A program made the translations under genes and the position numbers. This document shows positions 1 to 55,179 of a stretch of DNA of 55,179 bases, one piece after another (positions within the stretch are counted from its first letter, which is position 1; each line of letters begins with the position of its first letter). The notes under the pieces were generated by a model. That model made no database searches. It saw only the letters and a list, made by a program, of their open reading frames with translations, and was not told where the DNA came from. Source of the stretch: Flammeovirga sp. SJP92 (GTDB taxonomy: Bacteria > Bacteroidota > Bacteroidia > Cytophagales > Flammeovirgaceae); NCBI RefSeq assembly GCF_001583495.1, contig NZ_LQAQ01000016.1, forward strand, positions 1 to 55,179, written 5' to 3'.

Positions 1-138
1 CAATAAATTTGAGGAACTCGCGGTAGCGAAATAAAAACTGAAGGATACCTATAAAAAAGACCCAATAATTTTTAAATTATTGAGTCTTATATCAAAATTA
101 ATTCACTAAAAAACTGTATCGTTTTTTCAGGGCATTAC
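1..138 (-). repeat. Left arm of a 138-bp inverted repeat spanning the window
   Basis: The reverse complement of 1-138 matches 54926-55063 without gaps (position p pairs with 55064-p). The only mismatches I find are at 2 (opposite 55062) and 45 (opposite 55019). The gene-proximal boundary is 12 nt past the asnS stop codon and begins GTAATGCCCTG on the minus strand. The repeat probably continues outward past the window edge. It contains an intrinsic terminator. Confidence 0.97.
52..86 (-). terminator. Intrinsic terminator of asnS, inside the repeat
   Basis: Read on the minus strand, a 13-bp stem (GACTCAATAATTT paired with AAATTATTGGGTC, one G-U wobble) is followed by six T. It lies about 65 nt after the asnS stop codon. 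The same hairpin follows rsmH at the other end of the window. Confidence 0.85.
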
Positions 139-150
139 AAAAACTCTTTT

Positions 151-1581
151 CTAGAATTCAGCACTTTTTGGTGCTCTTGGGAAAGGTATTACGTCACGGA
201 TGTTACCCATACCTGTCACAAACAATACAATTCTTTCGAATCCTAAACCGAAACCAGAGTGAGGTGCTGTACCGAACTTACGAAGCTCCAAGTACCACCA
301 AAGCTCCTCTTGAGGAACGCCCATCTCATTCATTCTAGTCAACAGCTTGTCATACGACTCCTCTCTTTGAGAACCACCGATGATTTCACCAATACCAGGG
401 AATAAAACGTCCATTGCTCTTACTGTTTTACCATCATCATTTTGTTTCATGTAGAATGATTTGATGTCTTTAGGGTAATCTGTAAGAATTACTGGCTTCT
501 TATATTCTTTTTCTACTAAGTATCTTTCGTGCTCAGATTGTAAATCAATACCCCAATCTACAGGATATTTGAATTTACCTTTCTTGAATGGCTTAGATCT
601 CTTCAATACTTCGATAGCTTCAGTATAAGTCAATCTTTCGAAGTCATTTTTAGAAACAAAGTCTAAACGCTCTAATAAACCAAGGTCTGAACGCTCATTT
701 TGAGGCTTACCTTTTTGCTCTTGAGCATAACGCTGGTCTAAGAACTTCAAGTCATCAGGACATTGCTCCATAGCGAAGTCGATCAAGTATTTGATCATTT
801 CTTCAGCAAGATCCATGTTGTCATCCAAGTCATAGAACGCCATCTCCGGCTCAATCATCCAGAATTCCGCCAAGTGACGAGAAGTGTTTGAGTTTTCTGC
901 ACGGAATGTAGGTCCAAATGTATAAACCTCACCCATTGACATTGCTCCAACTTCTGCTTCCAACTGACCAGATACTGATAAGTTCACTGCTTTACCAAAG
1001 AAATCTTCTTTGTAATCCACTTCACCGTCCTCTGTTTTTGGAGGGTTTAAAGGATCGAAGTTTGTTACTCTGAACATCTCACCTGCACCTTCAGCATCAG
1101 AACCTGTGATGATAGGCGTGTGCATATAAAGGAATCCTTTTTCGTTGAAGAACTTATGGATACCGTATGCTAAAGCGTTTCTTACTCTGTATACCGCACT
1201 CATTACTTGTGTACGAGGGCGTAAGTGAGCTTTCTCTCTTAAGAATTCTAAAGAGTGTCTTTTTGGTTGCAAAGGATACTCATCTGGATCCGCATCACCT
1301 AAAATTTCTATCTTCTCAACAACGATTTCGATGCTTTGACCTTTACCTTGAGATTCAACTACTTCACCGTCAATTGATACAGCAGCACTAGTAGTTAATC
1401 TTTTAAGTAGATCTTCGTCTGTATTTTCAAAATCTACCACTGCTTGCAAATTATTGATAGTAGAACCGTCATTCAAGGCAATGAAACGATTGCTTCTAAA
1501 TGTTCTAATCCATCCTTTTACAGTTACTTTGGCTCCAACTTCACCGTGGGCCAGCAAGTCTTTAATCTTTGTTCTTTTCAC
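151..1581 (-). CDS. asnS: Asparagine--tRNA ligase
   Basis: Class IIb aminoacyl-tRNA synthetase that charges tRNA-Asn with asparagine in the cytoplasm. The 476 residues are close to the usual family length. An N-terminal OB-fold anticodon-binding domain (about residues 15-100, with [14 protein letters not shown]) precedes the catalytic core. Class II motif 2 is visible as [15 protein letters not shown] near residue 227, and motif 3 as [15 protein letters not shown] near residue 443, followed by IRDVIPFPR. The RHLAEF and IPFPR signatures favour AsnRS over AspRS. The ATG start gives a complete OB domain. The gene is monocistronic, diverges from the efflux operon, and ends in a terminator shared with the window-end repeat. 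Confidence 0.97.
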
Positions 1582-1907
1582 TTGCGTGGTAGTTTAAATG
1601 TTTAAAATAAAAATGACATACTAAATATGTATGTCGAAAATTGAGCACAAATATAAAAAGTTTAGCCTAGTTTTATAGTTACTTTACAACGATTTAATGA
1701 TTTATGCACTCTTTTATATTGATTCTATTCGAATTGATGTCTCTAAGTCATAATTAACAAAGGTTAATACGCAAAAGTATGTCCTGCCAATTATTTTGAG
1801 TAGAATAGAATGTTGAAATGGATAGTACCAATTAAAAATAGTTCCGTTTTATTAATTCAGATTTACAACATCTGTTATTCTTTAAATTCATCTAACTCTA
1901 TCGACTA
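1582..1907. other. Divergent intergenic region (asnS / efflux operon)
   Basis: This 326-bp AT-rich gap holds the promoters of two divergent units. On the minus strand TATATTTG (1655-1648) matches the Bacteroidota -7 element for asnS, but I see no TTG at the right distance upstream. A small inverted repeat (GACATAC / GTATGTC, 1615-1635) would form a hairpin in the asnS leader. No gene or RNA was recognised. Confidence 0.5.
1648..1655 (-). promoter_or_regulatory. Candidate asnS -7 element
   Basis: TATATTTG on the minus strand fits TANNTTTG and lies 67 nt upstream of the asnS ATG. The -33 TTG is not evident, so this is only a partial match. Confidence 0.35.
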
Positions 1908-3149
1908 ATGAAAAGCAAACCAATCCTAGCAGGAAGTGCTGGTGTTATAGTGTTAATCCTATCGTATTTTTTCTTTTTTAATGAATCCTCAGAAGAAGTA
2001 TTACTGACTAAAGCAAGGTTTGGAGACCTGCATATCAACGTTTCCACTACGGGTGAACTAGAAGCCAAAAACTTCGTGGAAATTCAAGGGCCTATGAAAA
2101 TGCAACAGGCCGGAATTTGGGAAACAAAACTCAACTCTTTGGTTCCTGAGGGAACTGTTGTCAAAAAAGGGGATAAAGTAGCTCAATTAGATGCTTCATC
2201 TTTGGCTGACAAACTCACACAACGTCAATCTGACCTTACAAAAGCCGAATCACAATGGGAACAAAATAAATTGGACACGGCACTTCAGCTTAGTCAGGAA
2301 AGAGACAAAATTATCAACCTTGAATTTAGTGTTGAAGAGAAAAAATTAGCATTGGAACAATCTGCTTTTGAACCCCCTGCCACAATCAAACAAGCAGAAA
2401 TAGAAGTGCTCAAAGCAGAAAGAGATTTAAAGCAAACAAAGTCAAATTACAGCGTGAAGCAACAGCAGCTAAGTGCCAAAATGAGGGAAATTACTGCCAC
2501 TCTAAATGAAGCGAAAAGGAAGGTTCAGTTTCTACAAGACTTGTTTGCAGAGTTTACCATTTTTGCCCCTGAAGAAGGAATGGTGATTTATGCAAAAGAC
2601 TGGAATGGCAAGAAAAAGAAAGAAGGATCTACCATCAGAGGATGGGACCCCGTGGTGGCTACTTTGCCCGATTTATCTGTTATGATTTCAAAAACTTATG
2701 TCAATGAAGTCGACATCCGTAAAATTAAACCAGAGCAAAAAGTAATGTTAGGATTGGATGCTTTTCCTGATAAAGCACTGACTGGAAAGGTAACCAAAGT
2801 AGCCAACGTAGGAGAACAGAAACCTAACTCCGACGCTAAAGTTTTTGAGGTGATTATTCTTGTCAATGAATCTGACAGCACCCTCCGACCTTCTATGACT
2901 ACTTCTAATGTGATTCAGACCAATTTTATTGAAAACACATTACTTCTGCCTTTAGAAGCCATCCATGCTGAAGGTGATTCTATCAATTATGTTTATAAAA
3001 AAGCTGTCAGTGGGTTTGAAAAAAGAGAAGTGAAAACTGGTGAAATGAATGATAAAGATATTGAGATTTTAGAAGGACTTTCTCCTGATGATGTGGTGGC
3101 ATTGTCTACACCTACCAACGTTTCTAAAGATATTATTTTAATTCAATAA
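1908..3149 (+). CDS. HlyD/MacA-like periplasmic adaptor (membrane fusion protein)
   Basis: Periplasmic adaptor that would link an inner-membrane transporter to a TolC-type outer-membrane channel. It has one N-terminal membrane anchor (about residues 6-24), a biotinyl-lipoyl-like segment, a long charged Gln/Lys/Glu-rich coiled-coil hairpin (about residues 100-207), then the returning lipoyl half and a beta-barrel region (FAPEEGMVIYAKDW onward). The 413 residues are typical. It is the first gene of a three-gene operon: the permease begins 3 nt after its stop and the TolC homologue follows. Family assignment is firm; the substrate is unknown. Confidence 0.88.
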   Translation: MKSKPILAGSAGVIVLILSYFFFFNESSEEVLLTKARFGDLHINVSTTGELEAKNFVEIQGPMKMQQAGIWETKLNSLVPEGTVVKKGDKVAQLDASSLADKLTQRQSDLTKAESQWEQNKLDTALQLSQERDKIINLEFSVEEKKLALEQSAFEPPATIKQAEIEVLKAERDLKQTKSNYSVKQQQLSAKMREITATLNEAKRKVQFLQDLFAEFTIFAPEEGMVIYAKDWNGKKKKEGSTIRGWDPVVATLPDLSVMISKTYVNEVDIRKIKPEQKVMLGLDAFPDKALTGKVTKVANVGEQKPNSDAKVFEVIILVNESDSTLRPSMTTSNVIQTNFIENTLLLPLEAIHAEGDSINYVYKKAVSGFEKREVKTGEMNDKDIEILEGLSPDDVVALSTPTNVSKDIILIQ

Positions 3150-3152
3150 GCA

Positions 3153-4487
3153 ATGGACAGAATACTTATCAACCTGTCAATTGCACTTGAAGCCATTTTA
3201 GCCAACACCGTACGATCCATCTTAACTGCTTTGGGTATCATTTTCGGTGTAAGTGCTGTGATTGCCATGCTTGCCGTTGGTCAAGGTGCACAACAGGAAA
3301 TTTTGGATCAGATGAAACTGGTGGGTGTGAATAATATTGTGATCACTCCAAAAAAAGAGCAATCTGAAGAGAAAATTGCTCAAATGAATCAAGGAGACAA
3401 GGAGAAATATTCTCCAGGATTGACAATGCTCGATCTTGAAAATATTAAACATACCATCCCCAACATTCAAAAAGTCAGCCCTGAAATTGAGCTTGAAACT
3501 TATATTATTAAAAATGGTATCAGAAGGTCTACAAAATTAATTGGGGTCGAAAATGCCTATTTTGAAATCTATAATCACACCTTATCCTCTGGTACTTTAT
3601 TTTCTGGTACTCATTTCAAATTTGGTCAAGCCGTCTGTATTATTGGTCGTGGTATTCAAACTAGATTTTTCAGTAAAGAAGATCCCATTGGAAAACAAAT
3701 CAAATGTGGTGGTCAGTGGCTTACTGTTGTAGGAGTTTTAAAAGAGAGAAGTTCAGCATCTAAAAACTTAGAAAAATTGGGGATTAGAAATGCCAATTTG
3801 GATGTTTATATCCCTCTTCAAACCATGTTGATTCGATATCAGGACAGAGCAAAAGTCACAAAGTCTGATATTCAGCAAGCGGCTAGAGATGAGAATAGAA
3901 ATAACAATGATGAAGAAGAACCAAAAACAGTCAACTATCATCAATTAGATAAAGTGGTGATTCAAATGTCTGAAAGTAACGAGCTTGCTTTAGCCTCTGA
4001 AGTTCTACAAAGAATGTTGACCAGAAGACATTTGGACAAAATTGACTTTGAAATTTCAATTCCTGAAATGCTCTTAAAACAGCAGAGAAGGACCAAAGAT
4101 ATATTCAATATTGTCTTAGGTGCCATTGCTTCTATCTCTCTTATTGTTGGCGGGATTGGGATCATGAACATTATGCTGGCTTCTGTACTGGAAAGGATTA
4201 AGGAAATTGGATTGAGAATTTCTCTAGGTGCCAAAAAGCACGACATCATTCTTCAGTTTCTATTAGAGGCTGTCTTAATTAGTCTTTCAGGAGGTACAAC
4301 TGGTGTGATACTAGGTATCGTCTTGGCTGTAATGATTTCTAATATAGCCGACATTCCAACGATCGTTTCTTTCTCCTCTGTACTTATTTCATTTGGTGTG
4401 GCCACTTCTATCGGGGTGATCTTTGGTATTTCACCAGCAAGAAAAGCCGCTAATCAAGACCCAATTGAATCTTTGAGATACGAATAA
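3153..4487 (+). CDS. MacB/FtsX-type ABC transporter permease
   Basis: Inner-membrane permease with the MacB architecture. One TM helix lies near residues 20-43 (including GIIFGVSAVIAMLAVGQGA), then a large periplasmic MacB_PCD domain (about 45-315). Three C-terminal FtsX helices follow, near 317-342, 370-395 and 403-430, with the typical signatures GGIGIMNIMLASVLER and RISLGAKK. Unlike E. coli MacB, no nucleotide-binding domain is fused, and no separate ABC ATPase gene occurs in this operon. It must borrow an ATPase encoded elsewhere or act in another way. Spacing to its neighbours is 3 and 17 nt, indicating co-transcription with the adaptor and TolC homologue. Confidence 0.9.
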   Translation: MDRILINLSIALEAILANTVRSILTALGIIFGVSAVIAMLAVGQGAQQEILDQMKLVGVNNIVITPKKEQSEEKIAQMNQGDKEKYSPGLTMLDLENIKHTIPNIQKVSPEIELETYIIKNGIRRSTKLIGVENAYFEIYNHTLSSGTLFSGTHFKFGQAVCIIGRGIQTRFFSKEDPIGKQIKCGGQWLTVVGVLKERSSASKNLEKLGIRNANLDVYIPLQTMLIRYQDRAKVTKSDIQQAARDENRNNNDEEEPKTVNYHQLDKVVIQMSESNELALASEVLQRMLTRRHLDKIDFEISIPEMLLKQQRRTKDIFNIVLGAIASISLIVGGIGIMNIMLASVLERIKEIGLRISLGAKKHDIILQFLLEAVLISLSGGTTGVILGIVLAVMISNIADIPTIVSFSSVLISFGVATSIGVIFGISPARKAANQDPIESLRYE

Positions 4488-4504
4488 ACAAACCATTACT
4501 TCAA

Positions 4505-5962
4505 ATGAACTTTAAAAACGCTTTTATATATATTCTTCTATTCTTGAACACTCCCCTATTTGCTCAAGAATTGATGTCGCTGGATCAGGTAATCAGTATT
4601 GCCAAAGGGCAGTCACTTTCTTCTCAGCAAGCAGAAAATAGAAAGGAAAATAATTACTGGGTTTACAAACAATTTAAATCCAATTACCTTCCTCAACTTG
4701 TTTTAGATGGCTATTTACCTGATTTCAACCGTTCCATCACACCCGTAACACAGCCCGACGGATCGAACGAATTTAGAGGTGTAAGTATGTCCACTTCTCA
4801 ACTAAATTTAGCTTTACAACAAAATGTTGGTTTAACAGGCGGTTCAATTTATGTTGGATCAAGTCTACAAAGAATTGATAATTTTGAAGGTTTGAATCAA
4901 GGTGTTAGTTATGCCGGTCAGCCTTTGGTTATTGGTTTCAATCAACCGCTTTTTAATTTCAATCCTTACAAATATGATAAAGTCATTGAGCCTTTGAAAT
5001 ATGAGGAATCTCAAAAGAAGTTTTCCGAGGAAATGGAACAAGTGGGATATGATGCCACTGAGTATTATTTCAATTTACTGCTTGCTCAAGTCAACAAAAA
5101 GGTGGCCGAAACTAACCTTTCAAATAATGATACTATCTTCAAAATTGGTCAAGGCCGTTATAACTTGGGGAAGATTGCTGAGAATGAATTACTCCAGCTC
5201 GAATTAAGTGTTATTACTTCAGAAAGGAATTTACAGTCTGCCAATCTGGAAGTTGAAAGAGCCACTTTAAACCTTTTTACTTTTCTAGGTTTAACACCTT
5301 CTGACAATGGTGTAAAACTATCTCTCCCTTCAGAAATCCCAGATATATCGATCAGTTCTGATGTGGCTGTGGCTCAAGCAAAACTCAACAGACAACAATA
5401 CATTAGTTTTCACAGAAGAAAATTAGAAGCAGAAAGAGCCGTTGCTCAAGCGAAGGGTGAAACAGGTTTGCAAGTCAATTTAAATGGTCAGTTTGGTTTA
5501 ACACAGCAGGCCGGTCAACCTTCAGGTGTATATCAAAATCCGAATGATCAGCAACAGTTTCGTTTGGGCTTCAATATACCCCTTGTCGATTGGGGAAGAA
5601 GAAAGTCAAGAGTAGAAACAGCCCTTTCGAATCAAAGACTGGAAGAAAGTACGATTGCACTGCAAGAGCAACGCTTTACGCAAGAAATCTATATGCTGGC
5701 AAGGCAAATTCCAATCATCAGAACAAGAGTTCTTTCCACTGAGCGAGCAAAGCTGGTTTCTGAGAAGAGTTATGAAATTGCAAGACAAAGATACTTGGTC
5801 GGTAAAATTAGTGTGACGGACTTGAATATTACATTAAGAGACAAAGACAATGCTACAAAGGAGTATCTAGCGGCCTTGAAAGAGTATTGGCTTTCTTTTT
5901 ATAGATTAAGAGTTTTCACGCTTTATGATTTCCAGAAGAATGAAAAAATTGGATTAAACTAA
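4505..5962 (+). CDS. TolC-family outer-membrane efflux channel
   Basis: Outer-membrane factor that would complete a tripartite efflux system with the two upstream genes. A Sec signal peptide ends at about residue 20 (NTPLFAQ). The rest is rich in amphipathic helix and Gln/Asn, in two related halves typical of outer membrane efflux repeats: about residues 150-270 (YFNLLLAQVNKKVAETNL) and 300-475 (ARQRYLVGKISVTDLNITL). The 485 residues fit the family. It starts 17 nt after the permease. No hairpin terminator was recognised directly after it; the next gene starts 66 nt downstream. Confidence 0.88.
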   Translation: MNFKNAFIYILLFLNTPLFAQELMSLDQVISIAKGQSLSSQQAENRKENNYWVYKQFKSNYLPQLVLDGYLPDFNRSITPVTQPDGSNEFRGVSMSTSQLNLALQQNVGLTGGSIYVGSSLQRIDNFEGLNQGVSYAGQPLVIGFNQPLFNFNPYKYDKVIEPLKYEESQKKFSEEMEQVGYDATEYYFNLLLAQVNKKVAETNLSNNDTIFKIGQGRYNLGKIAENELLQLELSVITSERNLQSANLEVERATLNLFTFLGLTPSDNGVKLSLPSEIPDISISSDVAVAQAKLNRQQYISFHRRKLEAERAVAQAKGETGLQVNLNGQFGLTQQAGQPSGVYQNPNDQQQFRLGFNIPLVDWGRRKSRVETALSNQRLEESTIALQEQRFTQEIYMLARQIPIIRTRVLSTERAKLVSEKSYEIARQRYLVGKISVTDLNITLRDKDNATKEYLAALKEYWLSFYRLRVFTLYDFQKNEKIGLN

Positions 5963-6028
5963 TTTTGGTCTGCGAATTGATATAGTCATAAGTGATAACT
6001 TAATTGATCGTATAAAAGATTAAACATA

Positions 6029-6643
6029 ATGAAAAAGATTCACCTTACCTTGGCGGCATTATTCTTCCTTATTTTTTCATGTTCAACAGAACAAACACAA
6101 AAGGAATCAGGAGAAGAGGAATATGAAGTGGAAGTAGAAGATTTAAGTAAAGTAGATTCTAAAGCATTATATCTTGAAATTGATTCTCTTAAAAAAGAGG
6201 CTTTTGCTTCTGAAGAGTTGAAAATTTCGAAAGCCAAAATGATTGTTCAGATTCTTAATCGCTCCAATGCGAAATTAGATAAAGAGAAAAAGAAAACGGC
6301 AAAGTCAGCTATTTCTAAAGCTTCAAAAGCAAAGTATTCTAACTCTAATTTCAATAATAATGAAGAAGTGATGCAATACGATCTACGTATCAGTGAAATG
6401 ATTGCCGCCCTCAATGATTTGATTGACTCTGTTGATGATTTAGATGCTCAGGAAGAAACAGAGATGATGCTTTCAGAAGTTTCTGACGCAAGTGCTAGAG
6501 ATACTTTTACAAGAGGATATTATAATAACGCGGTCAAAAAATGGAATAAAATGGCCAAGGATCATAAAGATAAATTGGAAAAGGAAAATCCTAAGGTGAA
6601 GATTACTTCGATGGATTATTTTTATGGGGAGGAGCCTTTGTAA
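6029..6643 (+). CDS. Small putative lipoprotein, function unknown
   Basis: A 204-residue protein with a type II signal peptide and lipobox (FSCS, Cys at about residue 18), followed by an acidic stretch (ESGEEEYEVEVEDLSK). The remainder is mostly charged and predicted helical, with a Lys-rich run around residues 70-105. No enzymatic motif is recognised. It lies 66 nt behind the TolC homologue, so it could be read through from the efflux operon, but it ends at its own strong bidirectional terminator. Family unknown. Confidence 0.75.
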   Translation: MKKIHLTLAALFFLIFSCSTEQTQKESGEEEYEVEVEDLSKVDSKALYLEIDSLKKEAFASEELKISKAKMIVQILNRSNAKLDKEKKKTAKSAISKASKAKYSNSNFNNNEEVMQYDLRISEMIAALNDLIDSVDDLDAQEETEMMLSEVSDASARDTFTRGYYNNAVKKWNKMAKDHKDKLEKENPKVKITSMDYFYGEEPL

Positions 6644-6656
6644 AAATATTCTTCAA

Positions 6657-6701
6657 GAAAAAAGCCTTGTGAATTGTAGTAATTTTCACAAGGCTTTTTT
6701 T
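6657..6701. terminator. Bidirectional terminator
   Basis: The arms AAAAAGCCTTGTGAA and TTCACAAGGCTTTTT are perfect complements with A and T tracts on both sides. It therefore serves the plus-strand lipoprotein gene and the convergent minus-strand phosphodiesterase gene, and it overlaps the stop of the latter. Confidence 0.9.
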
Positions 6702-7914
6702 ATTGCTTTTTTAATGATGGTGATAACACATTCACATCCCCATCAATATCATCAGGAACTTTTAATCCTAAAATCTTAGCCACTAAAGGATAGATGTGTA
6801 TATTTTCAAAGGAATCTATTGTTTTCCCTTTTTGAAAATGATCACCCACACCATAAAAAACTGCATGCATATTTTTCACTTTATATGGATCATAGCCATG
6901 CATACCATTACTCACACTTCCTCTTAGATTCCTGAAGGTCATAGGAGGAATTGCCTCACAGAAAATAGCTGGAATACGTTGTCCTTTTGAAAAATGAAGT
7001 CTTTCAGGTACTTCTTCTTTTTTATAAACTACAAAACCTTTATTTTCTTGTGCTTTCAATTCTTGATAGGCTTTTTCGATATCAGCTCCTTTTTTAGGAT
7101 ATAAGAAGTATTGAATTCCACCTCCATTCACACATTCAAAATCCTTATATCTTCCAAGGCTTTCTAAAACAATTGAATTCTCTACATCCACCTGTTGCAT
7201 ACCATGATCCGAAACAATAATCAAATCAATAGGATGAGCAGAGGCTTTTACAACTTCGTATAGTTTTCCAATTACTTGATCTAAATATTCTACAGCTTCT
7301 TTTGTTTCATTTGCATCAGGCCCGAATAAATGTCCTTGTGTATCTACTAATGAAAAATAAGTAGCGATAAAAGTAGGTCGAACATCATCATCCAATGCTA
7401 GCCATTTTTCTATTTGATCTACCCTTTCAAAATAAGGTGTAGGTTTGTTGTATTTAAAATAATATGAAGGTGTCATCCCTTCTACTCTTGCGTCAGATAC
7501 CGGCCAATAAAATGTAGCTGATTTCTGCCCTTGCTGTTCTGCCAAATTCCATAATGGCGTTCCTTTAAACCACGATCCATCTTTTTTACCAAGCCCAACT
7601 TTATAATGTTGTTCACGCTCAGGATCATAAAAATTATTGTGCACCAAACCATTGTTTTGAGGGTACATACCTGTCACAATAGAATAATGGTTAGGAAAAG
7701 TTTTGCTAGGATAAGCAGGAATCATAGACTTTGCTTTCACTCCATCCCTTGCAATCTTATCCAGATTGGGTGTGTTGTACTTTTCGGAATAATCGTATCG
7801 AAATCCATCTATAGAAACTAAAATAACGGTGTTTTTTGGCTTCTTCTCCTTCTGATGGATTTGGCAAGAAAAGAAAGTTAGTGGTAGAATTACCAAAAGC
7901 AGGTAACGATTCAT
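6700..7914 (-). CDS. Secreted type I phosphodiesterase / nucleotide pyrophosphatase-like protein
   Basis: Alkaline-phosphatase-superfamily enzyme of the ENPP-like group, expected to hydrolyse phosphodiester or pyrophosphate bonds outside the cytoplasm. The N-terminus is a lipoprotein signal (FFSCQ, Cys at about residue 17). Metal and nucleophile motifs are intact: VSIDGFRYD (metal Asp), PSKTFPNHYSIVTG (Thr nucleophile, about residues 71-77), DTQGHLFGPD, SDHGMQQV and a late SNGMHGYDP. The 404 residues are normal for bacterial members. It is monocistronic, with a well-formed promoter at 7952-7981 and a shared downstream terminator. The natural substrate is not evident. Confidence 0.9.
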   Translation of the reverse strand: MNRYLLLVILPLTFFSCQIHQKEKKPKNTVILVSIDGFRYDYSEKYNTPNLDKIARDGVKAKSMIPAYPSKTFPNHYSIVTGMYPQNNGLVHNNFYDPEREQHYKVGLGKKDGSWFKGTPLWNLAEQQGQKSATFYWPVSDARVEGMTPSYYFKYNKPTPYFERVDQIEKWLALDDDVRPTFIATYFSLVDTQGHLFGPDANETKEAVEYLDQVIGKLYEVVKASAHPIDLIIVSDHGMQQVDVENSIVLESLGRYKDFECVNGGGIQYFLYPKKGADIEKAYQELKAQENKGFVVYKKEEVPERLHFSKGQRIPAIFCEAIPPMTFRNLRGSVSNGMHGYDPYKVKNMHAVFYGVGDHFQKGKTIDSFENIHIYPLVAKILGLKVPDDIDGDVNVLSPSLKKQ

Positions 7915-7951
7915 TGTTCTTATTTACAGAAAGTTATTGATATATAATATA

Positions 7952-7981
7952 CAAAAATAAATCTGATACTGTTGATCACAA
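7952..7981 (-). promoter_or_regulatory. Promoter of the phosphodiesterase gene
   Basis: On the minus strand TTG (7981-7979), a 19-nt spacer and TATTTTTG (7959-7952) match the Bacteroidota housekeeping promoter TTG-N19-20-TANNTTTG. The start codon follows 37 nt later. Confidence 0.65.
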
Positions 7982-8196
7982 CCTCTGTTACCTTTTATTA
8001 TGTAAATCAATTTAGAGTAAAGTTCAATTACAGATTCAATCAATTGAGTCTCAACAACTGATGATACTTTATCCTTTTCAAAAGCTCCATTTTATCACCC
8101 TCAGATTATTGAATGACACTACACTTGTCATATACCTTCAACTAATTTTAGGTCAACAAAAACAAAATAACAATTAATAAATAAATATTTTTAGGC

Positions 8197-8222
8197 TTGT
8201 CTAAATTTTTTACCTAGATTTG
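8197..8222 (+). promoter_or_regulatory. Candidate promoter of the TonB receptor gene
   Basis: TAGATTTG (8215-8222) fits the -7 consensus, preceded by TTG at 8197-8199. The 15-nt spacer is shorter than in the other promoters of this window. The start codon lies 43 nt downstream. Confidence 0.45.
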
Positions 8223-8265
8223 CAACAACAGATAATTAGTCAAATAGAAAACGAAACAACAAGCC

Positions 8266-10668
8266 ATGAAGGCCTACCTAACTACATTTATATTTTTAGC
8301 TATTAATTTACTTAGCTTTGGAGGAGATAAAATAACTGTCAAAGGACATGTTACTTCTCATAATGAACATATACCTTTTGCTACAATTTCAGTAAACGAC
8401 GGTGAATTTGGAACATCGTCAGACGAGACTGGGCATTTTCAAATCCAATTAGAAAAAGGAATTGAATATTCAATAATGATTTCTGCTGTAGGTTATTTAC
8501 CTGTCACACAAAGTTTCAAAGCTAGAGGCGGGTCTGAAATTCACTTCGACTTGGAAAAAGACCTTCTACAATTAAATGAAGTGATTGTTTCAAGCAGTAG
8601 AAGAGAACAAAGCCGTAAGGAAACATCAGCAGTGGTTAATGTTGTGGGTAAAGAAATTTTTATGGCAAGTAACTCAAAAGTGGTTGCGGATGGATTAAAC
8701 TTTGTTTCAGGAGCTAGAGTTGAAAATACATGTGGTAATTGTGGTGCAAGTGCTTTAAGATTAAATGGACTTGAAGGACCTTACACTCAGATTTTGGTAG
8801 ATAGCAGACCTGTTTTTAATGGTCTTGTAGGTGTTTATGGTTTAGAGCAGATTCCTGTATCAATGGTTGATCAAGTAGAAGTCGTAAGAGGTGGGGGATC
8901 TGTATTATTTGGTGCAAATGCTATTGGCGGTACTGTAAATATTATTACTAAAGCCCCTCAATTCAACTCTTATGAAGTAGGTACTAACTTTGGTACAATT
9001 GATGGAAAATCAAACGATATCAATACTTATTTCAACACTTCATTAGTTTCAAAAAATGACAAAACAGGAGCCTACATTTATGGTTCTTATAGACATAGAG
9101 ATGCTTGGAATGCTAACCCTAATGATATCTGGTATCATGAAGACGACATCAATCAAGCAAACCCAATTAAAGATAACTTCTCACAATTGCCAGAGTTAAA
9201 AACGGCTTCTATTGGTACTAAAGTTTATCATCAATTCAATGATCAAAATAAAATCACAGCAGATTTTAAATACTTGAATGAACATAGACGAGGTGGAAAC
9301 AAATTAGATTTAGCACCACATGAAACCGATATTACTGAGATGATTGATATGAATATCTTAGGAGGAAGTGTGAATTACGACTGGTTTAGCCAAGACAAGA
9401 AAACACATGTCAATGCCTATTCTAATCTTCAATATGTCAATAGGGACAGTTATTACGGAGCAAACCAAGCTCCTGATGGATATGGTTTGACAACAGGTAC
9501 AACTTACGTTGGAGGTGCTCAAGTAAATAGAGACCTTGGTAAAATGTTCAATGCAAACACTTATTTTGTAGCAGGTGTTGAATATATTTTCGATAAAATT
9601 GAAGATCAGAAAAATGGTTATACTGATCCTGAAACAGGTGAAAAAGTAGGAAATGCTATCATCTCTGATCAAGAGTCTAGCACAATGGCTGTTTTTGCTC
9701 AAAATGAATGGAAAGGAAAAAAGCTTTCTGTATTAGTTGGAGCAAGAATGGATTATGTTCAGATTAATGACTTGGCAAACGCTGAAAATAATAAGAGTGT
9801 ACCTGCTATTAACCCTAGAATCAACTTAAAGTATAACTTAACAAAAGATATGCAAATAAGAGGTGGTTTTGCTACTGGCTTTAGAGCACCTCAAATGTTC
9901 TCTGAAGATTTGCACGTTGAAGTACAAGGAGGACAAGCGGTGAGAACTGTTTTAGATCCAGACTTAAAGCCTGAAACTTCACTTTCTTATAATTTAGCGT
10001 GGGATTGGGAGAAGAAAATTGGTAATGTACAAACCTACTTCTTAGTTGAAGGTTTTCATACAAGAATCAAAGATAGATTTGATAACCAATTGACTGAACT
10101 TGACGATGGCACTTTAATCAACTACAAGAGAAATTCCCTTTCTGATGCAGTAGTTCAAGGTTTCAATATCGAAGCTAAAGTAGCCCCTTCTCAGAACTTA
10201 GATTTCCAAGCTGGCTTTACTATTCAGACTGCAGAATATGAAGAGGAAAACCAATGGGGTGATGAAGAAACAAGTACTTCAAAATATATACTAAGAACAC
10301 CTAATCAGTACGGATCATTTACGATGAATTACCGTCCTGCACAAAAGTGGCAAACTTCACTGACAGGTGTTTATACTGGTAGCATGCATGTACCTTACAT
10401 TCCTGGAGGTTTTATCAATGGTGAATTGACAACTGAAGAGGAGCTGATTAAAACAGAATCATTTATGGATATGAGTGTAAAAGTGTCTTACACTACTAAA
10501 TTAAGCAAGAATGCGAATATCCAATTCGGTGGTGGGGTAAAGAACATCTTCAACCAAATGCAAGATCAATTTGTAAGTGGTCCTGATAAAGACGCCGCCT
10601 TCGTTTATGGTCCTATTACTCCTAGAATGTTTTTCTTTGAAGTGAAAATTGGAAACCTCTTGAACTAA
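8266..10668 (+). CDS. TonB-dependent outer-membrane receptor with CarboxypepD-like domain
   Basis: Ligand-gated outer-membrane transporter energised by TonB/ExbBD. It has a signal peptide (residues 1-19), then a carboxypeptidase-regulatory-like beta-sandwich common in Bacteroidota receptors (about 25-100). The plug domain (about 115-225) has IPVSMVDQVEVVRGGGSVL and IGGTVNIITK, and a 22-stranded barrel ends in a typical aromatic-rich C-terminus. The plug contains a CGNCG motif (about residues 156-160), a possible metal- or thiol-sensing site. The 800 residues are normal. The substrate is unknown. There is no SusD partner or TonB gene nearby, so a small ligand such as a metal chelate is more likely than a glycan. 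Confidence 0.9.
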   Translation: MKAYLTTFIFLAINLLSFGGDKITVKGHVTSHNEHIPFATISVNDGEFGTSSDETGHFQIQLEKGIEYSIMISAVGYLPVTQSFKARGGSEIHFDLEKDLLQLNEVIVSSSRREQSRKETSAVVNVVGKEIFMASNSKVVADGLNFVSGARVENTCGNCGASALRLNGLEGPYTQILVDSRPVFNGLVGVYGLEQIPVSMVDQVEVVRGGGSVLFGANAIGGTVNIITKAPQFNSYEVGTNFGTIDGKSNDINTYFNTSLVSKNDKTGAYIYGSYRHRDAWNANPNDIWYHEDDINQANPIKDNFSQLPELKTASIGTKVYHQFNDQNKITADFKYLNEHRRGGNKLDLAPHETDITEMIDMNILGGSVNYDWFSQDKKTHVNAYSNLQYVNRDSYYGANQAPDGYGLTTGTTYVGGAQVNRDLGKMFNANTYFVAGVEYIFDKIEDQKNGYTDPETGEKVGNAIISDQESSTMAVFAQNEWKGKKLSVLVGARMDYVQINDLANAENNKSVPAINPRINLKYNLTKDMQIRGGFATGFRAPQMFSEDLHVEVQGGQAVRTVLDPDLKPETSLSYNLAWDWEKKIGNVQTYFLVEGFHTRIKDRFDNQLTELDDGTLINYKRNSLSDAVVQGFNIEAKVAPSQNLDFQAGFTIQTAEYEEENQWGDEETSTSKYILRTPNQYGSFTMNYRPAQKWQTSLTGVYTGSMHVPYIPGGFINGELTTEEELIKTESFMDMSVKVSYTTKLSKNANIQFGGGVKNIFNQMQDQFVSGPDKDAAFVYGPITPRMFFFEVKIGNLLN

Positions 10669-10696
10669 TATTTAAGTTCAATTCATATCACACGGT

Positions 10697-10741
10697 GAAA
10701 AAAGCGCGATTCATAAACGAATTATGAGTCGCGCTTTTTTT
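10697..10741. terminator. Bidirectional terminator overlapping a coding 3' end
   Basis: A hairpin with arms AAAAAAGCGCGATTCATAA and TTATGAGTCGCGCTTTTTT (one internal mismatch) terminates the TonB receptor gene and is followed by T tracts. Its right arm contains the last three codons and the stop of the convergent minus-strand gene, whose protein ends RDS. Confidence 0.85.
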
Positions 10742-11327
10742 TGTTTTTTTTCTTTTTAACTGGAGTACAATCGAAACAGAAGTCCGATAACTTTTCTAAC
10801 TCACTTTGAATCTCTAAATGTTTACTCTCTAGAACCTCTTTTTTTCTCCCAAAATCAGATTCATTAAGAAGCTGAGACATTTCGGATAACATTTTTTGAT
10901 GATGCATTGTAAAATAGGATTGAAAAATTGAGATGTTGGAAAATGTTTTTTTATTCAAAAATAACTCTTTTCTGATTTTCCTTGTGTACAATTCTGCTAA
11001 ATCAAATTCTACTTGTGCATAATCAACCATACTCTGTGCCATCTCCATATTAGGTGCTGTTATAATTGCAGCGTTAGAATTAAATGTAGCTTTAAATGCT
11101 TGATTAAAATTTTTCTTAAACATTAATTCATACCCAGTCATTTGGTACCCCATTTCCAACATCACTCCTGATTGAATAGAATAAGATGATAGTGTATTTG
11201 ATACTTGGGTGCTAGGAGATCGAAAATCTTCAAATGTTAGTTCAATATCTTCTTTCCATTGTATTTTCATTTGTCCGAACGCTGTAAAAGAAAAACAGCA
11301 GATCATTAATGTTAATATCAACTTCAT
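10722..11327 (-). CDS. Secreted protein, possibly a degenerate DUF922-type member
   Basis: A 201-residue exported protein with a signal peptide ending near residue 18 (FTAFGQ). IQWKEDIELTFEDF near the N-terminus resembles the W-x-DF opening of DUF922-like putative metallopeptidases. YAQVEFDLAELYTRK (about residues 103-117) aligns by eye with the HEQ-x-HFD-type motif of that family, but both metal-binding histidines are replaced (Tyr and Glu). If the relation is right, the protein has lost peptidase chemistry. The C-terminus is a Lys-rich tail (KKKKNKKKRDS). The single Cys pair CFDC lies near residue 188. The family assignment is an inference from motif resemblance only. Confidence 0.6.
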   Translation of the reverse strand: MKLILTLMICCFSFTAFGQMKIQWKEDIELTFEDFRSPSTQVSNTLSSYSIQSGVMLEMGYQMTGYELMFKKNFNQAFKATFNSNAAIITAPNMEMAQSMVDYAQVEFDLAELYTRKIRKELFLNKKTFSNISIFQSYFTMHHQKMLSEMSQLLNESDFGRKKEVLESKHLEIQSELEKLSDFCFDCTPVKKKKNKKKRDS

Positions 11328-11388
11328 AAATTAAAGAGGAGTTTGTTTAATAAATAGTTTATTTTTCAAATATAATTCTTTTTAAAAG

Positions 11389-11423
11389 AAAAAAGGCCTA
11401 ACATGTTAATGTTAGACCTTTGT
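11389..11423 (-). terminator. Terminator of the TM2 gene
   Basis: On the minus strand AAAGGTCTAACAT pairs with ATGTTAGGCCTTT (one wobble) and is followed by a T run. It starts about 20 nt after the stop codon of the TM2-domain gene. Confidence 0.8.
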
Positions 11424-11443
11424 TATATCTATAATTTATATGA

Positions 11444-11668
11444 CTATCTGTGCATCATATTTTCCATTGCTGCTATATTTCCTGCTTTAAAATTGGCTTC
11501 ATCAACCATTCCTCCAATAAGGAATAAATCTATTATCCATCCTATTCCAAAAACTCCTCCTGTTAAAAGATAAACAATTCCTGAAGTTGTTTTTCCTAAA
11601 TAAAATCTATGTATTCCTAAAAGTCCGAAGAAGAACCACAATAAATAAGCAACTAAACTTGATTTCAT
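11444..11668 (-). CDS. TM2 domain-containing membrane protein
   Basis: A small two-helix inner-membrane protein of the TM2 family, whose role is unknown. The start at 11668 (MKSSLVAYLLWFF) puts the first helix at the N-terminus as in relatives. A longer reading frame from 11731 would add 21 residues without family resemblance. The family signature is visible: a first helix, the turn GIHRFYLGKTTSG, then a Gly-rich second helix ending IDLFLIGGMVDE. The protein has 74 residues and is monocistronic, with its own terminator. Confidence 0.82.
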   Translation of the reverse strand: MKSSLVAYLLWFFFGLLGIHRFYLGKTTSGIVYLLTGGVFGIGWIIDLFLIGGMVDEANFKAGNIAAMENMMHR

Positions 11669-11901
11669 TTTACTATTTGTTTTTAATTGACACTTATTAT
11701 ATAATACGATTTTCAATAAGCTAGGTTGCATGTTTTATTAGAATTCTTGTAAGATTGTATATTCCGTATAAATCAAGACTTAAGTACCTGTTCAAAATTA
11801 TCTATAGCTTAAATGCATTTAAACTATATTTAATTATGATCAGCTACTTATGAATTTTAAATGGATATTATTTGTGAATCGATTATAAATATAAGGGCAA
11901 A

Positions 11902-11936
11902 CAAAAAAGGGCTAAACACTAAGTGCTTAACCCTTC
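11902..11936 (-). terminator. Terminator of sdhCAB
   Basis: On the minus strand AAGGGTTAAGCAC pairs with GTGTTTAGCCCTT (wobbles included), followed by six T. It begins 22 nt after the sdhB stop. Confidence 0.82.
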
Positions 11937-11957
11937 AAATATAACTAAACGTTAAAA

Positions 11958-12737
11958 TTAGTTCTGATAATCAGTCTCGTTACCTGAGAATGATGCACGA
12001 GTGAATTCTCTGTTCAATCTTGCGATATGAGAAATAGAGATTTCTTTCGGACATACAGCCTCACATGCACCTGTGTTAGTACAAGCACCGAAACCTTCAG
12101 CATCATGTTGCTCTACCATTGCGATCGCACGACGCTTACGCTCTGCACCACCTTGAGGTAATAAAGCTAACTGAGATACTTTCGCTGAAGTGAATAGCAT
12201 TGCTGAAGCATTTTTACATGCAGCAACACAAGCACCACAACCGATACACTGCGCAGCATCCATTGCCTCATCCGCTACAGTTTTAGGGATAGCAATTTCA
12301 TTTGCGTCAGGTACACCACCAGTAGATACTGTAACGTAACCACCAGCTTGCATGATTCTATCAAAAGAAGTACGGTCTACAACCAAATCTTTCAATACTG
12401 GGAATGCAGAAGCTCTCCAAGGCTCAACAACGATAGTTTCACCGTCATTGAAAGTACGCATATGCAACTGACAAGTAGTGATACCGTGCTTAGGACCGTG
12501 AGGCTTACCATTGATATATAAAGAACACATACCACAAATACCTTCACGACAATCGTGATCGAAGTGGATAGGGTCGTTACCTTTCTTTAATTCGTTCTCG
12601 TTAAGAACGTCTAACATTTCTAGGAAAGACATATCAACTGATACATCCTTTACTTCATATGACTCAAATTTACCCGGCTTGTTTTCACCAGCCTGACGCC
12701 AAATTTTAAGTTTTATATTAATTGTTTTTCCTGCCAT
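11958..12737 (-). CDS. sdhB: Succinate dehydrogenase/fumarate reductase iron-sulfur subunit
   Basis: Electron-transfer subunit of respiratory complex II (or quinol:fumarate reductase) that passes electrons between the FAD of SdhA and the membrane quinone site. The N-terminal ferredoxin fold has CREGICGMC plus a later Cys (ITTCQLHM) for [2Fe-2S]. The C-terminal domain has [11 protein letters not shown] and [13 protein letters not shown] for the [4Fe-4S] and [3Fe-4S] centres. The start is set at the ATG at 12737 ([10 protein letters not shown], 259 residues); an upstream TTG would add three residues. It is the last gene of sdhCAB, 89 nt after sdhA, with a strong terminator behind it. Direction of catalysis in vivo cannot be told from sequence. 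Confidence 0.96.
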
Positions 12738-12826
12738 GATCTTCAAATTGTAGGTGTTAGTTTGCTAACAACCTGTTTGTTGATTTTGTTTGAAGAAGAG
12801 TTGAGTCACCCCAACCCTTCGATAAA

Positions 12827-14755
12827 TTACTTGTAAGAACGTTGCGTTAACTTCACGTTTTCGAATACAAGGTCTTCCTTAGTTAATGAAGGATCTTTAC
12901 CTTCTCCTTCATAACCCCAAGCTGCAACATACGAGAACTCTTCGTCCTGACGTAATGCCTCACCTTCTTCAGTTTGTGATTCTTCACGGAAGTGACCACC
13001 ACAAGACTCAGAACGGTTGTGTGCGTCAATTACCATCAACTCACCTAATTCTAAGAAGTCTTCTAAACGTAATGCTTTCTCAAGCGTCATGTTTAACTCC
13101 TCGTTAGCACCGATTACTTTCAAGTCTTTGTTGAACTCTTTACGTAATTCTTGGATCATACCACGAGCTTTCTCCAAACCTTCTTTGTTACGTGACATAC
13201 CACAGTATTCCCACATGATGTGGCCTAATTTCTTGTGGATATCATCAGGAGTTTGGTTACCCTTGATATTTAATAATTTATCGATTCTTGCTTGCGCTTC
13301 TTTTTCAGCTTGAGCAAAAGCAGGATTTGATTTATCAACAGCTTGACCTAATGGAAGTGTTGCAATGTAATCACCAATTGTGTAAGGGATTACGAAGTAA
13401 CCATCCGCTAAACCTTGCATTAATGCTGATGCACCTAAACGGTTAGCACCGTGATCAGAGAAGTTCGCCTCTCCTAATGCATAAAGACCAGGAACGTTAG
13501 TTGATAAATTGTAATCTACCCAAAGACCACCCATTGTATAGTGAACTGCAGGGTAAATCATCATTGGAACCTCGTAAGGGTTGTCGTCAGTAATTTGCTT
13601 GTACATGTCAAACAAGTTACCATACTTCGCCTCGATTGTTTTCTGTCCATCACGCTTGATTGCATCAGCGAAATCTAAGAATACAGCAAGACCAGTAACA
13701 CCAACACCTCTTCCTTCGTCACATACCATCTTCGCGTTACGAGATGCTACGTCACGAGGTACCAAGTTACCGAATGAAGGATATCTTCTTTCTAAGTAGT
13801 AATCTCTTTCTGATTCAGGAAGTTTCATAGCTTCAGCAGCTGTGATCTTCGCATGTTTTTTATCTTTTGGAACCCAAACACGACCATCGTTACGTAATGA
13901 CTCTGACATCAACGTTAATTTCGATTGGTAATCACCGTGTACAGGAATACAAGTAGGGTGAATTTGCGTGAAACAAGGGTTAGCAAACTTAGCTCCTTTC
14001 TTGTATGCTCTCCAAGCAGCAGAACCATTTGAAGCCATTGCGTTTGTAGAAAGGAAGAATACGTTACCGTAACCACCAGTACAAAGCAATACAGCGTGAC
14101 CTGCGTGAGATTCAACTTTACCAGTTACTAAATCACGAGTTACAATACCTTTAGCAGCACCGTCGATAGTTACTACGTCAAGCATTTCTTTACGTGTGTG
14201 CATTTTTACTTTACCAGTGTTCACCATTTTAGTCAACGCTGAGTATGCACCTAATAGTAATTGTTGTCCCGTTTGACCACGAGCGTAGAACGTACGGGAT
14301 ACTTGAGCACCACCGAATGAACGGTTGTCCAATAACCCACCGTAATCACGAGCGAATGGTACACCTTGAGCTACACATTGGTCAATAATTTCTGTAGATA
14401 CTTCCGCTAAACGGTGAACGTTTGCTTCACGTGATCTATAGTCACCACCTTTAATTGTATCGTAGAATAAACGGAAAACTGAGTCACCGTCATTTTGATA
14501 GTTTTTAGCGGCGTTGATACCACCTTGTGCTGCAATTGAGTGAGCACGACGAGGTGAATCTTGGAAACAGAACGCGTCTACATTGTATCCTAATTCTGCT
14601 AAAGTTGCAGCAGCTGATGCTCCTGCTAAACCTGTACCTACGACAATGATATTAAATTTTCTCTTGTTCGCAGGGTTAACAAGTTTTACGTTGAATTTAT
14701 GTTTTTCCCACTTCTCGGCTAATGGGCCTGCAGGGATTTTTGATTCTAATGACAT
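12827..14755 (-). CDS. sdhA: Succinate dehydrogenase/fumarate reductase flavoprotein subunit
   Basis: Catalytic subunit that interconverts succinate and fumarate with covalently bound FAD. The N-terminal Rossmann motif [19 protein letters not shown] (about residues 38-56) is followed by [10 protein letters not shown], where the His is the expected FAD attachment site. Substrate-site signatures include [16 protein letters not shown], a His-Tyr pair in [10 protein letters not shown] and the capping-domain sequence [17 protein letters not shown]. The 642 residues match the Bacteroidota/Bacteroides-type enzyme. It lies between sdhC and sdhB. Codon use is strongly biased, as expected for abundant respiratory proteins. 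Confidence 0.97.
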
Positions 14756-14821
14756 TCTATTCTATATTTTAATGTTATTGATTAATAACTCTGTAATGTT
14801 TTGTTTTGAAAAGTTGTTTTA

Positions 14822-15499
14822 TTAACTGTTCAAAAACATTACAACTGGAATTGCTCCAAATAATGCTGGAACGATAATAGAATATGCTTTACCTAATAAA
14901 GCGATAATTGGAGTGTATCTCTTATTATTTAATCCTAATGTTTGGAAAGCACTTGCAAAGCCATGCCATAAGTGGAATGCCAATACAAACATAGAAATTA
15001 CGTAAGCTGCAACAATCATTGGATTAGCATAAGATACGGCAACTACAGAATAAAGGTCTTTCATTACTACACCATCAATAGTTGTAGTTGAAATTTCGCC
15101 TCTTAATTCGTGCATCACTGCCCAGTATTGTGCTAAGTGAACTACTAAGAATACTGCGATTACAGATCCTAACACTCCCATGTACTTCGATACTTGAGAA
15201 CCGTCTTTGTTTGTTACTTTGTAAGCTTCTCCGCCTCTAGCTTTTTTGTTTTGTGCAGTTAAAATAATTGCGTAAACAATGTGAGCTACGAAGAATGCCT
15301 TAAATACAGTTGCAATAAATTGAACTGCAGGATTGGTAGACATAAAATGTGCGTAAACATTAAAAGCTTCAGCCTTTCCAAATAATAACGTCATGTTACC
15401 AGACACGTGTCCGGCTAAGAATAAGATGAGTAAAATACCTGAGAGAGACATCATAATCTTTCTCCCGATTGTACTACTCAACGATTTCTGCCAACTCAT
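14822..15499 (-). CDS. sdhC: Succinate dehydrogenase cytochrome b subunit
   Basis: Single membrane anchor of the three-subunit (type B) complex II: a five-helix di-heme cytochrome b that binds menaquinone. About five hydrophobic segments are visible, with His residues in or near them (LFLAGHVSGN, FFVAHIVYAI, VVHLAQYWAVMH, LAFHLWHGFA) that can ligate two hemes. The 225 residues fit the family. It is the first gene of sdhCAB, preceded by a good promoter (15557-15587). The absence of an sdhD gene is normal for this architecture. Confidence 0.93.
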   Translation of the reverse strand: MSWQKSLSSTIGRKIMMSLSGILLILFLAGHVSGNMTLLFGKAEAFNVYAHFMSTNPAVQFIATVFKAFFVAHIVYAIILTAQNKKARGGEAYKVTNKDGSQVSKYMGVLGSVIAVFLVVHLAQYWAVMHELRGEISTTTIDGVVMKDLYSVVAVSYANPMIVAAYVISMFVLAFHLWHGFASAFQTLGLNNKRYTPIIALLGKAYSIIVPALFGAIPVVMFLNS

Positions 15500-15556
15500 A
15501 AAAATTAACGTTTAGATAAATATTGTGGTGAGATAGTTCTCTAATTTATTTCGTTG

Positions 15557-15587
15557 CAAAATTATACCTCAACTAAAACAGATACAA
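15557..15587 (-). promoter_or_regulatory. Promoter of sdhCAB
   Basis: On the minus strand TTG (15587-15585), a 20-nt spacer and TAATTTTG (15564-15557) match the Bacteroidota -33/-7 promoter. The sdhC ATG is 57 nt downstream. Confidence 0.65.
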
Positions 15588-15796
15588 TAATCGTGGTCAG
15601 CAGAACCTTATTTTGAATAAATCTAAACAACACAAACAGTTCACTTTCTGCCTAGATTTCTCTGTTCATATAACACTGAATTACAATGCAATACAACCTT
15701 GTAAATAAGATTTAATAGTCGACAAGACACTTGTAAAAGTAAAATGTTTCCTTTAAAAGGAAACAAAAGTCATCTTTTCAAATTAATGTAAATGCA

Positions 15797-15835
15797 TAAA
15801 AAAAGGCTACGAATTTTCGCCAATTCATAACCTTT
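15797..15835 (-). terminator. Terminator of ispE
   Basis: On the minus strand AAGGTTATGAATT pairs with AATTCGTAGCCTT (two wobbles), followed by seven T. It begins about 25 nt after the ispE stop. Confidence 0.82.
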
Positions 15836-15858
15836 CATTAAATTACTATATTTTACCT

Positions 15859-16668
15859 TTATGATTCTAACATCCCAACCCAAGTAGTAAAGGCTGAAAA
15901 GTTCGTTTCAACGGGTTTAGTTTCAAAAATTCCAAAAAGAGTGGAACCCGAGCCAGTCATACTAGCATACATTGCTCCTTCCTTATACAATTGCTCCTTT
16001 ATCTCTTTTATCTGCGGATAATTTTTAAAGATGCCTTGCTCAAAATCATTATTGACTTTCTCCTTCCAAACTGTCACTTCACCTTCTACCACCTTTTTCA
16101 AGTCTTCTTCTAATTCCATTGGAACCACTCCTGAATAAGCCTCTTTTGTTGAGATATGAATATTAGGATTGACCATCATAATCCATTTCCCTGAAAGGGA
16201 TAAATCAATTTTAGAAAACACTTCCCCTCTACCTGTTACCCACATCGGGTTATTGGTAATAAAAAATGGACAATCACTTCCTAACTCCAAAGCGTATTCT
16301 TCTAGTTTTTCAACAGATAGATTTAATTCAAAAATATCATTCAACATTTTCAAAGCATAGGCACCATCAGCAGAACCTCCACCTAAACCTGCTCCAATTG
16401 GAATAGCTTTATGCAAATGCATTGCTACAGGTGAGATATCATAATCTTTTTTTAATAAGTGATAAGCTTTTAAACATAAATTTCCTTCAGCATCACCAGG
16501 TATATTAATCCCAGTACTGGAAAAGGACAATTCTTCACTTGGCACAATTTCTAGAACATCAGTCCATCCTATTGGATAGAAACACGATGCTATATCATGG
16601 TACCCATCTTCTCTTTTGTTTGTTATGGCTAAACCAATATTAATTTTAGCGTTTGGAAAGGAAATCAT
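15859..16668 (-). CDS. ispE: 4-diphosphocytidyl-2-C-methyl-D-erythritol kinase
   Basis: GHMP-family kinase of the MEP isoprenoid pathway: it phosphorylates CDP-methylerythritol at the 2-position using ATP. The N-terminus has the family signature FPNAKINIGL and REDGYHDI. The GHMP ATP-binding loop is PIGAGLGGGSADGA (about residues 91-104), and the C-terminal motif MTGSGSTLFGIFE is also present. The 269 residues are typical. It is transcribed alone on the minus strand, and its start is 68 nt from the end of the convergently ordered transporter gene upstream. Its presence implies that this organism uses the MEP rather than the mevalonate route. Confidence 0.96.
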   Translation of the reverse strand: MISFPNAKINIGLAITNKREDGYHDIASCFYPIGWTDVLEIVPSEELSFSSTGINIPGDAEGNLCLKAYHLLKKDYDISPVAMHLHKAIPIGAGLGGGSADGAYALKMLNDIFELNLSVEKLEEYALELGSDCPFFITNNPMWVTGRGEVFSKIDLSLSGKWIMMVNPNIHISTKEAYSGVVPMELEEDLKKVVEGEVTVWKEKVNNDFEQGIFKNYPQIKEIKEQLYKEGAMYASMTGSGSTLFGIFETKPVETNFSAFTTWVGMLES

Positions 16669-16736
16669 TATTCAATTGACGATTGTAGTTTTACTTGGAA
16701 CAGCGAAGTTACGAATTGAAATGATTAATCTATACG

Positions 16737-18218
16737 TTACTTGACGAATTTTCTGTATAACCAATTATTAAAAATCAAGCCTATTATAATTAAAATCCCC
16801 CATTGTGTTATAATAGTGGCATTTGAATATACATCAAAGAAATTCCATTTACCTTCTTTCGTAAACCATGGTGCCTCACTATACCCTTGAGACATCCACC
16901 ACCAAACAAGGAATACACCGATACCTATATTAAGGTACATTGCTATTTTATAAAGTAATGTTGGTATAATAATACTGGAGTCTTTATCGATATAACCTTC
17001 TTTAAATTTTTCAATTCCATTCTTTTGCACAGCAAAATTGATAAATAAACCTGAAATCAATAATCCAAGTCCCCATACCCAATCTTGATTCGAGAAAAAG
17101 TCCAAAGAAATGGCAGATGGCATTCCAAAAGCAATACATAAAATAGCCGTAATGATACTAGCCTTCGTTCTTTTGAATTCCAAATCTGTAAATGTTTTAA
17201 TGCACAACTCAATCATACTGATTAAAGAACTAAAAGCGGCCATTGTGAATGCGATAAAAAATATAACCCCTAGAAACTCTCCATAAGGAATTCTAGCAAA
17301 AAGTAATGGAATAATCGTAAACGTCAAAGCTGTGTTCCCAGATTGTAAATAAGAGATCGCTTGAGTATCATCAACAGCAATTGCAAAAACGGCAGGCAAA
17401 ATGGCTATACCCGCTATTAAAGACGCTACATTATTGCCAATCCCACTAATCAAGATATTAAAAGTCACATCTTCTTTTTCTCTGGAATAAGAGGCAATTG
17501 TTAGCATCAACCCCCAACCTGCTCCTGTACTCCATGCGGACTGTGTAACAGCTTCTATCCAAACTTTTGAATTGAAAAATAATGTAGGGTCAATATGAAA
17601 CATGTATTGTAACCCTTTTGGTCCATTTTCTGTCGATAATGCCACTGCTGAAACTAACAGCATCAAAAAAAGGAGCGACGGAATGAGTATTTTATTTACT
17701 CTCTCCAAACCTTGCTGTATACCTTTGTATAACATAAAAACGGCAAACAAAACCACTCCAATATGCAGTGATACAGTCAATACACTCCCATTCGCTACAT
17801 TCAGCCAATATTGATCTAGAAAACTTTGATTCAAATTTTCAAGAGCTGTTTTATCTTCTAATAACGTTGTTGAAAGCCCTACATATCTCAACCCCCAAGC
17901 TGTTACTACAGAATAATAAAACGTAATACCCAGTGTACAAACCGTAATAAAGAACCCCATCCAAGTGTACTTTTTTCCTGCCGCTTGAGCAAAAGAAGCT
18001 ATTACTCCTTGTTTAAACTTTTTTCCGATAGAAAACTCTGAAAGTAAAATTGGAATTGACCATATAAATAAGAATAAAAACCATAGAATGATAAATGTTC
18101 CCCCATACTGCCCTGCCAAACGTGGAAACCTCCATAAGTTCCCTGCTCCAATAGCCATTCCTAATGAAGCTAAAATTACACCCCATTTACTACTGAACTG
18201 TTCAACATTTTCTTTCAT
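16737..18218 (-). CDS. Sodium-dependent transporter of the NSS (SNF) family
   Basis: LeuT-fold inner-membrane symporter that couples sodium entry to uptake of an amino acid or similar amine. The first helix has the diagnostic LGMAIGAGNLWRFPRLAGQ. Hydrophobic segments through the 493 residues correspond to 11-12 TM helices, and a YSVVTAWGLRY segment fits TM3. The substrate is not deducible. It diverges from the small membrane-protein gene at 18322 and is followed after 68 nt by ispE on the same strand. The marine-type sodium dependence fits the inferred habitat. Confidence 0.92.
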   Translation of the reverse strand: MKENVEQFSSKWGVILASLGMAIGAGNLWRFPRLAGQYGGTFIILWFLFLFIWSIPILLSEFSIGKKFKQGVIASFAQAAGKKYTWMGFFITVCTLGITFYYSVVTAWGLRYVGLSTTLLEDKTALENLNQSFLDQYWLNVANGSVLTVSLHIGVVLFAVFMLYKGIQQGLERVNKILIPSLLFLMLLVSAVALSTENGPKGLQYMFHIDPTLFFNSKVWIEAVTQSAWSTGAGWGLMLTIASYSREKEDVTFNILISGIGNNVASLIAGIAILPAVFAIAVDDTQAISYLQSGNTALTFTIIPLLFARIPYGEFLGVIFFIAFTMAAFSSLISMIELCIKTFTDLEFKRTKASIITAILCIAFGMPSAISLDFFSNQDWVWGLGLLISGLFINFAVQKNGIEKFKEGYIDKDSSIIIPTLLYKIAMYLNIGIGVFLVWWWMSQGYSEAPWFTKEGKWNFFDVYSNATIITQWGILIIIGLIFNNWLYRKFVK

Positions 18219-18321
18219 AGTCTCGTTTGTTTATTATGGTTTAAATCACTAATTATTAAATTAGCTATGGTTTAAGTTGAGTTTAAAACTCCAAGTTAAA
18301 AAATAAAATTGAAGGACAGAG

Positions 18322-18717
18322 ATGATTGAATCGATAAAACACTACATAAAAACATACATTAGTATAAGATATGGTTTAGCTGGAGCTCTCTTTTTAGGTG
18401 TTTTAGTTTTTGGTATCAATTACTATGATGCACAATCTATTCCTTTAGCCACAACTGCGGCATTAAAACAAAGTGCCTATACATTCCTTTTTGGTGGCTA
18501 TGTATCGGCACTTTGTGAGAGATATACCTCGAAAGGTGAGTTTATAAAAGGAGTTTTGATTCCTTCAACTATAGCAATTATTGCAACTTATACAGTTCAT
18601 TCCTTTAAAGGAACCCCTAACCCGGAATTATCAACAGTTCCAACTTTGATTTTTGCTCCTTTAGGTTTCCTATTTATTGCTAGGAACAAAAAGAAAGAAA
18701 TTCAAAAAGAAAATTAA
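18322..18717 (+). CDS. Small multi-pass membrane protein, function unknown
   Basis: A 131-residue protein with about four hydrophobic segments (near residues 18-33, 44-62, 77-95 and 105-120) and a basic C-terminal tail (RNKKKEIQKEN), suggesting an inner-membrane protein with a cytoplasmic C-terminus. No family is recognised. The gene stands alone between a divergent transporter and a convergent SUMF1-like gene. Its stop codon overlaps the stop of the convergent gene within a TTAA palindrome (18714-18717), leaving no intergenic terminator. Confidence 0.72.
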   Translation: MIESIKHYIKTYISIRYGLAGALFLGVLVFGINYYDAQSIPLATTAALKQSAYTFLFGGYVSALCERYTSKGEFIKGVLIPSTIAIIATYTVHSFKGTPNPELSTVPTLIFAPLGFLFIARNKKKEIQKEN

Positions 18718-19490
18718 AGTGACCTCGCTATTCTCAAACCTAAGAAGTTCATCTTTACATCAGGTTTATCAAAATTACGGTAAGCTGGCCGGCAGAAAAC
18801 TTCTTCACTTATAAAAGACCCTCCTCTATACACTTTTGTAGTTCCATTTTGAACGCCTTGAGGATTAGTTTTAGTGGCCTGTTTATAAGAAGACTCACTG
18901 TACCAATCATTGACCCACTCCCATACATTACCTTGCAGATCATAAATTCCCAATTCATTTGCTACTTTAGTACCAACTTCTTGATGTTGATTATCCTGTG
19001 CATTTGTGATAATCCAAGCTCTTTGGGAGATATTCTGAGAAGCAACATCTGTCTCAGATACTTTCTTTCCTCCTCGAGCAACATATTCCCATTCAGATTC
19101 GGTAAGTAAACGGTAATCTTTACCTGTCAATGTATTTAACTTTTTCAAAAACTCCTGACAATCATCCCATGAAACTGTTTCCACTGGATGGTTCCCCATT
19201 TTCATCTCACTGGGATTATTACCCATTACAGCTCCCCAAAGTGCTTGTGTCACTTCATATTTACCAACGAAAAAACCATCAATAGTAACCTCATGAACAG
19301 GAACAGACGGATTTACTCCATTATCTAATAAAAGATCTCCTTTTTTGTCTCCCATTTTAAAAGTGCTTCCTTTTACGAAAACCATATCAAAGCTTACACC
19401 TTGTGCTGTATCTGAATAGTTTTTTTTCTTTTGTGCAAAAGATGATTGAAATATCAATAAGCAAAAAAGAAATAGAACGGATTTTGTCAT
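18714..19490 (-). CDS. Secreted SUMF1/formylglycine-generating-enzyme-like protein
   Basis: FGE-sulfatase (SUMF1) fold protein with a signal peptide; the start at 19490 (MTKSVLFLFCLL) gives a clean signal ending FAQ, about 258 residues in all. Family signatures are clear: MVFVKGSTFKMGD, VGKYEVTQALWGAVMG, NHPVETVSWDDCQEFLKKLN, YRLLTESEWEYVARGG, GNVWEWVNDWY and VYRGGSFI. In true formylglycine-generating enzymes two copper-binding Cys flank this last motif (GGSF-x-C and a second Cys five residues on). Here the first is Ser (GGSFISEEVFC) and only the second remains, so oxidase activity is doubtful. It is more likely a structural or binding relative. Its stop overlaps that of the convergent gene. 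Confidence 0.85.
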   Translation of the reverse strand: MTKSVLFLFCLLIFQSSFAQKKKNYSDTAQGVSFDMVFVKGSTFKMGDKKGDLLLDNGVNPSVPVHEVTIDGFFVGKYEVTQALWGAVMGNNPSEMKMGNHPVETVSWDDCQEFLKKLNTLTGKDYRLLTESEWEYVARGGKKVSETDVASQNISQRAWIITNAQDNQHQEVGTKVANELGIYDLQGNVWEWVNDWYSESSYKQATKTNPQGVQNGTTKVYRGGSFISEEVFCRPAYRNFDKPDVKMNFLGLRIARSL

Positions 19491-19581
19491 TTTATTGTAC
19501 ATGAAGCAATTCAAATAATTTAGTTTAAAGTATATAGTGTTTATTCCACCTTTACAGATGTATCATTTTATGAAAATAAAT

Positions 19582-19615
19582 AAAAAAGGTCAAATAATGC
19601 TCTTTATTTGACCTT
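19582..19615 (-). terminator. Terminator of the MoxR gene
   Basis: On the minus strand AAGGTCAAATA pairs with TATTTGACCTT and six T follow. It starts 12 nt after the stop codon. Confidence 0.87.
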
Positions 19616-19626
19616 GTATTTATACT

Positions 19627-20601
19627 TTATAAAAGTTTTTTAATAATATCTACAATAGTAATCCCTTCTGCTTCTGCCTTAAAGTTTCTTACAACCCTAT
19701 GTCGTAAAACGCTTACAGCTACAGCTTTGATATCTTCTATATCAGGGGAATATTTACCGGATAAGATTGCATGACACTTTGCTGCTATCACTAAATATTG
19801 TGATGCTCTTGGCCCTGCACCCCAATCCACGAATTTATTAGTATAATCATCTGCCAACTCAGAATTTGGACGAGTTTTATGCACTAATTTCACGGCATAT
19901 TCAACCACATTATCAGCAATTGGAACTCTGCGGATTAAATGTTGGAAATATAAAATCTCTTCCGATCCCATTACTCTCTGTACCTCTTTTTTCTCATCAT
20001 TAGTAGTTGCTTTCACAACATTTACCTCATCTGCATACGAAGGGTAATCCAAAATAATATTAAACATAAAACGATCTAACTGTGCTTCAGGCAAAGGGTA
20101 AGTACCTTCTTGCTCAATAGGGTTTTGTGTTGCTAGTACAAAGAAAGGCTTCTCTAATTGAAACTCTTGGTTAGCAATCGTCACCTTATATTCTTGCATT
20201 GCTTCCAAAAGAGCAGACTGTGTTTTTGGAGGTGTACGGTTAATCTCATCAGCTAGAATAATGTTTGAAAAAATGGGACCCTTAACGAATTTGAATTTAC
20301 GATCTTGATCCATGGTCTCCGCACCCAAAATATCTGAAGGCATCAAGTCTGGCGTAAACTGAATTCTACTAAAGTCTAAATCTAAAGCCTGAGCCACAGT
20401 ATTGATCAATAGGGTTTTCGCTAATCCTGGAACACCTTGTAATAAGGCATGTCCTTGACTAAAAATAGCCGTCAATACAAAATGCACGGTATCTTCCTGA
20501 CCAATTACAACTTTCCCTATTTCCGCTTTTAATTGATTATATTTTTTATGTAATGCATCTGCTGCTTCTTTATCAGATCCAAAAGTGATTTTTGATGTCA
20601 T
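19627..20601 (-). CDS. MoxR-family AAA+ ATPase
   Basis: MoxR-type AAA+ chaperone ATPase, usually working with a von Willebrand factor A protein to mature or insert protein complexes. It shows Walker A LLQGVPGLAKTLL (about residues 55-67), Walker B with sensor helix IILADEINRTPPKTQSALLEA, sensor 1 FVLATQNPIEQEG and the arginine-finger region PEAQLDRFMF. The 324 residues are standard. The usual downstream DUF58 and VWA genes are absent: a terminator follows within 12 nt, so the gene is orphaned here. The SurA-like genes lie upstream on the same strand, separated by the barrel/repeat-lipoprotein pair. Confidence 0.93.
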   Translation of the reverse strand: MTSKITFGSDKEAADALHKKYNQLKAEIGKVVIGQEDTVHFVLTAIFSQGHALLQGVPGLAKTLLINTVAQALDLDFSRIQFTPDLMPSDILGAETMDQDRKFKFVKGPIFSNIILADEINRTPPKTQSALLEAMQEYKVTIANQEFQLEKPFFVLATQNPIEQEGTYPLPEAQLDRFMFNIILDYPSYADEVNVVKATTNDEKKEVQRVMGSEEILYFQHLIRRVPIADNVVEYAVKLVHKTRPNSELADDYTNKFVDWGAGPRASQYLVIAAKCHAILSGKYSPDIEDIKAVAVSVLRHRVVRNFKAEAEGITIVDIIKKLL

Positions 20602-20792
20602 GTTTTAATTGTTATTCTAGCGACATTATTGATTGCTAAAAGCAAAATAAAAAATCAATGAAGTATTCACTTATCAATTCATCCTAAATTTTAGGACAAT
20701 TGAAATTAGTTGTTTTTAGGGAATAAATCAAGAATCAATTCATATGTCTAACAACAAAACTTCTCTGTATTTCAAAGATAAGTCAGATAGTA

Positions 20793-20833
20793 AAAAATGA
20801 AAGGGCCTTCCTATATTTCAAGGAAAGCCCTCT
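20793..20833 (-). terminator. Terminator after the repeat-lipoprotein gene
   Basis: On the minus strand AGGGCTTTCCT pairs with AGGAAGGCCCT (one mismatch or wobble), followed by TTTCATTTTTTAC. It starts about 43 nt after the stop of the 1269-residue gene. Confidence 0.75.
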
Positions 20834-20875
20834 AATTGAAGAATGATCTCAAAAATGAGCTACATCAATCTATGT

Positions 20876-23800
20876 TTATTCAACTTCAACTTCTCTTCTA
20901 CCTGTTCCGTAATCAACATCTAATACGATGTCAACACCTGGAAGAGCCATAATAGATGTTACTCCATTACTTGAATCAAAATCAGGCTCACCTCCAAGAA
21001 TTTGGAAGCTTTGGTTACTTGTGATTTCGTTTACATTTTCTCTGTAACCTTTACCACCAACAATGATTAAATCACCGTCATCAAAAGTGTTGTCCCAGAT
21101 ATCACCATCCATATCTTGGAAAACTGAAGGAATCCATGCTAATGATGCAGTTTCTACTTCAGCAGGACCAACAGTTGTGATAGTAATAGCAGGCACAGTA
21201 GTTTTATCATAACCTTCACCTTCATCAGTAACCTCAAAACCAGTCACTTCTCCATGAGAGTTAATTCTTACTTCTGCTTTAGGAGCTACTGGTTGTTTAG
21301 CTTCAACAACGATTGTTGGCTCAGCTAAGTAGTATCCTTCTGTTTTCATCATGTTTCCAACATAAGACATTACTAATTCACCAGCAGTGATTTCAAAGCT
21401 ACCATCATGGTTATATAATTCACCACCAATTGAGCTACCAGTTCCATCTGATGTAGATACACCAAGGATAGCACCAGATTTATCTTCTAAGACACGAGGT
21501 TTTTGGAAGTAGCTTGATCCACCTGCATTTACTGCAAATGCATATTGCTTACCAAATAATGACCAAGTTGCAGCAGCGTCAGCACCGTTACCACCTGAAA
21601 TAGTGATTGTAGGTGTATCAACGTAATCTCTACCACCTTTACCATCTTCGATATAGATACCAGTTACTTTACCATTTAACATACCCACAGCTTCGAAATC
21701 ACTGTCAGAGTTAGATGTAATTTTAATGTAACCTTGGTGATCTTCAGTTGGACCTGACTCGATCGCATAGTAACCATTTTTCTCGATGTTTACAGCAGTG
21801 ATTTCACCCTTAAGAGTAATATCATCAGCTTCAACAAATGCTTGTCTTGTGAAACCAGTACCTGTTGGAGCGTCAATTGTAACAGTTGGCTTAGCAGTAT
21901 AACCTGAACCTACGTTAGTAATTGTAATACCATCTACTTCGAATCCTAAAACAGCTGAAACTGTTGCTTGTGTACCTGATAAAGTACCTGGGTGAGCGAT
22001 ATCGATAGTTGGAGTATCATCGAAGTTAGAACCGTCATTTGTAACGATTACCTCATTCACTGCACCTAAAAGATCGAAACTAACTGAACCAGTTGATGAT
22101 CCTCCAGAGTAATCAACATAGTTTTGTGGATCACTTACATCAATACTGATTGTGTAGTATGTAGTGTTTGTAGGATCTGTTGCATCATCTGCAATATTAC
22201 CCCAACGGTAACCTGAACCTGCAGACGAAAGTGTTACGTTTGTAATACTACCGTTAATATATGCTAAGTAAGAAGCTACTTCAGAACCTGTTTTATTAGT
22301 ATCTGTAATTGTAATTGTTGGCTCAGAGTTATAAGTACCTGTCTCATCCAAGATTAGGTTTAAACCACCAATCATAGTTACTGTTCCAATATCACCTACA
22401 GTAATTGTACCTGCAGCAGCGTCTGTAGCTTCTTCGAATACTTCAATATTAGTAATTGATAATGAAGATACTGTTGCTACTTCAGTTGAAACGTTTGTTG
22501 TAAATGGACCAGCAATTTCACCTGAACCATCAGCAGTAGCGTTAAATCTACCAATTTCGTCACCACCATTAGACACTACAATATAGTAATCTTCAGAAGC
22601 AGTTAAACCAGTAATTGCAGTTGTTAAAGTGAACCCTGTAACTGAAGCATCCTCTAAATCACCAAACGTTGCCGTTGCATTATCAGAATCTACACCTGTA
22701 GAGAAAGTAACTGTAGGCTTAGTTGCTGCATCATCAAAAGCATCGTTGTTGTCACCAGAGAATTGGTAACCTTCACCTGCACTTACTTGAACAATGTTGT
22801 TAACAGGACCTTCGATATCAAAATCAATTACAGCACCAGAACCAGCACCATACTCTTCGTCAATTGTAATTGTAGGACGACGGCTATTAGTATAACCACT
22901 ACCTCCACCTGCAAGAGTTACTTCTGAGAAAGAACCTGAAAGGTTTGATACAAATGAACTACCATTAGATGGTGTAGCTGTGATAGTTGGAGTACCAGCA
23001 CTAAATGCATAACCGCTACCTCCGCTTAATGAAGTTAATTCAGCAATACTACCATCTACTGTAGCTACTGCTGTAGCTCCAGAACCACTTCCTCCAGAAA
23101 TTGTTACGTTTGGCACTGAAGTATAACCTTTACCGCCGTTTGTTACAGTGATTCCGTCAACCATACCTGAGAATGAAACTGAAGTCATTAAATCAACTTG
23201 ATCACCTTCTACAGGGTTAAGGTCATTCATAGGAGTAATCTCTAAATCAACTACATCGTTTAAAGTGTTATCATCCCATATAAAATAATCTGCACTTTGA
23301 GTTTTGATTGTAACAGAAGCAACTGTTCCTTCAATTCTTGTATAAGCACAAGCGTCAACATCAGTAGTAGAACCTGAGATTTCAATGTTTACTGCATCAT
23401 CTCCTTCACCACCAGTATAACCGCTACCAGCATTTGTGATTACCACTAAGTCATAGTTTTCACCACTGTTACGATCAGCATCTGTTACCCACTCATCATC
23501 AGTCAATGATCTTGGAACTACTGAACCTGTTAAAGTTGCACCGCTACCAGCTACTGGAGGAGTTTCAATTTCAATAGTTGCACCCAATACGTCTGGAATA
23601 TCTTGGTCTACATAATCACTTGAGCTAGGCTCAGTTTCTAAATAAACAGAAGAGAATGTAGCTGCGATAGACTCAACTCTTGGTTTTTTCATGTTTTCAC
23701 CTTTGATTTTGTTGAAAGCGATCTCTTGGTCAGCAGAGAAGTCACTAAATTTCAAGCAAATCGGTAAACCTTTAACAGCAGTAGGAACTCTTAAGTTGTA

Positions 23801-24685
23801 TGTACCACCTGTTGTTGTTGTTGAAGAAACTGATCCCTCGTATACTGCTTTTAAGATACGTGGAGATAAGAAGTCTTGGTAGTCGATACCATCAATTTCT
23901 CCATTTGACATGTGCGAGTCTCCTGCGTAGTTATCTAAATAACGCTCAGTGAAATCTTCGTTTGAAGCATCAATTGAAGCAGAAATTCTAACACCGTCAG
24001 GAATTGCAGTTCTTGTTGCTGATACTAAACTAGAAACATAAACAGCTTTACCGCTGATAGATGATGTTCCTAAAGAATCCGCAGTGTTGAATACTGGAAT
24101 AATAGTAGACGCATGTCTATATTGTAAAATATCTTTATCCTTTTCTAAGAAAGTTGGCATCCAAACCGAATCTTTCTCATTGTAGTAATAAGTAGAGTCA
24201 TTTGACGAGAAAGGACCTACTAAAGAAAGAGCCTCAGGAGAAAGGAATTCAATGTTCATTGAAACAGGAGTATGGTCTGCTAATTCAACATTAACAGTTG
24301 CTACACCTGGCTTTACGTTAGCGAAGAACGCAAATCCTTGCTCATTAGCAGTAATTGTCGCTAATGAATCACCTTGGATGAAAGTTACAACAGCAGATGC
24401 TCCTGAGTGAGTATCCATTGTTCTAGCATTGTTAGAACTGAAAGAAGCTTCATTACCAGAAACTACCTTTACTGTATAATCGATTAAATAGCCATTTGTC
24501 TTAAGGCTGTCCATGATTCTTGCCTTCTCAAGAGAGTCTTGGAGTAAAGCGTTTTGTTCTGCGAGATTGGCCTGATCATTTAAGAAATCTTGCTCGGAAT
24601 ACTCTTTATTACATCCGATTAAACCCGCGAAAAGGAAGGAAGAGGCAATAACTAAGCCTTTCCAGTTTTTCCAACTGTAATTCAT
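20876..24685 (-). CDS. Giant repeat-containing surface lipoprotein
   Basis: A 1269-residue protein with a lipoprotein signal (LIGCNKEYS, Cys at about residue 25) and an N-terminal region of about 350 residues holding beta-sandwich-like segments. Roughly a dozen degenerate repeats follow (about residues 410-1190), each 35-50 residues long with the theme N-G-G-x-GYT-x-x-P-T-ITI-x-GG-x-GSGA. The clearest copies are VTNGGKGYTSVPNVTISGG, LAGGGSGYTNSRRPTITID and ITNVGSGYTAKPTVTIDAP. Such Gly/Thr/Ser-rich strand-turn repeats suggest a long beta-structured stalk on the cell surface. No type IX secretion C-terminal domain or enzyme motif is visible. Codon use is regular and favours frequent codons, suggesting high expression. 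It follows an outer-membrane barrel gene by 95 nt, and both probably share the promoter at 25607. Confidence 0.8.
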   Translation of the reverse strand: MNYSWKNWKGLVIASSFLFAGLIGCNKEYSEQDFLNDQANLAEQNALLQDSLEKARIMDSLKTNGYLIDYTVKVVSGNEASFSSNNARTMDTHSGASAVVTFIQGDSLATITANEQGFAFFANVKPGVATVNVELADHTPVSMNIEFLSPEALSLVGPFSSNDSTYYYNEKDSVWMPTFLEKDKDILQYRHASTIIPVFNTADSLGTSSISGKAVYVSSLVSATRTAIPDGVRISASIDASNEDFTERYLDNYAGDSHMSNGEIDGIDYQDFLSPRILKAVYEGSVSSTTTTGGTYNLRVPTAVKGLPICLKFSDFSADQEIAFNKIKGENMKKPRVESIAATFSSVYLETEPSSSDYVDQDIPDVLGATIEIETPPVAGSGATLTGSVVPRSLTDDEWVTDADRNSGENYDLVVITNAGSGYTGGEGDDAVNIEISGSTTDVDACAYTRIEGTVASVTIKTQSADYFIWDDNTLNDVVDLEITPMNDLNPVEGDQVDLMTSVSFSGMVDGITVTNGGKGYTSVPNVTISGGSGSGATAVATVDGSIAELTSLSGGSGYAFSAGTPTITATPSNGSSFVSNLSGSFSEVTLAGGGSGYTNSRRPTITIDEEYGAGSGAVIDFDIEGPVNNIVQVSAGEGYQFSGDNNDAFDDAATKPTVTFSTGVDSDNATATFGDLEDASVTGFTLTTAITGLTASEDYYIVVSNGGDEIGRFNATADGSGEIAGPFTTNVSTEVATVSSLSITNIEVFEEATDAAAGTITVGDIGTVTMIGGLNLILDETGTYNSEPTITITDTNKTGSEVASYLAYINGSITNVTLSSAGSGYRWGNIADDATDPTNTTYYTISIDVSDPQNYVDYSGGSSTGSVSFDLLGAVNEVIVTNDGSNFDDTPTIDIAHPGTLSGTQATVSAVLGFEVDGITITNVGSGYTAKPTVTIDAPTGTGFTRQAFVEADDITLKGEITAVNIEKNGYYAIESGPTEDHQGYIKITSNSDSDFEAVGMLNGKVTGIYIEDGKGGRDYVDTPTITISGGNGADAAATWSLFGKQYAFAVNAGGSSYFQKPRVLEDKSGAILGVSTSDGTGSSIGGELYNHDGSFEITAGELVMSYVGNMMKTEGYYLAEPTIVVEAKQPVAPKAEVRINSHGEVTGFEVTDEGEGYDKTTVPAITITTVGPAEVETASLAWIPSVFQDMDGDIWDNTFDDGDLIIVGGKGYRENVNEITSNQSFQILGGEPDFDSSNGVTSIMALPGVDIVLDVDYGTGRREVEVE

Positions 24686-24780
24686 GATTTTGTTGTAATA
24701 GTTTTTTAATAGATTGATGTTTTCTATTTGATTGGGAGATTATTAATGAATGAAATAGTTAAAATTGATACATTGTAACA

Positions 24781-25581
24781 TTAATACCCAAATGAAATAG
24801 TTAGCATGAAAGAATTATTCTTTAACTCTTTACCAGTTTGTGCTTCAGTGTTTAACTGTGAAGCGTTGACGTCGTCCATTCCTAAATTGTAACGAGCTTC
24901 AATTCTCATTGAGTAATCATTTACAATCTCTGGAATTTTAACACCAAGTGAAAAAATTAGTCCCCACGTATGACGTTTATATTCGTCATAGACATTTTGT
25001 GCTTGAGTTGGAGAAGTCTCCATTGCATCGCCTAAAGAATAAGTTCTTTTTGCGTTCTCATGTGCAGCAAAATTAAAATGATAGATACCACCAGCTCCAA
25101 CATAAGGAGCAACACTTCCGACTGGCAACTCGTATGTCAGCATCACTGGAACCGAGACGTTTTGCAACAATACACTTCTATCGTGTACTTTTACTTGGTC
25201 TACTGAACCAATGTTGTAAGTTCTGATTTCATCTGGCTTACTTCCACCAGTCTGAAAATAGAGAACCTCACCTCTAACATTAAGTCCGTCAAAAATTGAG
25301 TAGGATCCATAAGCACCCAGAGCAAGGCCGTAACGTGTCCCTGAGTATCCTTCAAACGTACTTGCCGTTCCTCCTAGCGTAACTCCATAACCAAATTTGC
25401 TGTAGGCATACTCATCATCTCCAGAATAAGCATCTGAAGTACTAGCATCATCTGCTTGCCCCTCTGAAGAGGATACAGTTTCAGTAGTTGTTTCTGAGTC
25501 ATTAACAGTCTGTGCATTGGCATGAAAAAACGTTAACAGGAGTAAGGAAGTAATAATAGTTAGCTTACTCATTTTTAACAT
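24781..25581 (-). CDS. Outer-membrane beta-barrel (porin-like) protein
   Basis: A 266-residue protein with a signal peptide (cleavage after HANA, about residue 23), a short acidic Ser/Thr-rich linker (ETTTETVSSSEGQADD) and an eight-stranded barrel typical of the outer-membrane beta-barrel/PorT-like group. Alternating strands include YGVTLGGTAST, YGLALGAYGSY and MLTYELPVGSVAPYVGAGG, and the C-terminal strand is SFMLTISFGY, ending in an aromatic residue. ATG codons at 25581 and 25572 are both possible starts (MSKLTIITSLL for the latter). It is the first gene of a probable two-gene unit with the giant repeat lipoprotein, which it might anchor or help export. Confidence 0.82.
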   Translation of the reverse strand: MLKMSKLTIITSLLLLTFFHANAQTVNDSETTTETVSSSEGQADDASTSDAYSGDDEYAYSKFGYGVTLGGTASTFEGYSGTRYGLALGAYGSYSIFDGLNVRGEVLYFQTGGSKPDEIRTYNIGSVDQVKVHDRSVLLQNVSVPVMLTYELPVGSVAPYVGAGGIYHFNFAAHENAKRTYSLGDAMETSPTQAQNVYDEYKRHTWGLIFSLGVKIPEIVNDYSMRIEARYNLGMDDVNASQLNTEAQTGKELKNNSFMLTISFGY

Positions 25582-25606
25582 TTTTTGAAATAATTAATTT
25601 ACGTCA

Positions 25607-25637
25607 CAAATGTATACCATAATATTTGATAATTCAA
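25607..25637 (-). promoter_or_regulatory. Promoter of the barrel / repeat-lipoprotein unit
   Basis: On the minus strand TTG (25637-25635), exactly 20 nt, then TACATTTG (25614-25607): a full match to the Bacteroidota -33/-7 promoter. The start codon is 26-35 nt downstream. Confidence 0.7.
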
Positions 25638-25751
25638 TACACCTTTTATTAACAAAACATCAACTTCACTTCATAAAAAACTAAAAATCAAGGGAAAACA
25701 CGCTTGTAATACTAAATAAAACACATTGTTAATGTTTGTTAATTACAAAAC

Positions 25752-25786
25752 AAAAAGGGCATAATAATTTTTGTTATTATGCCCTT
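25752..25786 (-). terminator. Terminator of the SurA-like operon
   Basis: On the minus strand AAGGGCATAATAA pairs perfectly with TTATTATGCCCTT, then five T. It lies about 30 nt after the stop of the SurA-like gene and separates it from the barrel gene. Confidence 0.88.
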
Positions 25787-25817
25787 ATTAAACCAATGCA
25801 ATTATATATTTGATTTA

Positions 25818-27167
25818 TTATATACCTTCTAAAATATTACATCCATCAAATTCAGGATCAATTTCGATGAAGACATCATTTTTTGCTGTTTTAATCCACT
25901 TTTCTAAGATCTCATTTTTCTGACTATTGAGCGTTGCTTGCTGTAACTTCTGATAGTCGTCTTTCAAATTAGCATAATGTGGAGGTTTGTAATCAGAATA
26001 ATAAATAATTCTAACTGCATCTTGCCCATCCTCTGTACGGTATTTTAAAGGCTTGGAAGTATTGCCTACTGTCATCGTATCAATAGCGAAGAATACAACC
26101 GGATCCAACTCATCTGTGGCCATGTAAGAACTACCTGTCACGTTGTTTTTAAAATACCCAGCGTTGGCACGTGTGGGTTGATCATCAGAATATAAGTTTA
26201 CCGCTTTTTCAAACCCCAAAGTATCTGAATCTGCTATCAACGTTCTAATACTATCAAGGAAGGCTACAGCATCTTTTACATCTTGGTAATTTGATTTCGG
26301 TCTAATTAAGATGTGTCTAGCTCTAAATCTACCACCTCGTCTTTCCAACAACTGAATCAAATGATATCCAAAATCTGATTCTACTGGATCTGCAATTTCA
26401 TTAGGCTCAACTGTCAATGCGATTTCTTCGAATTCTGGTACCAACTCACCTCTACCATGCCATCCAAGGTCTCCACCTTTCCTAGCTGATCCATAATCCT
26501 GAGAGTATTGCTTTGCTAAAACTCCAAAATCTTCACCATCTAAGATTCGTTTTTTGATGTCGATCAATTGTTGCTTTGCTTTTTCCTTTTCAGATTCTGA
26601 CACTTGTGGTTCTCTTACAATCTGACCTACCTTCACTTCTGCTGATAAGAAAGGAATACTGTCTTGAGGTATAGACTCAAAGTATTTTTTTACTTGCTTA
26701 GGAGTAATTGTAACATCAGAAATGATTTGCTGTTGCATTGTCTGCACCGTCATTTGTTCTTTTACTTGGTCTCTCAAATCATCTCTAAGATCATTTACAG
26801 AACTACCCAATGTTTTCTCCAGTTTTTCTTGAGAACCTGCTTGGAGAATAAAGTATTGCATACGTCTTTCTAATTCGTCAGACACTCTAGCATCATCCAC
26901 TTCAATGGAGTCAATCTGAGCTTTTGCATACATAATCTTATTCACGATCAATCCTTTCAGGATATCACATTTTGCTTCTTGTTTATCATTAGGATATTGT
27001 CCATTGGCAAGCATTTGCTGATAACCAGCCTCAACTTCAGATAATAATATAATGTTATTATCTACTTTGGCTATAATTTTATCTACAGGCACAGCATCAT
27101 CTTGTGCGAAAAGCGATGTTGCAAAAAGGAGTAAAAATCCTATTAAGGTGTAAGTACGTTGATTCAT
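25818..27167 (-). CDS. SurA-like periplasmic peptidyl-prolyl isomerase/chaperone
   Basis: Periplasmic chaperone and PPIase that would help fold outer-membrane barrels. A signal peptide ends at FAQ (about residue 21). A SurA_N-type chaperone domain follows (about 28-160: VDKIIAKVDNNIILLSEVE, MTVQTMQQQ). The first parvulin domain is well preserved (about 176-275: AKQYSQDYGSARKGGDLGW, VESDFGYHLIQLLERR). A second parvulin-like domain starts at RARHILIRPK and is more diverged. The 449 residues match SurA-type proteins of Bacteroidota. It follows a PpiC-like lipoprotein gene by 44 nt in the same operon and ends at its own terminator. Confidence 0.92.
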   Translation of the reverse strand: MNQRTYTLIGFLLLFATSLFAQDDAVPVDKIIAKVDNNIILLSEVEAGYQQMLANGQYPNDKQEAKCDILKGLIVNKIMYAKAQIDSIEVDDARVSDELERRMQYFILQAGSQEKLEKTLGSSVNDLRDDLRDQVKEQMTVQTMQQQIISDVTITPKQVKKYFESIPQDSIPFLSAEVKVGQIVREPQVSESEKEKAKQQLIDIKKRILDGEDFGVLAKQYSQDYGSARKGGDLGWHGRGELVPEFEEIALTVEPNEIADPVESDFGYHLIQLLERRGGRFRARHILIRPKSNYQDVKDAVAFLDSIRTLIADSDTLGFEKAVNLYSDDQPTRANAGYFKNNVTGSSYMATDELDPVVFFAIDTMTVGNTSKPLKYRTEDGQDAVRIIYYSDYKPPHYANLKDDYQKLQQATLNSQKNEILEKWIKTAKNDVFIEIDPEFDGCNILEGI

Positions 27168-27211
27168 ATTGACTCTATACTTCTATTTTTAAAGTATTTT
27201 CTGTTTAGCGT

Positions 27212-28120
27212 TTATTCTTCTGAGACAAAAATCTCATATTCATTATTCTTTGTAGCTTCGTCATATAATTGACTTTCCAACTCACTACGAAGCTTTAATT
27301 TTCTTTTACCTAAGATCACTTTCTTTACTTGTTGAGACACAAATTGTAAAGGTGGTGTCTGATCAACTATCTTATAATCATCGATTTTAAAGATATATGT
27401 ATTTGATTCATCACTAGCCTCCCAAAGTTTATCTCTCTTCAATAATTTGGTTACCTCAGATTGTGAGTTCATAAATGGAGTTCCAAAAAGAAGTTCATCC
27501 AAATCTAACCACACAGAATCTTCCAAATGTACAAAATCTGCATAAGCAAAAGCAGAAGATCTCAATTTTTCTTTATCTCCCTCTTTTTTACTCTTTATCC
27601 AGCCTTTCACCTTTTTTAATTCCGGAGCCGAATTTGGATATCTTAAAAATGATCCTCTAACGATATTTGTTTTAAGTATAAAATCATCTGAATTCTGATG
27701 ATAGTAAGACTTGACTTGTCCCTCTGTCACCACCGTATCAAGATGTGATGTAATATACTCTCGCTCATATTCATGCATGATCAATTGGAACTTATACTCT
27801 TCTAATCTCCTATCTAAATCCAATTTCTCCACATCTACTTTAGAAGCGGCCTTTTCAAGAGTAATTACTTTTCTAACCCACGTATTAATGTATCTGTCTC
27901 TGATATTGATAGAATCTTTTCGTGACATTCTTGCTGTAAAAAGATTTTTTATTTCAGTATCATATAACACTTTGTCGTTTACTCTAGCCAATGGAATCCT
28001 AGAATTCTGTATATTCTCTTCTTCTATTGCCTTTGAAAATGATTCTTTAATTTGATCACATGATGAGGCAAACAAGAGTAAGCCTATCAAGCTATATATG
28101 TAGAAGTTTTTCTTAATCAT
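27212..28120 (-). CDS. PpiC/SurA_N-like lipoprotein without a PPIase domain
   Basis: A 302-residue lipoprotein (lipobox ASSC, Cys at about residue 21) placed directly before the SurA-like gene. The pattern IPLARVNDKVLYDTEIKNLF and the following charged helices resemble a SurA/PpiC N-terminal chaperone domain, and VKSYYHQNSDDFIL matches the linker that normally precedes a parvulin domain. The parvulin core itself (the Gly-rich GDLGW and FGYH motifs) is missing, so it is probably a chaperone-only paralogue. Co-transcription with its neighbour suggests a shared role in outer-membrane protein assembly. Confidence 0.8.
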   Translation of the reverse strand: MIKKNFYIYSLIGLLLFASSCDQIKESFSKAIEEENIQNSRIPLARVNDKVLYDTEIKNLFTARMSRKDSINIRDRYINTWVRKVITLEKAASKVDVEKLDLDRRLEEYKFQLIMHEYEREYITSHLDTVVTEGQVKSYYHQNSDDFILKTNIVRGSFLRYPNSAPELKKVKGWIKSKKEGDKEKLRSSAFAYADFVHLEDSVWLDLDELLFGTPFMNSQSEVTKLLKRDKLWEASDESNTYIFKIDDYKIVDQTPPLQFVSQQVKKVILGKRKLKLRSELESQLYDEATKNNEYEIFVSEE

Positions 28121-28274
28121 AAGGGCAAATTTAATTAATTAGAATTGCCGTGCATTATTCGTGACACACAATACTCCCTTTTTGATGAAAAAAAAGTATT
28201 AAAATTCTTTAAATTTAATCCCAAACATCAATTCTAAATACCCTTGAACACAGGTTAAGCTCGAAAAAATCTCC

Positions 28275-28282
28275 TATATTTG
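28275..28282 (+). promoter_or_regulatory. Candidate prfB -7 element
   Basis: TATATTTG fits the TANNTTTG consensus and lies 68 nt upstream of the prfB ATG. The nearest TTG (28244-28246) is 28 nt away, further than expected, so the -33 part is unconvincing. Confidence 0.35.
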
Positions 28283-28350
28283 GACTTTAATGGATAAAAA
28301 GACTTGACCGGATATGGAATCAAGTTTTTACATAAAGTAAGAATTTTAAT

Positions 28351-29424
28351 ATGAATGCATCTCAGCTGAAAGAGTTGAAAAACCGTGTCAACGCATTAGA
28401 TGGATACCTTGATATATCTTCAAAGAAAAATGAAATAGAAACCAAAGAAGCTGAAACTACCGTGGCAGGCTTTTGGGATGACCCCAAAACAGCGGAAGGT
28501 CTTCTTAAAGAAATCAAAGGTTTGAAATCCTGGGTTGATAAGTTTGATGAAATCAGTGCATTGCTTGAGGATTTAGAAACACTATTTGAATTTTTTGAAG
28601 CAGGTGATGTTGATGAAGAGGAATTGGATGCTGAAGGAAAGAAAACAGAAGAGGCTATTGAGGCGTTGGAATTACAAAAGATGTTGAGTAATGAAGAAGA
28701 CAGCCTAAGTGCAATGATGGAAATCAATTCTGGTGCTGGCGGTACAGAATCCAATGACTGGGTAGAGATGCTTTTCAGGATGTATAAAATGTGGGGTGAA
28801 TCACATGGCTATAAAGTAAAAGTCGTCAATACTAATGAAGGAGATGTTGTAGGTTTTAAACAAGCAACACTTGAATTTGAGGGCGATTTTGCTTACGGTT
28901 ATCTTCAATCTGAAATTGGTGTACATAGAATGGTACGATTAAGTCCATTTGATTCCAGTGGTAAAAGACATACCACTTTTGGATCTGTCTTCGTTTATCC
29001 CGTAGTAGATGATTCTATTGAAATTGAGGTAAATCCTGCCGATATTACTTGGGAAACTTTCCGTTCTGGTGGTGCCGGTGGACAAAACGTCAATAAAGTA
29101 GAAACTGCCGTTCGTTTACGTCACACATCAGGCATTATAGTTGAATGTCAACAAGAGCGTTCTCAATTACAAAACAAAGAGAAAGCCATTAAAATGTTGA
29201 AATCAAGACTCTACCAACAAGAGGTAGAAAAAAGGAATGCAGAGAAAGCTAAGGTAGAAAACTCTAAGAAAAGAGTAGATTTTGGTTCTCAGATCAGAAA
29301 CTACACAATGCATCCTTATAAATTGGTAAAAGATATCAGAACAGGTGTAGAAAAAACAGATGTTCAGAAAGTATTAGATGGAGATTTAGATGATTTCATC
29401 AAGGCATTCTTAATGCAAAATTAA
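28351..29424 (+). CDS. prfB: Peptide chain release factor 2, encoded in one frame
   Basis: Class I release factor that terminates translation at UAA and UGA. The 357 residues carry the RF2 anticodon-like tripeptide in RLSPFDSSGKR and the catalytic GGQ in SGGAGGQNVNKVETAVRLRH. Most bacterial prfB genes need a +1 frameshift at CUU UGA C around codon 25. Here the corresponding sequence is GGA TAC CTT GAT ATA, with no UGA, so the N-terminus MNASQLKELKNRVNALDGYLD continues in the same frame. The autoregulatory frameshift is therefore absent. The gene is monocistronic with a strong terminator and diverges from the SurA-like operon. Confidence 0.97.
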   Translation: MNASQLKELKNRVNALDGYLDISSKKNEIETKEAETTVAGFWDDPKTAEGLLKEIKGLKSWVDKFDEISALLEDLETLFEFFEAGDVDEEELDAEGKKTEEAIEALELQKMLSNEEDSLSAMMEINSGAGGTESNDWVEMLFRMYKMWGESHGYKVKVVNTNEGDVVGFKQATLEFEGDFAYGYLQSEIGVHRMVRLSPFDSSGKRHTTFGSVFVYPVVDDSIEIEVNPADITWETFRSGGAGGQNVNKVETAVRLRHTSGIIVECQQERSQLQNKEKAIKMLKSRLYQQEVEKRNAEKAKVENSKKRVDFGSQIRNYTMHPYKLVKDIRTGVEKTDVQKVLDGDLDDFIKAFLMQN

Positions 29425-29458
29425 TCCAAATACATCTGAATTTTTTGATTCGATAAAT

Positions 29459-29507
29459 AACCTTAAAAATACAAACGTAATTAATACGTTTATTTTTAAG
29501 GTTTTTC
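29459..29507 (+). terminator. Terminator of prfB
   Basis: A long hairpin (AACCTTAAAAATA, one extra C, AAACGTA paired with TACGTTT and ATTTTTAAGGTT) followed by five T, about 35 nt after the prfB stop. Confidence 0.87.
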
Positions 29508-29569
29508 TTTGTCTTCATCTACTTTTTTTTCAACTTTGTTCCACCATTTAAACACATTACATATATAAC

Positions 29570-31120
29570 ATGAATACAACTTCGGTTCAATTAGACTTCC
29601 TTAAAGAATTAGGGATTGAACAACGCAACCCTGCCTATTCTACTGGTAGAAAGTTTGCAAAACTAGATGAAACCCGTGAAACCCGTAAAATCTACTCCCC
29701 TGCTGACGGTGAATTGATAGCTGAAGTAGAAATGGCTACTGAAGCTGATCTTGAAATTATCATTGAAGAAGCTCAAAAAGCTTTTGAAATATGGAAAGTT
29801 TTACCTGCTCCAAAAAGAGGTGAAGTTGTCCGTCAGATTGGAGAAGCACTAAGAAAATATAAAGAGCCTCTTGGTAAATTGGTTACTTATGAAATGGGTA
29901 AAATTTATCAAGAAGGTCTTGGAGAAGTACAAGAAATGATTGATATCTGTGACTTTGCTGTTGGGCAATCAAGACAGCTTTATGGTCTTGAAATGAAGTC
30001 AGAGAGACAAGATCATAGAATGTTTGAACAATGGCATCCACTAGGAATTGTAGGGATTATTTCAGCTTTCAACTTCCCAGTTGCTGTTTGGTCATGGAAT
30101 TCAATGATTGCCTCAATTGCAGGAAATGTTTGTATCTGGAAACCTTCAGAAAAAACGCCTCTTACAGCTATTGCATGCCAATACATTCTTCAAGATGTGT
30201 TGAATGAAAATGATTTACCAGAAGGTTTATTCAGTTATATCATTGGAGATGCTTCAATTGGAGCGAAAATGTCTCATGATCAACGTTTCCCTCTGATCTC
30301 TGCCACAGGATCTACTCGTATGGGTAAGAAAGTAGGAGAAGCAGTGGGAGCCCGTTTAGGTAAATCATTGCTCGAACTGGGTGGAAACAATGCATTGATC
30401 ATCACTGAAAATGCAGATATTGAAATGGCCATCAGAGCAACAGTTTTTGGAGCAGTAGGAACGTGTGGCCAAAGGTGTACTTCTACTCGTAGACTAATTG
30501 TTCACTCGAACGTTTACGAACAAGTGAAAGAACGTCTATTAAAAATATACCCATCATTATCAATTGGCAATCCTTTAGATGAAAGTAAATTGGTGGGTCC
30601 ACTGATTGACAAAGATGCTGTTGATGCTTTCAAAAATGCAATTGAGAAAGCAAAGTCAGAAGGTGGAAAATTACTAATTGGAGGTGATTCATTCTATGCT
30701 GAAGGGCTTTCCGGCAATTATGTTTACCCAGCAATTATTGAAGCTGAAAATCATTATGAAATTGTGCAGGATGAAACCTTTGCTCCTATTTTATATCTGA
30801 TCAAATATACTGGTGAAGTAGAGAATGCTATTCAAATCCAAAATGATGTAAAACAGGGCTTATCTTCAGCTATATTCACTAATCACCTTTTAGAATCAGA
30901 AGCGTTTTTAAGTGCAGCAGGTTCTGACTGTGGTATTGCCAATGTCAACATCGGAACATCAGGAGCAGAAATCGGTGGTGCTTTCGGTGGTGAAAAAGAA
31001 ACTGGCGGAGGAAGAGAATCCGGTTCAGATTCTTGGAAAGCTTACATGAGAAGACAAACCAACACTATTAATTATGGTAGAGTCTTACCTTTAGCCCAAG
31101 GTATTAAATTCGACATTTAA
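29570..31120 (+). CDS. Aldehyde dehydrogenase, ALDH7/antiquitin-like
   Basis: NAD(P)-dependent aldehyde dehydrogenase resembling ALDH7A1 (alpha-aminoadipic semialdehyde dehydrogenase of lysine catabolism). The 516 residues include the cofactor region AFNFPVAVWSWNS and KPSEKTPLTA, ISATGSTRMGKKVGEAVG, the general-base Glu in LLELGGNNALII (about residue 270) and the catalytic Cys in GTCGQRCTSTRRL (about residue 304). The GGNNA and GQRCT-S-RR patterns are the reason for choosing the ALDH7 group. The substrate is inferred. No lysine-degradation gene lies nearby; the gene is monocistronic with its own terminator. Confidence 0.9.
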   Translation: MNTTSVQLDFLKELGIEQRNPAYSTGRKFAKLDETRETRKIYSPADGELIAEVEMATEADLEIIIEEAQKAFEIWKVLPAPKRGEVVRQIGEALRKYKEPLGKLVTYEMGKIYQEGLGEVQEMIDICDFAVGQSRQLYGLEMKSERQDHRMFEQWHPLGIVGIISAFNFPVAVWSWNSMIASIAGNVCIWKPSEKTPLTAIACQYILQDVLNENDLPEGLFSYIIGDASIGAKMSHDQRFPLISATGSTRMGKKVGEAVGARLGKSLLELGGNNALIITENADIEMAIRATVFGAVGTCGQRCTSTRRLIVHSNVYEQVKERLLKIYPSLSIGNPLDESKLVGPLIDKDAVDAFKNAIEKAKSEGGKLLIGGDSFYAEGLSGNYVYPAIIEAENHYEIVQDETFAPILYLIKYTGEVENAIQIQNDVKQGLSSAIFTNHLLESEAFLSAAGSDCGIANVNIGTSGAEIGGAFGGEKETGGGRESGSDSWKAYMRRQTNTINYGRVLPLAQGIKFDI

Positions 31121-31126
31121 GCACGT

Positions 31127-31166
31127 AAAAAGAGCTTCAAGTTTAAAAGGTTTGAAGCTCTTTTTC
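31127..31166 (+). terminator. Terminator of the aldehyde dehydrogenase gene
   Basis: AAAAAGAGCTTCAA pairs with TTGAAGCTCTTTTT, beginning 7 nt after the stop codon. Confidence 0.9.
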
Positions 31167-31350
31167 TTATCATACACATTAAACCTTACATTAAAAAGGG
31201 AAATAATGGATCATTTAATGGTCTATTTTTTTTGAGATTGCTCCTTCATTAGTTATATTGAATTAGAGATTATTTAACTAATACTGTTGGGTTTTCTCAT
31301 TACTCTCTTTACATACAATAGTATATACCTATCAGCTTTAACATTACTTT

Positions 31351-31761
31351 ATGGCTCAAAACAAATACTTTTCTGTGATGTTGATTGATGACAATGAAAT
31401 CGACAATCTTATAAACCAAAAAATGATTGAAGCTTCTAAAATAAGCGACAATATATTTATCCATTCAGGAGCAAAAAGTGCAATTGAGTTTCTTCGTAAC
31501 ATAGAAAAGCTTGGAGATATAGCCGATCAAGTTTTACCTGAACTTATTTTTTTAGACATTGATATGCCTCTTATGGACGGTTTTCAATTTCTGGACCTAT
31601 TTGATCAATTGGATGAAAAAACGAAAAGCAAATGTAATATAGTCATGCTTACCTCTTCGATTAACCCTCAAGATATAAGCAGATCACAAAACTATAGTTA
31701 CGTGAAGAAATATGTCAACAAGCCGTTGACTCAGAAAAACTTGTCATTACTAGAAATTTAA
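31351..31761 (+). CDS. Stand-alone response regulator receiver protein
   Basis: CheY-like receiver domain of 136 residues with no output domain. The acidic pocket is MLIDDNEID (about residues 10-18), the phospho-acceptor Asp is the first in FLDIDMPLMDG (about residue 70), the conserved Thr is in VMLTSS, and the conserved Lys is in YVNKPL near residue 125. Such short receivers are common in Bacteroidota and act as phosphorelay intermediates or bind a target protein. No histidine kinase is adjacent; the nearest is at 51663. The gene is monocistronic with a terminator about 120 nt downstream. Confidence 0.92.
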   Translation: MAQNKYFSVMLIDDNEIDNLINQKMIEASKISDNIFIHSGAKSAIEFLRNIEKLGDIADQVLPELIFLDIDMPLMDGFQFLDLFDQLDEKTKSKCNIVMLTSSINPQDISRSQNYSYVKKYVNKPLTQKNLSLLEI

Positions 31762-31880
31762 ATATACACACATGTAACAGTATCATTGTTAAACATGTTG
31801 AAGTAAGTCTTTAATTAGCAAAGTGAGAATTTTAAGGAGACGAAATTGTTCTCATAATTTTCTTACTTTTTTATTAACAT

Positions 31881-31912
31881 AAAAGGTATTGATGTAAAAT
31901 CAATACCTTTTT
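31881..31912 (+). terminator. Terminator downstream of the response regulator
   Basis: AAAAGGTATTGAT pairs with ATCAATACCTTTT with a 5-nt loop, then a T. It is 120 nt beyond the response regulator stop and, being near-symmetrical, may also serve the convergent minus-strand gene. Confidence 0.8.
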
Positions 31913-31986
31913 CATTCTCATATATTCAACGGACTATGGGCTTATCATACCAAATGAACGTTATGACATGCCCTTTATCTCAATTT

Positions 31987-33453
31987 CTATTCATTTTCAC
32001 CGCTTACATAACGAATAAATTGATCATCCATTCTGATTTGTCGAGTAGGAGCAAAAATATACGGGGATTTTATCTGAGTATACTTTGTAATAATGTTCGA
32101 TACTTTTGACATTTTATCCCGTTTTGCCTCACTCATACCTGTTTTGAGCATTTTCAAAAACAGTGAAATAGAAGGACAACTTTCTTTTCCCATCAAACGG
32201 ATTTGTCTTTGAATACTGTTAGCCAATTGATTAAACAGTTCGTAATCCCTGATACAAACATATTGTAAAGCCAACAGGCATTTCACCTCCAAAAATGCGT
32301 GAGGATATTTTTTCAAACTCACTTCGTTTAATAGGTTATTTAAGAAACGAGCTGCCTCATCAAATTCTTTTGCATGATAAGCCGACATTGCTCTGTATAC
32401 TACATAAGACACGTAGTTAGGAATATCTTCCTTATCTGGCTCATAATCAGCAAAAATATCTTTATTAGATTCAAATAATTCGGTTTGGGTATCGGTCTGT
32501 AAAGCCCTTTGTAATTTTGTCTGAAGGAACTGGGATGGGAAAGTATACAAATTACTATGCATTAATAACGGAACCACATCCTCATTGACAGAATCAAAAT
32601 ATTTGCTTGCTTTTCTAAATACACCATAGTGAGTGTAATATTCAAGCTTTAAAAATTCGAAAACATTGTGAAGGTGAAAATAGATGGAATCCATCTGATA
32701 TTGGTCAAATACCTGATCTATTTTCAAGAAAATATCCTCAATTGGTTCTACATCTTCAGTGTCTGAAAACTTGACATTTGAGTTGTCTTCTATAAATAAG
32801 CGATGAAAAATATTCATACAACTTTGATATACAAAAGGCCTGTGTGACTCATACAATTTACAAGTATTCTGCATTTCCTGATGCAGGAGATCCAATCCCA
32901 TTTTATCGATTTCATCACCTGTAAAGGCATAAACTCCAAACTTTTTGAAATAATCTGCCAATATATCTTCGATTTTATCCACCGCTAGCATGTAAGCAAC
33001 ATGCTTATTGTACAACTGAGAATAGACGAAATAATCAGGTGAATTAATATGAAGCCTTTTCAAAGCTTTATACACAACTGTCAACTCATTGGACAAATCA
33101 TAATCCAAAAGTTCTTTTTCCAGTTTTTTGAGTGTAACAATTGAAATAGCTCTTTTTTTGGTAAAAACCATCTCATGAATATTGGCCACTTTCTTCAGTA
33201 AGTCAGCCCTTGGGCTTTCCATCTGCTGCAGCAAATATTCTTCAATTTTTTGATTCAGCCTTGATCTTAAAGTATAATAAGCATTTGTATTCACATCTAA
33301 TTCAGACATTACCTGCTGATCAGATATCTTCTTTTCTCGCATAGAAGATAGTAGATATGCCGATTTCTCAGCATTACTTTCCATAAGAGAATTCCTTATT
33401 GCTTCGTAGTCTTTTTCAGATAATTGCTTTATGATATGTTTTAACCTCGCCAT
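31987..33453 (-). CDS. Conserved-looking helical protein, function unknown
   Basis: A 488-residue protein without signal peptide or membrane segments, therefore probably cytoplasmic. The N-terminal 90 residues are charged and helical (LKHIIKQLSEKDYEAIRNSL; then ISDQQVMSELDVNTNAYYTL, which has a helix-turn-helix feel). The rest consists of alternating helices with Tyr/Leu spacing reminiscent of TPR-like superhelical proteins, for example FLNNLLNEVSLKKYPHAFLE near residue 370. No catalytic motif or named family is recognised. It is monocistronic and converges with the response regulator; any functional link between them would be a guess. Confidence 0.75.
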   Translation of the reverse strand: MARLKHIIKQLSEKDYEAIRNSLMESNAEKSAYLLSSMREKKISDQQVMSELDVNTNAYYTLRSRLNQKIEEYLLQQMESPRADLLKKVANIHEMVFTKKRAISIVTLKKLEKELLDYDLSNELTVVYKALKRLHINSPDYFVYSQLYNKHVAYMLAVDKIEDILADYFKKFGVYAFTGDEIDKMGLDLLHQEMQNTCKLYESHRPFVYQSCMNIFHRLFIEDNSNVKFSDTEDVEPIEDIFLKIDQVFDQYQMDSIYFHLHNVFEFLKLEYYTHYGVFRKASKYFDSVNEDVVPLLMHSNLYTFPSQFLQTKLQRALQTDTQTELFESNKDIFADYEPDKEDIPNYVSYVVYRAMSAYHAKEFDEAARFLNNLLNEVSLKKYPHAFLEVKCLLALQYVCIRDYELFNQLANSIQRQIRLMGKESCPSISLFLKMLKTGMSEAKRDKMSKVSNIITKYTQIKSPYIFAPTRQIRMDDQFIRYVSGENE

Positions 33454-33671
33454 AAATTAGATACTGAGTGCTTTATTATTGCGTTGAAGAGACAATTCGA
33501 GAAAGTATGCCTTAATCAAGAAGATGAGGTTTAGTAGCAATAAAAATAGTAAACTTTTATCGAAATACTTAATTTTTCTATACTTCTCATATATAAATAT
33601 AAGAATTGATTTTTAAAAACCGATGTATTATTTCATGGTGTTATTGGATATAAAAAGTAAAATCACGTTTT

Positions 33672-34241
33672 TCAATTATTCTCTTTCCAAGTTCCAATCC
33701 AATTCTTTAAAATATCCAATCCAAATTCAGTTAATATTGCTTCAGGATGAAATTGAACACCAAAAACTGGCAAATTTTCATGTGCAATCGCCATTACTTC
33801 ACCTTCTTTTGAAGATGCAACTACTTTGACAGCATCTGGTACATTTGATAATATCAAGGAGTGATATCTCACTACTGAAAACTCTGCAGGAATTTTTTGG
33901 AATAAAGGTGATGGTTGGGCATCAATTTGTGATATCTTCCCGTGCATTGGTTTTAGTGCTTTTACTACCTTCCCTCCAAAATACTCTCCAATAGCTTGAT
34001 GACCTAAACATATACCTAATATAGGATGTGTTTTATGATAATAATCAATTACCTCTAACATATTACCCGCTTTATCTGGAGTCTCTGGTCCAGGTGATAA
34101 TACGATAGCATCATATTTATAAACTACAATTTCTTCTAAAGGGGTAGTATTTCTTACTACTTCCACCTTCTGTCCTAATTGAGTGAAATAATCTACTAAA
34201 TTATATGTAAATGAGTCAAAATTGTCTAATAATAAAATCAT
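33672..34241 (-). CDS. Glutamine amidotransferase, anthranilate/aminodeoxychorismate synthase component II
   Basis: Class I glutamine amidotransferase that supplies ammonia to a chorismate-using partner (TrpE or PabB). The start at 34241 (MILLLDNFDSFTYNLVDYF) gives the canonical N-terminus and 189 residues. The oxyanion strand is VLSPGPETPDKAG, the nucleophile Cys is in GICLGHQAIGEYFGG (about residue 78), and the His-Glu pair is in VFGVQFHPEAILTE (about residues 168-170). No trpE or pabB is adjacent. A lone component II outside a trp operon hints at a role in folate synthesis or a shared one, but sequence alone cannot decide. Confidence 0.92.
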   Translation of the reverse strand: MILLLDNFDSFTYNLVDYFTQLGQKVEVVRNTTPLEEIVVYKYDAIVLSPGPETPDKAGNMLEVIDYYHKTHPILGICLGHQAIGEYFGGKVVKALKPMHGKISQIDAQPSPLFQKIPAEFSVVRYHSLILSNVPDAVKVVASSKEGEVMAIAHENLPVFGVQFHPEAILTEFGLDILKNWIGTWKENN

Positions 34242-34267
34242 GATGCTTAGTTTATTTGAGCACAAAA

Positions 34268-34299
34268 ATAAAAAAGGGAAGTCATTTAACTTCCCTTTT
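34268..34299 (-). terminator. Terminator of the yqeY-cvpA unit
   Basis: On the minus strand AAAAGGGAAGT pairs with ACTTCCCTTTT, then T. It sits between cvpA and the amidotransferase gene, so the latter is probably transcribed separately or by read-through. Confidence 0.85.
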
Positions 34300-34301
34300 C
34301 T

Positions 34302-34862
34302 TTATAAATTTTCTTCAAATAATTCATGAATCTCTTTACTATACCTTTTCATGCTTGGCATTATGGTACCGCCGGCATCTAATACCCAATCGTTTAACTC
34401 CAACAATTTGGGATAAACCACTGAATCTTCTGTGACATCTTTGGGCAAACCTAAACCTGCTGAATTAAAAAGGCCTAATATTACAGACAGGGATAATGCA
34501 TATTTAAAACCACCTAACAAAAGTGCAGCTACATTATCCAAATCATCCAATACAGAATAGTCGATCTTATTTTGCAGCCATTTTCCTAACAGATTCAGTC
34601 CCATAGTTCCTGCAAAAAAGAAAACGACATAAGCAAAGAACACAGTGGATTTAGGTGTATTAACATAAGTCCTTGATGAAGAAAAAGCTCCAGCAACACC
34701 AAAGAAAATTAAAGAAGCACCTACTACAAATACCAATGTCGATATTATCTCTAATAAAAAGCCTCTTTTAAATCCTTTATAGGCACCATATACAATCATT
34801 CCAGCAAGAATGATGTCTGTGATTCTGATGTATGATGTAAAAAATCCTAAGTCTTGTTCCAC
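34302..34862 (-). CDS. CvpA-family inner-membrane protein
   Basis: A small membrane protein of the CvpA (colicin V production) family, 186 residues. Four hydrophobic segments are visible: near residues 14-30 (ITDIILAGMIVYGAYKGF), 33-53, 72-95 and 115-135. The sequence IILAGMIVYGAYKGFKRGF is the usual family start. The biochemical role is not established; relatives are linked to envelope homeostasis. It follows the yqeY gene by 22 nt and both end at the hairpin at 34268-34299. Confidence 0.88.
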   Translation of the reverse strand: MEQDLGFFTSYIRITDIILAGMIVYGAYKGFKRGFLLEIISTLVFVVGASLIFFGVAGAFSSSRTYVNTPKSTVFFAYVVFFFAGTMGLNLLGKWLQNKIDYSVLDDLDNVAALLLGGFKYALSLSVILGLFNSAGLGLPKDVTEDSVVYPKLLELNDWVLDAGGTIMPSMKRYSKEIHELFEENL

Positions 34863-34884
34863 TGTCTATATTAAATTTTTTGAA

Positions 34885-35334
34885 TTACATTAACGCTTCT
34901 TTTACTTTTGCAGAAACAACTTTCATATCTGCAACTCCTGCAAACTTCTTACCAGCTGCACCCATCACTTTACCCATATCCTTTGGCGATGACGCACCCA
35001 CTTCAGCAATCAATTCTTTTACTCCTGCAACAATCTCCTCATCAGACATTTGCTTTGGTAAGTATGTCTCAATCACTGCCAACTCCGCTAATTCAATTTC
35101 AGCTAAATCTTCTCTACCTGAGCTTTGGTAAGTTTCTGCAGACTCTTTTCTTTGCTTCGCTTCTTTCATTAAAAGCTTCAATTCTTCTTCAGTAGTTAGA
35201 ACATATTCTTTTCCTTGTGCTGTCTCTGCTAACTGAATCTTCGCCTTTAACTGTTTTAACGTACCTAAAGTTGCTTTATCTTTATTTTTCATGGCCGTTT
35301 TCATAGCCTCTTGTACTTTTGCCTTTAAGCTCAT
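34885..35334 (-). CDS. GatB/YqeY domain-containing protein
   Basis: A small helical protein of the YqeY family, related to the C-terminal tRNA-binding domain of GatB. Its 149 residues cover the whole family: KVQEAMKTAMKNKDKATLGT at the start, KQRKESAETYQSSGREDLAE in the middle, and the C-terminal EVGASSPKDMGKVMGAA motif with the Lys/Gly pattern conserved in GatB. The function of stand-alone YqeY is uncertain; tRNA or amidotransferase association is presumed. It is the first gene of a pair with cvpA. Confidence 0.93.
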   Translation of the reverse strand: MSLKAKVQEAMKTAMKNKDKATLGTLKQLKAKIQLAETAQGKEYVLTTEEELKLLMKEAKQRKESAETYQSSGREDLAEIELAELAVIETYLPKQMSDEEIVAGVKELIAEVGASSPKDMGKVMGAAGKKFAGVADMKVVSAKVKEALM

Positions 35335-35619
35335 TGTATTTATGTTAAGATTTAAAATCCATTTTCACCTACAAAAATAGCAACTTATTGCACGTTTACT
35401 ATCAAGTTACAAAAAACCTTCTGAAATACCTTTAAAATGCAATTGGATAAGCCTAATTCTAGAACAGAAACCCTCTAAATTTTGTTATTACCTCGAAAAG
35501 GAACGTAATTTTTAGTCTATTTTTCCTTTACAGTTTATTAATTTTCCCTTTTGTTATGCTTTTATAAATGGAATAAAGCATTTTTGCATGAACTTTAAAT
35601 TAAACTAGAAAATAGAATT

Positions 35620-36333
35620 ATGACTCGATTAAGCGTCAACGTGAATAAGATTGCGACCATTAGGAATGCAAGAGGTGGGGACAATCCAAATTTGGTGAAA
35701 GTTGCAAAGGATGCTGAACGTTTTGGTGCAGAGGGTATTACAATCCACCCTCGTCCAGACGAGAGACATATTACTAGGCAAGATACATACGATTTAAAAC
35801 CAGTTGTTACAACTGAATATAATATTGAAGGAAATCCTGAGCCTCGTTTTATGGAATTGGTACTGGATGTTGTTCCAGAACAAGCCACTTTAGTTCCTGA
35901 TGCAGATGATGCCATCACTTCAAATGCAGGTTGGGATACAATTAAAAACAAGGAATTTCTTACAGAAGTAACAGCAAAGTTAAAGGCCAAAGGAATAAGA
36001 GTTTCTATTTTCGTAGATCCAGATCCTAAAATGGTAGAAGGTGCTGCTGCATGTGGTGCAGATAGAGTAGAACTTTATACAGAACCTTATGCTGCTCAGT
36101 TTCACGAAAACAAAGAAGAGGCAATTGCCCCTTATATAAAAGCGGCAGAGAAAGCAGTTGAATTTGGGTTAGGTTTAAATGCAGGACATGATCTTGATTT
36201 GGATAACCTTAAATATTTCAATGACAATATCAAAGGTTTAGACGAGGTTTCTATTGGTCATGCTTTAGTTTGTGATGCTCTATATTTAGGTCTTGAAAAT
36301 ACTATTCAACTTTATCTAAAGCAGTTGAAGTAA
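35620..36333 (+). CDS. pdxJ: Pyridoxine 5'-phosphate synthase
   Basis: TIM-barrel enzyme that condenses 1-deoxyxylulose 5-phosphate with 3-amino-2-oxopropyl phosphate to form pyridoxine phosphate, the last step of DXP-dependent vitamin B6 synthesis. The 237 residues are standard. Diagnostic motifs: [29 protein letters not shown] (active-site His/Arg), [28 protein letters not shown], and near the end [12 protein letters not shown] and [12 protein letters not shown]. It shares one base with the next gene (TAATG at 36331-36335), which implies translational coupling. Confidence 0.96.
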
Positions 36334-36944
36334 TGCAATTTGAACAAATCATATATGATTTGAATAATCCCTTTGCCTCAGAGGAAGATGTGGACCAAGT
36401 AATTCAACTTGGGAAACAGCTTCCCTTGAAAGGGATCAATGTTCCTGCTTTTTGGGTGAAAAAAGTAGCAAGAGAACTTCAAAACAAAGCACTTATTATT
36501 CAATCCAATGCGGGCAGTCTTGACGGTAATGACCTTATTCAAACAAAGGTATTTGCTATGAAAGAGTTGATTAAAGTAGGTGTCAATGAAGTCGTTTCAA
36601 CCCTAAATATTGGAGCGCTGAGAACCAATCCAGGTTGGTGCAAAATCGAAAGCTTACAACTTTCTAAAACTGCACACTCCTATGAAGTCCTTCATGGATT
36701 GAGAATACCTAATACGTTCATCGAGGAAAAAGAATGGAAAGAAATACTCAAAATAAGCCACCAAACAGGAGTTGACACTGTGACAATCCAAGAGATACAC
36801 CTAAACTCCATTTCACTTATCAAACAAAAATTATCCAACAATATAGAATTATCCATCCAAACCTCTAATAAAGAGCTTTACGAAAAAGAACTGAAAATGC
36901 AGTTTGAAACTGTCAACTTATCATCTGATTTAATACATCCATAA
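36333..36944 (+). CDS. Diverged DeoC-like TIM-barrel protein
   Basis: A 203-residue protein translationally coupled to pdxJ. Several stretches resemble deoxyribose-phosphate aldolase: LKGINVPAFWVKKVARELQ (compare the first DeoC strand and helix), SNAGSLDGNDLIQTKVFAMK and VNEVVSTLNIGALRTNPG. However, the acidic residue of the DeoC D-M-V-I-N motif is replaced (VVSTLN), and the Schiff-base Lys motif (K-x-STG) is not found. The protein is also shorter at the C-terminus. It is probably a non-aldolase derivative. The pairing with pdxJ suggests a link to phosphate-sugar or B6 metabolism, which is inference only. Confidence 0.68.
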   Translation: MQFEQIIYDLNNPFASEEDVDQVIQLGKQLPLKGINVPAFWVKKVARELQNKALIIQSNAGSLDGNDLIQTKVFAMKELIKVGVNEVVSTLNIGALRTNPGWCKIESLQLSKTAHSYEVLHGLRIPNTFIEEKEWKEILKISHQTGVDTVTIQEIHLNSISLIKQKLSNNIELSIQTSNKELYEKELKMQFETVNLSSDLIHP

Positions 36945-37018
36945 GTCATATTGGCAGTAAAGTAGAAAAGGCATTTTAATTGAATGGTAATAATAAAATA
37001 AAGATAAACACTAACAAG

Positions 37019-38494
37019 ATGAAACAGATCCTAATTACAATATCAATTAGCTTATTGAGTGGCTTTGGAGGTGCTTTATTCTATCATGAATATTTTGCAA
37101 ACACAGAACAGGAAGAGTTCAAATTTGCCAACAACACCATTCAAAATCAACCTCTACCTACCCCTCTTACTAATATTTCATCTGACGATTTTACGGATGA
37201 AAACTCTAGAGAATTAAACTTAGCAGACTTTGCTGAAGCTTCAGCTGTCAGTACGCAATCTGTGGTCTATATTGTCACTTATGTAAAAGACAGGTATAGC
37301 AACAGAAGAACATGGAGTGATTTATTTTTCGGAAGGCCTACTCAAAAGAATCCTCAAGGCATTGCTGCCGGCTCTGGCTCAGGAGTGATTTTTTCGAAAG
37401 ACGGATACATCGTTACAAACAATCACGTAGTCAAAGGAGCTGATAAAATAGAAGTCAATTATAATAAAAGAACTTATGAAGCAAAGTTGATTGGTATAGA
37501 CCCATCAACGGATATTGCTTTGCTGAAAATAGAAAAAGACAATCTCCCTGCCATTCAAATTGCTTCTTCCAAAGCAGTAAGAGTGGGTGATTGGGTATTA
37601 GCCGTGGGTAATCCTTTTAACTTAACAAGCACTGTTACCGCAGGAATTGTCAGTGCGAAAGGCAGAAAAATAGGAATCATGAATGATGTATTTCCGATTG
37701 AATCCTTCATACAAACTGATGCTGCTATTAACCCAGGCAACTCTGGAGGAGCACTTGTCAATTTGCACGGTGATTTAGTAGGAATTAATACCGCTATTTT
37801 ATCGAAAACAGGAAGTTACGCAGGTTACGGATTTGCAGTTCCTTCAGATATCGTAGCTAAGGTAGTTAATGATTTAAAGAAATACGGCGAGGTTCAAAAA
37901 GCCTTTCTAGGTGTGAGTATTAAAGCAGTGAACGAAAAGATTGCAGAAAAACTCAACATGAAAGAGATTAACGGAGTTGTGATCACTAAAATTGAAGGAG
38001 GAGCAGCTGAAAAGAATAAATTGGAAGTAGGTGATGTCATTTTATCCATCGATAACTTCTCCATTGAGACGGAGGCTGCTTATGATGAACAACTCAGTTA
38101 TTATGTACCTGGCGATAAAATTTCAATAGAAATATTACGTGAAGGAAAGAAAATAGAAAAAAATGTTGTTTTAACAAACATTGATGGAACAACTAACGTA
38201 AATGAGAAGAAGATTTACGATGCTAAAGAAATCGGTGCTAAATTTACGGCGATTTCGAAAATAGAAAGATCCAAACTAAATCTTGAAACGGGTATTCGAA
38301 TTGAGGAAGTGGAAAGAAATGGTTTGATCAGCGAAATGGGATTAAAACAGGGGATGATATTGGTTTCTATCAACCGTTACCCTTTAGATGATCCTAAAGA
38401 TTTCGCTAAGATTCTTTCAAAAATTAGAGGTAGAGTGATTATTGAAATCATGAAGAAAGATCGCTCTCACCGTTATTACAGTTATTATTTTTAA
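37019..38494 (+). CDS. HtrA/DegP-family periplasmic serine protease
   Basis: Do-like envelope protease and chaperone. The ATG at 37019 (MKQILITISISLLSG) provides a signal or anchor sequence and gives 491 residues; a TTG 39 nt upstream is less likely. The trypsin-like domain has the complete triad: His in VTNNHVVKGAD, Asp in GIDPSTDIALLKIE and Ser in INPGNSGGALVNLHG. Two PDZ domains follow (about residues 275-370, with AFLGVSIKAV and VVITKIEGGAAEKNKLEVGD; and about 400-485, with GLISEMGLKQGMILVSIN). It would degrade or refold damaged exported proteins. It begins 74 nt after the DeoC-like gene and is probably transcribed independently. Confidence 0.94.
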   Translation: MKQILITISISLLSGFGGALFYHEYFANTEQEEFKFANNTIQNQPLPTPLTNISSDDFTDENSRELNLADFAEASAVSTQSVVYIVTYVKDRYSNRRTWSDLFFGRPTQKNPQGIAAGSGSGVIFSKDGYIVTNNHVVKGADKIEVNYNKRTYEAKLIGIDPSTDIALLKIEKDNLPAIQIASSKAVRVGDWVLAVGNPFNLTSTVTAGIVSAKGRKIGIMNDVFPIESFIQTDAAINPGNSGGALVNLHGDLVGINTAILSKTGSYAGYGFAVPSDIVAKVVNDLKKYGEVQKAFLGVSIKAVNEKIAEKLNMKEINGVVITKIEGGAAEKNKLEVGDVILSIDNFSIETEAAYDEQLSYYVPGDKISIEILREGKKIEKNVVLTNIDGTTNVNEKKIYDAKEIGAKFTAISKIERSKLNLETGIRIEEVERNGLISEMGLKQGMILVSINRYPLDDPKDFAKILSKIRGRVIIEIMKKDRSHRYYSYYF

Positions 38495-38575
38495 TAAGCA
38501 CTCAAACAAAGTTTTTCTACAAATACTTTAAGAGTACTTATAAAGTTGAATTAGATATAAAATAAAAATAAAAAG

Positions 38576-39514
38576 ATGTCAAGAGAACGTGTAAAAACCC
38601 TCATCATTGGTTCAGGCCCTGCAGGTTATACTGCAGCCATTTATGCTTCAAGAGCTAACTTATCGCCTGTATTATACCAAGGTCCTCAACCTGGTGGTCA
38701 GTTGACTATTACAAATGATGTTGAGAACTTCCCAGGTTATCCTAAAGGAATCATGGGTCCTCAAATGATGATGGAATTACAAGAGCAAGCAGAGCGTTTT
38801 GGTACTGATATTCGCACTGGCTTTGTAACAAATGTTCAATTTAACGAGGATGGTCCTCACGTTGCAACTGTCAATGAAGAGACTGAAATCGAAGCTGATT
38901 CTATCATTATTTCTACTGGTGCTTCTGCAAAGTGGTTAGGATTAGAATCTGAGTCTCGTTTAAACGGAATGGGTGTTTCTGCTTGTGCTGTTTGTGACGG
39001 TTTCTTCTATAGAGGACAAGATGTTGTTGTTGTAGGTGCTGGTGACTCAGCCGCTGAAGAGGCGCATTATTTATCAAATCTTGCAGCAAATGTACACCTA
39101 TTAGTACGTCGTGATGAGATGAGAGCTTCTAAAATTATGCAAGAGCGTGTAATGAAGAAAGAAAACATCACAATTCACTGGAATACTGAAACAAAAGAAG
39201 TATTAGGTAAAGATGCTGTGGAAGGTGTAAGAGTAATCAATAACAAAACAAATGAGGAAAGTACTATTGACGTGACTGGATTCTTTGTTGCTATTGGTCA
39301 CAAGCCTAACACTGATATCTTCAAAGGTCAATTGGACATGGACGATGCAGGTTACTTAATTACTAAGCCTGACAGCACTCAAACAAACATCAAAGGTGTG
39401 TTTGCAGCAGGTGACGTTCAAGATACAATTTACAGACAAGCAGTTACTGCAGCAGGTACTGGATGTATGGCGGCTTTAGAAGCTGAAAGATATTTAGTTG
39501 AGCTTGAGGACTAA
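38576..39514 (+). CDS. trxB: Thioredoxin-disulfide reductase
   Basis: FAD- and NADPH-dependent reductase that keeps thioredoxin reduced. The 312 residues contain the FAD-binding GSGPAGYTAAIYASRANL, the redox-active CAVC in GVSACAVCDGFFY (about residues 138-141), the NADPH Rossmann motif VVVVGAGDSAAEEAHYL and the C-terminal FAD motif GVFAAGDVQD. A monocistronic gene with a strong terminator 20 nt after the stop. Confidence 0.96.
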   Translation: MSRERVKTLIIGSGPAGYTAAIYASRANLSPVLYQGPQPGGQLTITNDVENFPGYPKGIMGPQMMMELQEQAERFGTDIRTGFVTNVQFNEDGPHVATVNEETEIEADSIIISTGASAKWLGLESESRLNGMGVSACAVCDGFFYRGQDVVVVGAGDSAAEEAHYLSNLAANVHLLVRRDEMRASKIMQERVMKKENITIHWNTETKEVLGKDAVEGVRVINNKTNEESTIDVTGFFVAIGHKPNTDIFKGQLDMDDAGYLITKPDSTQTNIKGVFAAGDVQDTIYRQAVTAAGTGCMAALEAERYLVELED

Positions 39515-39533
39515 CCTTTATTAATATTGATAG

Positions 39534-39570
39534 AAAAAGGTGTGATAATTCATTTTATCACACCTTTTTT
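39534..39570 (+). terminator. Terminator of trxB
   Basis: AAAAAGGTGTGATAA pairs perfectly with TTATCACACCTTTTT (6-nt loop), then T. Confidence 0.92.
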
Positions 39571-39728
39571 GATTTGTCACATAATGTATCATGATATTTA
39601 ACGTTTACATGACAAATACTATTTAACATGCATTGCCTTTTAGCAATTACTTTAGTATTCTTGTATCCTATATTAATTTAAACGAACAAAAAACTTTATT
39701 TTTTAGTTCATCCGTGACAAATTAAATC

Positions 39729-40784
39729 ATGAACTTGAATCATATTTCGAAGCCTACTTACATATTTACTGTTTTATTCTTGTGTGTGGTCCAATTTTCT
39801 TCAACAGAATCCTATGGACAAGGTTTCTTTAAAAAGATATTTAAAGGAAAAGAAAAAAAAGCAAGTACTGAGATAGTACAAGAAGAAATTATTCCTGAAG
39901 TTAACATCACAGCCCCTAAATTCACTTTAGAAAACGGGGTAGAGGACTGTCAACATCAAGATGAATTAGCCTCATTTCCTGAAGGCTATAAAAGAATTAA
40001 TCTTAATGAAATTGAGCAATGTCAAAACCTTGTGGAGATTCAAGAGGGTAAATTTGTAGATGCCACTTATCTGACTGGATTTGATTATTATAATAATTGG
40101 GATAATTGGAATGTAAACCCTTACAATATTCCATCGAAGGTTCTAAAAGACAGTGTAAACCTCCACTTATATGATGAAGGAGACACTTTAGCTTGGGCTT
40201 TTCCTTTAGATGAGCAAAGAAAAGTAACATCAAAATATGGCTTCAGAAGATGGAGGTTCCACCATGGCATTGATGTAAAATTGGCTGTTGGTGACACGCT
40301 AAGATCTATGTTTGACGGTGTTGTCAGAATTGCAAAGTACAACAGAAGAGGATATGGCTATTATGTAATGATCCGTCATAAAAACGGTCTTGAAACATTG
40401 TACGGTCATATGAGTAGATACTTAGTGAGACCAGGACAAGAAGTAAAAGCTGGCGAAGTGATTGGTCTTGGAGGAAATACAGGAAGAAGTACAGGTCCTC
40501 ATCTTCACTTTGAGATCAGGTACCAAGGTTATGCTTTTAACCCTGAAGACATGATTGACTTTGCCAATCATGAGATCATTCCTACTCCTGATTTCACCCT
40601 TTCAGCAAAAAATTACGAGTTATTGATTGAATCGAAAAAGAATGTTTACCATAGAATCAGAAGTGGTGACTCTCTTTGGAAGATCAGTAGAAGATATGGA
40701 ACATCTATCACTAAAATCTGCAGCTTGAATGGTATTTCGAAACGAACTACCTTAAGAGTTGGCAGAACAATAAGAGTTAGATAA
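39729..40784 (+). CDS. M23 metallopeptidase with C-terminal LysM
   Basis: Exported peptidoglycan endopeptidase of the lysostaphin/M23 type. A signal peptide ends near residue 33 (TESYGQG). A Lys-rich segment follows, then the peptidase domain (about residues 170-280) with both zinc motifs: HHGIDVK (H-x-x-x-D) and GPHLHFEIRY (H-x-H). A LysM peptidoglycan-binding repeat closes the protein (about 305-351: IRSGDSLWKISRRYGTSITK). The 351 residues and domain order match enzymes that cut peptide cross-links during cell growth and division. Monocistronic, with a shared bidirectional terminator behind it. Confidence 0.94.
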   Translation: MNLNHISKPTYIFTVLFLCVVQFSSTESYGQGFFKKIFKGKEKKASTEIVQEEIIPEVNITAPKFTLENGVEDCQHQDELASFPEGYKRINLNEIEQCQNLVEIQEGKFVDATYLTGFDYYNNWDNWNVNPYNIPSKVLKDSVNLHLYDEGDTLAWAFPLDEQRKVTSKYGFRRWRFHHGIDVKLAVGDTLRSMFDGVVRIAKYNRRGYGYYVMIRHKNGLETLYGHMSRYLVRPGQEVKAGEVIGLGGNTGRSTGPHLHFEIRYQGYAFNPEDMIDFANHEIIPTPDFTLSAKNYELLIESKKNVYHRIRSGDSLWKISRRYGTSITKICSLNGISKRTTLRVGRTIRVR

Positions 40785-40785
40785 T

Positions 40786-40820
40786 AAAAATGGCGATCTG
40801 AAAATAGATCGCCATTTTTA
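40786..40820. terminator. Bidirectional terminator
   Basis: AAAAATGGCGATCT and AGATCGCCATTTTT are perfect complements and serve both the plus-strand M23 gene and the convergent minus-strand DUF1295 gene, each within a few nt of its stop. Confidence 0.92.
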
Positions 40821-40821
40821 T

Positions 40822-41685
40822 TTAGAAAGGTAAAACCCTAGAAACTTCATCTTTGTATTTCTGAAATGCTTCAGGTCTGTTTTTCATCATTTGCTTATCT
40901 TTTAAAGGAATGGAAGCAAACATAAACATAAGCCACATTCCAACGGAACCTAAAGCGGTATACCATGGTGCACTATAAGCCAATCCCATCATAGCCACTC
41001 CAAACCAAAACATCATCTCACCTAAATAATTAGGATTCCTTGATTTTGCCCAAATTCCTGTCCTCAAAATATCCGTCTTTTGCTTATTGGGTCTTTTTCG
41101 GAATTTGTCTAATTCATTGTCTGCTAAATATTCAAATATTGTCCCTATAAAAGCAGTCAAGGCTCCCAACATAAACAACCAGAGATTACTCAACTCTGCC
41201 CCTGAGTAAACCCACTCTATTCCCCATATACTCAAAAAAACAATACATGTCGGGTACAAGTGGATTGCTAAAAAATTAATAGGTTGAAAAAAGGATTTAA
41301 ACTGAACTCTAAAATCAGCATATCTGAAATCTTCATGATGCCAACCGGGCCACCCCCTTCCCCAACTCAGTGTCAACCTCCAAGACCAGAAGGAAACCAC
41401 AAATGCACAAACCCATTGTGGAATACTCCAATCTGTTCCATTAAATAAATAGAAGTATTGAAGTATAAAATAAAATGGAATTACACTCCAATAGGCATCA
41501 TAAACACTGCTATTTTTCTTTATTAATGAAAAAATAAATGTCACAACCGTCATAGCCAAATCTGCCATTAGAAAACGAATGGTCAACGATTCATAATCTG
41601 CATATTGAAAAGTGAAAAAACCTACTATACCTACAGTCAGATATATAATAGTGATTTCAAAAAGAGCTTGTTGTTTTTTGTTCAT
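40822..41685 (-). CDS. DUF1295 (steroid 5-alpha-reductase-like) membrane protein
   Basis: Polytopic membrane protein of the DUF1295 group, related to steroid reductases and isoprenylcysteine methyltransferases. Of 287 residues, about six to seven segments are hydrophobic. The family hallmark is near the C-terminus: RTGIWAKSRNPNYLGEMMFW (Asn-Pro-Asn-Tyr-Leu-Gly, the NADPH-binding region), then KNRPEAFQKYKDEVSRVLPF. It overlaps the upstream metallo-hydrolase gene by four bases (ATGA at 41685-41682), so the two are translated as a unit. Its substrate, probably a lipid, is unknown. Confidence 0.88.
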   Translation of the reverse strand: MNKKQQALFEITIIYLTVGIVGFFTFQYADYESLTIRFLMADLAMTVVTFIFSLIKKNSSVYDAYWSVIPFYFILQYFYLFNGTDWSIPQWVCAFVVSFWSWRLTLSWGRGWPGWHHEDFRYADFRVQFKSFFQPINFLAIHLYPTCIVFLSIWGIEWVYSGAELSNLWLFMLGALTAFIGTIFEYLADNELDKFRKRPNKQKTDILRTGIWAKSRNPNYLGEMMFWFGVAMMGLAYSAPWYTALGSVGMWLMFMFASIPLKDKQMMKNRPEAFQKYKDEVSRVLPF

Positions 41686-42455
41686 GAGATTTTTGTAAGG
41701 TGATAATGATTTAAGGGTTGATATGTTTCTTCAAGCCAAGGTATTTTTCTTAAATCTTCTTTCGACATAGACTTGATGATTTTAGCGAACTTAGATACTA
41801 TACCTCTTGCGTGCTTATCTTCATCATGGGTAGGTACCACACAAGTTGGATTAAATTCTTCAGCCAATTGCCTCACACCTTCTAAACCAGGAGAGACTGT
41901 TCCTCCAAGAAAAGCGGGCAATTGATAAAAGTTAAAGGGAGTCATTAGTAAAGTAACAGGACTAAACTCTCCCATTTCTTTGATGTATGTATAATCTATA
42001 TCAAAACCATGTGTGGCCAAGCATATACTTTCGTTTCCATCATCAATCAAAAAAGCATCATAAATTGGGTCCATCCATCTTTTGGTGGGCAAAAAATGAA
42101 ATGTCACCCCATCAACTGATTGTTGCTTTTTCTTTTTATTGAAAGAAATAAATTCAGCTTTTGGTAATATTCTTTTTACTTTTCTTCGAATACTTTCAGG
42201 ACCCATCACTTTTTGAGGCTTCAGTTTCTTTAAAGTTTTACGATGAAAATGATCGGGATATTTTTGGGTAATCAATACGATATCATAAGTAGGTATTTCA
42301 TCATATTTTAATGGAGGAGTACGATGCCACTGTTTATTAAACCAAGAGAAATAATCTATTTCGGCACCTTCTAGCCAAGGGTCTACTAGCAGTTTCAATG
42401 AATCTAATTCAATGTACCATGAATTGTCCATATTTAACCTTTGAATTTTTATCAT
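41682..42455 (-). CDS. Metallo-beta-lactamase-fold hydrolase with reduced metal site
   Basis: A 257-residue protein resembling UlaG/RomA-type metallo-beta-lactamase-fold proteins: a substrate-strand start MDNSWYIELDSLKLLVDPWL, then DIVLITQKYPDHFHRKTLKKL where the canonical H-x-H-x-D-H is reduced to Y-P-D-H, and later LATHGFDIDY and CVVPTHDEDKHARG. The two first histidines are missing while Asp-His remains, so at most a one-metal site is likely. It is the first gene of a two-gene operon with the DUF1295 membrane protein. The pair suggests a shared lipid-related role, an inference from coupling alone. Confidence 0.75.
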   Translation of the reverse strand: MIKIQRLNMDNSWYIELDSLKLLVDPWLEGAEIDYFSWFNKQWHRTPPLKYDEIPTYDIVLITQKYPDHFHRKTLKKLKPQKVMGPESIRRKVKRILPKAEFISFNKKKKQQSVDGVTFHFLPTKRWMDPIYDAFLIDDGNESICLATHGFDIDYTYIKEMGEFSPVTLLMTPFNFYQLPAFLGGTVSPGLEGVRQLAEEFNPTCVVPTHDEDKHARGIVSKFAKIIKSMSKEDLRKIPWLEETYQPLNHYHLTKIS

Positions 42456-42685
42456 AGTGAGCTCGAGTAGTTAATTTTTGATGTATTAAGCCAAGAATTA
42501 CTTTGGTTTAATACTTATAACTAAGATAATCAGATTTATTAATAAAATGTTTAACATAAAGAACTAACATTAAGAATTCATTTTGAGAGTTGAATTATGC
42601 ATAAAAAAATTTTATATTATAGTAAGTTTGACAATCAATGTCAATCTGTAACTTAAAGTATATCAATCCTACAGCCCAAACTACT

Positions 42686-42898
42686 ATGACCATTATAGAA
42701 CAAACAGTACTTATATTCCTACTTCTATTTAAGATCTATTTCAGTTGCGGGTTAATTTTTGGATTTTATTTCTATTTCTGGGGAGGCCAAAAACTAGATC
42801 CCTTATTAAAAGTCAGTTCAAAAAAAACACAATTACTTTTTGTCCCCGCAGCTATTATTTTATGGGTATATCTATTACCTAGGATCTTAAAACATTAA
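42686..42898 (+). CDS. Small two-helix membrane protein, function unknown
   Basis: A 70-residue protein if started at the ATG at 42686 (MTIIEQTVLIFLLLFK). An in-frame start at 42638 would add 16 polar residues. It has two hydrophobic segments (about residues 5-35, rich in Phe/Tyr with FGFYFYFWGG, and about 48-65) and a basic C-terminus. No family is recognised. It is followed by a hairpin terminator that separates it from the six-gene operon downstream. Confidence 0.6.
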   Translation: MTIIEQTVLIFLLLFKIYFSCGLIFGFYFYFWGGQKLDPLLKVSSKKTQLLFVPAAIILWVYLLPRILKH

Positions 42899-42919
42899 GT
42901 CAAAAAGCACAATCAGAAG

Positions 42920-42948
42920 AAAGCACCAAAGGAATAGGTGCTTTTTTT
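42920..42948 (+). terminator. Terminator of the small membrane-protein gene
   Basis: AAGCACC pairs with GGTGCTT across a 9-nt loop, followed by a run of T, 22 nt after the stop. Confidence 0.8.
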
Positions 42949-42963
42949 ATGCTCTCATATTAA

Positions 42964-43006
42964 GTACTAAGACAAAATCAATTATCCTCCATTTCAAGCT
43001 TAGTAC
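42964..43006. repeat. Inverted repeat upstream of the six-gene operon
   Basis: GTACTAAG (42964-42971) and CTTAGTAC (42999-43006) form an 8-bp perfect inverted repeat with a 27-nt spacer, about 130 nt before the first gene of the operon. It could be a regulatory hairpin or a protein-binding site, or occur by chance. Confidence 0.4.
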
Positions 43007-43133
43007 CTAATAGTTACAATGTCTAATAGACTTTCTAGTATAAAAAATCTTAAACGTATCAACTTTACGTTCTTCATCTCTAATTTTAGAATATCAAATA
43101 TTTACTGAAGCAACAACTCAAAACAAAGTAAAA

Positions 43134-44063
43134 ATGGCAACCGATTTTTTTTATAACCAGAAAGTTCATCAATACTCAAAAAGTGAAGGAATCACTGAGA
43201 AGAATTCAGTCTATCGTCTTGGAGTGGAATACATGGAAGATGATGATGATCAAACCTTAATTGAACTGATTGATGCTTTTCTTGATGATCCAAAATTAAA
43301 AGATGTAGTCGGACTAAGCATCGGTGTTTGGCCTAATGCCTACGATTCAGATTGTGAAAGTTTTATCAACAAACTCGTTGAGGAAAAAGAGCGTTTACAA
43401 CACATTGAAGCACTATTTATTGGTGACATGGACTATGATGAATGTGAAATTTCATGGATTCAACAAGCCAACCTCAATGCTATCTTCAAAAACTTCCCGA
43501 ACCTTAAGATGCTACAAATAAAAGGAAGTGAAGGACTGTCACTTGGTGAAATAGAACATCAAAACCTAGAAACACTTGTACTTCAATCCGGGGGCTTGTC
43601 CAAAAATGTGCTTCAAGAAATTGGTAATGCAGCATTACCGAAGTTAAAGCATTTGGAGATCTGGTTAGGAACAGATGACTATGGTTACGACTGTGAAGTA
43701 GAAGCTGATATTTTACCTTTATTAGAAATAGGTAAATTCCCTTCTCTATTTCACTTAGGGCTTCAAAACTGCATCGATGCTGATGACATTGTACAGTTGA
43801 TTTCCGTGACTCCATTACAAGAAACAATTCTTTCTCTGGACTTATCAATGGGGACATTAGGAGATAAAAGTGCTGAAGGTTTACTCAATGCACCATGTAT
43901 GCCACAACTATGCTATTTAAACCTAAGTAGTAATTATTTATCTAGTGGAATTGGCCAAAAGATCAAAGAGAAATTCCCGCATATTGAACTAAAAATGGGG
44001 GAACAAAAAGAAGAAGATGTTTATGACGATGAAACCTATCGTTATGTTGATGTAGGTGAATAA
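43134..44063 (+). CDS. STM4015-like leucine-rich-repeat protein
   Basis: First gene of a six-gene operon. The 309-residue soluble, acidic protein has irregular leucine-rich repeats from about residue 60 to 290: LQHIEALFIGDMDYDECEIS, FPNLKMLQIKGSEGLSLGEI, LPKLKHLEIWLGTDDYGYD, FPSLFHLGLQNCIDADDIV and LCYLNLSSNYLSSG. The G-D-M-D-Y and L-E-x-W-L-G-T-D features match my recollection of the STM4015 family, which accompanies radical SAM proteins STM4012 and STM4011. No catalytic site is visible; a scaffold or recognition role is plausible. The TTG-started ATP-grasp gene follows after 11 nt. Confidence 0.82.
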   Translation: MATDFFYNQKVHQYSKSEGITEKNSVYRLGVEYMEDDDDQTLIELIDAFLDDPKLKDVVGLSIGVWPNAYDSDCESFINKLVEEKERLQHIEALFIGDMDYDECEISWIQQANLNAIFKNFPNLKMLQIKGSEGLSLGEIEHQNLETLVLQSGGLSKNVLQEIGNAALPKLKHLEIWLGTDDYGYDCEVEADILPLLEIGKFPSLFHLGLQNCIDADDIVQLISVTPLQETILSLDLSMGTLGDKSAEGLLNAPCMPQLCYLNLSSNYLSSGIGQKIKEKFPHIELKMGEQKEEDVYDDETYRYVDVGE

Positions 44064-44074
44064 TCAATCCTGTT

Positions 44075-45217
44075 TTGAAAGTAATACTTATAGGCAATCC
44101 TGAGAACCGTAGGCTTCAGATGATGCAAGAAGCGCTACACTCTTATCAATTAAACTACCAAACAATAGCGTGGATAGATTTTCTATCCACGCCTCATTCC
44201 TTTGAAAGCATTGTTGAAGAAAACGACATCATAAAAATTGATTCCTTTGGTGAGAATTTCGATGTCTTTAAAGGATTATTGAAATGGGGAAGTGAAAGCA
44301 TAAAAAAAGAAGAATTTCATCAAATCTCTAAAGAGAAAATTGATTCTCTTCCTAATGACAAAGGTAGAATTCAATATTCTAGACAAGCTTACTTAGGGTT
44401 TAAAGAAGCGTTGAAGTTTGTAGAGAATTGTGCCATAAAGAAGGATAACGTAAGGTTTATTAATACCCCTACGGCTATTCTTCAGATGTTTGATAAGAAG
44501 AACGCCCATCAAATTCTTTTGGAACATCATGTTGCTAAAACAAAATTCTTAGGGACGGTTCGGAGTTATGAAGAATTACATCAAATGATGGATCAAGCAA
44601 AAGAACATCAAGTTTTCATCAAGCTTACACACGGTTCTTCCTCTTCGGGAGTAATGGCTTATAGAAGAAGTAAAAGTAGAGAAGTATTAAAAACGTCTGT
44701 TGAAATTGATAAATCTTCCGCTTTATATAACTCATTAAACATTAGTACTTATCGTGATGCTACTAAGATTGAATTGATCATCAATCAATTGGCGAAAGAG
44801 CACCTTATTGTTGAAAAATGGGAACCTAAAGCTACTTTCAACAATAAAGTATTTGATTTACGATTGGTCGTCATTGGTCAAAAAATAGAACATGTGGTGA
44901 TGAGATCCAGCACCTCACCGATGACCAATCTACACCTTGGCAATGAGAGAGGAGACCTCAATGGATTGATCGATTATTTGGGAAATGAAAAGTGGGAAGA
45001 AATAGAACAGACAGCGATACAAGCAGTCAAATCATTTCAAGGTGCTGTGGTGGCAGGAGTTGACTTGATGGTCCAATCCAACAGTCATAAAGTAAAAATT
45101 ATTGAAGTGAATGCTTTTGGTGATTTAGTGCCTAGAATTGTCAATTCCGAAGGCAGAACAACCTATGAAGAACAAGCTTTTATCATTAAATCCATTTTCG
45201 ATGAAGTCCTTACCTAA
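44075..45217 (+). CDS. STM4014-like ATP-grasp protein
   Basis: ATP-grasp enzyme of 380 residues, presumably forming an amide or similar bond by way of an acyl-phosphate. The start is TTG at 44075: the encoded MKVILIGNPENRR is the expected family N-terminus and the next ATG is 15 codons in. ATP-grasp features are a nucleotide-binding Lys and glycine/serine loop (VFIKLTHGSSSSGVMAYRR, about residues 176-194), the strand pair KVFDLRLVVIGQK, and the Mg-ligand region KIIEVNAFGDLVPRI near residue 350. Its 3' end overlaps the HAD gene by 17 nt. Substrates are unknown. Confidence 0.82.
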   Translation: MKVILIGNPENRRLQMMQEALHSYQLNYQTIAWIDFLSTPHSFESIVEENDIIKIDSFGENFDVFKGLLKWGSESIKKEEFHQISKEKIDSLPNDKGRIQYSRQAYLGFKEALKFVENCAIKKDNVRFINTPTAILQMFDKKNAHQILLEHHVAKTKFLGTVRSYEELHQMMDQAKEHQVFIKLTHGSSSSGVMAYRRSKSREVLKTSVEIDKSSALYNSLNISTYRDATKIELIINQLAKEHLIVEKWEPKATFNNKVFDLRLVVIGQKIEHVVMRSSTSPMTNLHLGNERGDLNGLIDYLGNEKWEEIEQTAIQAVKSFQGAVVAGVDLMVQSNSHKVKIIEVNAFGDLVPRIVNSEGRTTYEEQAFIIKSIFDEVLT

Positions 45218-45857
45218 AAATATTAAATGTCTCGTTTTCGATTTAGATAATACTTTAATCGATAGAGACAAAGCCTACAGTACTTACTTAGAAAAAGCAT
45301 TTGAGTTTGTCAATCAACCTAATATATGGACTGAAAATAAAGCGACCATTCTTGAATACGATAATAAAGGGTACAGATCAAGAGATACTTTTTATCAATG
45401 GCTTATTTCAAAATTCATTCATCAAAAATTATTTGAGGAGTTTCAGAAGAAGTATGTCGTTGGGGATTTTGTGGAGAAAATAGACACTTCAATCCTTCAA
45501 TTTTTAGCGGAATTAAAAGAACATTTTCACCTTGTATTACTAACAAATGGAGGGAATCATAATCAACAGAAAAAGATTGTAAACTCTGGATTATTTAAAA
45601 TCTTCCCTCCAACTTCTACTTTCATATCAGGAGATTATAGTTTTGAAAAGCCTAATCCACTTTTCTTTCATTTAATTCAAATGGAATATGGGTATACGCC
45701 CGAAGAAATTGTTATGATCGGTGACGATTATGACAAGGATATCAAAGGTGCTCATCAAATGGGATGGAAAACAATTCACCTCAACCCTACTAAAACAAAA
45801 GAATCAATTGCGGATATTCAAATCAATGACATTCAAGAAATAGCCAATTATATATGA
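45201..45857 (+). CDS. HAD-family hydrolase
   Basis: A 218-residue HAD-superfamily phosphatase. The start at 45201 (MKSLPKNIKCLVFDLDNTLID) places the nucleophile Asp-14 and acid/base Asp-16 correctly; a longer frame from 45138 runs through the preceding gene and is unlikely. Motif II is VLLTNGG, motif III the Lys in FEKPNPLFF, and motif IV EIVMIGDDYDKDIKGA. A helical cap lies between motifs I and II (C1 type). It overlaps STM4014 upstream by 17 nt and STM4013 downstream by 4 nt. As I recall the classical STM4011-4015 set, this HAD gene is an addition. Its position suggests that it removes a phosphate from a pathway intermediate. Confidence 0.88.
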   Translation: MKSLPKNIKCLVFDLDNTLIDRDKAYSTYLEKAFEFVNQPNIWTENKATILEYDNKGYRSRDTFYQWLISKFIHQKLFEEFQKKYVVGDFVEKIDTSILQFLAELKEHFHLVLLTNGGNHNQQKKIVNSGLFKIFPPTSTFISGDYSFEKPNPLFFHLIQMEYGYTPEEIVMIGDDYDKDIKGAHQMGWKTIHLNPTKTKESIADIQINDIQEIANYI

Positions 45858-46651
45858 TCAATACGAATAAAATAGTGGGTGATTATGATATTGTTTTGAT
45901 CACTTTGGACACATTGAGATATGATGTCAGCCAACAACTTTTTAAAGAAAAGCGATTACCTCAACTTCAAAAATATCTACCAGAATCAGGTTGGGAGAAA
46001 AGACATGCACCGGGGAGTTTTACCTATGCTTCTCATCATGCTATTTTTTCGGGCTTTTTCCCCACTCCCATTGATCAACCAAAGCAAGAACGGTTGTTTG
46101 CCACTCAGTTTGCGGGGAGTGAAACAACCAACACCAACACTTTCACATTTGAACAAGCCACAATTATTGATGGGTTAAAAGCAAAAGGATATCATACAGC
46201 TTGCATTGGTGGAGTGGGCTTTTTCAACAAAAGGACTTCATTGAGTAACGTGTTTCCGTCCATGTTTGATGAAAGTCACTGGGAAGACTGTCTAGGTGTC
46301 ACCTCTCCTTTTTCTACAAAATACCAGTTTCAAAAAGCAGAGGAAATTGTACAGCAAAATCAGCAAAACAGGCTTTTTCTGTTTATCAATATTTCAGCCA
46401 TACACCAACCCAATTATTTCTACCAACAAGGAGCCAAAGTGGATTCAATCACTACACATGCCAAAGCATTAGAGTATGTGGATAGTCAATGGGAAATTTT
46501 GATGAATGCTTTCAAGGGACGACCAACCTTATTTTTACTTATGGGAGATCACGGAACTGCTTATGGGGAAGACGGATTCAATGGACATCGATTGGCCCAT
46601 GAAGTCGTTTGGAATGTCCCTTATGCTGAATTTTTAATGAATGAAAAATGA
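45854..46651 (+). CDS. STM4013-like alkaline-phosphatase-superfamily hydrolase
   Basis: A 265-residue cytoplasmic protein (no signal peptide) with a sulfatase/phosphodiesterase-type core. The first metal motif is DIVLITLDTLRYDV (Asp-19), and the nucleophile region is APGSFTYASHHAIFSGFFP, where Thr-57 takes the place of the Cys/Ser converted to formylglycine in sulfatases. The second metal site is LLMGDHGTAYGEDG, followed by a His in FNGHRLAHEVVW. Thr at this position points to phosphatase, phosphodiesterase or phosphotransferase rather than sulfatase chemistry. It overlaps both neighbours by 4 nt (ATGA). The substrate is unknown. Confidence 0.84.
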   Translation: MINTNKIVGDYDIVLITLDTLRYDVSQQLFKEKRLPQLQKYLPESGWEKRHAPGSFTYASHHAIFSGFFPTPIDQPKQERLFATQFAGSETTNTNTFTFEQATIIDGLKAKGYHTACIGGVGFFNKRTSLSNVFPSMFDESHWEDCLGVTSPFSTKYQFQKAEEIVQQNQQNRLFLFINISAIHQPNYFYQQGAKVDSITTHAKALEYVDSQWEILMNAFKGRPTLFLLMGDHGTAYGEDGFNGHRLAHEVVWNVPYAEFLMNEK

Positions 46652-47967
46652 ATTTAAAAGAATATATCAACCAATCATACTATCATTCTTATGCCTACTC
46701 TTACCCTCATAAAATGGCATATAGAAACTTTGAAAAACCACTATCACTCCAAGAAGTGTGGAGCGTGGAAAAGAAGCGTGATGTTTTTCTATACCTTCAT
46801 CTTCCCTTTTGTGAAATGAGATGTGGCTTCTGTAATCTATTTACAATTGCCAATCCAAAAGGCAACCTCCAAAACGAGTTTCTTAATGCATTGACAAGAC
46901 AGGTTGAAGCCGTTAAAGAGGAATTAGGAGACCTTCATTTTGCCAATTTTGCTTTTGGAGGAGGTACCCCAAGTTACCTTTCAGCAGAAGAACTACAGTC
47001 TGTTTTATCAACGCTGAATTCCTCTTTAGGATTAAAAACTGAAGTCGTCAATTCCGCTATTGAAGTTTCTCCTAAAACTATTACGGCCGATAAAATTCAA
47101 CTCCTTAAAAAAAAAGGCTTCTTCCGGGTAAGTATGGGCGTGCAAAGCTTCATTGAACAGGAAGTGAAGGCAATGGGAAGACCCCAAAAAGTGGAAGAAG
47201 TGAGAAGAGCAATCAGAGACTTAAAAGAAGCTCAATTTCCATTACTCAACTTGGATTTGATTTATGGAGCTGAAAATCAAACAACGGAAAGTTGGCAATA
47301 TACCTTAGATCAAATGATAGAAATTTCACCCGAAGAGGTTTTTCTTTACCCTTTGTATGTAAGACCATTGACAGGTTTGGGATTGAAAGAACAAGCTTGG
47401 GATGATTTCAGAATGAAGTTATACCTACAGGCAAGGGATTTCTTAATGAGCAATGACTATGAGCAAATCACAATGAGACAATTCAAGAAAAAGAACGCTC
47501 CTTCATTTGCTCACCCCGATTATTTACCACAAGAAAATGCAATGTTAGGATTAGGTGTAGGAGCTCGCTCTTATACCAAATCGCTGCATTACAGTAGCGA
47601 TTACGCTGTCGGGAGATCTTCCATTAAGCATATTATCGAGAATTATAACAACACTTCTAAGGAGGAGTTCAAAAAAGTGAATTATGGTATTCAACTTGAT
47701 CTAGAAGAAGAGAAAAGAAGGTATTTCATTAAGTCCTTCTGCGAAGGAACAGGTTTACCCATTGCTTCTTATCAAGCCTACTTTAATTCTTCTGTATTGG
47801 AGGATTTCAAACTTGAAATAGAAGAGATGTACCAACTCCAATTGATTGACATCAGCACATCATCCATCCAACTCAACCTAAAAGGACGAACACTGGAAGA
47901 CGTGATTGGCCCTTGGTTGTATTCTCATTCAATAAAAGAATCTATTGCTCAATTTGACTTAGTATAA
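46648..47967 (+). CDS. STM4012-like radical SAM protein (HemN-like)
   Basis: Radical S-adenosylmethionine enzyme of 439 residues in the HemN/HemW-like branch. The [4Fe-4S] motif is HLPFCEMRCGFCNLFT (Cys-55, -59, -62). SAM-binding features follow as FAFGGGTPSYLSAEEL, a later strand EVSPKTITADKIQLLKKKGF, and GVQSFIEQEVKAMGRPQ. A C-terminal HemN_C-type domain is suggested by LGLGVGARSYTKSLHYSSDY and the winged-helix-like end. It is not expected to be the coproporphyrinogen oxidase itself, because it is embedded in this specialised operon. It overlaps STM4013 by 4 nt and STM4011 by 1 nt. Confidence 0.87.
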   Translation: MNLKEYINQSYYHSYAYSYPHKMAYRNFEKPLSLQEVWSVEKKRDVFLYLHLPFCEMRCGFCNLFTIANPKGNLQNEFLNALTRQVEAVKEELGDLHFANFAFGGGTPSYLSAEELQSVLSTLNSSLGLKTEVVNSAIEVSPKTITADKIQLLKKKGFFRVSMGVQSFIEQEVKAMGRPQKVEEVRRAIRDLKEAQFPLLNLDLIYGAENQTTESWQYTLDQMIEISPEEVFLYPLYVRPLTGLGLKEQAWDDFRMKLYLQARDFLMSNDYEQITMRQFKKKNAPSFAHPDYLPQENAMLGLGVGARSYTKSLHYSSDYAVGRSSIKHIIENYNNTSKEEFKKVNYGIQLDLEEEKRRYFIKSFCEGTGLPIASYQAYFNSSVLEDFKLEIEEMYQLQLIDISTSSIQLNLKGRTLEDVIGPWLYSHSIKESIAQFDLV

Positions 47968-48818
47968 TGCATAAAACTTGGAATATTCTTTACAGAGGAC
48001 CATTGACCAGCTGTAATTATTCTTGTCACTACTGCCCTTTTGCCAAAACAAAAAACACAAGAGAAGAATTGGCGATTGATGCTCAAAAGTTAATGCAGTT
48101 TCAAAATTGGGTAAAGCATAGAAGTGAAAGAATTGGTATTTTATTCACGCCTTGGGGAGAAGGATTAATCCGAAAATACTATCAACAGGCGATGACTGCA
48201 TTGAGTCATATGAACAATGTTTATAGGGTCGCCATACAAACTAATTTATCCTGTAGTACCGATTGGATGGATGAAGTCAATAAGGAGAGTTTTGCATTAT
48301 GGACCACCTATCATCCTAGCCAATTGTCCTTAGACGCATTTCTGGAAAAATGCCATTCATTGATTGAGAAAAATATTAGATTTAGTGTGGGAACTGTGGG
48401 TTTAAAAGAAGATCTTGATGTGATTACTCAATTAAGAAAAAGACTTCCTTCCTCCGTGTATTTATGGGTAAACGCTTACAAGAGAGAAACCGATTATTAT
48501 GAGCAAGAGCATTTGAAAAGAATCCTTGAAGTGGACCCATTATTCCATTGGAACAATCAACGGCATGAGAGTCTAGGCAAACCCTGCCATGCTGGCTCCA
48601 CTACTTTTTCAGTGGATGGTGATGGCAATATGACTTCCTGCCACTTTATCAAAGATCAAATTGGGAATATCTACCATGATAATTTTGAAGAGGCATTACA
48701 GCCCAAATTATGTTCTAACACTACTTGCGGTTGTCATATAGGATATGTTCATCTTCAAGAATTAGAGCAAGATAAAATTTATGGAGATGGAATTTTAGAG
48801 CGAATCCCATTGGTTTAA
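47967..48818 (+). CDS. STM4011-like radical SAM protein with auxiliary Cys cluster
   Basis: Second radical SAM enzyme of the operon, 283 residues. The canonical motif is SCNYSCHYCPFAKT (Cys-16, -20, -23). The C-terminal part carries five further Cys (about residues 207, 225, 249, 254 and 256, including KPCHAG, MTSCHF and TTCGCHIG) in a SPASM/twitch-like spacing that can hold an additional Fe-S cluster. Such domains occur in enzymes that modify peptides, sugars or small molecules. It ends the operon, and a strong bidirectional terminator follows within 6 nt. The reaction is unknown; the two radical SAM enzymes probably act on the same pathway. Confidence 0.87.
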   Translation: MHKTWNILYRGPLTSCNYSCHYCPFAKTKNTREELAIDAQKLMQFQNWVKHRSERIGILFTPWGEGLIRKYYQQAMTALSHMNNVYRVAIQTNLSCSTDWMDEVNKESFALWTTYHPSQLSLDAFLEKCHSLIEKNIRFSVGTVGLKEDLDVITQLRKRLPSSVYLWVNAYKRETDYYEQEHLKRILEVDPLFHWNNQRHESLGKPCHAGSTTFSVDGDGNMTSCHFIKDQIGNIYHDNFEEALQPKLCSNTTCGCHIGYVHLQELEQDKIYGDGILERIPLV

Positions 48819-48823
48819 AATAG

Positions 48824-48866
48824 AAAAAGAGACCACATTTTTTTAAAACTGTGGTCTCTTTTTTTA
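48824..48866. terminator. Bidirectional terminator closing the six-gene operon
   Basis: AAAAAGAGACCACA pairs perfectly with TGTGGTCTCTTTTT, flanked by A and T tracts. It also serves the convergent minus-strand BatC-like gene. Confidence 0.92.
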
Positions 48867-48886
48867 TCATTTTCAGCAGAAACATT

Positions 48887-49792
48887 CTACCAGTCTGGCT
48901 TGTTTCTATCCTGTTTTTTGGACTTTTTCTTTTGCTGTTGGAAGTATTGCACTTCCTTATTTTTTAAGGCATCCAAAATCATCTGAGCTTGAGAGGCAGG
49001 CATTTTGATTTCCTCCATTCGGTTATTGAAGTTGGCTTGTTCTTCCGCTTTTTCACGTTCTTTACGCTCTTCCTCAGTTTCCTCTCCCTGTTCTCCTTCT
49101 TGCTCTTGATTCTCTTCCTGATCACCCTCTTTTTGATCACCATTCTGAGAATCTTTTTGATCTTTATTATCTTTCTGATCACCTTCCTGTTGATCCTGTT
49201 GCTCTTGGTTCTCGTCTTGATCTTGTTCCTGATCCTGATTTTGATCGTTCTGATCTTGGTTTTGGTCCTGCTGATCCTGTTGATCTTGCTTATCCTGATT
49301 TTCGTCGTTTTGATCTTGGTTCTGATCCTGATTCTGCTGTTCTTGTTCCTCTTGTTCTTTCTTTTGCTTCAACAACATCTCATAATCATACCTTGCACCC
49401 ATATTTTGAGGGTCATGCTTCATTGCCGCTTTCAAAAAGGCCAGCGCTTCCTCCAACTTTTGTTCTTGAGCTTTGAGCACTCCTAACTGTTGGTTTGCAA
49501 TAGAAGCAATTTTCTTGTTTGCTGAATTCTGAATGCTGGCATAGCGTTTAGTTGCATTCTCCTTATCTTCAGAAAGGAAATAAGAATGTGCTAAATCAAG
49601 CATTGCCGCATCATCTTCAATTTTCATAGAGTCCAGTAGAATAGTATAAGCATCAATTGCAGTTTTATAATCTTTTGCAATAAATGCTTCCTCTCCTGCG
49701 GATTTTTGTTTATTAGCTTCCGCGATTCTTCCGATTCCGTTATGATCTGAAAATATATTTAAGACGATTAATAGTGTTAAAATCGTATTCAT
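48887..49792 (-). CDS. batC: BatC-like TPR protein with Gln/Asp-rich region
   Basis: A 301-residue protein with a short hydrophobic N-terminus, then tetratricopeptide-like helices (about residues 30-140: GEEAFIAKDYKTAIDAYTIL, EALAFLKAAMKHDPQNMGAR). A very long charged, low-complexity stretch of Gln, Asp, Asn, Glu and Lys follows (about 140-245, variations on QDQNQDQND), and then the conserved end PASQAQMILDALKNKEVQYF to KPDW. This layout matches BatC of the Bacteroides aerotolerance (Bat) operon, normally located with BatA, BatB, BatD and MoxR. None of these is adjacent; the MoxR gene is 29 kb away. Assignment rests on the layout and C-terminal motif. Confidence 0.75.
   Translation of the reverse strand: MNTILTLLIVLNIFSDHNGIGRIAEANKQKSAGEEAFIAKDYKTAIDAYTILLDSMKIEDDAAMLDLAHSYFLSEDKENATKRYASIQNSANKKIASIANQQLGVLKAQEQKLEEALAFLKAAMKHDPQNMGARYDYEMLLKQKKEQEEQEQQNQDQNQDQNDENQDKQDQQDQQDQNQDQNDQNQDQEQDQDENQEQQDQQEGDQKDNKDQKDSQNGDQKEGDQEENQEQEGEQGEETEEERKEREKAEEQANFNNRMEEIKMPASQAQMILDALKNKEVQYFQQQKKKSKKQDRNKPDW
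49197..49360. repeat. Degenerate GATC-AG/CAG-rich tandem repeat inside batC
   Basis: The region coding for the Gln/Asp/Asn-rich tract consists of imperfect 6-12-nt repeats of the type CAAGATCAG (minus strand). Synonymous variation has broken up perfect repetition. Such tracts are prone to length change by slippage in multiples of three. Confidence 0.6.
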
Positions 49793-49836
49793 ATATTTTT
49801 AATGTTAAAAAATCTTACAAGTTCATTTCTTTACAA

Positions 49837-49883
49837 CGAAAGACGTGAAAAATTTACTTTAAAGTGATTTTTCACGTCTTTCG
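49837..49883. repeat. 47-bp near-perfect palindrome between rimO and batC
   Basis: A perfect 17-bp stem (CGAAAGACGTGAAAAAT with ATTTTTCACGTCTTTCG) encloses 13 nt that contain a further palindrome, ACTTTAAAGT. It lies 44 nt upstream of the batC start and 97 nt after the rimO stop. No T run follows on the minus strand, so it is not a standard intrinsic terminator. It may be an operator or a stable RNA hairpin. Confidence 0.85.
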
Positions 49884-49980
49884 ATATTTATACAACTATT
49901 CTAACAGTTTCAACTCAATTTTTCAAATCTTTTTTAATAATCAGAGATGAAATATCAGACAGTATCTGTTTTTTAACTTT

Positions 49981-51300
49981 TTATTTAACAACTTCACCGT
50001 ATAAATCAAACGGTTCAGCACTTGTAATCTTCACATTAGCAAAGTCTCCTAAACGAACGTGGTTCTCTTCTGTGACAGGTACTAAAACTTCGTTATCTAC
50101 TTCAGGAGAATCAAATTCTGTTCTACCTACAAAATATCCACCTTCGATCTTATCGAATAATACTTTGTAAACTTTTCCTACTTTTTTCTGGTTTAACGCA
50201 TCAGAAATTTCTTCTTGAAGTTGCATAATCTCGTCTGCACGGTCTTGTTTTACATCTTCAGGAACATCGTCTTCCATATCATCGCCAGCATGCGTATCTT
50301 CTTCATGAGAGTAAGTGAATACCCCCACTCTCTCGAACTGCATTCTTTCTACGAAATCATACATCTCATTATACTCCTCTTCCGTCTCACCTGGGTGACC
50401 TGTGATCAAAGTAGTACGGATAGCAATACCAGGAACTCTCTCTCTGATTTTATTGATCAAGTCTTCTTGTTTTTCTCTAGAAGTACCTCTTCTCATTCTT
50501 TTCAACATTGCTGTTGAACCGTGCTGTAATGGAATATCAAGGTATTTGGCAATATTATCTCTCTCCGCCATAACATCTAATACATCCATCGGGAAACCTG
50601 TTGGATATGCATAGTGCAAACGAATCCACTCTAAGCCTTCCACATCAGATAATGCTCTTAAAAGATCAGCCAACTTTCTTTCCTTGTAGATATCCAATCC
50701 ATAGTACGTAAGGTCTTGAGCAATCAATAACAACTCTTTTACACCTTTTGCTACCATGTCTTCCGCTTGTTTCACCAAATCCTCAATTGGCACTGAAACA
50801 TGCTTGCCTCTCATCAATGGAATGGCACAGAAAGAACATGGTCTGTCACAACCTTCAGCAATTTTCAGGTATCCGAAATGCTTATCTGTAGTCAACAAAC
50901 GCTCTCCAAGAAGTTCTTTTTTATAATCTGCATTCAATGCTCTTAATAAATTAGGCACTTCACGCGTACCAAAGAAAGCATCTACTTCAGGAATTTCATG
51001 TACTAAATCTTCTTTGTACCTCTCCGACAAACAGCCAGAAACATACACTTTATCAATCAATCCTTCTTTTTTAGCATCAGCATAACGAAGAATAGTTTCT
51101 ACAGATTCAGTCTTAGCATGACCAATAAATCCACATGTATTGATCAATACAATATTGAATTTGTCGTCTTCAGCCTCGTGCACTACATCAATGCCATTGC
51201 CTTTCAACTGAGTCATAATTACCTCTGAGTCTACAATATTCTTAGAACATCCGAGTGTAATAATATTGACTTTATTTTCTTTAAGTGTCTTGGTTTTCAA
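49981..51300 (-). CDS. rimO: Ribosomal protein S12 methylthiotransferase
   Basis: Radical SAM methylthiotransferase that adds a methylthio group to the conserved Asp of ribosomal protein S12. It has an N-terminal UPF0004 domain with three Cys for the auxiliary cluster (GCSKNIVDSE, NTCGFIGHAK, SGCLSERY). The radical SAM motif is EGCDRPCSFCAIPLMRGKH (Cys spacing C-x3-C-x2-C, about residue 150), and a TRAM domain sits at the C-terminus (about 375-439). The G-F-I and C-S-F-C-A-I-P signatures favour RimO over MiaB. The 439 residues are typical. It is preceded by a full-consensus promoter with an approximately 95-nt leader. Confidence 0.95.
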   Translation of the reverse strand: MKTKTLKENKVNIITLGCSKNIVDSEVIMTQLKGNGIDVVHEAEDDKFNIVLINTCGFIGHAKTESVETILRYADAKKEGLIDKVYVSGCLSERYKEDLVHEIPEVDAFFGTREVPNLLRALNADYKKELLGERLLTTDKHFGYLKIAEGCDRPCSFCAIPLMRGKHVSVPIEDLVKQAEDMVAKGVKELLLIAQDLTYYGLDIYKERKLADLLRALSDVEGLEWIRLHYAYPTGFPMDVLDVMAERDNIAKYLDIPLQHGSTAMLKRMRRGTSREKQEDLINKIRERVPGIAIRTTLITGHPGETEEEYNEMYDFVERMQFERVGVFTYSHEEDTHAGDDMEDDVPEDVKQDRADEIMQLQEEISDALNQKKVGKVYKVLFDKIEGGYFVGRTEFDSPEVDNEVLVPVTEENHVRLGDFANVKITSAEPFDLYGEVVK

Positions 51301-51662
51301 GAGATTACTTCTTTTAATTTCCTATTAATGAGAACACTTCATTTTACCGGTGAATAAATCACTATTATGATATTTATTCATTATCAGCAAAATAAGTTCT
51401 GCAAAAATATCAGATAAAATCTTGCATAACAACCTATTTAGTTAAAGAGATGTTACTCATTTAATAACCTTAAGAATTACTTAGTGTTATATCCCTATAC
51501 TTTATATTCGTTAATAGTCTTGTTTTTTTAGTCTAAACTCAGCTATATATATTAATATTATCGGAAAAACAGATATTTTTGTGTGAATGACCTATGTAAA
51601 CAGTTGGTGTCAGATTAATTGATTTTTTTATCACTGACTTCTCTAATATTAATTAAAATAAG
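51301..51662. other. Divergent intergenic region (rimO / sensor kinase)
   Basis: This 362-bp AT-rich gap contains the rimO promoter (51402-51432, minus) and a possible -7 element for the kinase gene (TATTTTTG at 51574-51581, plus, lacking a TTG partner). No gene or structured RNA was recognised in the remainder. Confidence 0.5.
51402..51432 (-). promoter_or_regulatory. Promoter of rimO
   Basis: On the minus strand TTG (51432-51430), exactly 20 nt, then TATTTTTG (51409-51402), a complete Bacteroidota -33/-7 promoter. The rimO start is about 100 nt downstream, which leaves a long leader. Confidence 0.68.
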
Positions 51663-53975
51663 ATGAAGCTCTTCGAGCAAAATACTACACATAAAGAAAA
51701 GAAAGAAAGAGTATCCGAGGCTACCTTTATTCCAGTAATGACCTTATCGGTAATCGCGATTACTTTTTTGGTTGGTATATGGTCTATCAAAGAACTTAGA
51801 GATTATAAACTTGATGTTAGTCAATTAGAAATTGAGTTTACTAACAAACAGAAAAATGTTACGGTCAATGAAGTAAACAATGCCTTTAAATATATCCAAT
51901 ACCTTGAAAAAAACACTGAAAAGAGATTAAAGGAAAATCTGGTCAACAGAGTGGATGAAGCTTTTCAAATTGTAGACAACATCTATAAAAGAAACAATGG
52001 AAAGCTTACCCAGAAACAGCTTATTGAGCTCATCAAAGATTCTTTAAGACCCATACGGTTCAATAGCAATAGAGGTTATTATTTTATTGATCATGTGGAT
52101 GGATATGCTGTAATGAACGCCTCCTCACCTGAATCTGAAGGGTTGCCCATCATGGATCTTCAAGATGCTAGAGGTGATTATTTCATCAGAAAAGAAATGG
52201 AAATTGCCAAAACCAAAGGCAAAGGCTTCTTCCAGTATTATTGGATTAAACCTGGACAGGATGGAGACAAGCAATATCCTAAGACTTCTTACTTAAGGTA
52301 TTTCGAGCCTCTAGGCTTAGTGATTGGCACTGGCGAATACATGGACAACGTGACTCGAGATATGCAGAAACAGGCCTTGGAACGTATGTCATCTATACAG
52401 TTTGGAAAAGATGGTTATCTGTTTGTCAATAAAAGAGGAAATCCCTTGTTGATGAACTGGGAATATTTTGATGAAGCCTATCAACTTACGGAAGAGCAGC
52501 ATTTAAGCCTTCCTATTACAGATGAAAATGGTGACACAACCTATTTCAAAGACTTGCCATTTTTCTTGATGAACACAGAAAAGAAAGGCGGTTTTTATTA
52601 CTATGACTATAAAAAGCCTAATTCTGACGAAATCAAAAGAAAGTTCTCTTATATCATTTATTTTAAAGAATGGGACTGGACTATTGGTGCTGGTGTATAT
52701 CTTGATGAATTGGATGATCAAATTGCGACAAAGAGAAGTTTATTGATTACAGAACTGACGACAGAACTTTTCAGAATTTTGTCTCTTTCAACATTGTTGA
52801 TTGCCATTCTTTGGTGGCGATTGAGAAAAGTGGCCACTGGAATCACCAATAATATTGAGGAATTCTCCAACTTTTTCGATGAAGCTTCTAAAGAGCATGT
52901 CAAAATCAATAAAGACCGGTTGGCTTATGCAGAATTTGATCAGTTGGCCACATTGGCAAATAAAATGCTGGATGATCGAGAGAATGATAGAAGAAAAATC
53001 ATTGAGGCCTATCATGAAATTCAGACTTCTGAAGAAGAACTGAGACAGCAGTCGGAAAGCTTGCTTTATACCAATCAAAAGTTGGAAGAAGCTATGCAAG
53101 AACTCAAATCCGCACAAGTTCAGCTGATCAATTCAGAAAAAATGGCCTCTTTAGGTCAGTTAACAGCCGGTATTGCACATGAAATCAATAACCCTATTAA
53201 CTTTGTGAGTTCGAACGTACAACCTCTGAAAGATGATATTGATGATCTGATCCGACTTTTAGAAAGTTGTAATGACTTGACCAAAGAATTTGAGAGTAAA
53301 GAAGCTTTCCAACAAAGGGTAAGCGAAATCAATGAACTGGCTGAAGAAATTGAAATTTCTGTCATTACTGAAGAGATCAAAGAGTTGATAAACGGTATTG
53401 AAGAAGGTGCACTTCGAACAAAAGAAATTGTATTAGGTTTAAGAACATTCTCAAGGCTTGATGAAGACACTTTCAAAAGTGCGAACATCAATGAGGGCAT
53501 TCAATCCACTATTACAATTTTGAATAATAAGGCGAGGAAAAAAGATATTTCAGTAGAGGTAGATCTTCAAAAAGATTTGCCTGAGATAAAATGTTTACCA
53601 GGAAGATTAAATCAAGTATTTATGAATGTCATCAACAATGCCATTCAAGCTGTAGATGAAAATACTGGTAAAATCAAAATTTCTTCCTCGTTTACAGAAG
53701 GAGATGAACATATTAATATTAAGGTAAGAGATAATGGTGAAGGTATGCCTCAAGCCATAATTGACAAAATTTTCGATCCATTTTTTACAACCAAAGAAGT
53801 TGGTGAAGGAACTGGGCTTGGTTTGTCCATCTCTTATGGAATCATAAAAAAGCACGGAGGTGAAATTATGGTTTCATCAAAATATAAAAACGACAGTTCT
53901 GGCGAAGAGTCTTTTACAGAATTTTCTATCATTCTCCCTCTAATTGGTGAAGATGATTTAAAAAACGAGTACTAA
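51663..53975 (+). CDS. Double-Cache sensor histidine kinase
   Basis: Membrane sensor kinase of 770 residues. TM1 (about residues 24-44) and TM2 (about 365-388) enclose a periplasmic region with two similar Cache modules: one at about 130-230 (NSNRGYYFIDHVDGYAVM, FEPLGLVIGTGEYMD), the second at about 240-350 (FGKDGYLFVNKRGNPLLMNW, YFKEWDWTIGAGVYLDEL). A coiled coil (about 440-490) leads to the H-box GQLTAGIAHEINNPINF (His near 503). The N-box is FMNVINNAIQAVDEN (near 655) and the G-boxes are RDNGEGMP and GEGTGLGLSIS. It probably senses a small organic ligand. There is no receiver domain or adjacent response regulator. rsmH begins 6 nt after its stop, so the two are likely co-transcribed. Confidence 0.93.
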   Translation: MKLFEQNTTHKEKKERVSEATFIPVMTLSVIAITFLVGIWSIKELRDYKLDVSQLEIEFTNKQKNVTVNEVNNAFKYIQYLEKNTEKRLKENLVNRVDEAFQIVDNIYKRNNGKLTQKQLIELIKDSLRPIRFNSNRGYYFIDHVDGYAVMNASSPESEGLPIMDLQDARGDYFIRKEMEIAKTKGKGFFQYYWIKPGQDGDKQYPKTSYLRYFEPLGLVIGTGEYMDNVTRDMQKQALERMSSIQFGKDGYLFVNKRGNPLLMNWEYFDEAYQLTEEQHLSLPITDENGDTTYFKDLPFFLMNTEKKGGFYYYDYKKPNSDEIKRKFSYIIYFKEWDWTIGAGVYLDELDDQIATKRSLLITELTTELFRILSLSTLLIAILWWRLRKVATGITNNIEEFSNFFDEASKEHVKINKDRLAYAEFDQLATLANKMLDDRENDRRKIIEAYHEIQTSEEELRQQSESLLYTNQKLEEAMQELKSAQVQLINSEKMASLGQLTAGIAHEINNPINFVSSNVQPLKDDIDDLIRLLESCNDLTKEFESKEAFQQRVSEINELAEEIEISVITEEIKELINGIEEGALRTKEIVLGLRTFSRLDEDTFKSANINEGIQSTITILNNKARKKDISVEVDLQKDLPEIKCLPGRLNQVFMNVINNAIQAVDENTGKIKISSSFTEGDEHINIKVRDNGEGMPQAIIDKIFDPFFTTKEVGEGTGLGLSISYGIIKKHGGEIMVSSKYKNDSSGEESFTEFSIILPLIGEDDLKNEY

Positions 53976-53981
53976 AAAAAT

Positions 53982-54905
53982 ATGAGTGATTATCACGTTC
54001 CAGTAATGCTGCAAGAGTGTGTAGATGGTTTACACATTGACCCTACTAAAACTTATGTTGACGTTACTTTCGGTGGCGGAGGACACACAAAAGAAATATT
54101 AAGCCGTTTAACAACGGGAAAATTGGTGGTCTTTGATCAAGACCCTGACGCGAGAAAAAATGCAGAGGCAATTAATGATGACCGCCTGATTTTTTGTGCT
54201 GCCAATTTTAGATATCTAAAAAGATATTTAAGATTGAATGGCATCAAAAAAGTAGCTGGGATTTTAGGTGACCTTGGTATCTCATCTCATCAAATTGATG
54301 AAACATCAAGAGGTTTTTCTACTAGAGGTGATGCTCCTTTGGATATGCGTATGGCACAAAGCGGTGCTTTAAGTGCTAAAGAGGTGATCAATAATTATGA
54401 GGAAATTGAACTTCGCAAAATGTTTAAACTTTATGGAGAACTCAACCAACCTCATAAAGCAGCTAGTTTAATTGTCCATGCACGTTCTGCTGGAGAGATT
54501 GAAACTACACAACAATTGATGGATGCTTTAAAGCCAATGGCACCAAGAGGGAAAGAAAACCGTTTCTATGCTCAAGTTTTCCAGGCTATCAGAATTGAGG
54601 TCAACGAGGAATTGGTAACGCTTAAAGAGATGATCGAGCAAGGCGCCGAAGTTTTAGAAGAAGGTGGTTACTTTGTAATTGAATCTTACCATTCTTTGGA
54701 AGATCGCTTGGTAAAGAACTTTTTCAAAACGGGTAATTTTGAAGGGGAAATGAACAAAGATTTCTATGGTAATCTTTTACGCCCATTGAAGCCTTTGAAA
54801 AGCAAGCCGATCACTGCTTCTGAAGAAGAAATTGCTAGAAATAGAAGAGCAAGAAGTGCTAAATTAAGAGTGGCGATTAAGTTGCCTGTAGATAATAAGA
54901 AGTAA
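53982..54905 (+). CDS. rsmH: 16S rRNA (cytosine(1402)-N(4))-methyltransferase
   Basis: SAM-dependent methyltransferase (formerly MraW) that modifies C1402 in the decoding centre of 16S rRNA. The 307 residues start with the family signature YHVPVMLQECVDGLHI, followed by SAM-binding VDVTFGGGGHTKEIL, ILGDLGISSHQIDE, RGFSTRGDAPLDMRM, and the C-terminal VIESYHSLEDRLVKNFF and RNRRARSAKLRVA. In many bacteria this gene lies early in the division and cell-wall cluster, followed by ftsL and ftsI. Here it follows a sensor kinase after 6 nt and is followed by the window-end repeat instead. The start ATG at 53982 fits the family. Confidence 0.96.
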   Translation: MSDYHVPVMLQECVDGLHIDPTKTYVDVTFGGGGHTKEILSRLTTGKLVVFDQDPDARKNAEAINDDRLIFCAANFRYLKRYLRLNGIKKVAGILGDLGISSHQIDETSRGFSTRGDAPLDMRMAQSGALSAKEVINNYEEIELRKMFKLYGELNQPHKAASLIVHARSAGEIETTQQLMDALKPMAPRGKENRFYAQVFQAIRIEVNEELVTLKEMIEQGAEVLEEGGYFVIESYHSLEDRLVKNFFKTGNFEGEMNKDFYGNLLRPLKPLKSKPITASEEEIARNRRARSAKLRVAIKLPVDNKK

Positions 54906-54925
54906 TCTGTAAACTCTTATCAAGT

Positions 54926-55063
54926 GTAATGCCCTGAAAAAACGATACAGTTTTTTAGTGAATTAATTTTGATATAAGACTCAATAATTTAAAAATTATT
55001 GGGTCTTTTTTATAGGTAGCCTTCAGTTTTTATTTCGCTACCGCGAGTTCCTCAAATTTATCG
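54926..55063 (+). repeat. Right arm of the 138-bp inverted repeat
   Basis: This is the inverted counterpart of 1-138, starting 20 nt after the rsmH stop with GTAATGCCCTG. It is ungapped, with mismatches at 55019 and 55062. The sequence beyond 55063 has no counterpart in the window because the left copy is cut by the window edge. Confidence 0.97.
54978..55012 (+). terminator. Intrinsic terminator of rsmH, inside the repeat
   Basis: GACTCAATAATTT pairs with AAATTATTGGGTC (one G-U), followed by six T. It is identical to the hairpin downstream of asnS. Confidence 0.85.
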
Positions 55064-55115
55064 ATGCAAAATTGATTCGCTTCGCTGTCAATTTCACCTC
55101 AATAAATTTCGAGGC

Positions 55116-55179
55116 TTATTGTGTGACTTTTACTGCCCGATAAGTCCTTCGTTTCTTACCTCTTGTTTTATGCATCTGA
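55116..55179 (-). pseudogene. Possible 3' end of a gene running in from outside the window
   Basis: On the minus strand an open frame enters from the right edge and ends at TAA (55118-55116), coding for at least HKTRGKKRRTYRAVKVTQ. The very basic sequence could be the tail of a nucleic-acid-binding protein such as a transposase. It is only about 20 codons long, so it may equally be chance. If real, the repeat arm is the 3' flank of that gene. It is entered as partial, not as proven broken. Confidence 0.25.

Follow-up and report, generated by a model that had tools for sequence, protein, structure and literature searches.

Several of the described systems closest to the locus studied here act at the C-terminus of a protein. 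Ribosomal protein S6 ends in Glu, and the ATP-grasp enzyme RimK is a ligase that works on its C-terminus. In RimK, R189 and N262 contact the last resolved Glu of a bound poly-Glu (PMC10092738). In the LysW amino-group carrier system, a RimK-type ATP-grasp ligase (LysX or ArgX) adjoins a small protein with zinc-binding Cys and a conserved C-terminal Glu, and an amide bond links the Glu side chain of this carrier to an amine. As PMC10433800 describes, LysW proteins end in EDWGE, and replacement of the C-terminal Glu by Ala in the LysW-related ArgW leads to arginine auxotrophy. Pearlins, as outlined in PMC9303977, are 3-thia-amino acids built on a carrier peptide, where radical SAM and other enzymes act on a group at the C-terminus of the gene-encoded carrier. 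The STM4011-STM4015 families, in turn, are named in many genomes, and no function for them was found in the literature searched, mostly without subscription papers, in agreement with an earlier sequence-only reading of this DNA, which had called their pathway undescribed. What is new here is STM4015 as a probable carrier with a near-invariant terminal Glu; to our knowledge, the LRR fold has no described use as such a carrier.

In the window, i.e., the whole stretch of 55,179 nucleotides analysed from contig NZ_LQAQ01000016.1 of Flammeovirga sp. SJP92, positions 43134-48818 of the plus strand carry a real six-gene operon, with an 11-nt gap followed by overlaps of 17, 4, 4 and 1 nt; when the coordinates were checked, all six genes and these distances were as the sequence-only reading had given them. 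Five of the proteins exceed the NCBI cut-offs of the NCBIfam profiles for STM4015, STM4014, STM4013, STM4012 and STM4011, so that the five family names proposed earlier hold above curated cut-offs, and the family matches likewise bear out two radical SAM enzymes, one ATP-dependent ligase and two hydrolases of phospho-hydrolase superfamilies. The first gene (43134..44063) encodes the STM4015-family LRR protein, our proposed carrier (NF038076, 292.1 bits vs. a cut-off of 275), whose last residue is Glu309 and whose acidic end and conserved tail YRYVDVGE (44034..44060) were identified from the sequence read and column conservation. It is followed by the STM4014 ATP-grasp ligase, the proposed loader of STM4015 (44075..45217, with a TTG start; NF038074, 357 bits vs. 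175), and by an accessory HAD-IA phosphatase (45201..45857; Pfam PF00702 and PF13419), for which only broad HAD-IA subfamily models passed and no equivalog matched (TIGR02253, 110.6 vs. a cut-off of 169.75; YjjG, 77.1 vs. 159.9; PynA, 61.2 vs. 350). The next gene encodes the STM4013 hydrolase of the alkaline-phosphatase/sulfatase superfamily (45854..46651; NF038075, 379.8 vs. 250; PF00884, 60.6 vs. 25); formylglycine sulfatase activity is not favoured for this protein, since Thr57, which from the motif and recall we take to be the nucleophile position, is invariant in 54 alignment rows. Two radical SAM enzymes complete the operon, namely the HemN-like STM4012 (46648..47967; NF006067, 526.3 bits vs. 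380) and STM4011 (47967..48818; NF038073, 394.1 bits vs. 200), the latter showing five further invariant Cys in the family alignment despite SPASM scores below cut-off (TIGR04085, 17.7 vs. 27; PF13186, 19.3 vs. 21.5). A terminator-type hairpin with a T run (about 48820..48867, plus strand; -23.5 kcal/mol, z -8.15) closes the operon; none of 200 shuffles was equally stable, and the hairpin was absent from the output of a simple terminator scan. Note that the promoter scan was uninformative (16 sites vs. 19.4 in shuffles).

Our results suggest that the LRR protein is probably no bystander. The STM4015 end consists of an acidic linker of variable length and then a [RY]-Y-x-x-[VIL]-small-E tail, and the terminal Glu was found in 119 of the 120 homologues listed (out of 173 matches), the exception being P0087, as well as in all 22 STM4015 proteins taken from loci; for comparison, it ends 3/120 STM4014 homologues and 7/120 STM4013 homologues. 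When an alignment of 73 of 121 sequences, hand-picked for diversity and leaving out P0087, was thinned to 25 sequences with less than 45% identity, the terminal Glu was present in 25/25 and formed one of the 19 columns free of variation. Elsewhere in the tail, Tyr occupies position -6 in 104 of 119 cases, with T, F, N, S and C as alternatives, positions -5 and -4 are highly variable, and no position but that of the last Glu comes close to invariance. The tail is kept in versions carrying WGR or BRCT domains and also in the tandem copies of Deinococcus, Streptomyces and Nonomuraea, and the four operon enzymes compared over 13 operons have no C-terminus in common. A solved relative of the family, 2ra8 (Bacteroides fragilis Q64V53), has the tail ...YSYPMITE; it was deposited as uncharacterised, and our literature search found no paper naming it. 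The sequence-only reading had seen no precursor peptide inside the operon and missed this precursor- or carrier-like tail, with its near-invariant terminal Glu and conserved 7-residue end. A separate precursor peptide was also considered and rejected: 1285 small ORFs located within 16 clusters or in their surroundings were intercompared, a search suggested by the same reading, and no recurring intergenic ORF appeared among the 40 listed rows, since all of these overlap larger genes, mostly antisense.

The predicted structure of STM4014 (pLDDT 95.2) has a fold like those of ArgX, LysX and RimK. Indeed, the structure 3vpb, in which ArgX binds LysW, Glu and ADP, takes Foldseek ranks 1-2, and all nine rows with the highest VIA Z belong to these three enzymes. 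This fold does not single out carrier systems, since the Z values of ArgX, LysX and RimK are tied, DcsG at 22.4 lies less than 1 from row nine (23.3), two older entries for LysX reach just 21.0 and 20.7, and PsnB, a graspetide ligase, holds Foldseek rank 3. In profile searches, STM4014 matched rimK_fam with an E-value of 2.3e-11, followed by the glutamate ligases MptN and CofF, with scores far below the cut-offs for both rimK_fam (TIGR00768, 43.6 bits vs. 143.4) and LysX_arch (18.3 bits vs. 275.6), and RimK 7qyr is its sole PDB sequence match with an E-value of 0.01 or lower. Two residues that do not vary across 74 STM4014 rows, R263 and N346, align with RimK R189 and N262, in a weak stretch (5.7 bits) and at positions common among ATP-grasp enzymes. 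The carrier idea predated this structural model. As a side observation, Met stands at STM4015 tail position -4 in 4/4 loci whose STM4014 has an NGQGD loop, and in none of the 12 loci with N[AP]FGD; this co-variation may reflect only two lineages.

We propose, with chances that we judge evenly balanced, that the six genes specify a biosynthetic or modification pathway tethered to a protein, in which STM4015 is the carrier and STM4014 loads its last Glu. The carrier would comprise a folded LRR body, the acidic linker and the C-terminal tail with its final Glu, a carboxylate of which STM4014 would activate with ATP and couple to the amino group of some small molecule, as modelled on ArgX/LysX with LysW and on RimK with ribosomal protein S6. 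The HemN-like STM4012 and STM4011 would then act by radical chemistry on the tail or on the group attached to it, STM4013 and the HAD enzyme would strip phosphate or phosphoester groups, and a peptidase would release the product; since the six genes include no release peptidase (and no exporter), this enzyme would have to be encoded elsewhere. We infer Glu as the attachment site, the action of STM4014 on it, the order of the steps and a small molecule as the product, which may be phosphorylated, as the sequence-only reading had suggested. Like the LysW system, the operon pairs a RimK-type ligase with a neighbouring protein whose C-terminal Glu is conserved, and among solved structures its ligase model matches ArgX with LysW best; in contrast, STM4015 has an LRR fold and another tail, it is accompanied by radical SAM enzymes and phospho-hydrolases, and its attachment is predicted. 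RimK and S6 share with it the ATP-grasp fold and, as proposed here, ligation on a protein C-terminus, whereas STM4014 falls below the rimK_fam cut-off and has a dedicated partner protein and further operon enzymes. As for pearlins, radical SAM and other enzymes would work on a group at a carrier C-terminus, but here the proposed carrier is large and folded and the ligase is of the ATP-grasp type, and profile searches found no PEARL-type ligase among the six proteins. More tentatively, and with confidence somewhat short of even, STM4011-STM4015 may form a class of biosynthesis on carrier proteins that is widespread and so far undescribed: the molecule would grow on the C-terminal Glu of an LRR (sometimes WGR-LRR) protein, to which an ArgX/RimK-like ligase attaches it, and would be remodelled by the two radical SAM enzymes and the phosphatases. 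If true, carrier-protein chemistry with radical SAM enzymes would extend far past amino-group carriers and pearlins. The terminal Glu makes this unexplained pathway of radical enzymes simple to test.

The same tail could instead be the core of a RiPP-type precursor with the LRR as an oversized leader, whose side chains (e.g., Tyr) would be modified by STM4011, STM4012 and STM4014, with optional cleavage. The match of the sactipeptide maturase SkfB to the C-terminal part of STM4011, together with the extra Cys of this enzyme, the likeness of the STM4014 model to PsnB and the frequent Tyr at -6 point in this direction; however, near-invariance is limited to the last Glu, the SPASM models stay below cut-off and the six genes lack both peptidase and exporter, and we regard this possibility as unlikely. 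The lack of a release enzyme would suit a lasting modification, in which a group added by STM4014, as by RimK on S6, stays on STM4015 and the radical enzymes finish a protein-bound cofactor or a mark that alters STM4015 binding. RimK as the sole PDB sequence match of STM4014 is consistent with this, and the WGR and BRCT versions suggest a binding role of STM4015 itself, but a pair of radical SAM enzymes with two hydrolases is much machinery for a mark, and ArgX and LysX fit the STM4014 model equally well, leaving a lasting modification quite improbable.

Distinctly doubtful is also a picture in line with the initial reading of the sequence, in which the enzymes make a free small molecule while STM4015 serves as scaffold or sensor, its tail being merely a docking peptide. 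LRR proteins are commonly binding proteins, and a covalent bond is not part of any data here; a docking peptide, however, need not end in an invariant C-terminal carboxylate, and the neighbouring STM4014 resembles enzymes acting on C-terminal carboxylates. That STM4012 forms a side route in the metabolism of heme or porphyrins appears extremely improbable. HemN 1olt is indeed the best PDB sequence match of this enzyme (E 3.5e-56, over profile positions 11-426), and the HemN-like methyltransferase NocN also aligns with it (positions 41-312), but the gene context differs, without any other heme gene in the operon, and the heme pathway was rejected because STM4012 lies under the hemN (159.8 vs. 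324.95) and HemW (145.8 vs. 205.4) cut-offs and separate genes for HemN (422.2 vs. 324.95) and HemW (294 vs. 205.4) occur elsewhere in the genome. STM4012 is neither HemN nor HemW; a place of the radical SAM genes in standard heme pathways had been named at the outset as the finding that would count against an STM4011-STM4015 operon. Anti-phage defence was likewise set aside, the PADLOC matches being weak (STM4012, PDC-M51A 36.3 bits and pVip 18.2; STM4011, pVip 22.4; relative P0043, WGR_XIII 16.3).

The operon genes are inherited together, as the sequence-only reading had expected. Among 345 class-level genomes surveyed for STM4011, STM4013, STM4014 and STM4015 (STM4012 being searched in 58 relatives instead), the above-cut-off matches to STM4011, STM4013 and STM4014 coincide exactly in three genomes, to which STM4015 is also confined (in one of them, G142, with 273.6 bits, just below 275), and this co-occurrence of four families is beyond chance. 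Partial STM4014-like matches below cut-off in 40 further genomes are taken as other ATP-grasp enzymes. Complete STM4011-STM4015 clusters occur in five phyla, and of 26 loci scanned, which had been chosen by matches to these genes, 17 carry all five families as separate genes and one more carries them with a 4014-4013 fusion. Natural fusions join STM4014 with STM4013, and HAD domains with STM4014 or STM4011; as an example, P0128 has a HAD domain fused to an STM4014 relative. Within Flammeovirga, the operon is present in 4/9 genomes, and insertion at a constant site was not shown, the two flanking genes being more than 100 kb apart or on different contigs in the five operon-free genomes. The STM4012-matching records inspected comprised 13 of 22 plasmids and 2 of the 154 E. 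coli genomes, out of 5426, in which STM4012 was found.

The six plus-strand genes that the sequence-only reading placed at 43134-48818, with an 11-nt gap followed by overlaps of 17, 4, 4 and 1 nt, were reproduced from the window sequence, and the five family names it had proposed were borne out, since STM4015, STM4014, STM4013, STM4012 and STM4011 all scored above the NCBI cut-offs. In the family-model scan, the remaining gene passed only broad HAD-IA models. Directly 3' of the last gene lies a strong hairpin followed by a run of T, the scanned neighbours include RimO, RsmH, thioredoxin reductase and a DegP-like protease, and the closest named records belong to Flammeovirga sp. EKP202 and OC4. 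Note that 48887-49792, convergent to the operon end, encodes a TPR protein that contains a long low-complexity region rich in Q/D/N/E, with matches in all nine Flammeovirga genomes. We found no published function for the STM4011-STM4015 system in a search covering mostly non-subscription papers, so that an account may exist elsewhere; within the portions of the literature searched, the only mentions of genes of the set were table entries in a sigma-54 study and a positive-selection study.

The C-terminal residue of STM4015 is nearly invariant. It was Glu in 119 of 120 listed homologues (173 were found), the sole exception being P0087, which reads DDYKYVEVG followed by an unrelated run, and in all 22 STM4015 proteins read from loci. 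By comparison, terminal Glu was counted in 3 of 120 STM4014 and 7 of 120 STM4013 homologues. When the STM4015 alignment (73 rows) was thinned to 25 sequences below 45% identity, all 25 retained the terminal Glu, whose column is one of 19 without variation, and the stretch preceding the tail was acidic and of variable length. Among the 119 tails, Tyr occupies position -6 in 104, V, I or L position -3 in 116, and S, G, A or T position -2 in 118. The tail is kept in the WGR-LRR versions from the clusters of G142 (a genome of the same class) and Bacteroides finegoldii, and the match to 2ra8, a solved structure of the family, ends with YSYPMITE at residue 354 of 362, the eight residues beyond it being presumably a tag. 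No common C-terminus was found among the enzymes of 13 operons. Four STM4015 relatives (P0037, P0042, P0043 and P0118) carry BRCT or WGR domains, which occur in DNA-repair or nucleic-acid binding proteins, a hint that the proposed carrier could be linked to nucleic acids.

The carrier idea was drawn from this tail and from RimK/LysX family matches, before the STM4014 model (mean pLDDT 95.2) was available. In Foldseek against the PDB, ranks 1-2 of this model were ArgX with LysW, Glu and ADP, followed by the graspetide ligase PsnB and LysX and, lower, by RimK and D-Ala-D-Ala ligases. With VIA-align, for which rows within 1 Z count as tied, the top nine rows were ArgX, LysX and RimK (Z 25.2 to 23.3, 264-281 residues, rmsd 2.6-3.1), ahead of DcsG (22.4) and glutathione synthetase (21.8), while two older LysX entries reached only 21.0 and 20.7. 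In addition, STM4014 displays 29 invariant columns in a 74-row alignment. According to two papers, the C-terminal Glu of LysW receives an amino acid via ArgX and LysX (PMC10433800; PMC9303977).

In the mechanism that we propose, STM4014 would load an amine-bearing compound onto the last Glu of STM4015, STM4012 and STM4011 would carry out radical chemistry on it, phosphate groups would be taken off by STM4013 and the HAD enzyme, and the product would be released by a peptidase from elsewhere, or STM4015 would stay modified without release. Loading is the best-supported step, and family chemistry suggests those that may follow. STM4012 aligned with HemN (profile positions 11-426) and, over positions 41-312, with the HemN-like methyltransferase NocN; its assignment as HemN or HemW was ruled out by the cut-offs, and separate HemN and HemW are encoded elsewhere in the genome. 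STM4011 combines a CxxxCxxC motif with five more invariant cysteines (13 rows), its sole PDB sequence match at E up to 0.1 being SkfB, in the C-terminal part, and STM4013 is a member of the alkaline phosphatase/sulfatase superfamily. The HAD gene is recurrent, not universal: the cluster contains a HAD-IA-like gene in Flammeovirga and, judged by reading, in G010 and G142, and a Cof-type gene in Salmonella and E. coli, P0128 fuses a HAD domain to STM4014, and B. finegoldii fuses a Cof-type HAD to STM4011. It is absent between the cluster genes of G449 and from the opened Paenibacillus, Streptomyces and Methylobacterium clusters. Because two HAD types seem to fill the same role, phosphate removal is suggested to be part of the pathway chemistry.

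Co-conservation was examined in 345 genomes of the class, searched with STM4011, STM4013, STM4014 and STM4015, and STM4011, STM4013 and STM4014 exceeded their cut-offs in the same three genomes only (G000, G142 and G449), to which STM4015 was likewise confined (in G142 with 273.6 bits, just below 275). The chance that two families share the same two of 344 genomes, excluding the window's own and ignoring kinship, is 1.7e-5. Sub-cut-off partial matches in further genomes (40 for STM4014, 30 for STM4013 and 8 for STM4011) fit wider superfamilies. STM4012 exceeded its cut-off in four of nine Flammeovirga genomes and matched in 154 of 5426 E. coli genomes, two of which were opened, both containing the whole cluster with a Cof-type HAD gene.

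We also scanned 26 loci with models built from our alignments; they were found via STM4012, STM4011 or STM4015 and are therefore no unbiased sample. Five separate genes were present in 17, and an Embleya locus has a single open frame for STM4014 plus STM4013 alongside the other three genes. Incomplete loci comprised STM4012 alone (3), STM4015 alone (2) and weak STM4011-like matches only (2). On a Bacteroides finegoldii plasmid (L033, 6740-10757), a WGR-LRR STM4015, STM4014 and the STM4011-HAD fusion are left, with STM4013 and STM4012 as fragments. Complete clusters were seen in Bacteroidota, Deinococcota, Bacillota, Actinomycetota and Pseudomonadota. On plasmids of Rhizobium tropici (L024) and Cupriavidus taiwanensis (L025), a divergent STM4012 adjoins a class I methyltransferase, and the other four families are absent from the stretch scanned, as they are around the STM4012 gene (570 bits) of a Streptomyces sp. 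SAT1 plasmid (L051). A lone STM4015 with an intact tail lies at 4896-5858 of a Streptomyces cadmiisoli plasmid stretch (L035), about 25 kb from a complete cluster (L036), as if served by it in trans. Finally, in six loci (L019, L021, L022, L036, L049 and L050) the genes beside the cluster include one for a DUF6745 protein and one encoding about 100 residues. Y-x-P-x-x-E-[TA] is the ending of all three annotated DUF6745 proteins that were read (L019, L021 and L022), and in the Deinococcus and Methylobacterium proteins the first half is LRR-like.
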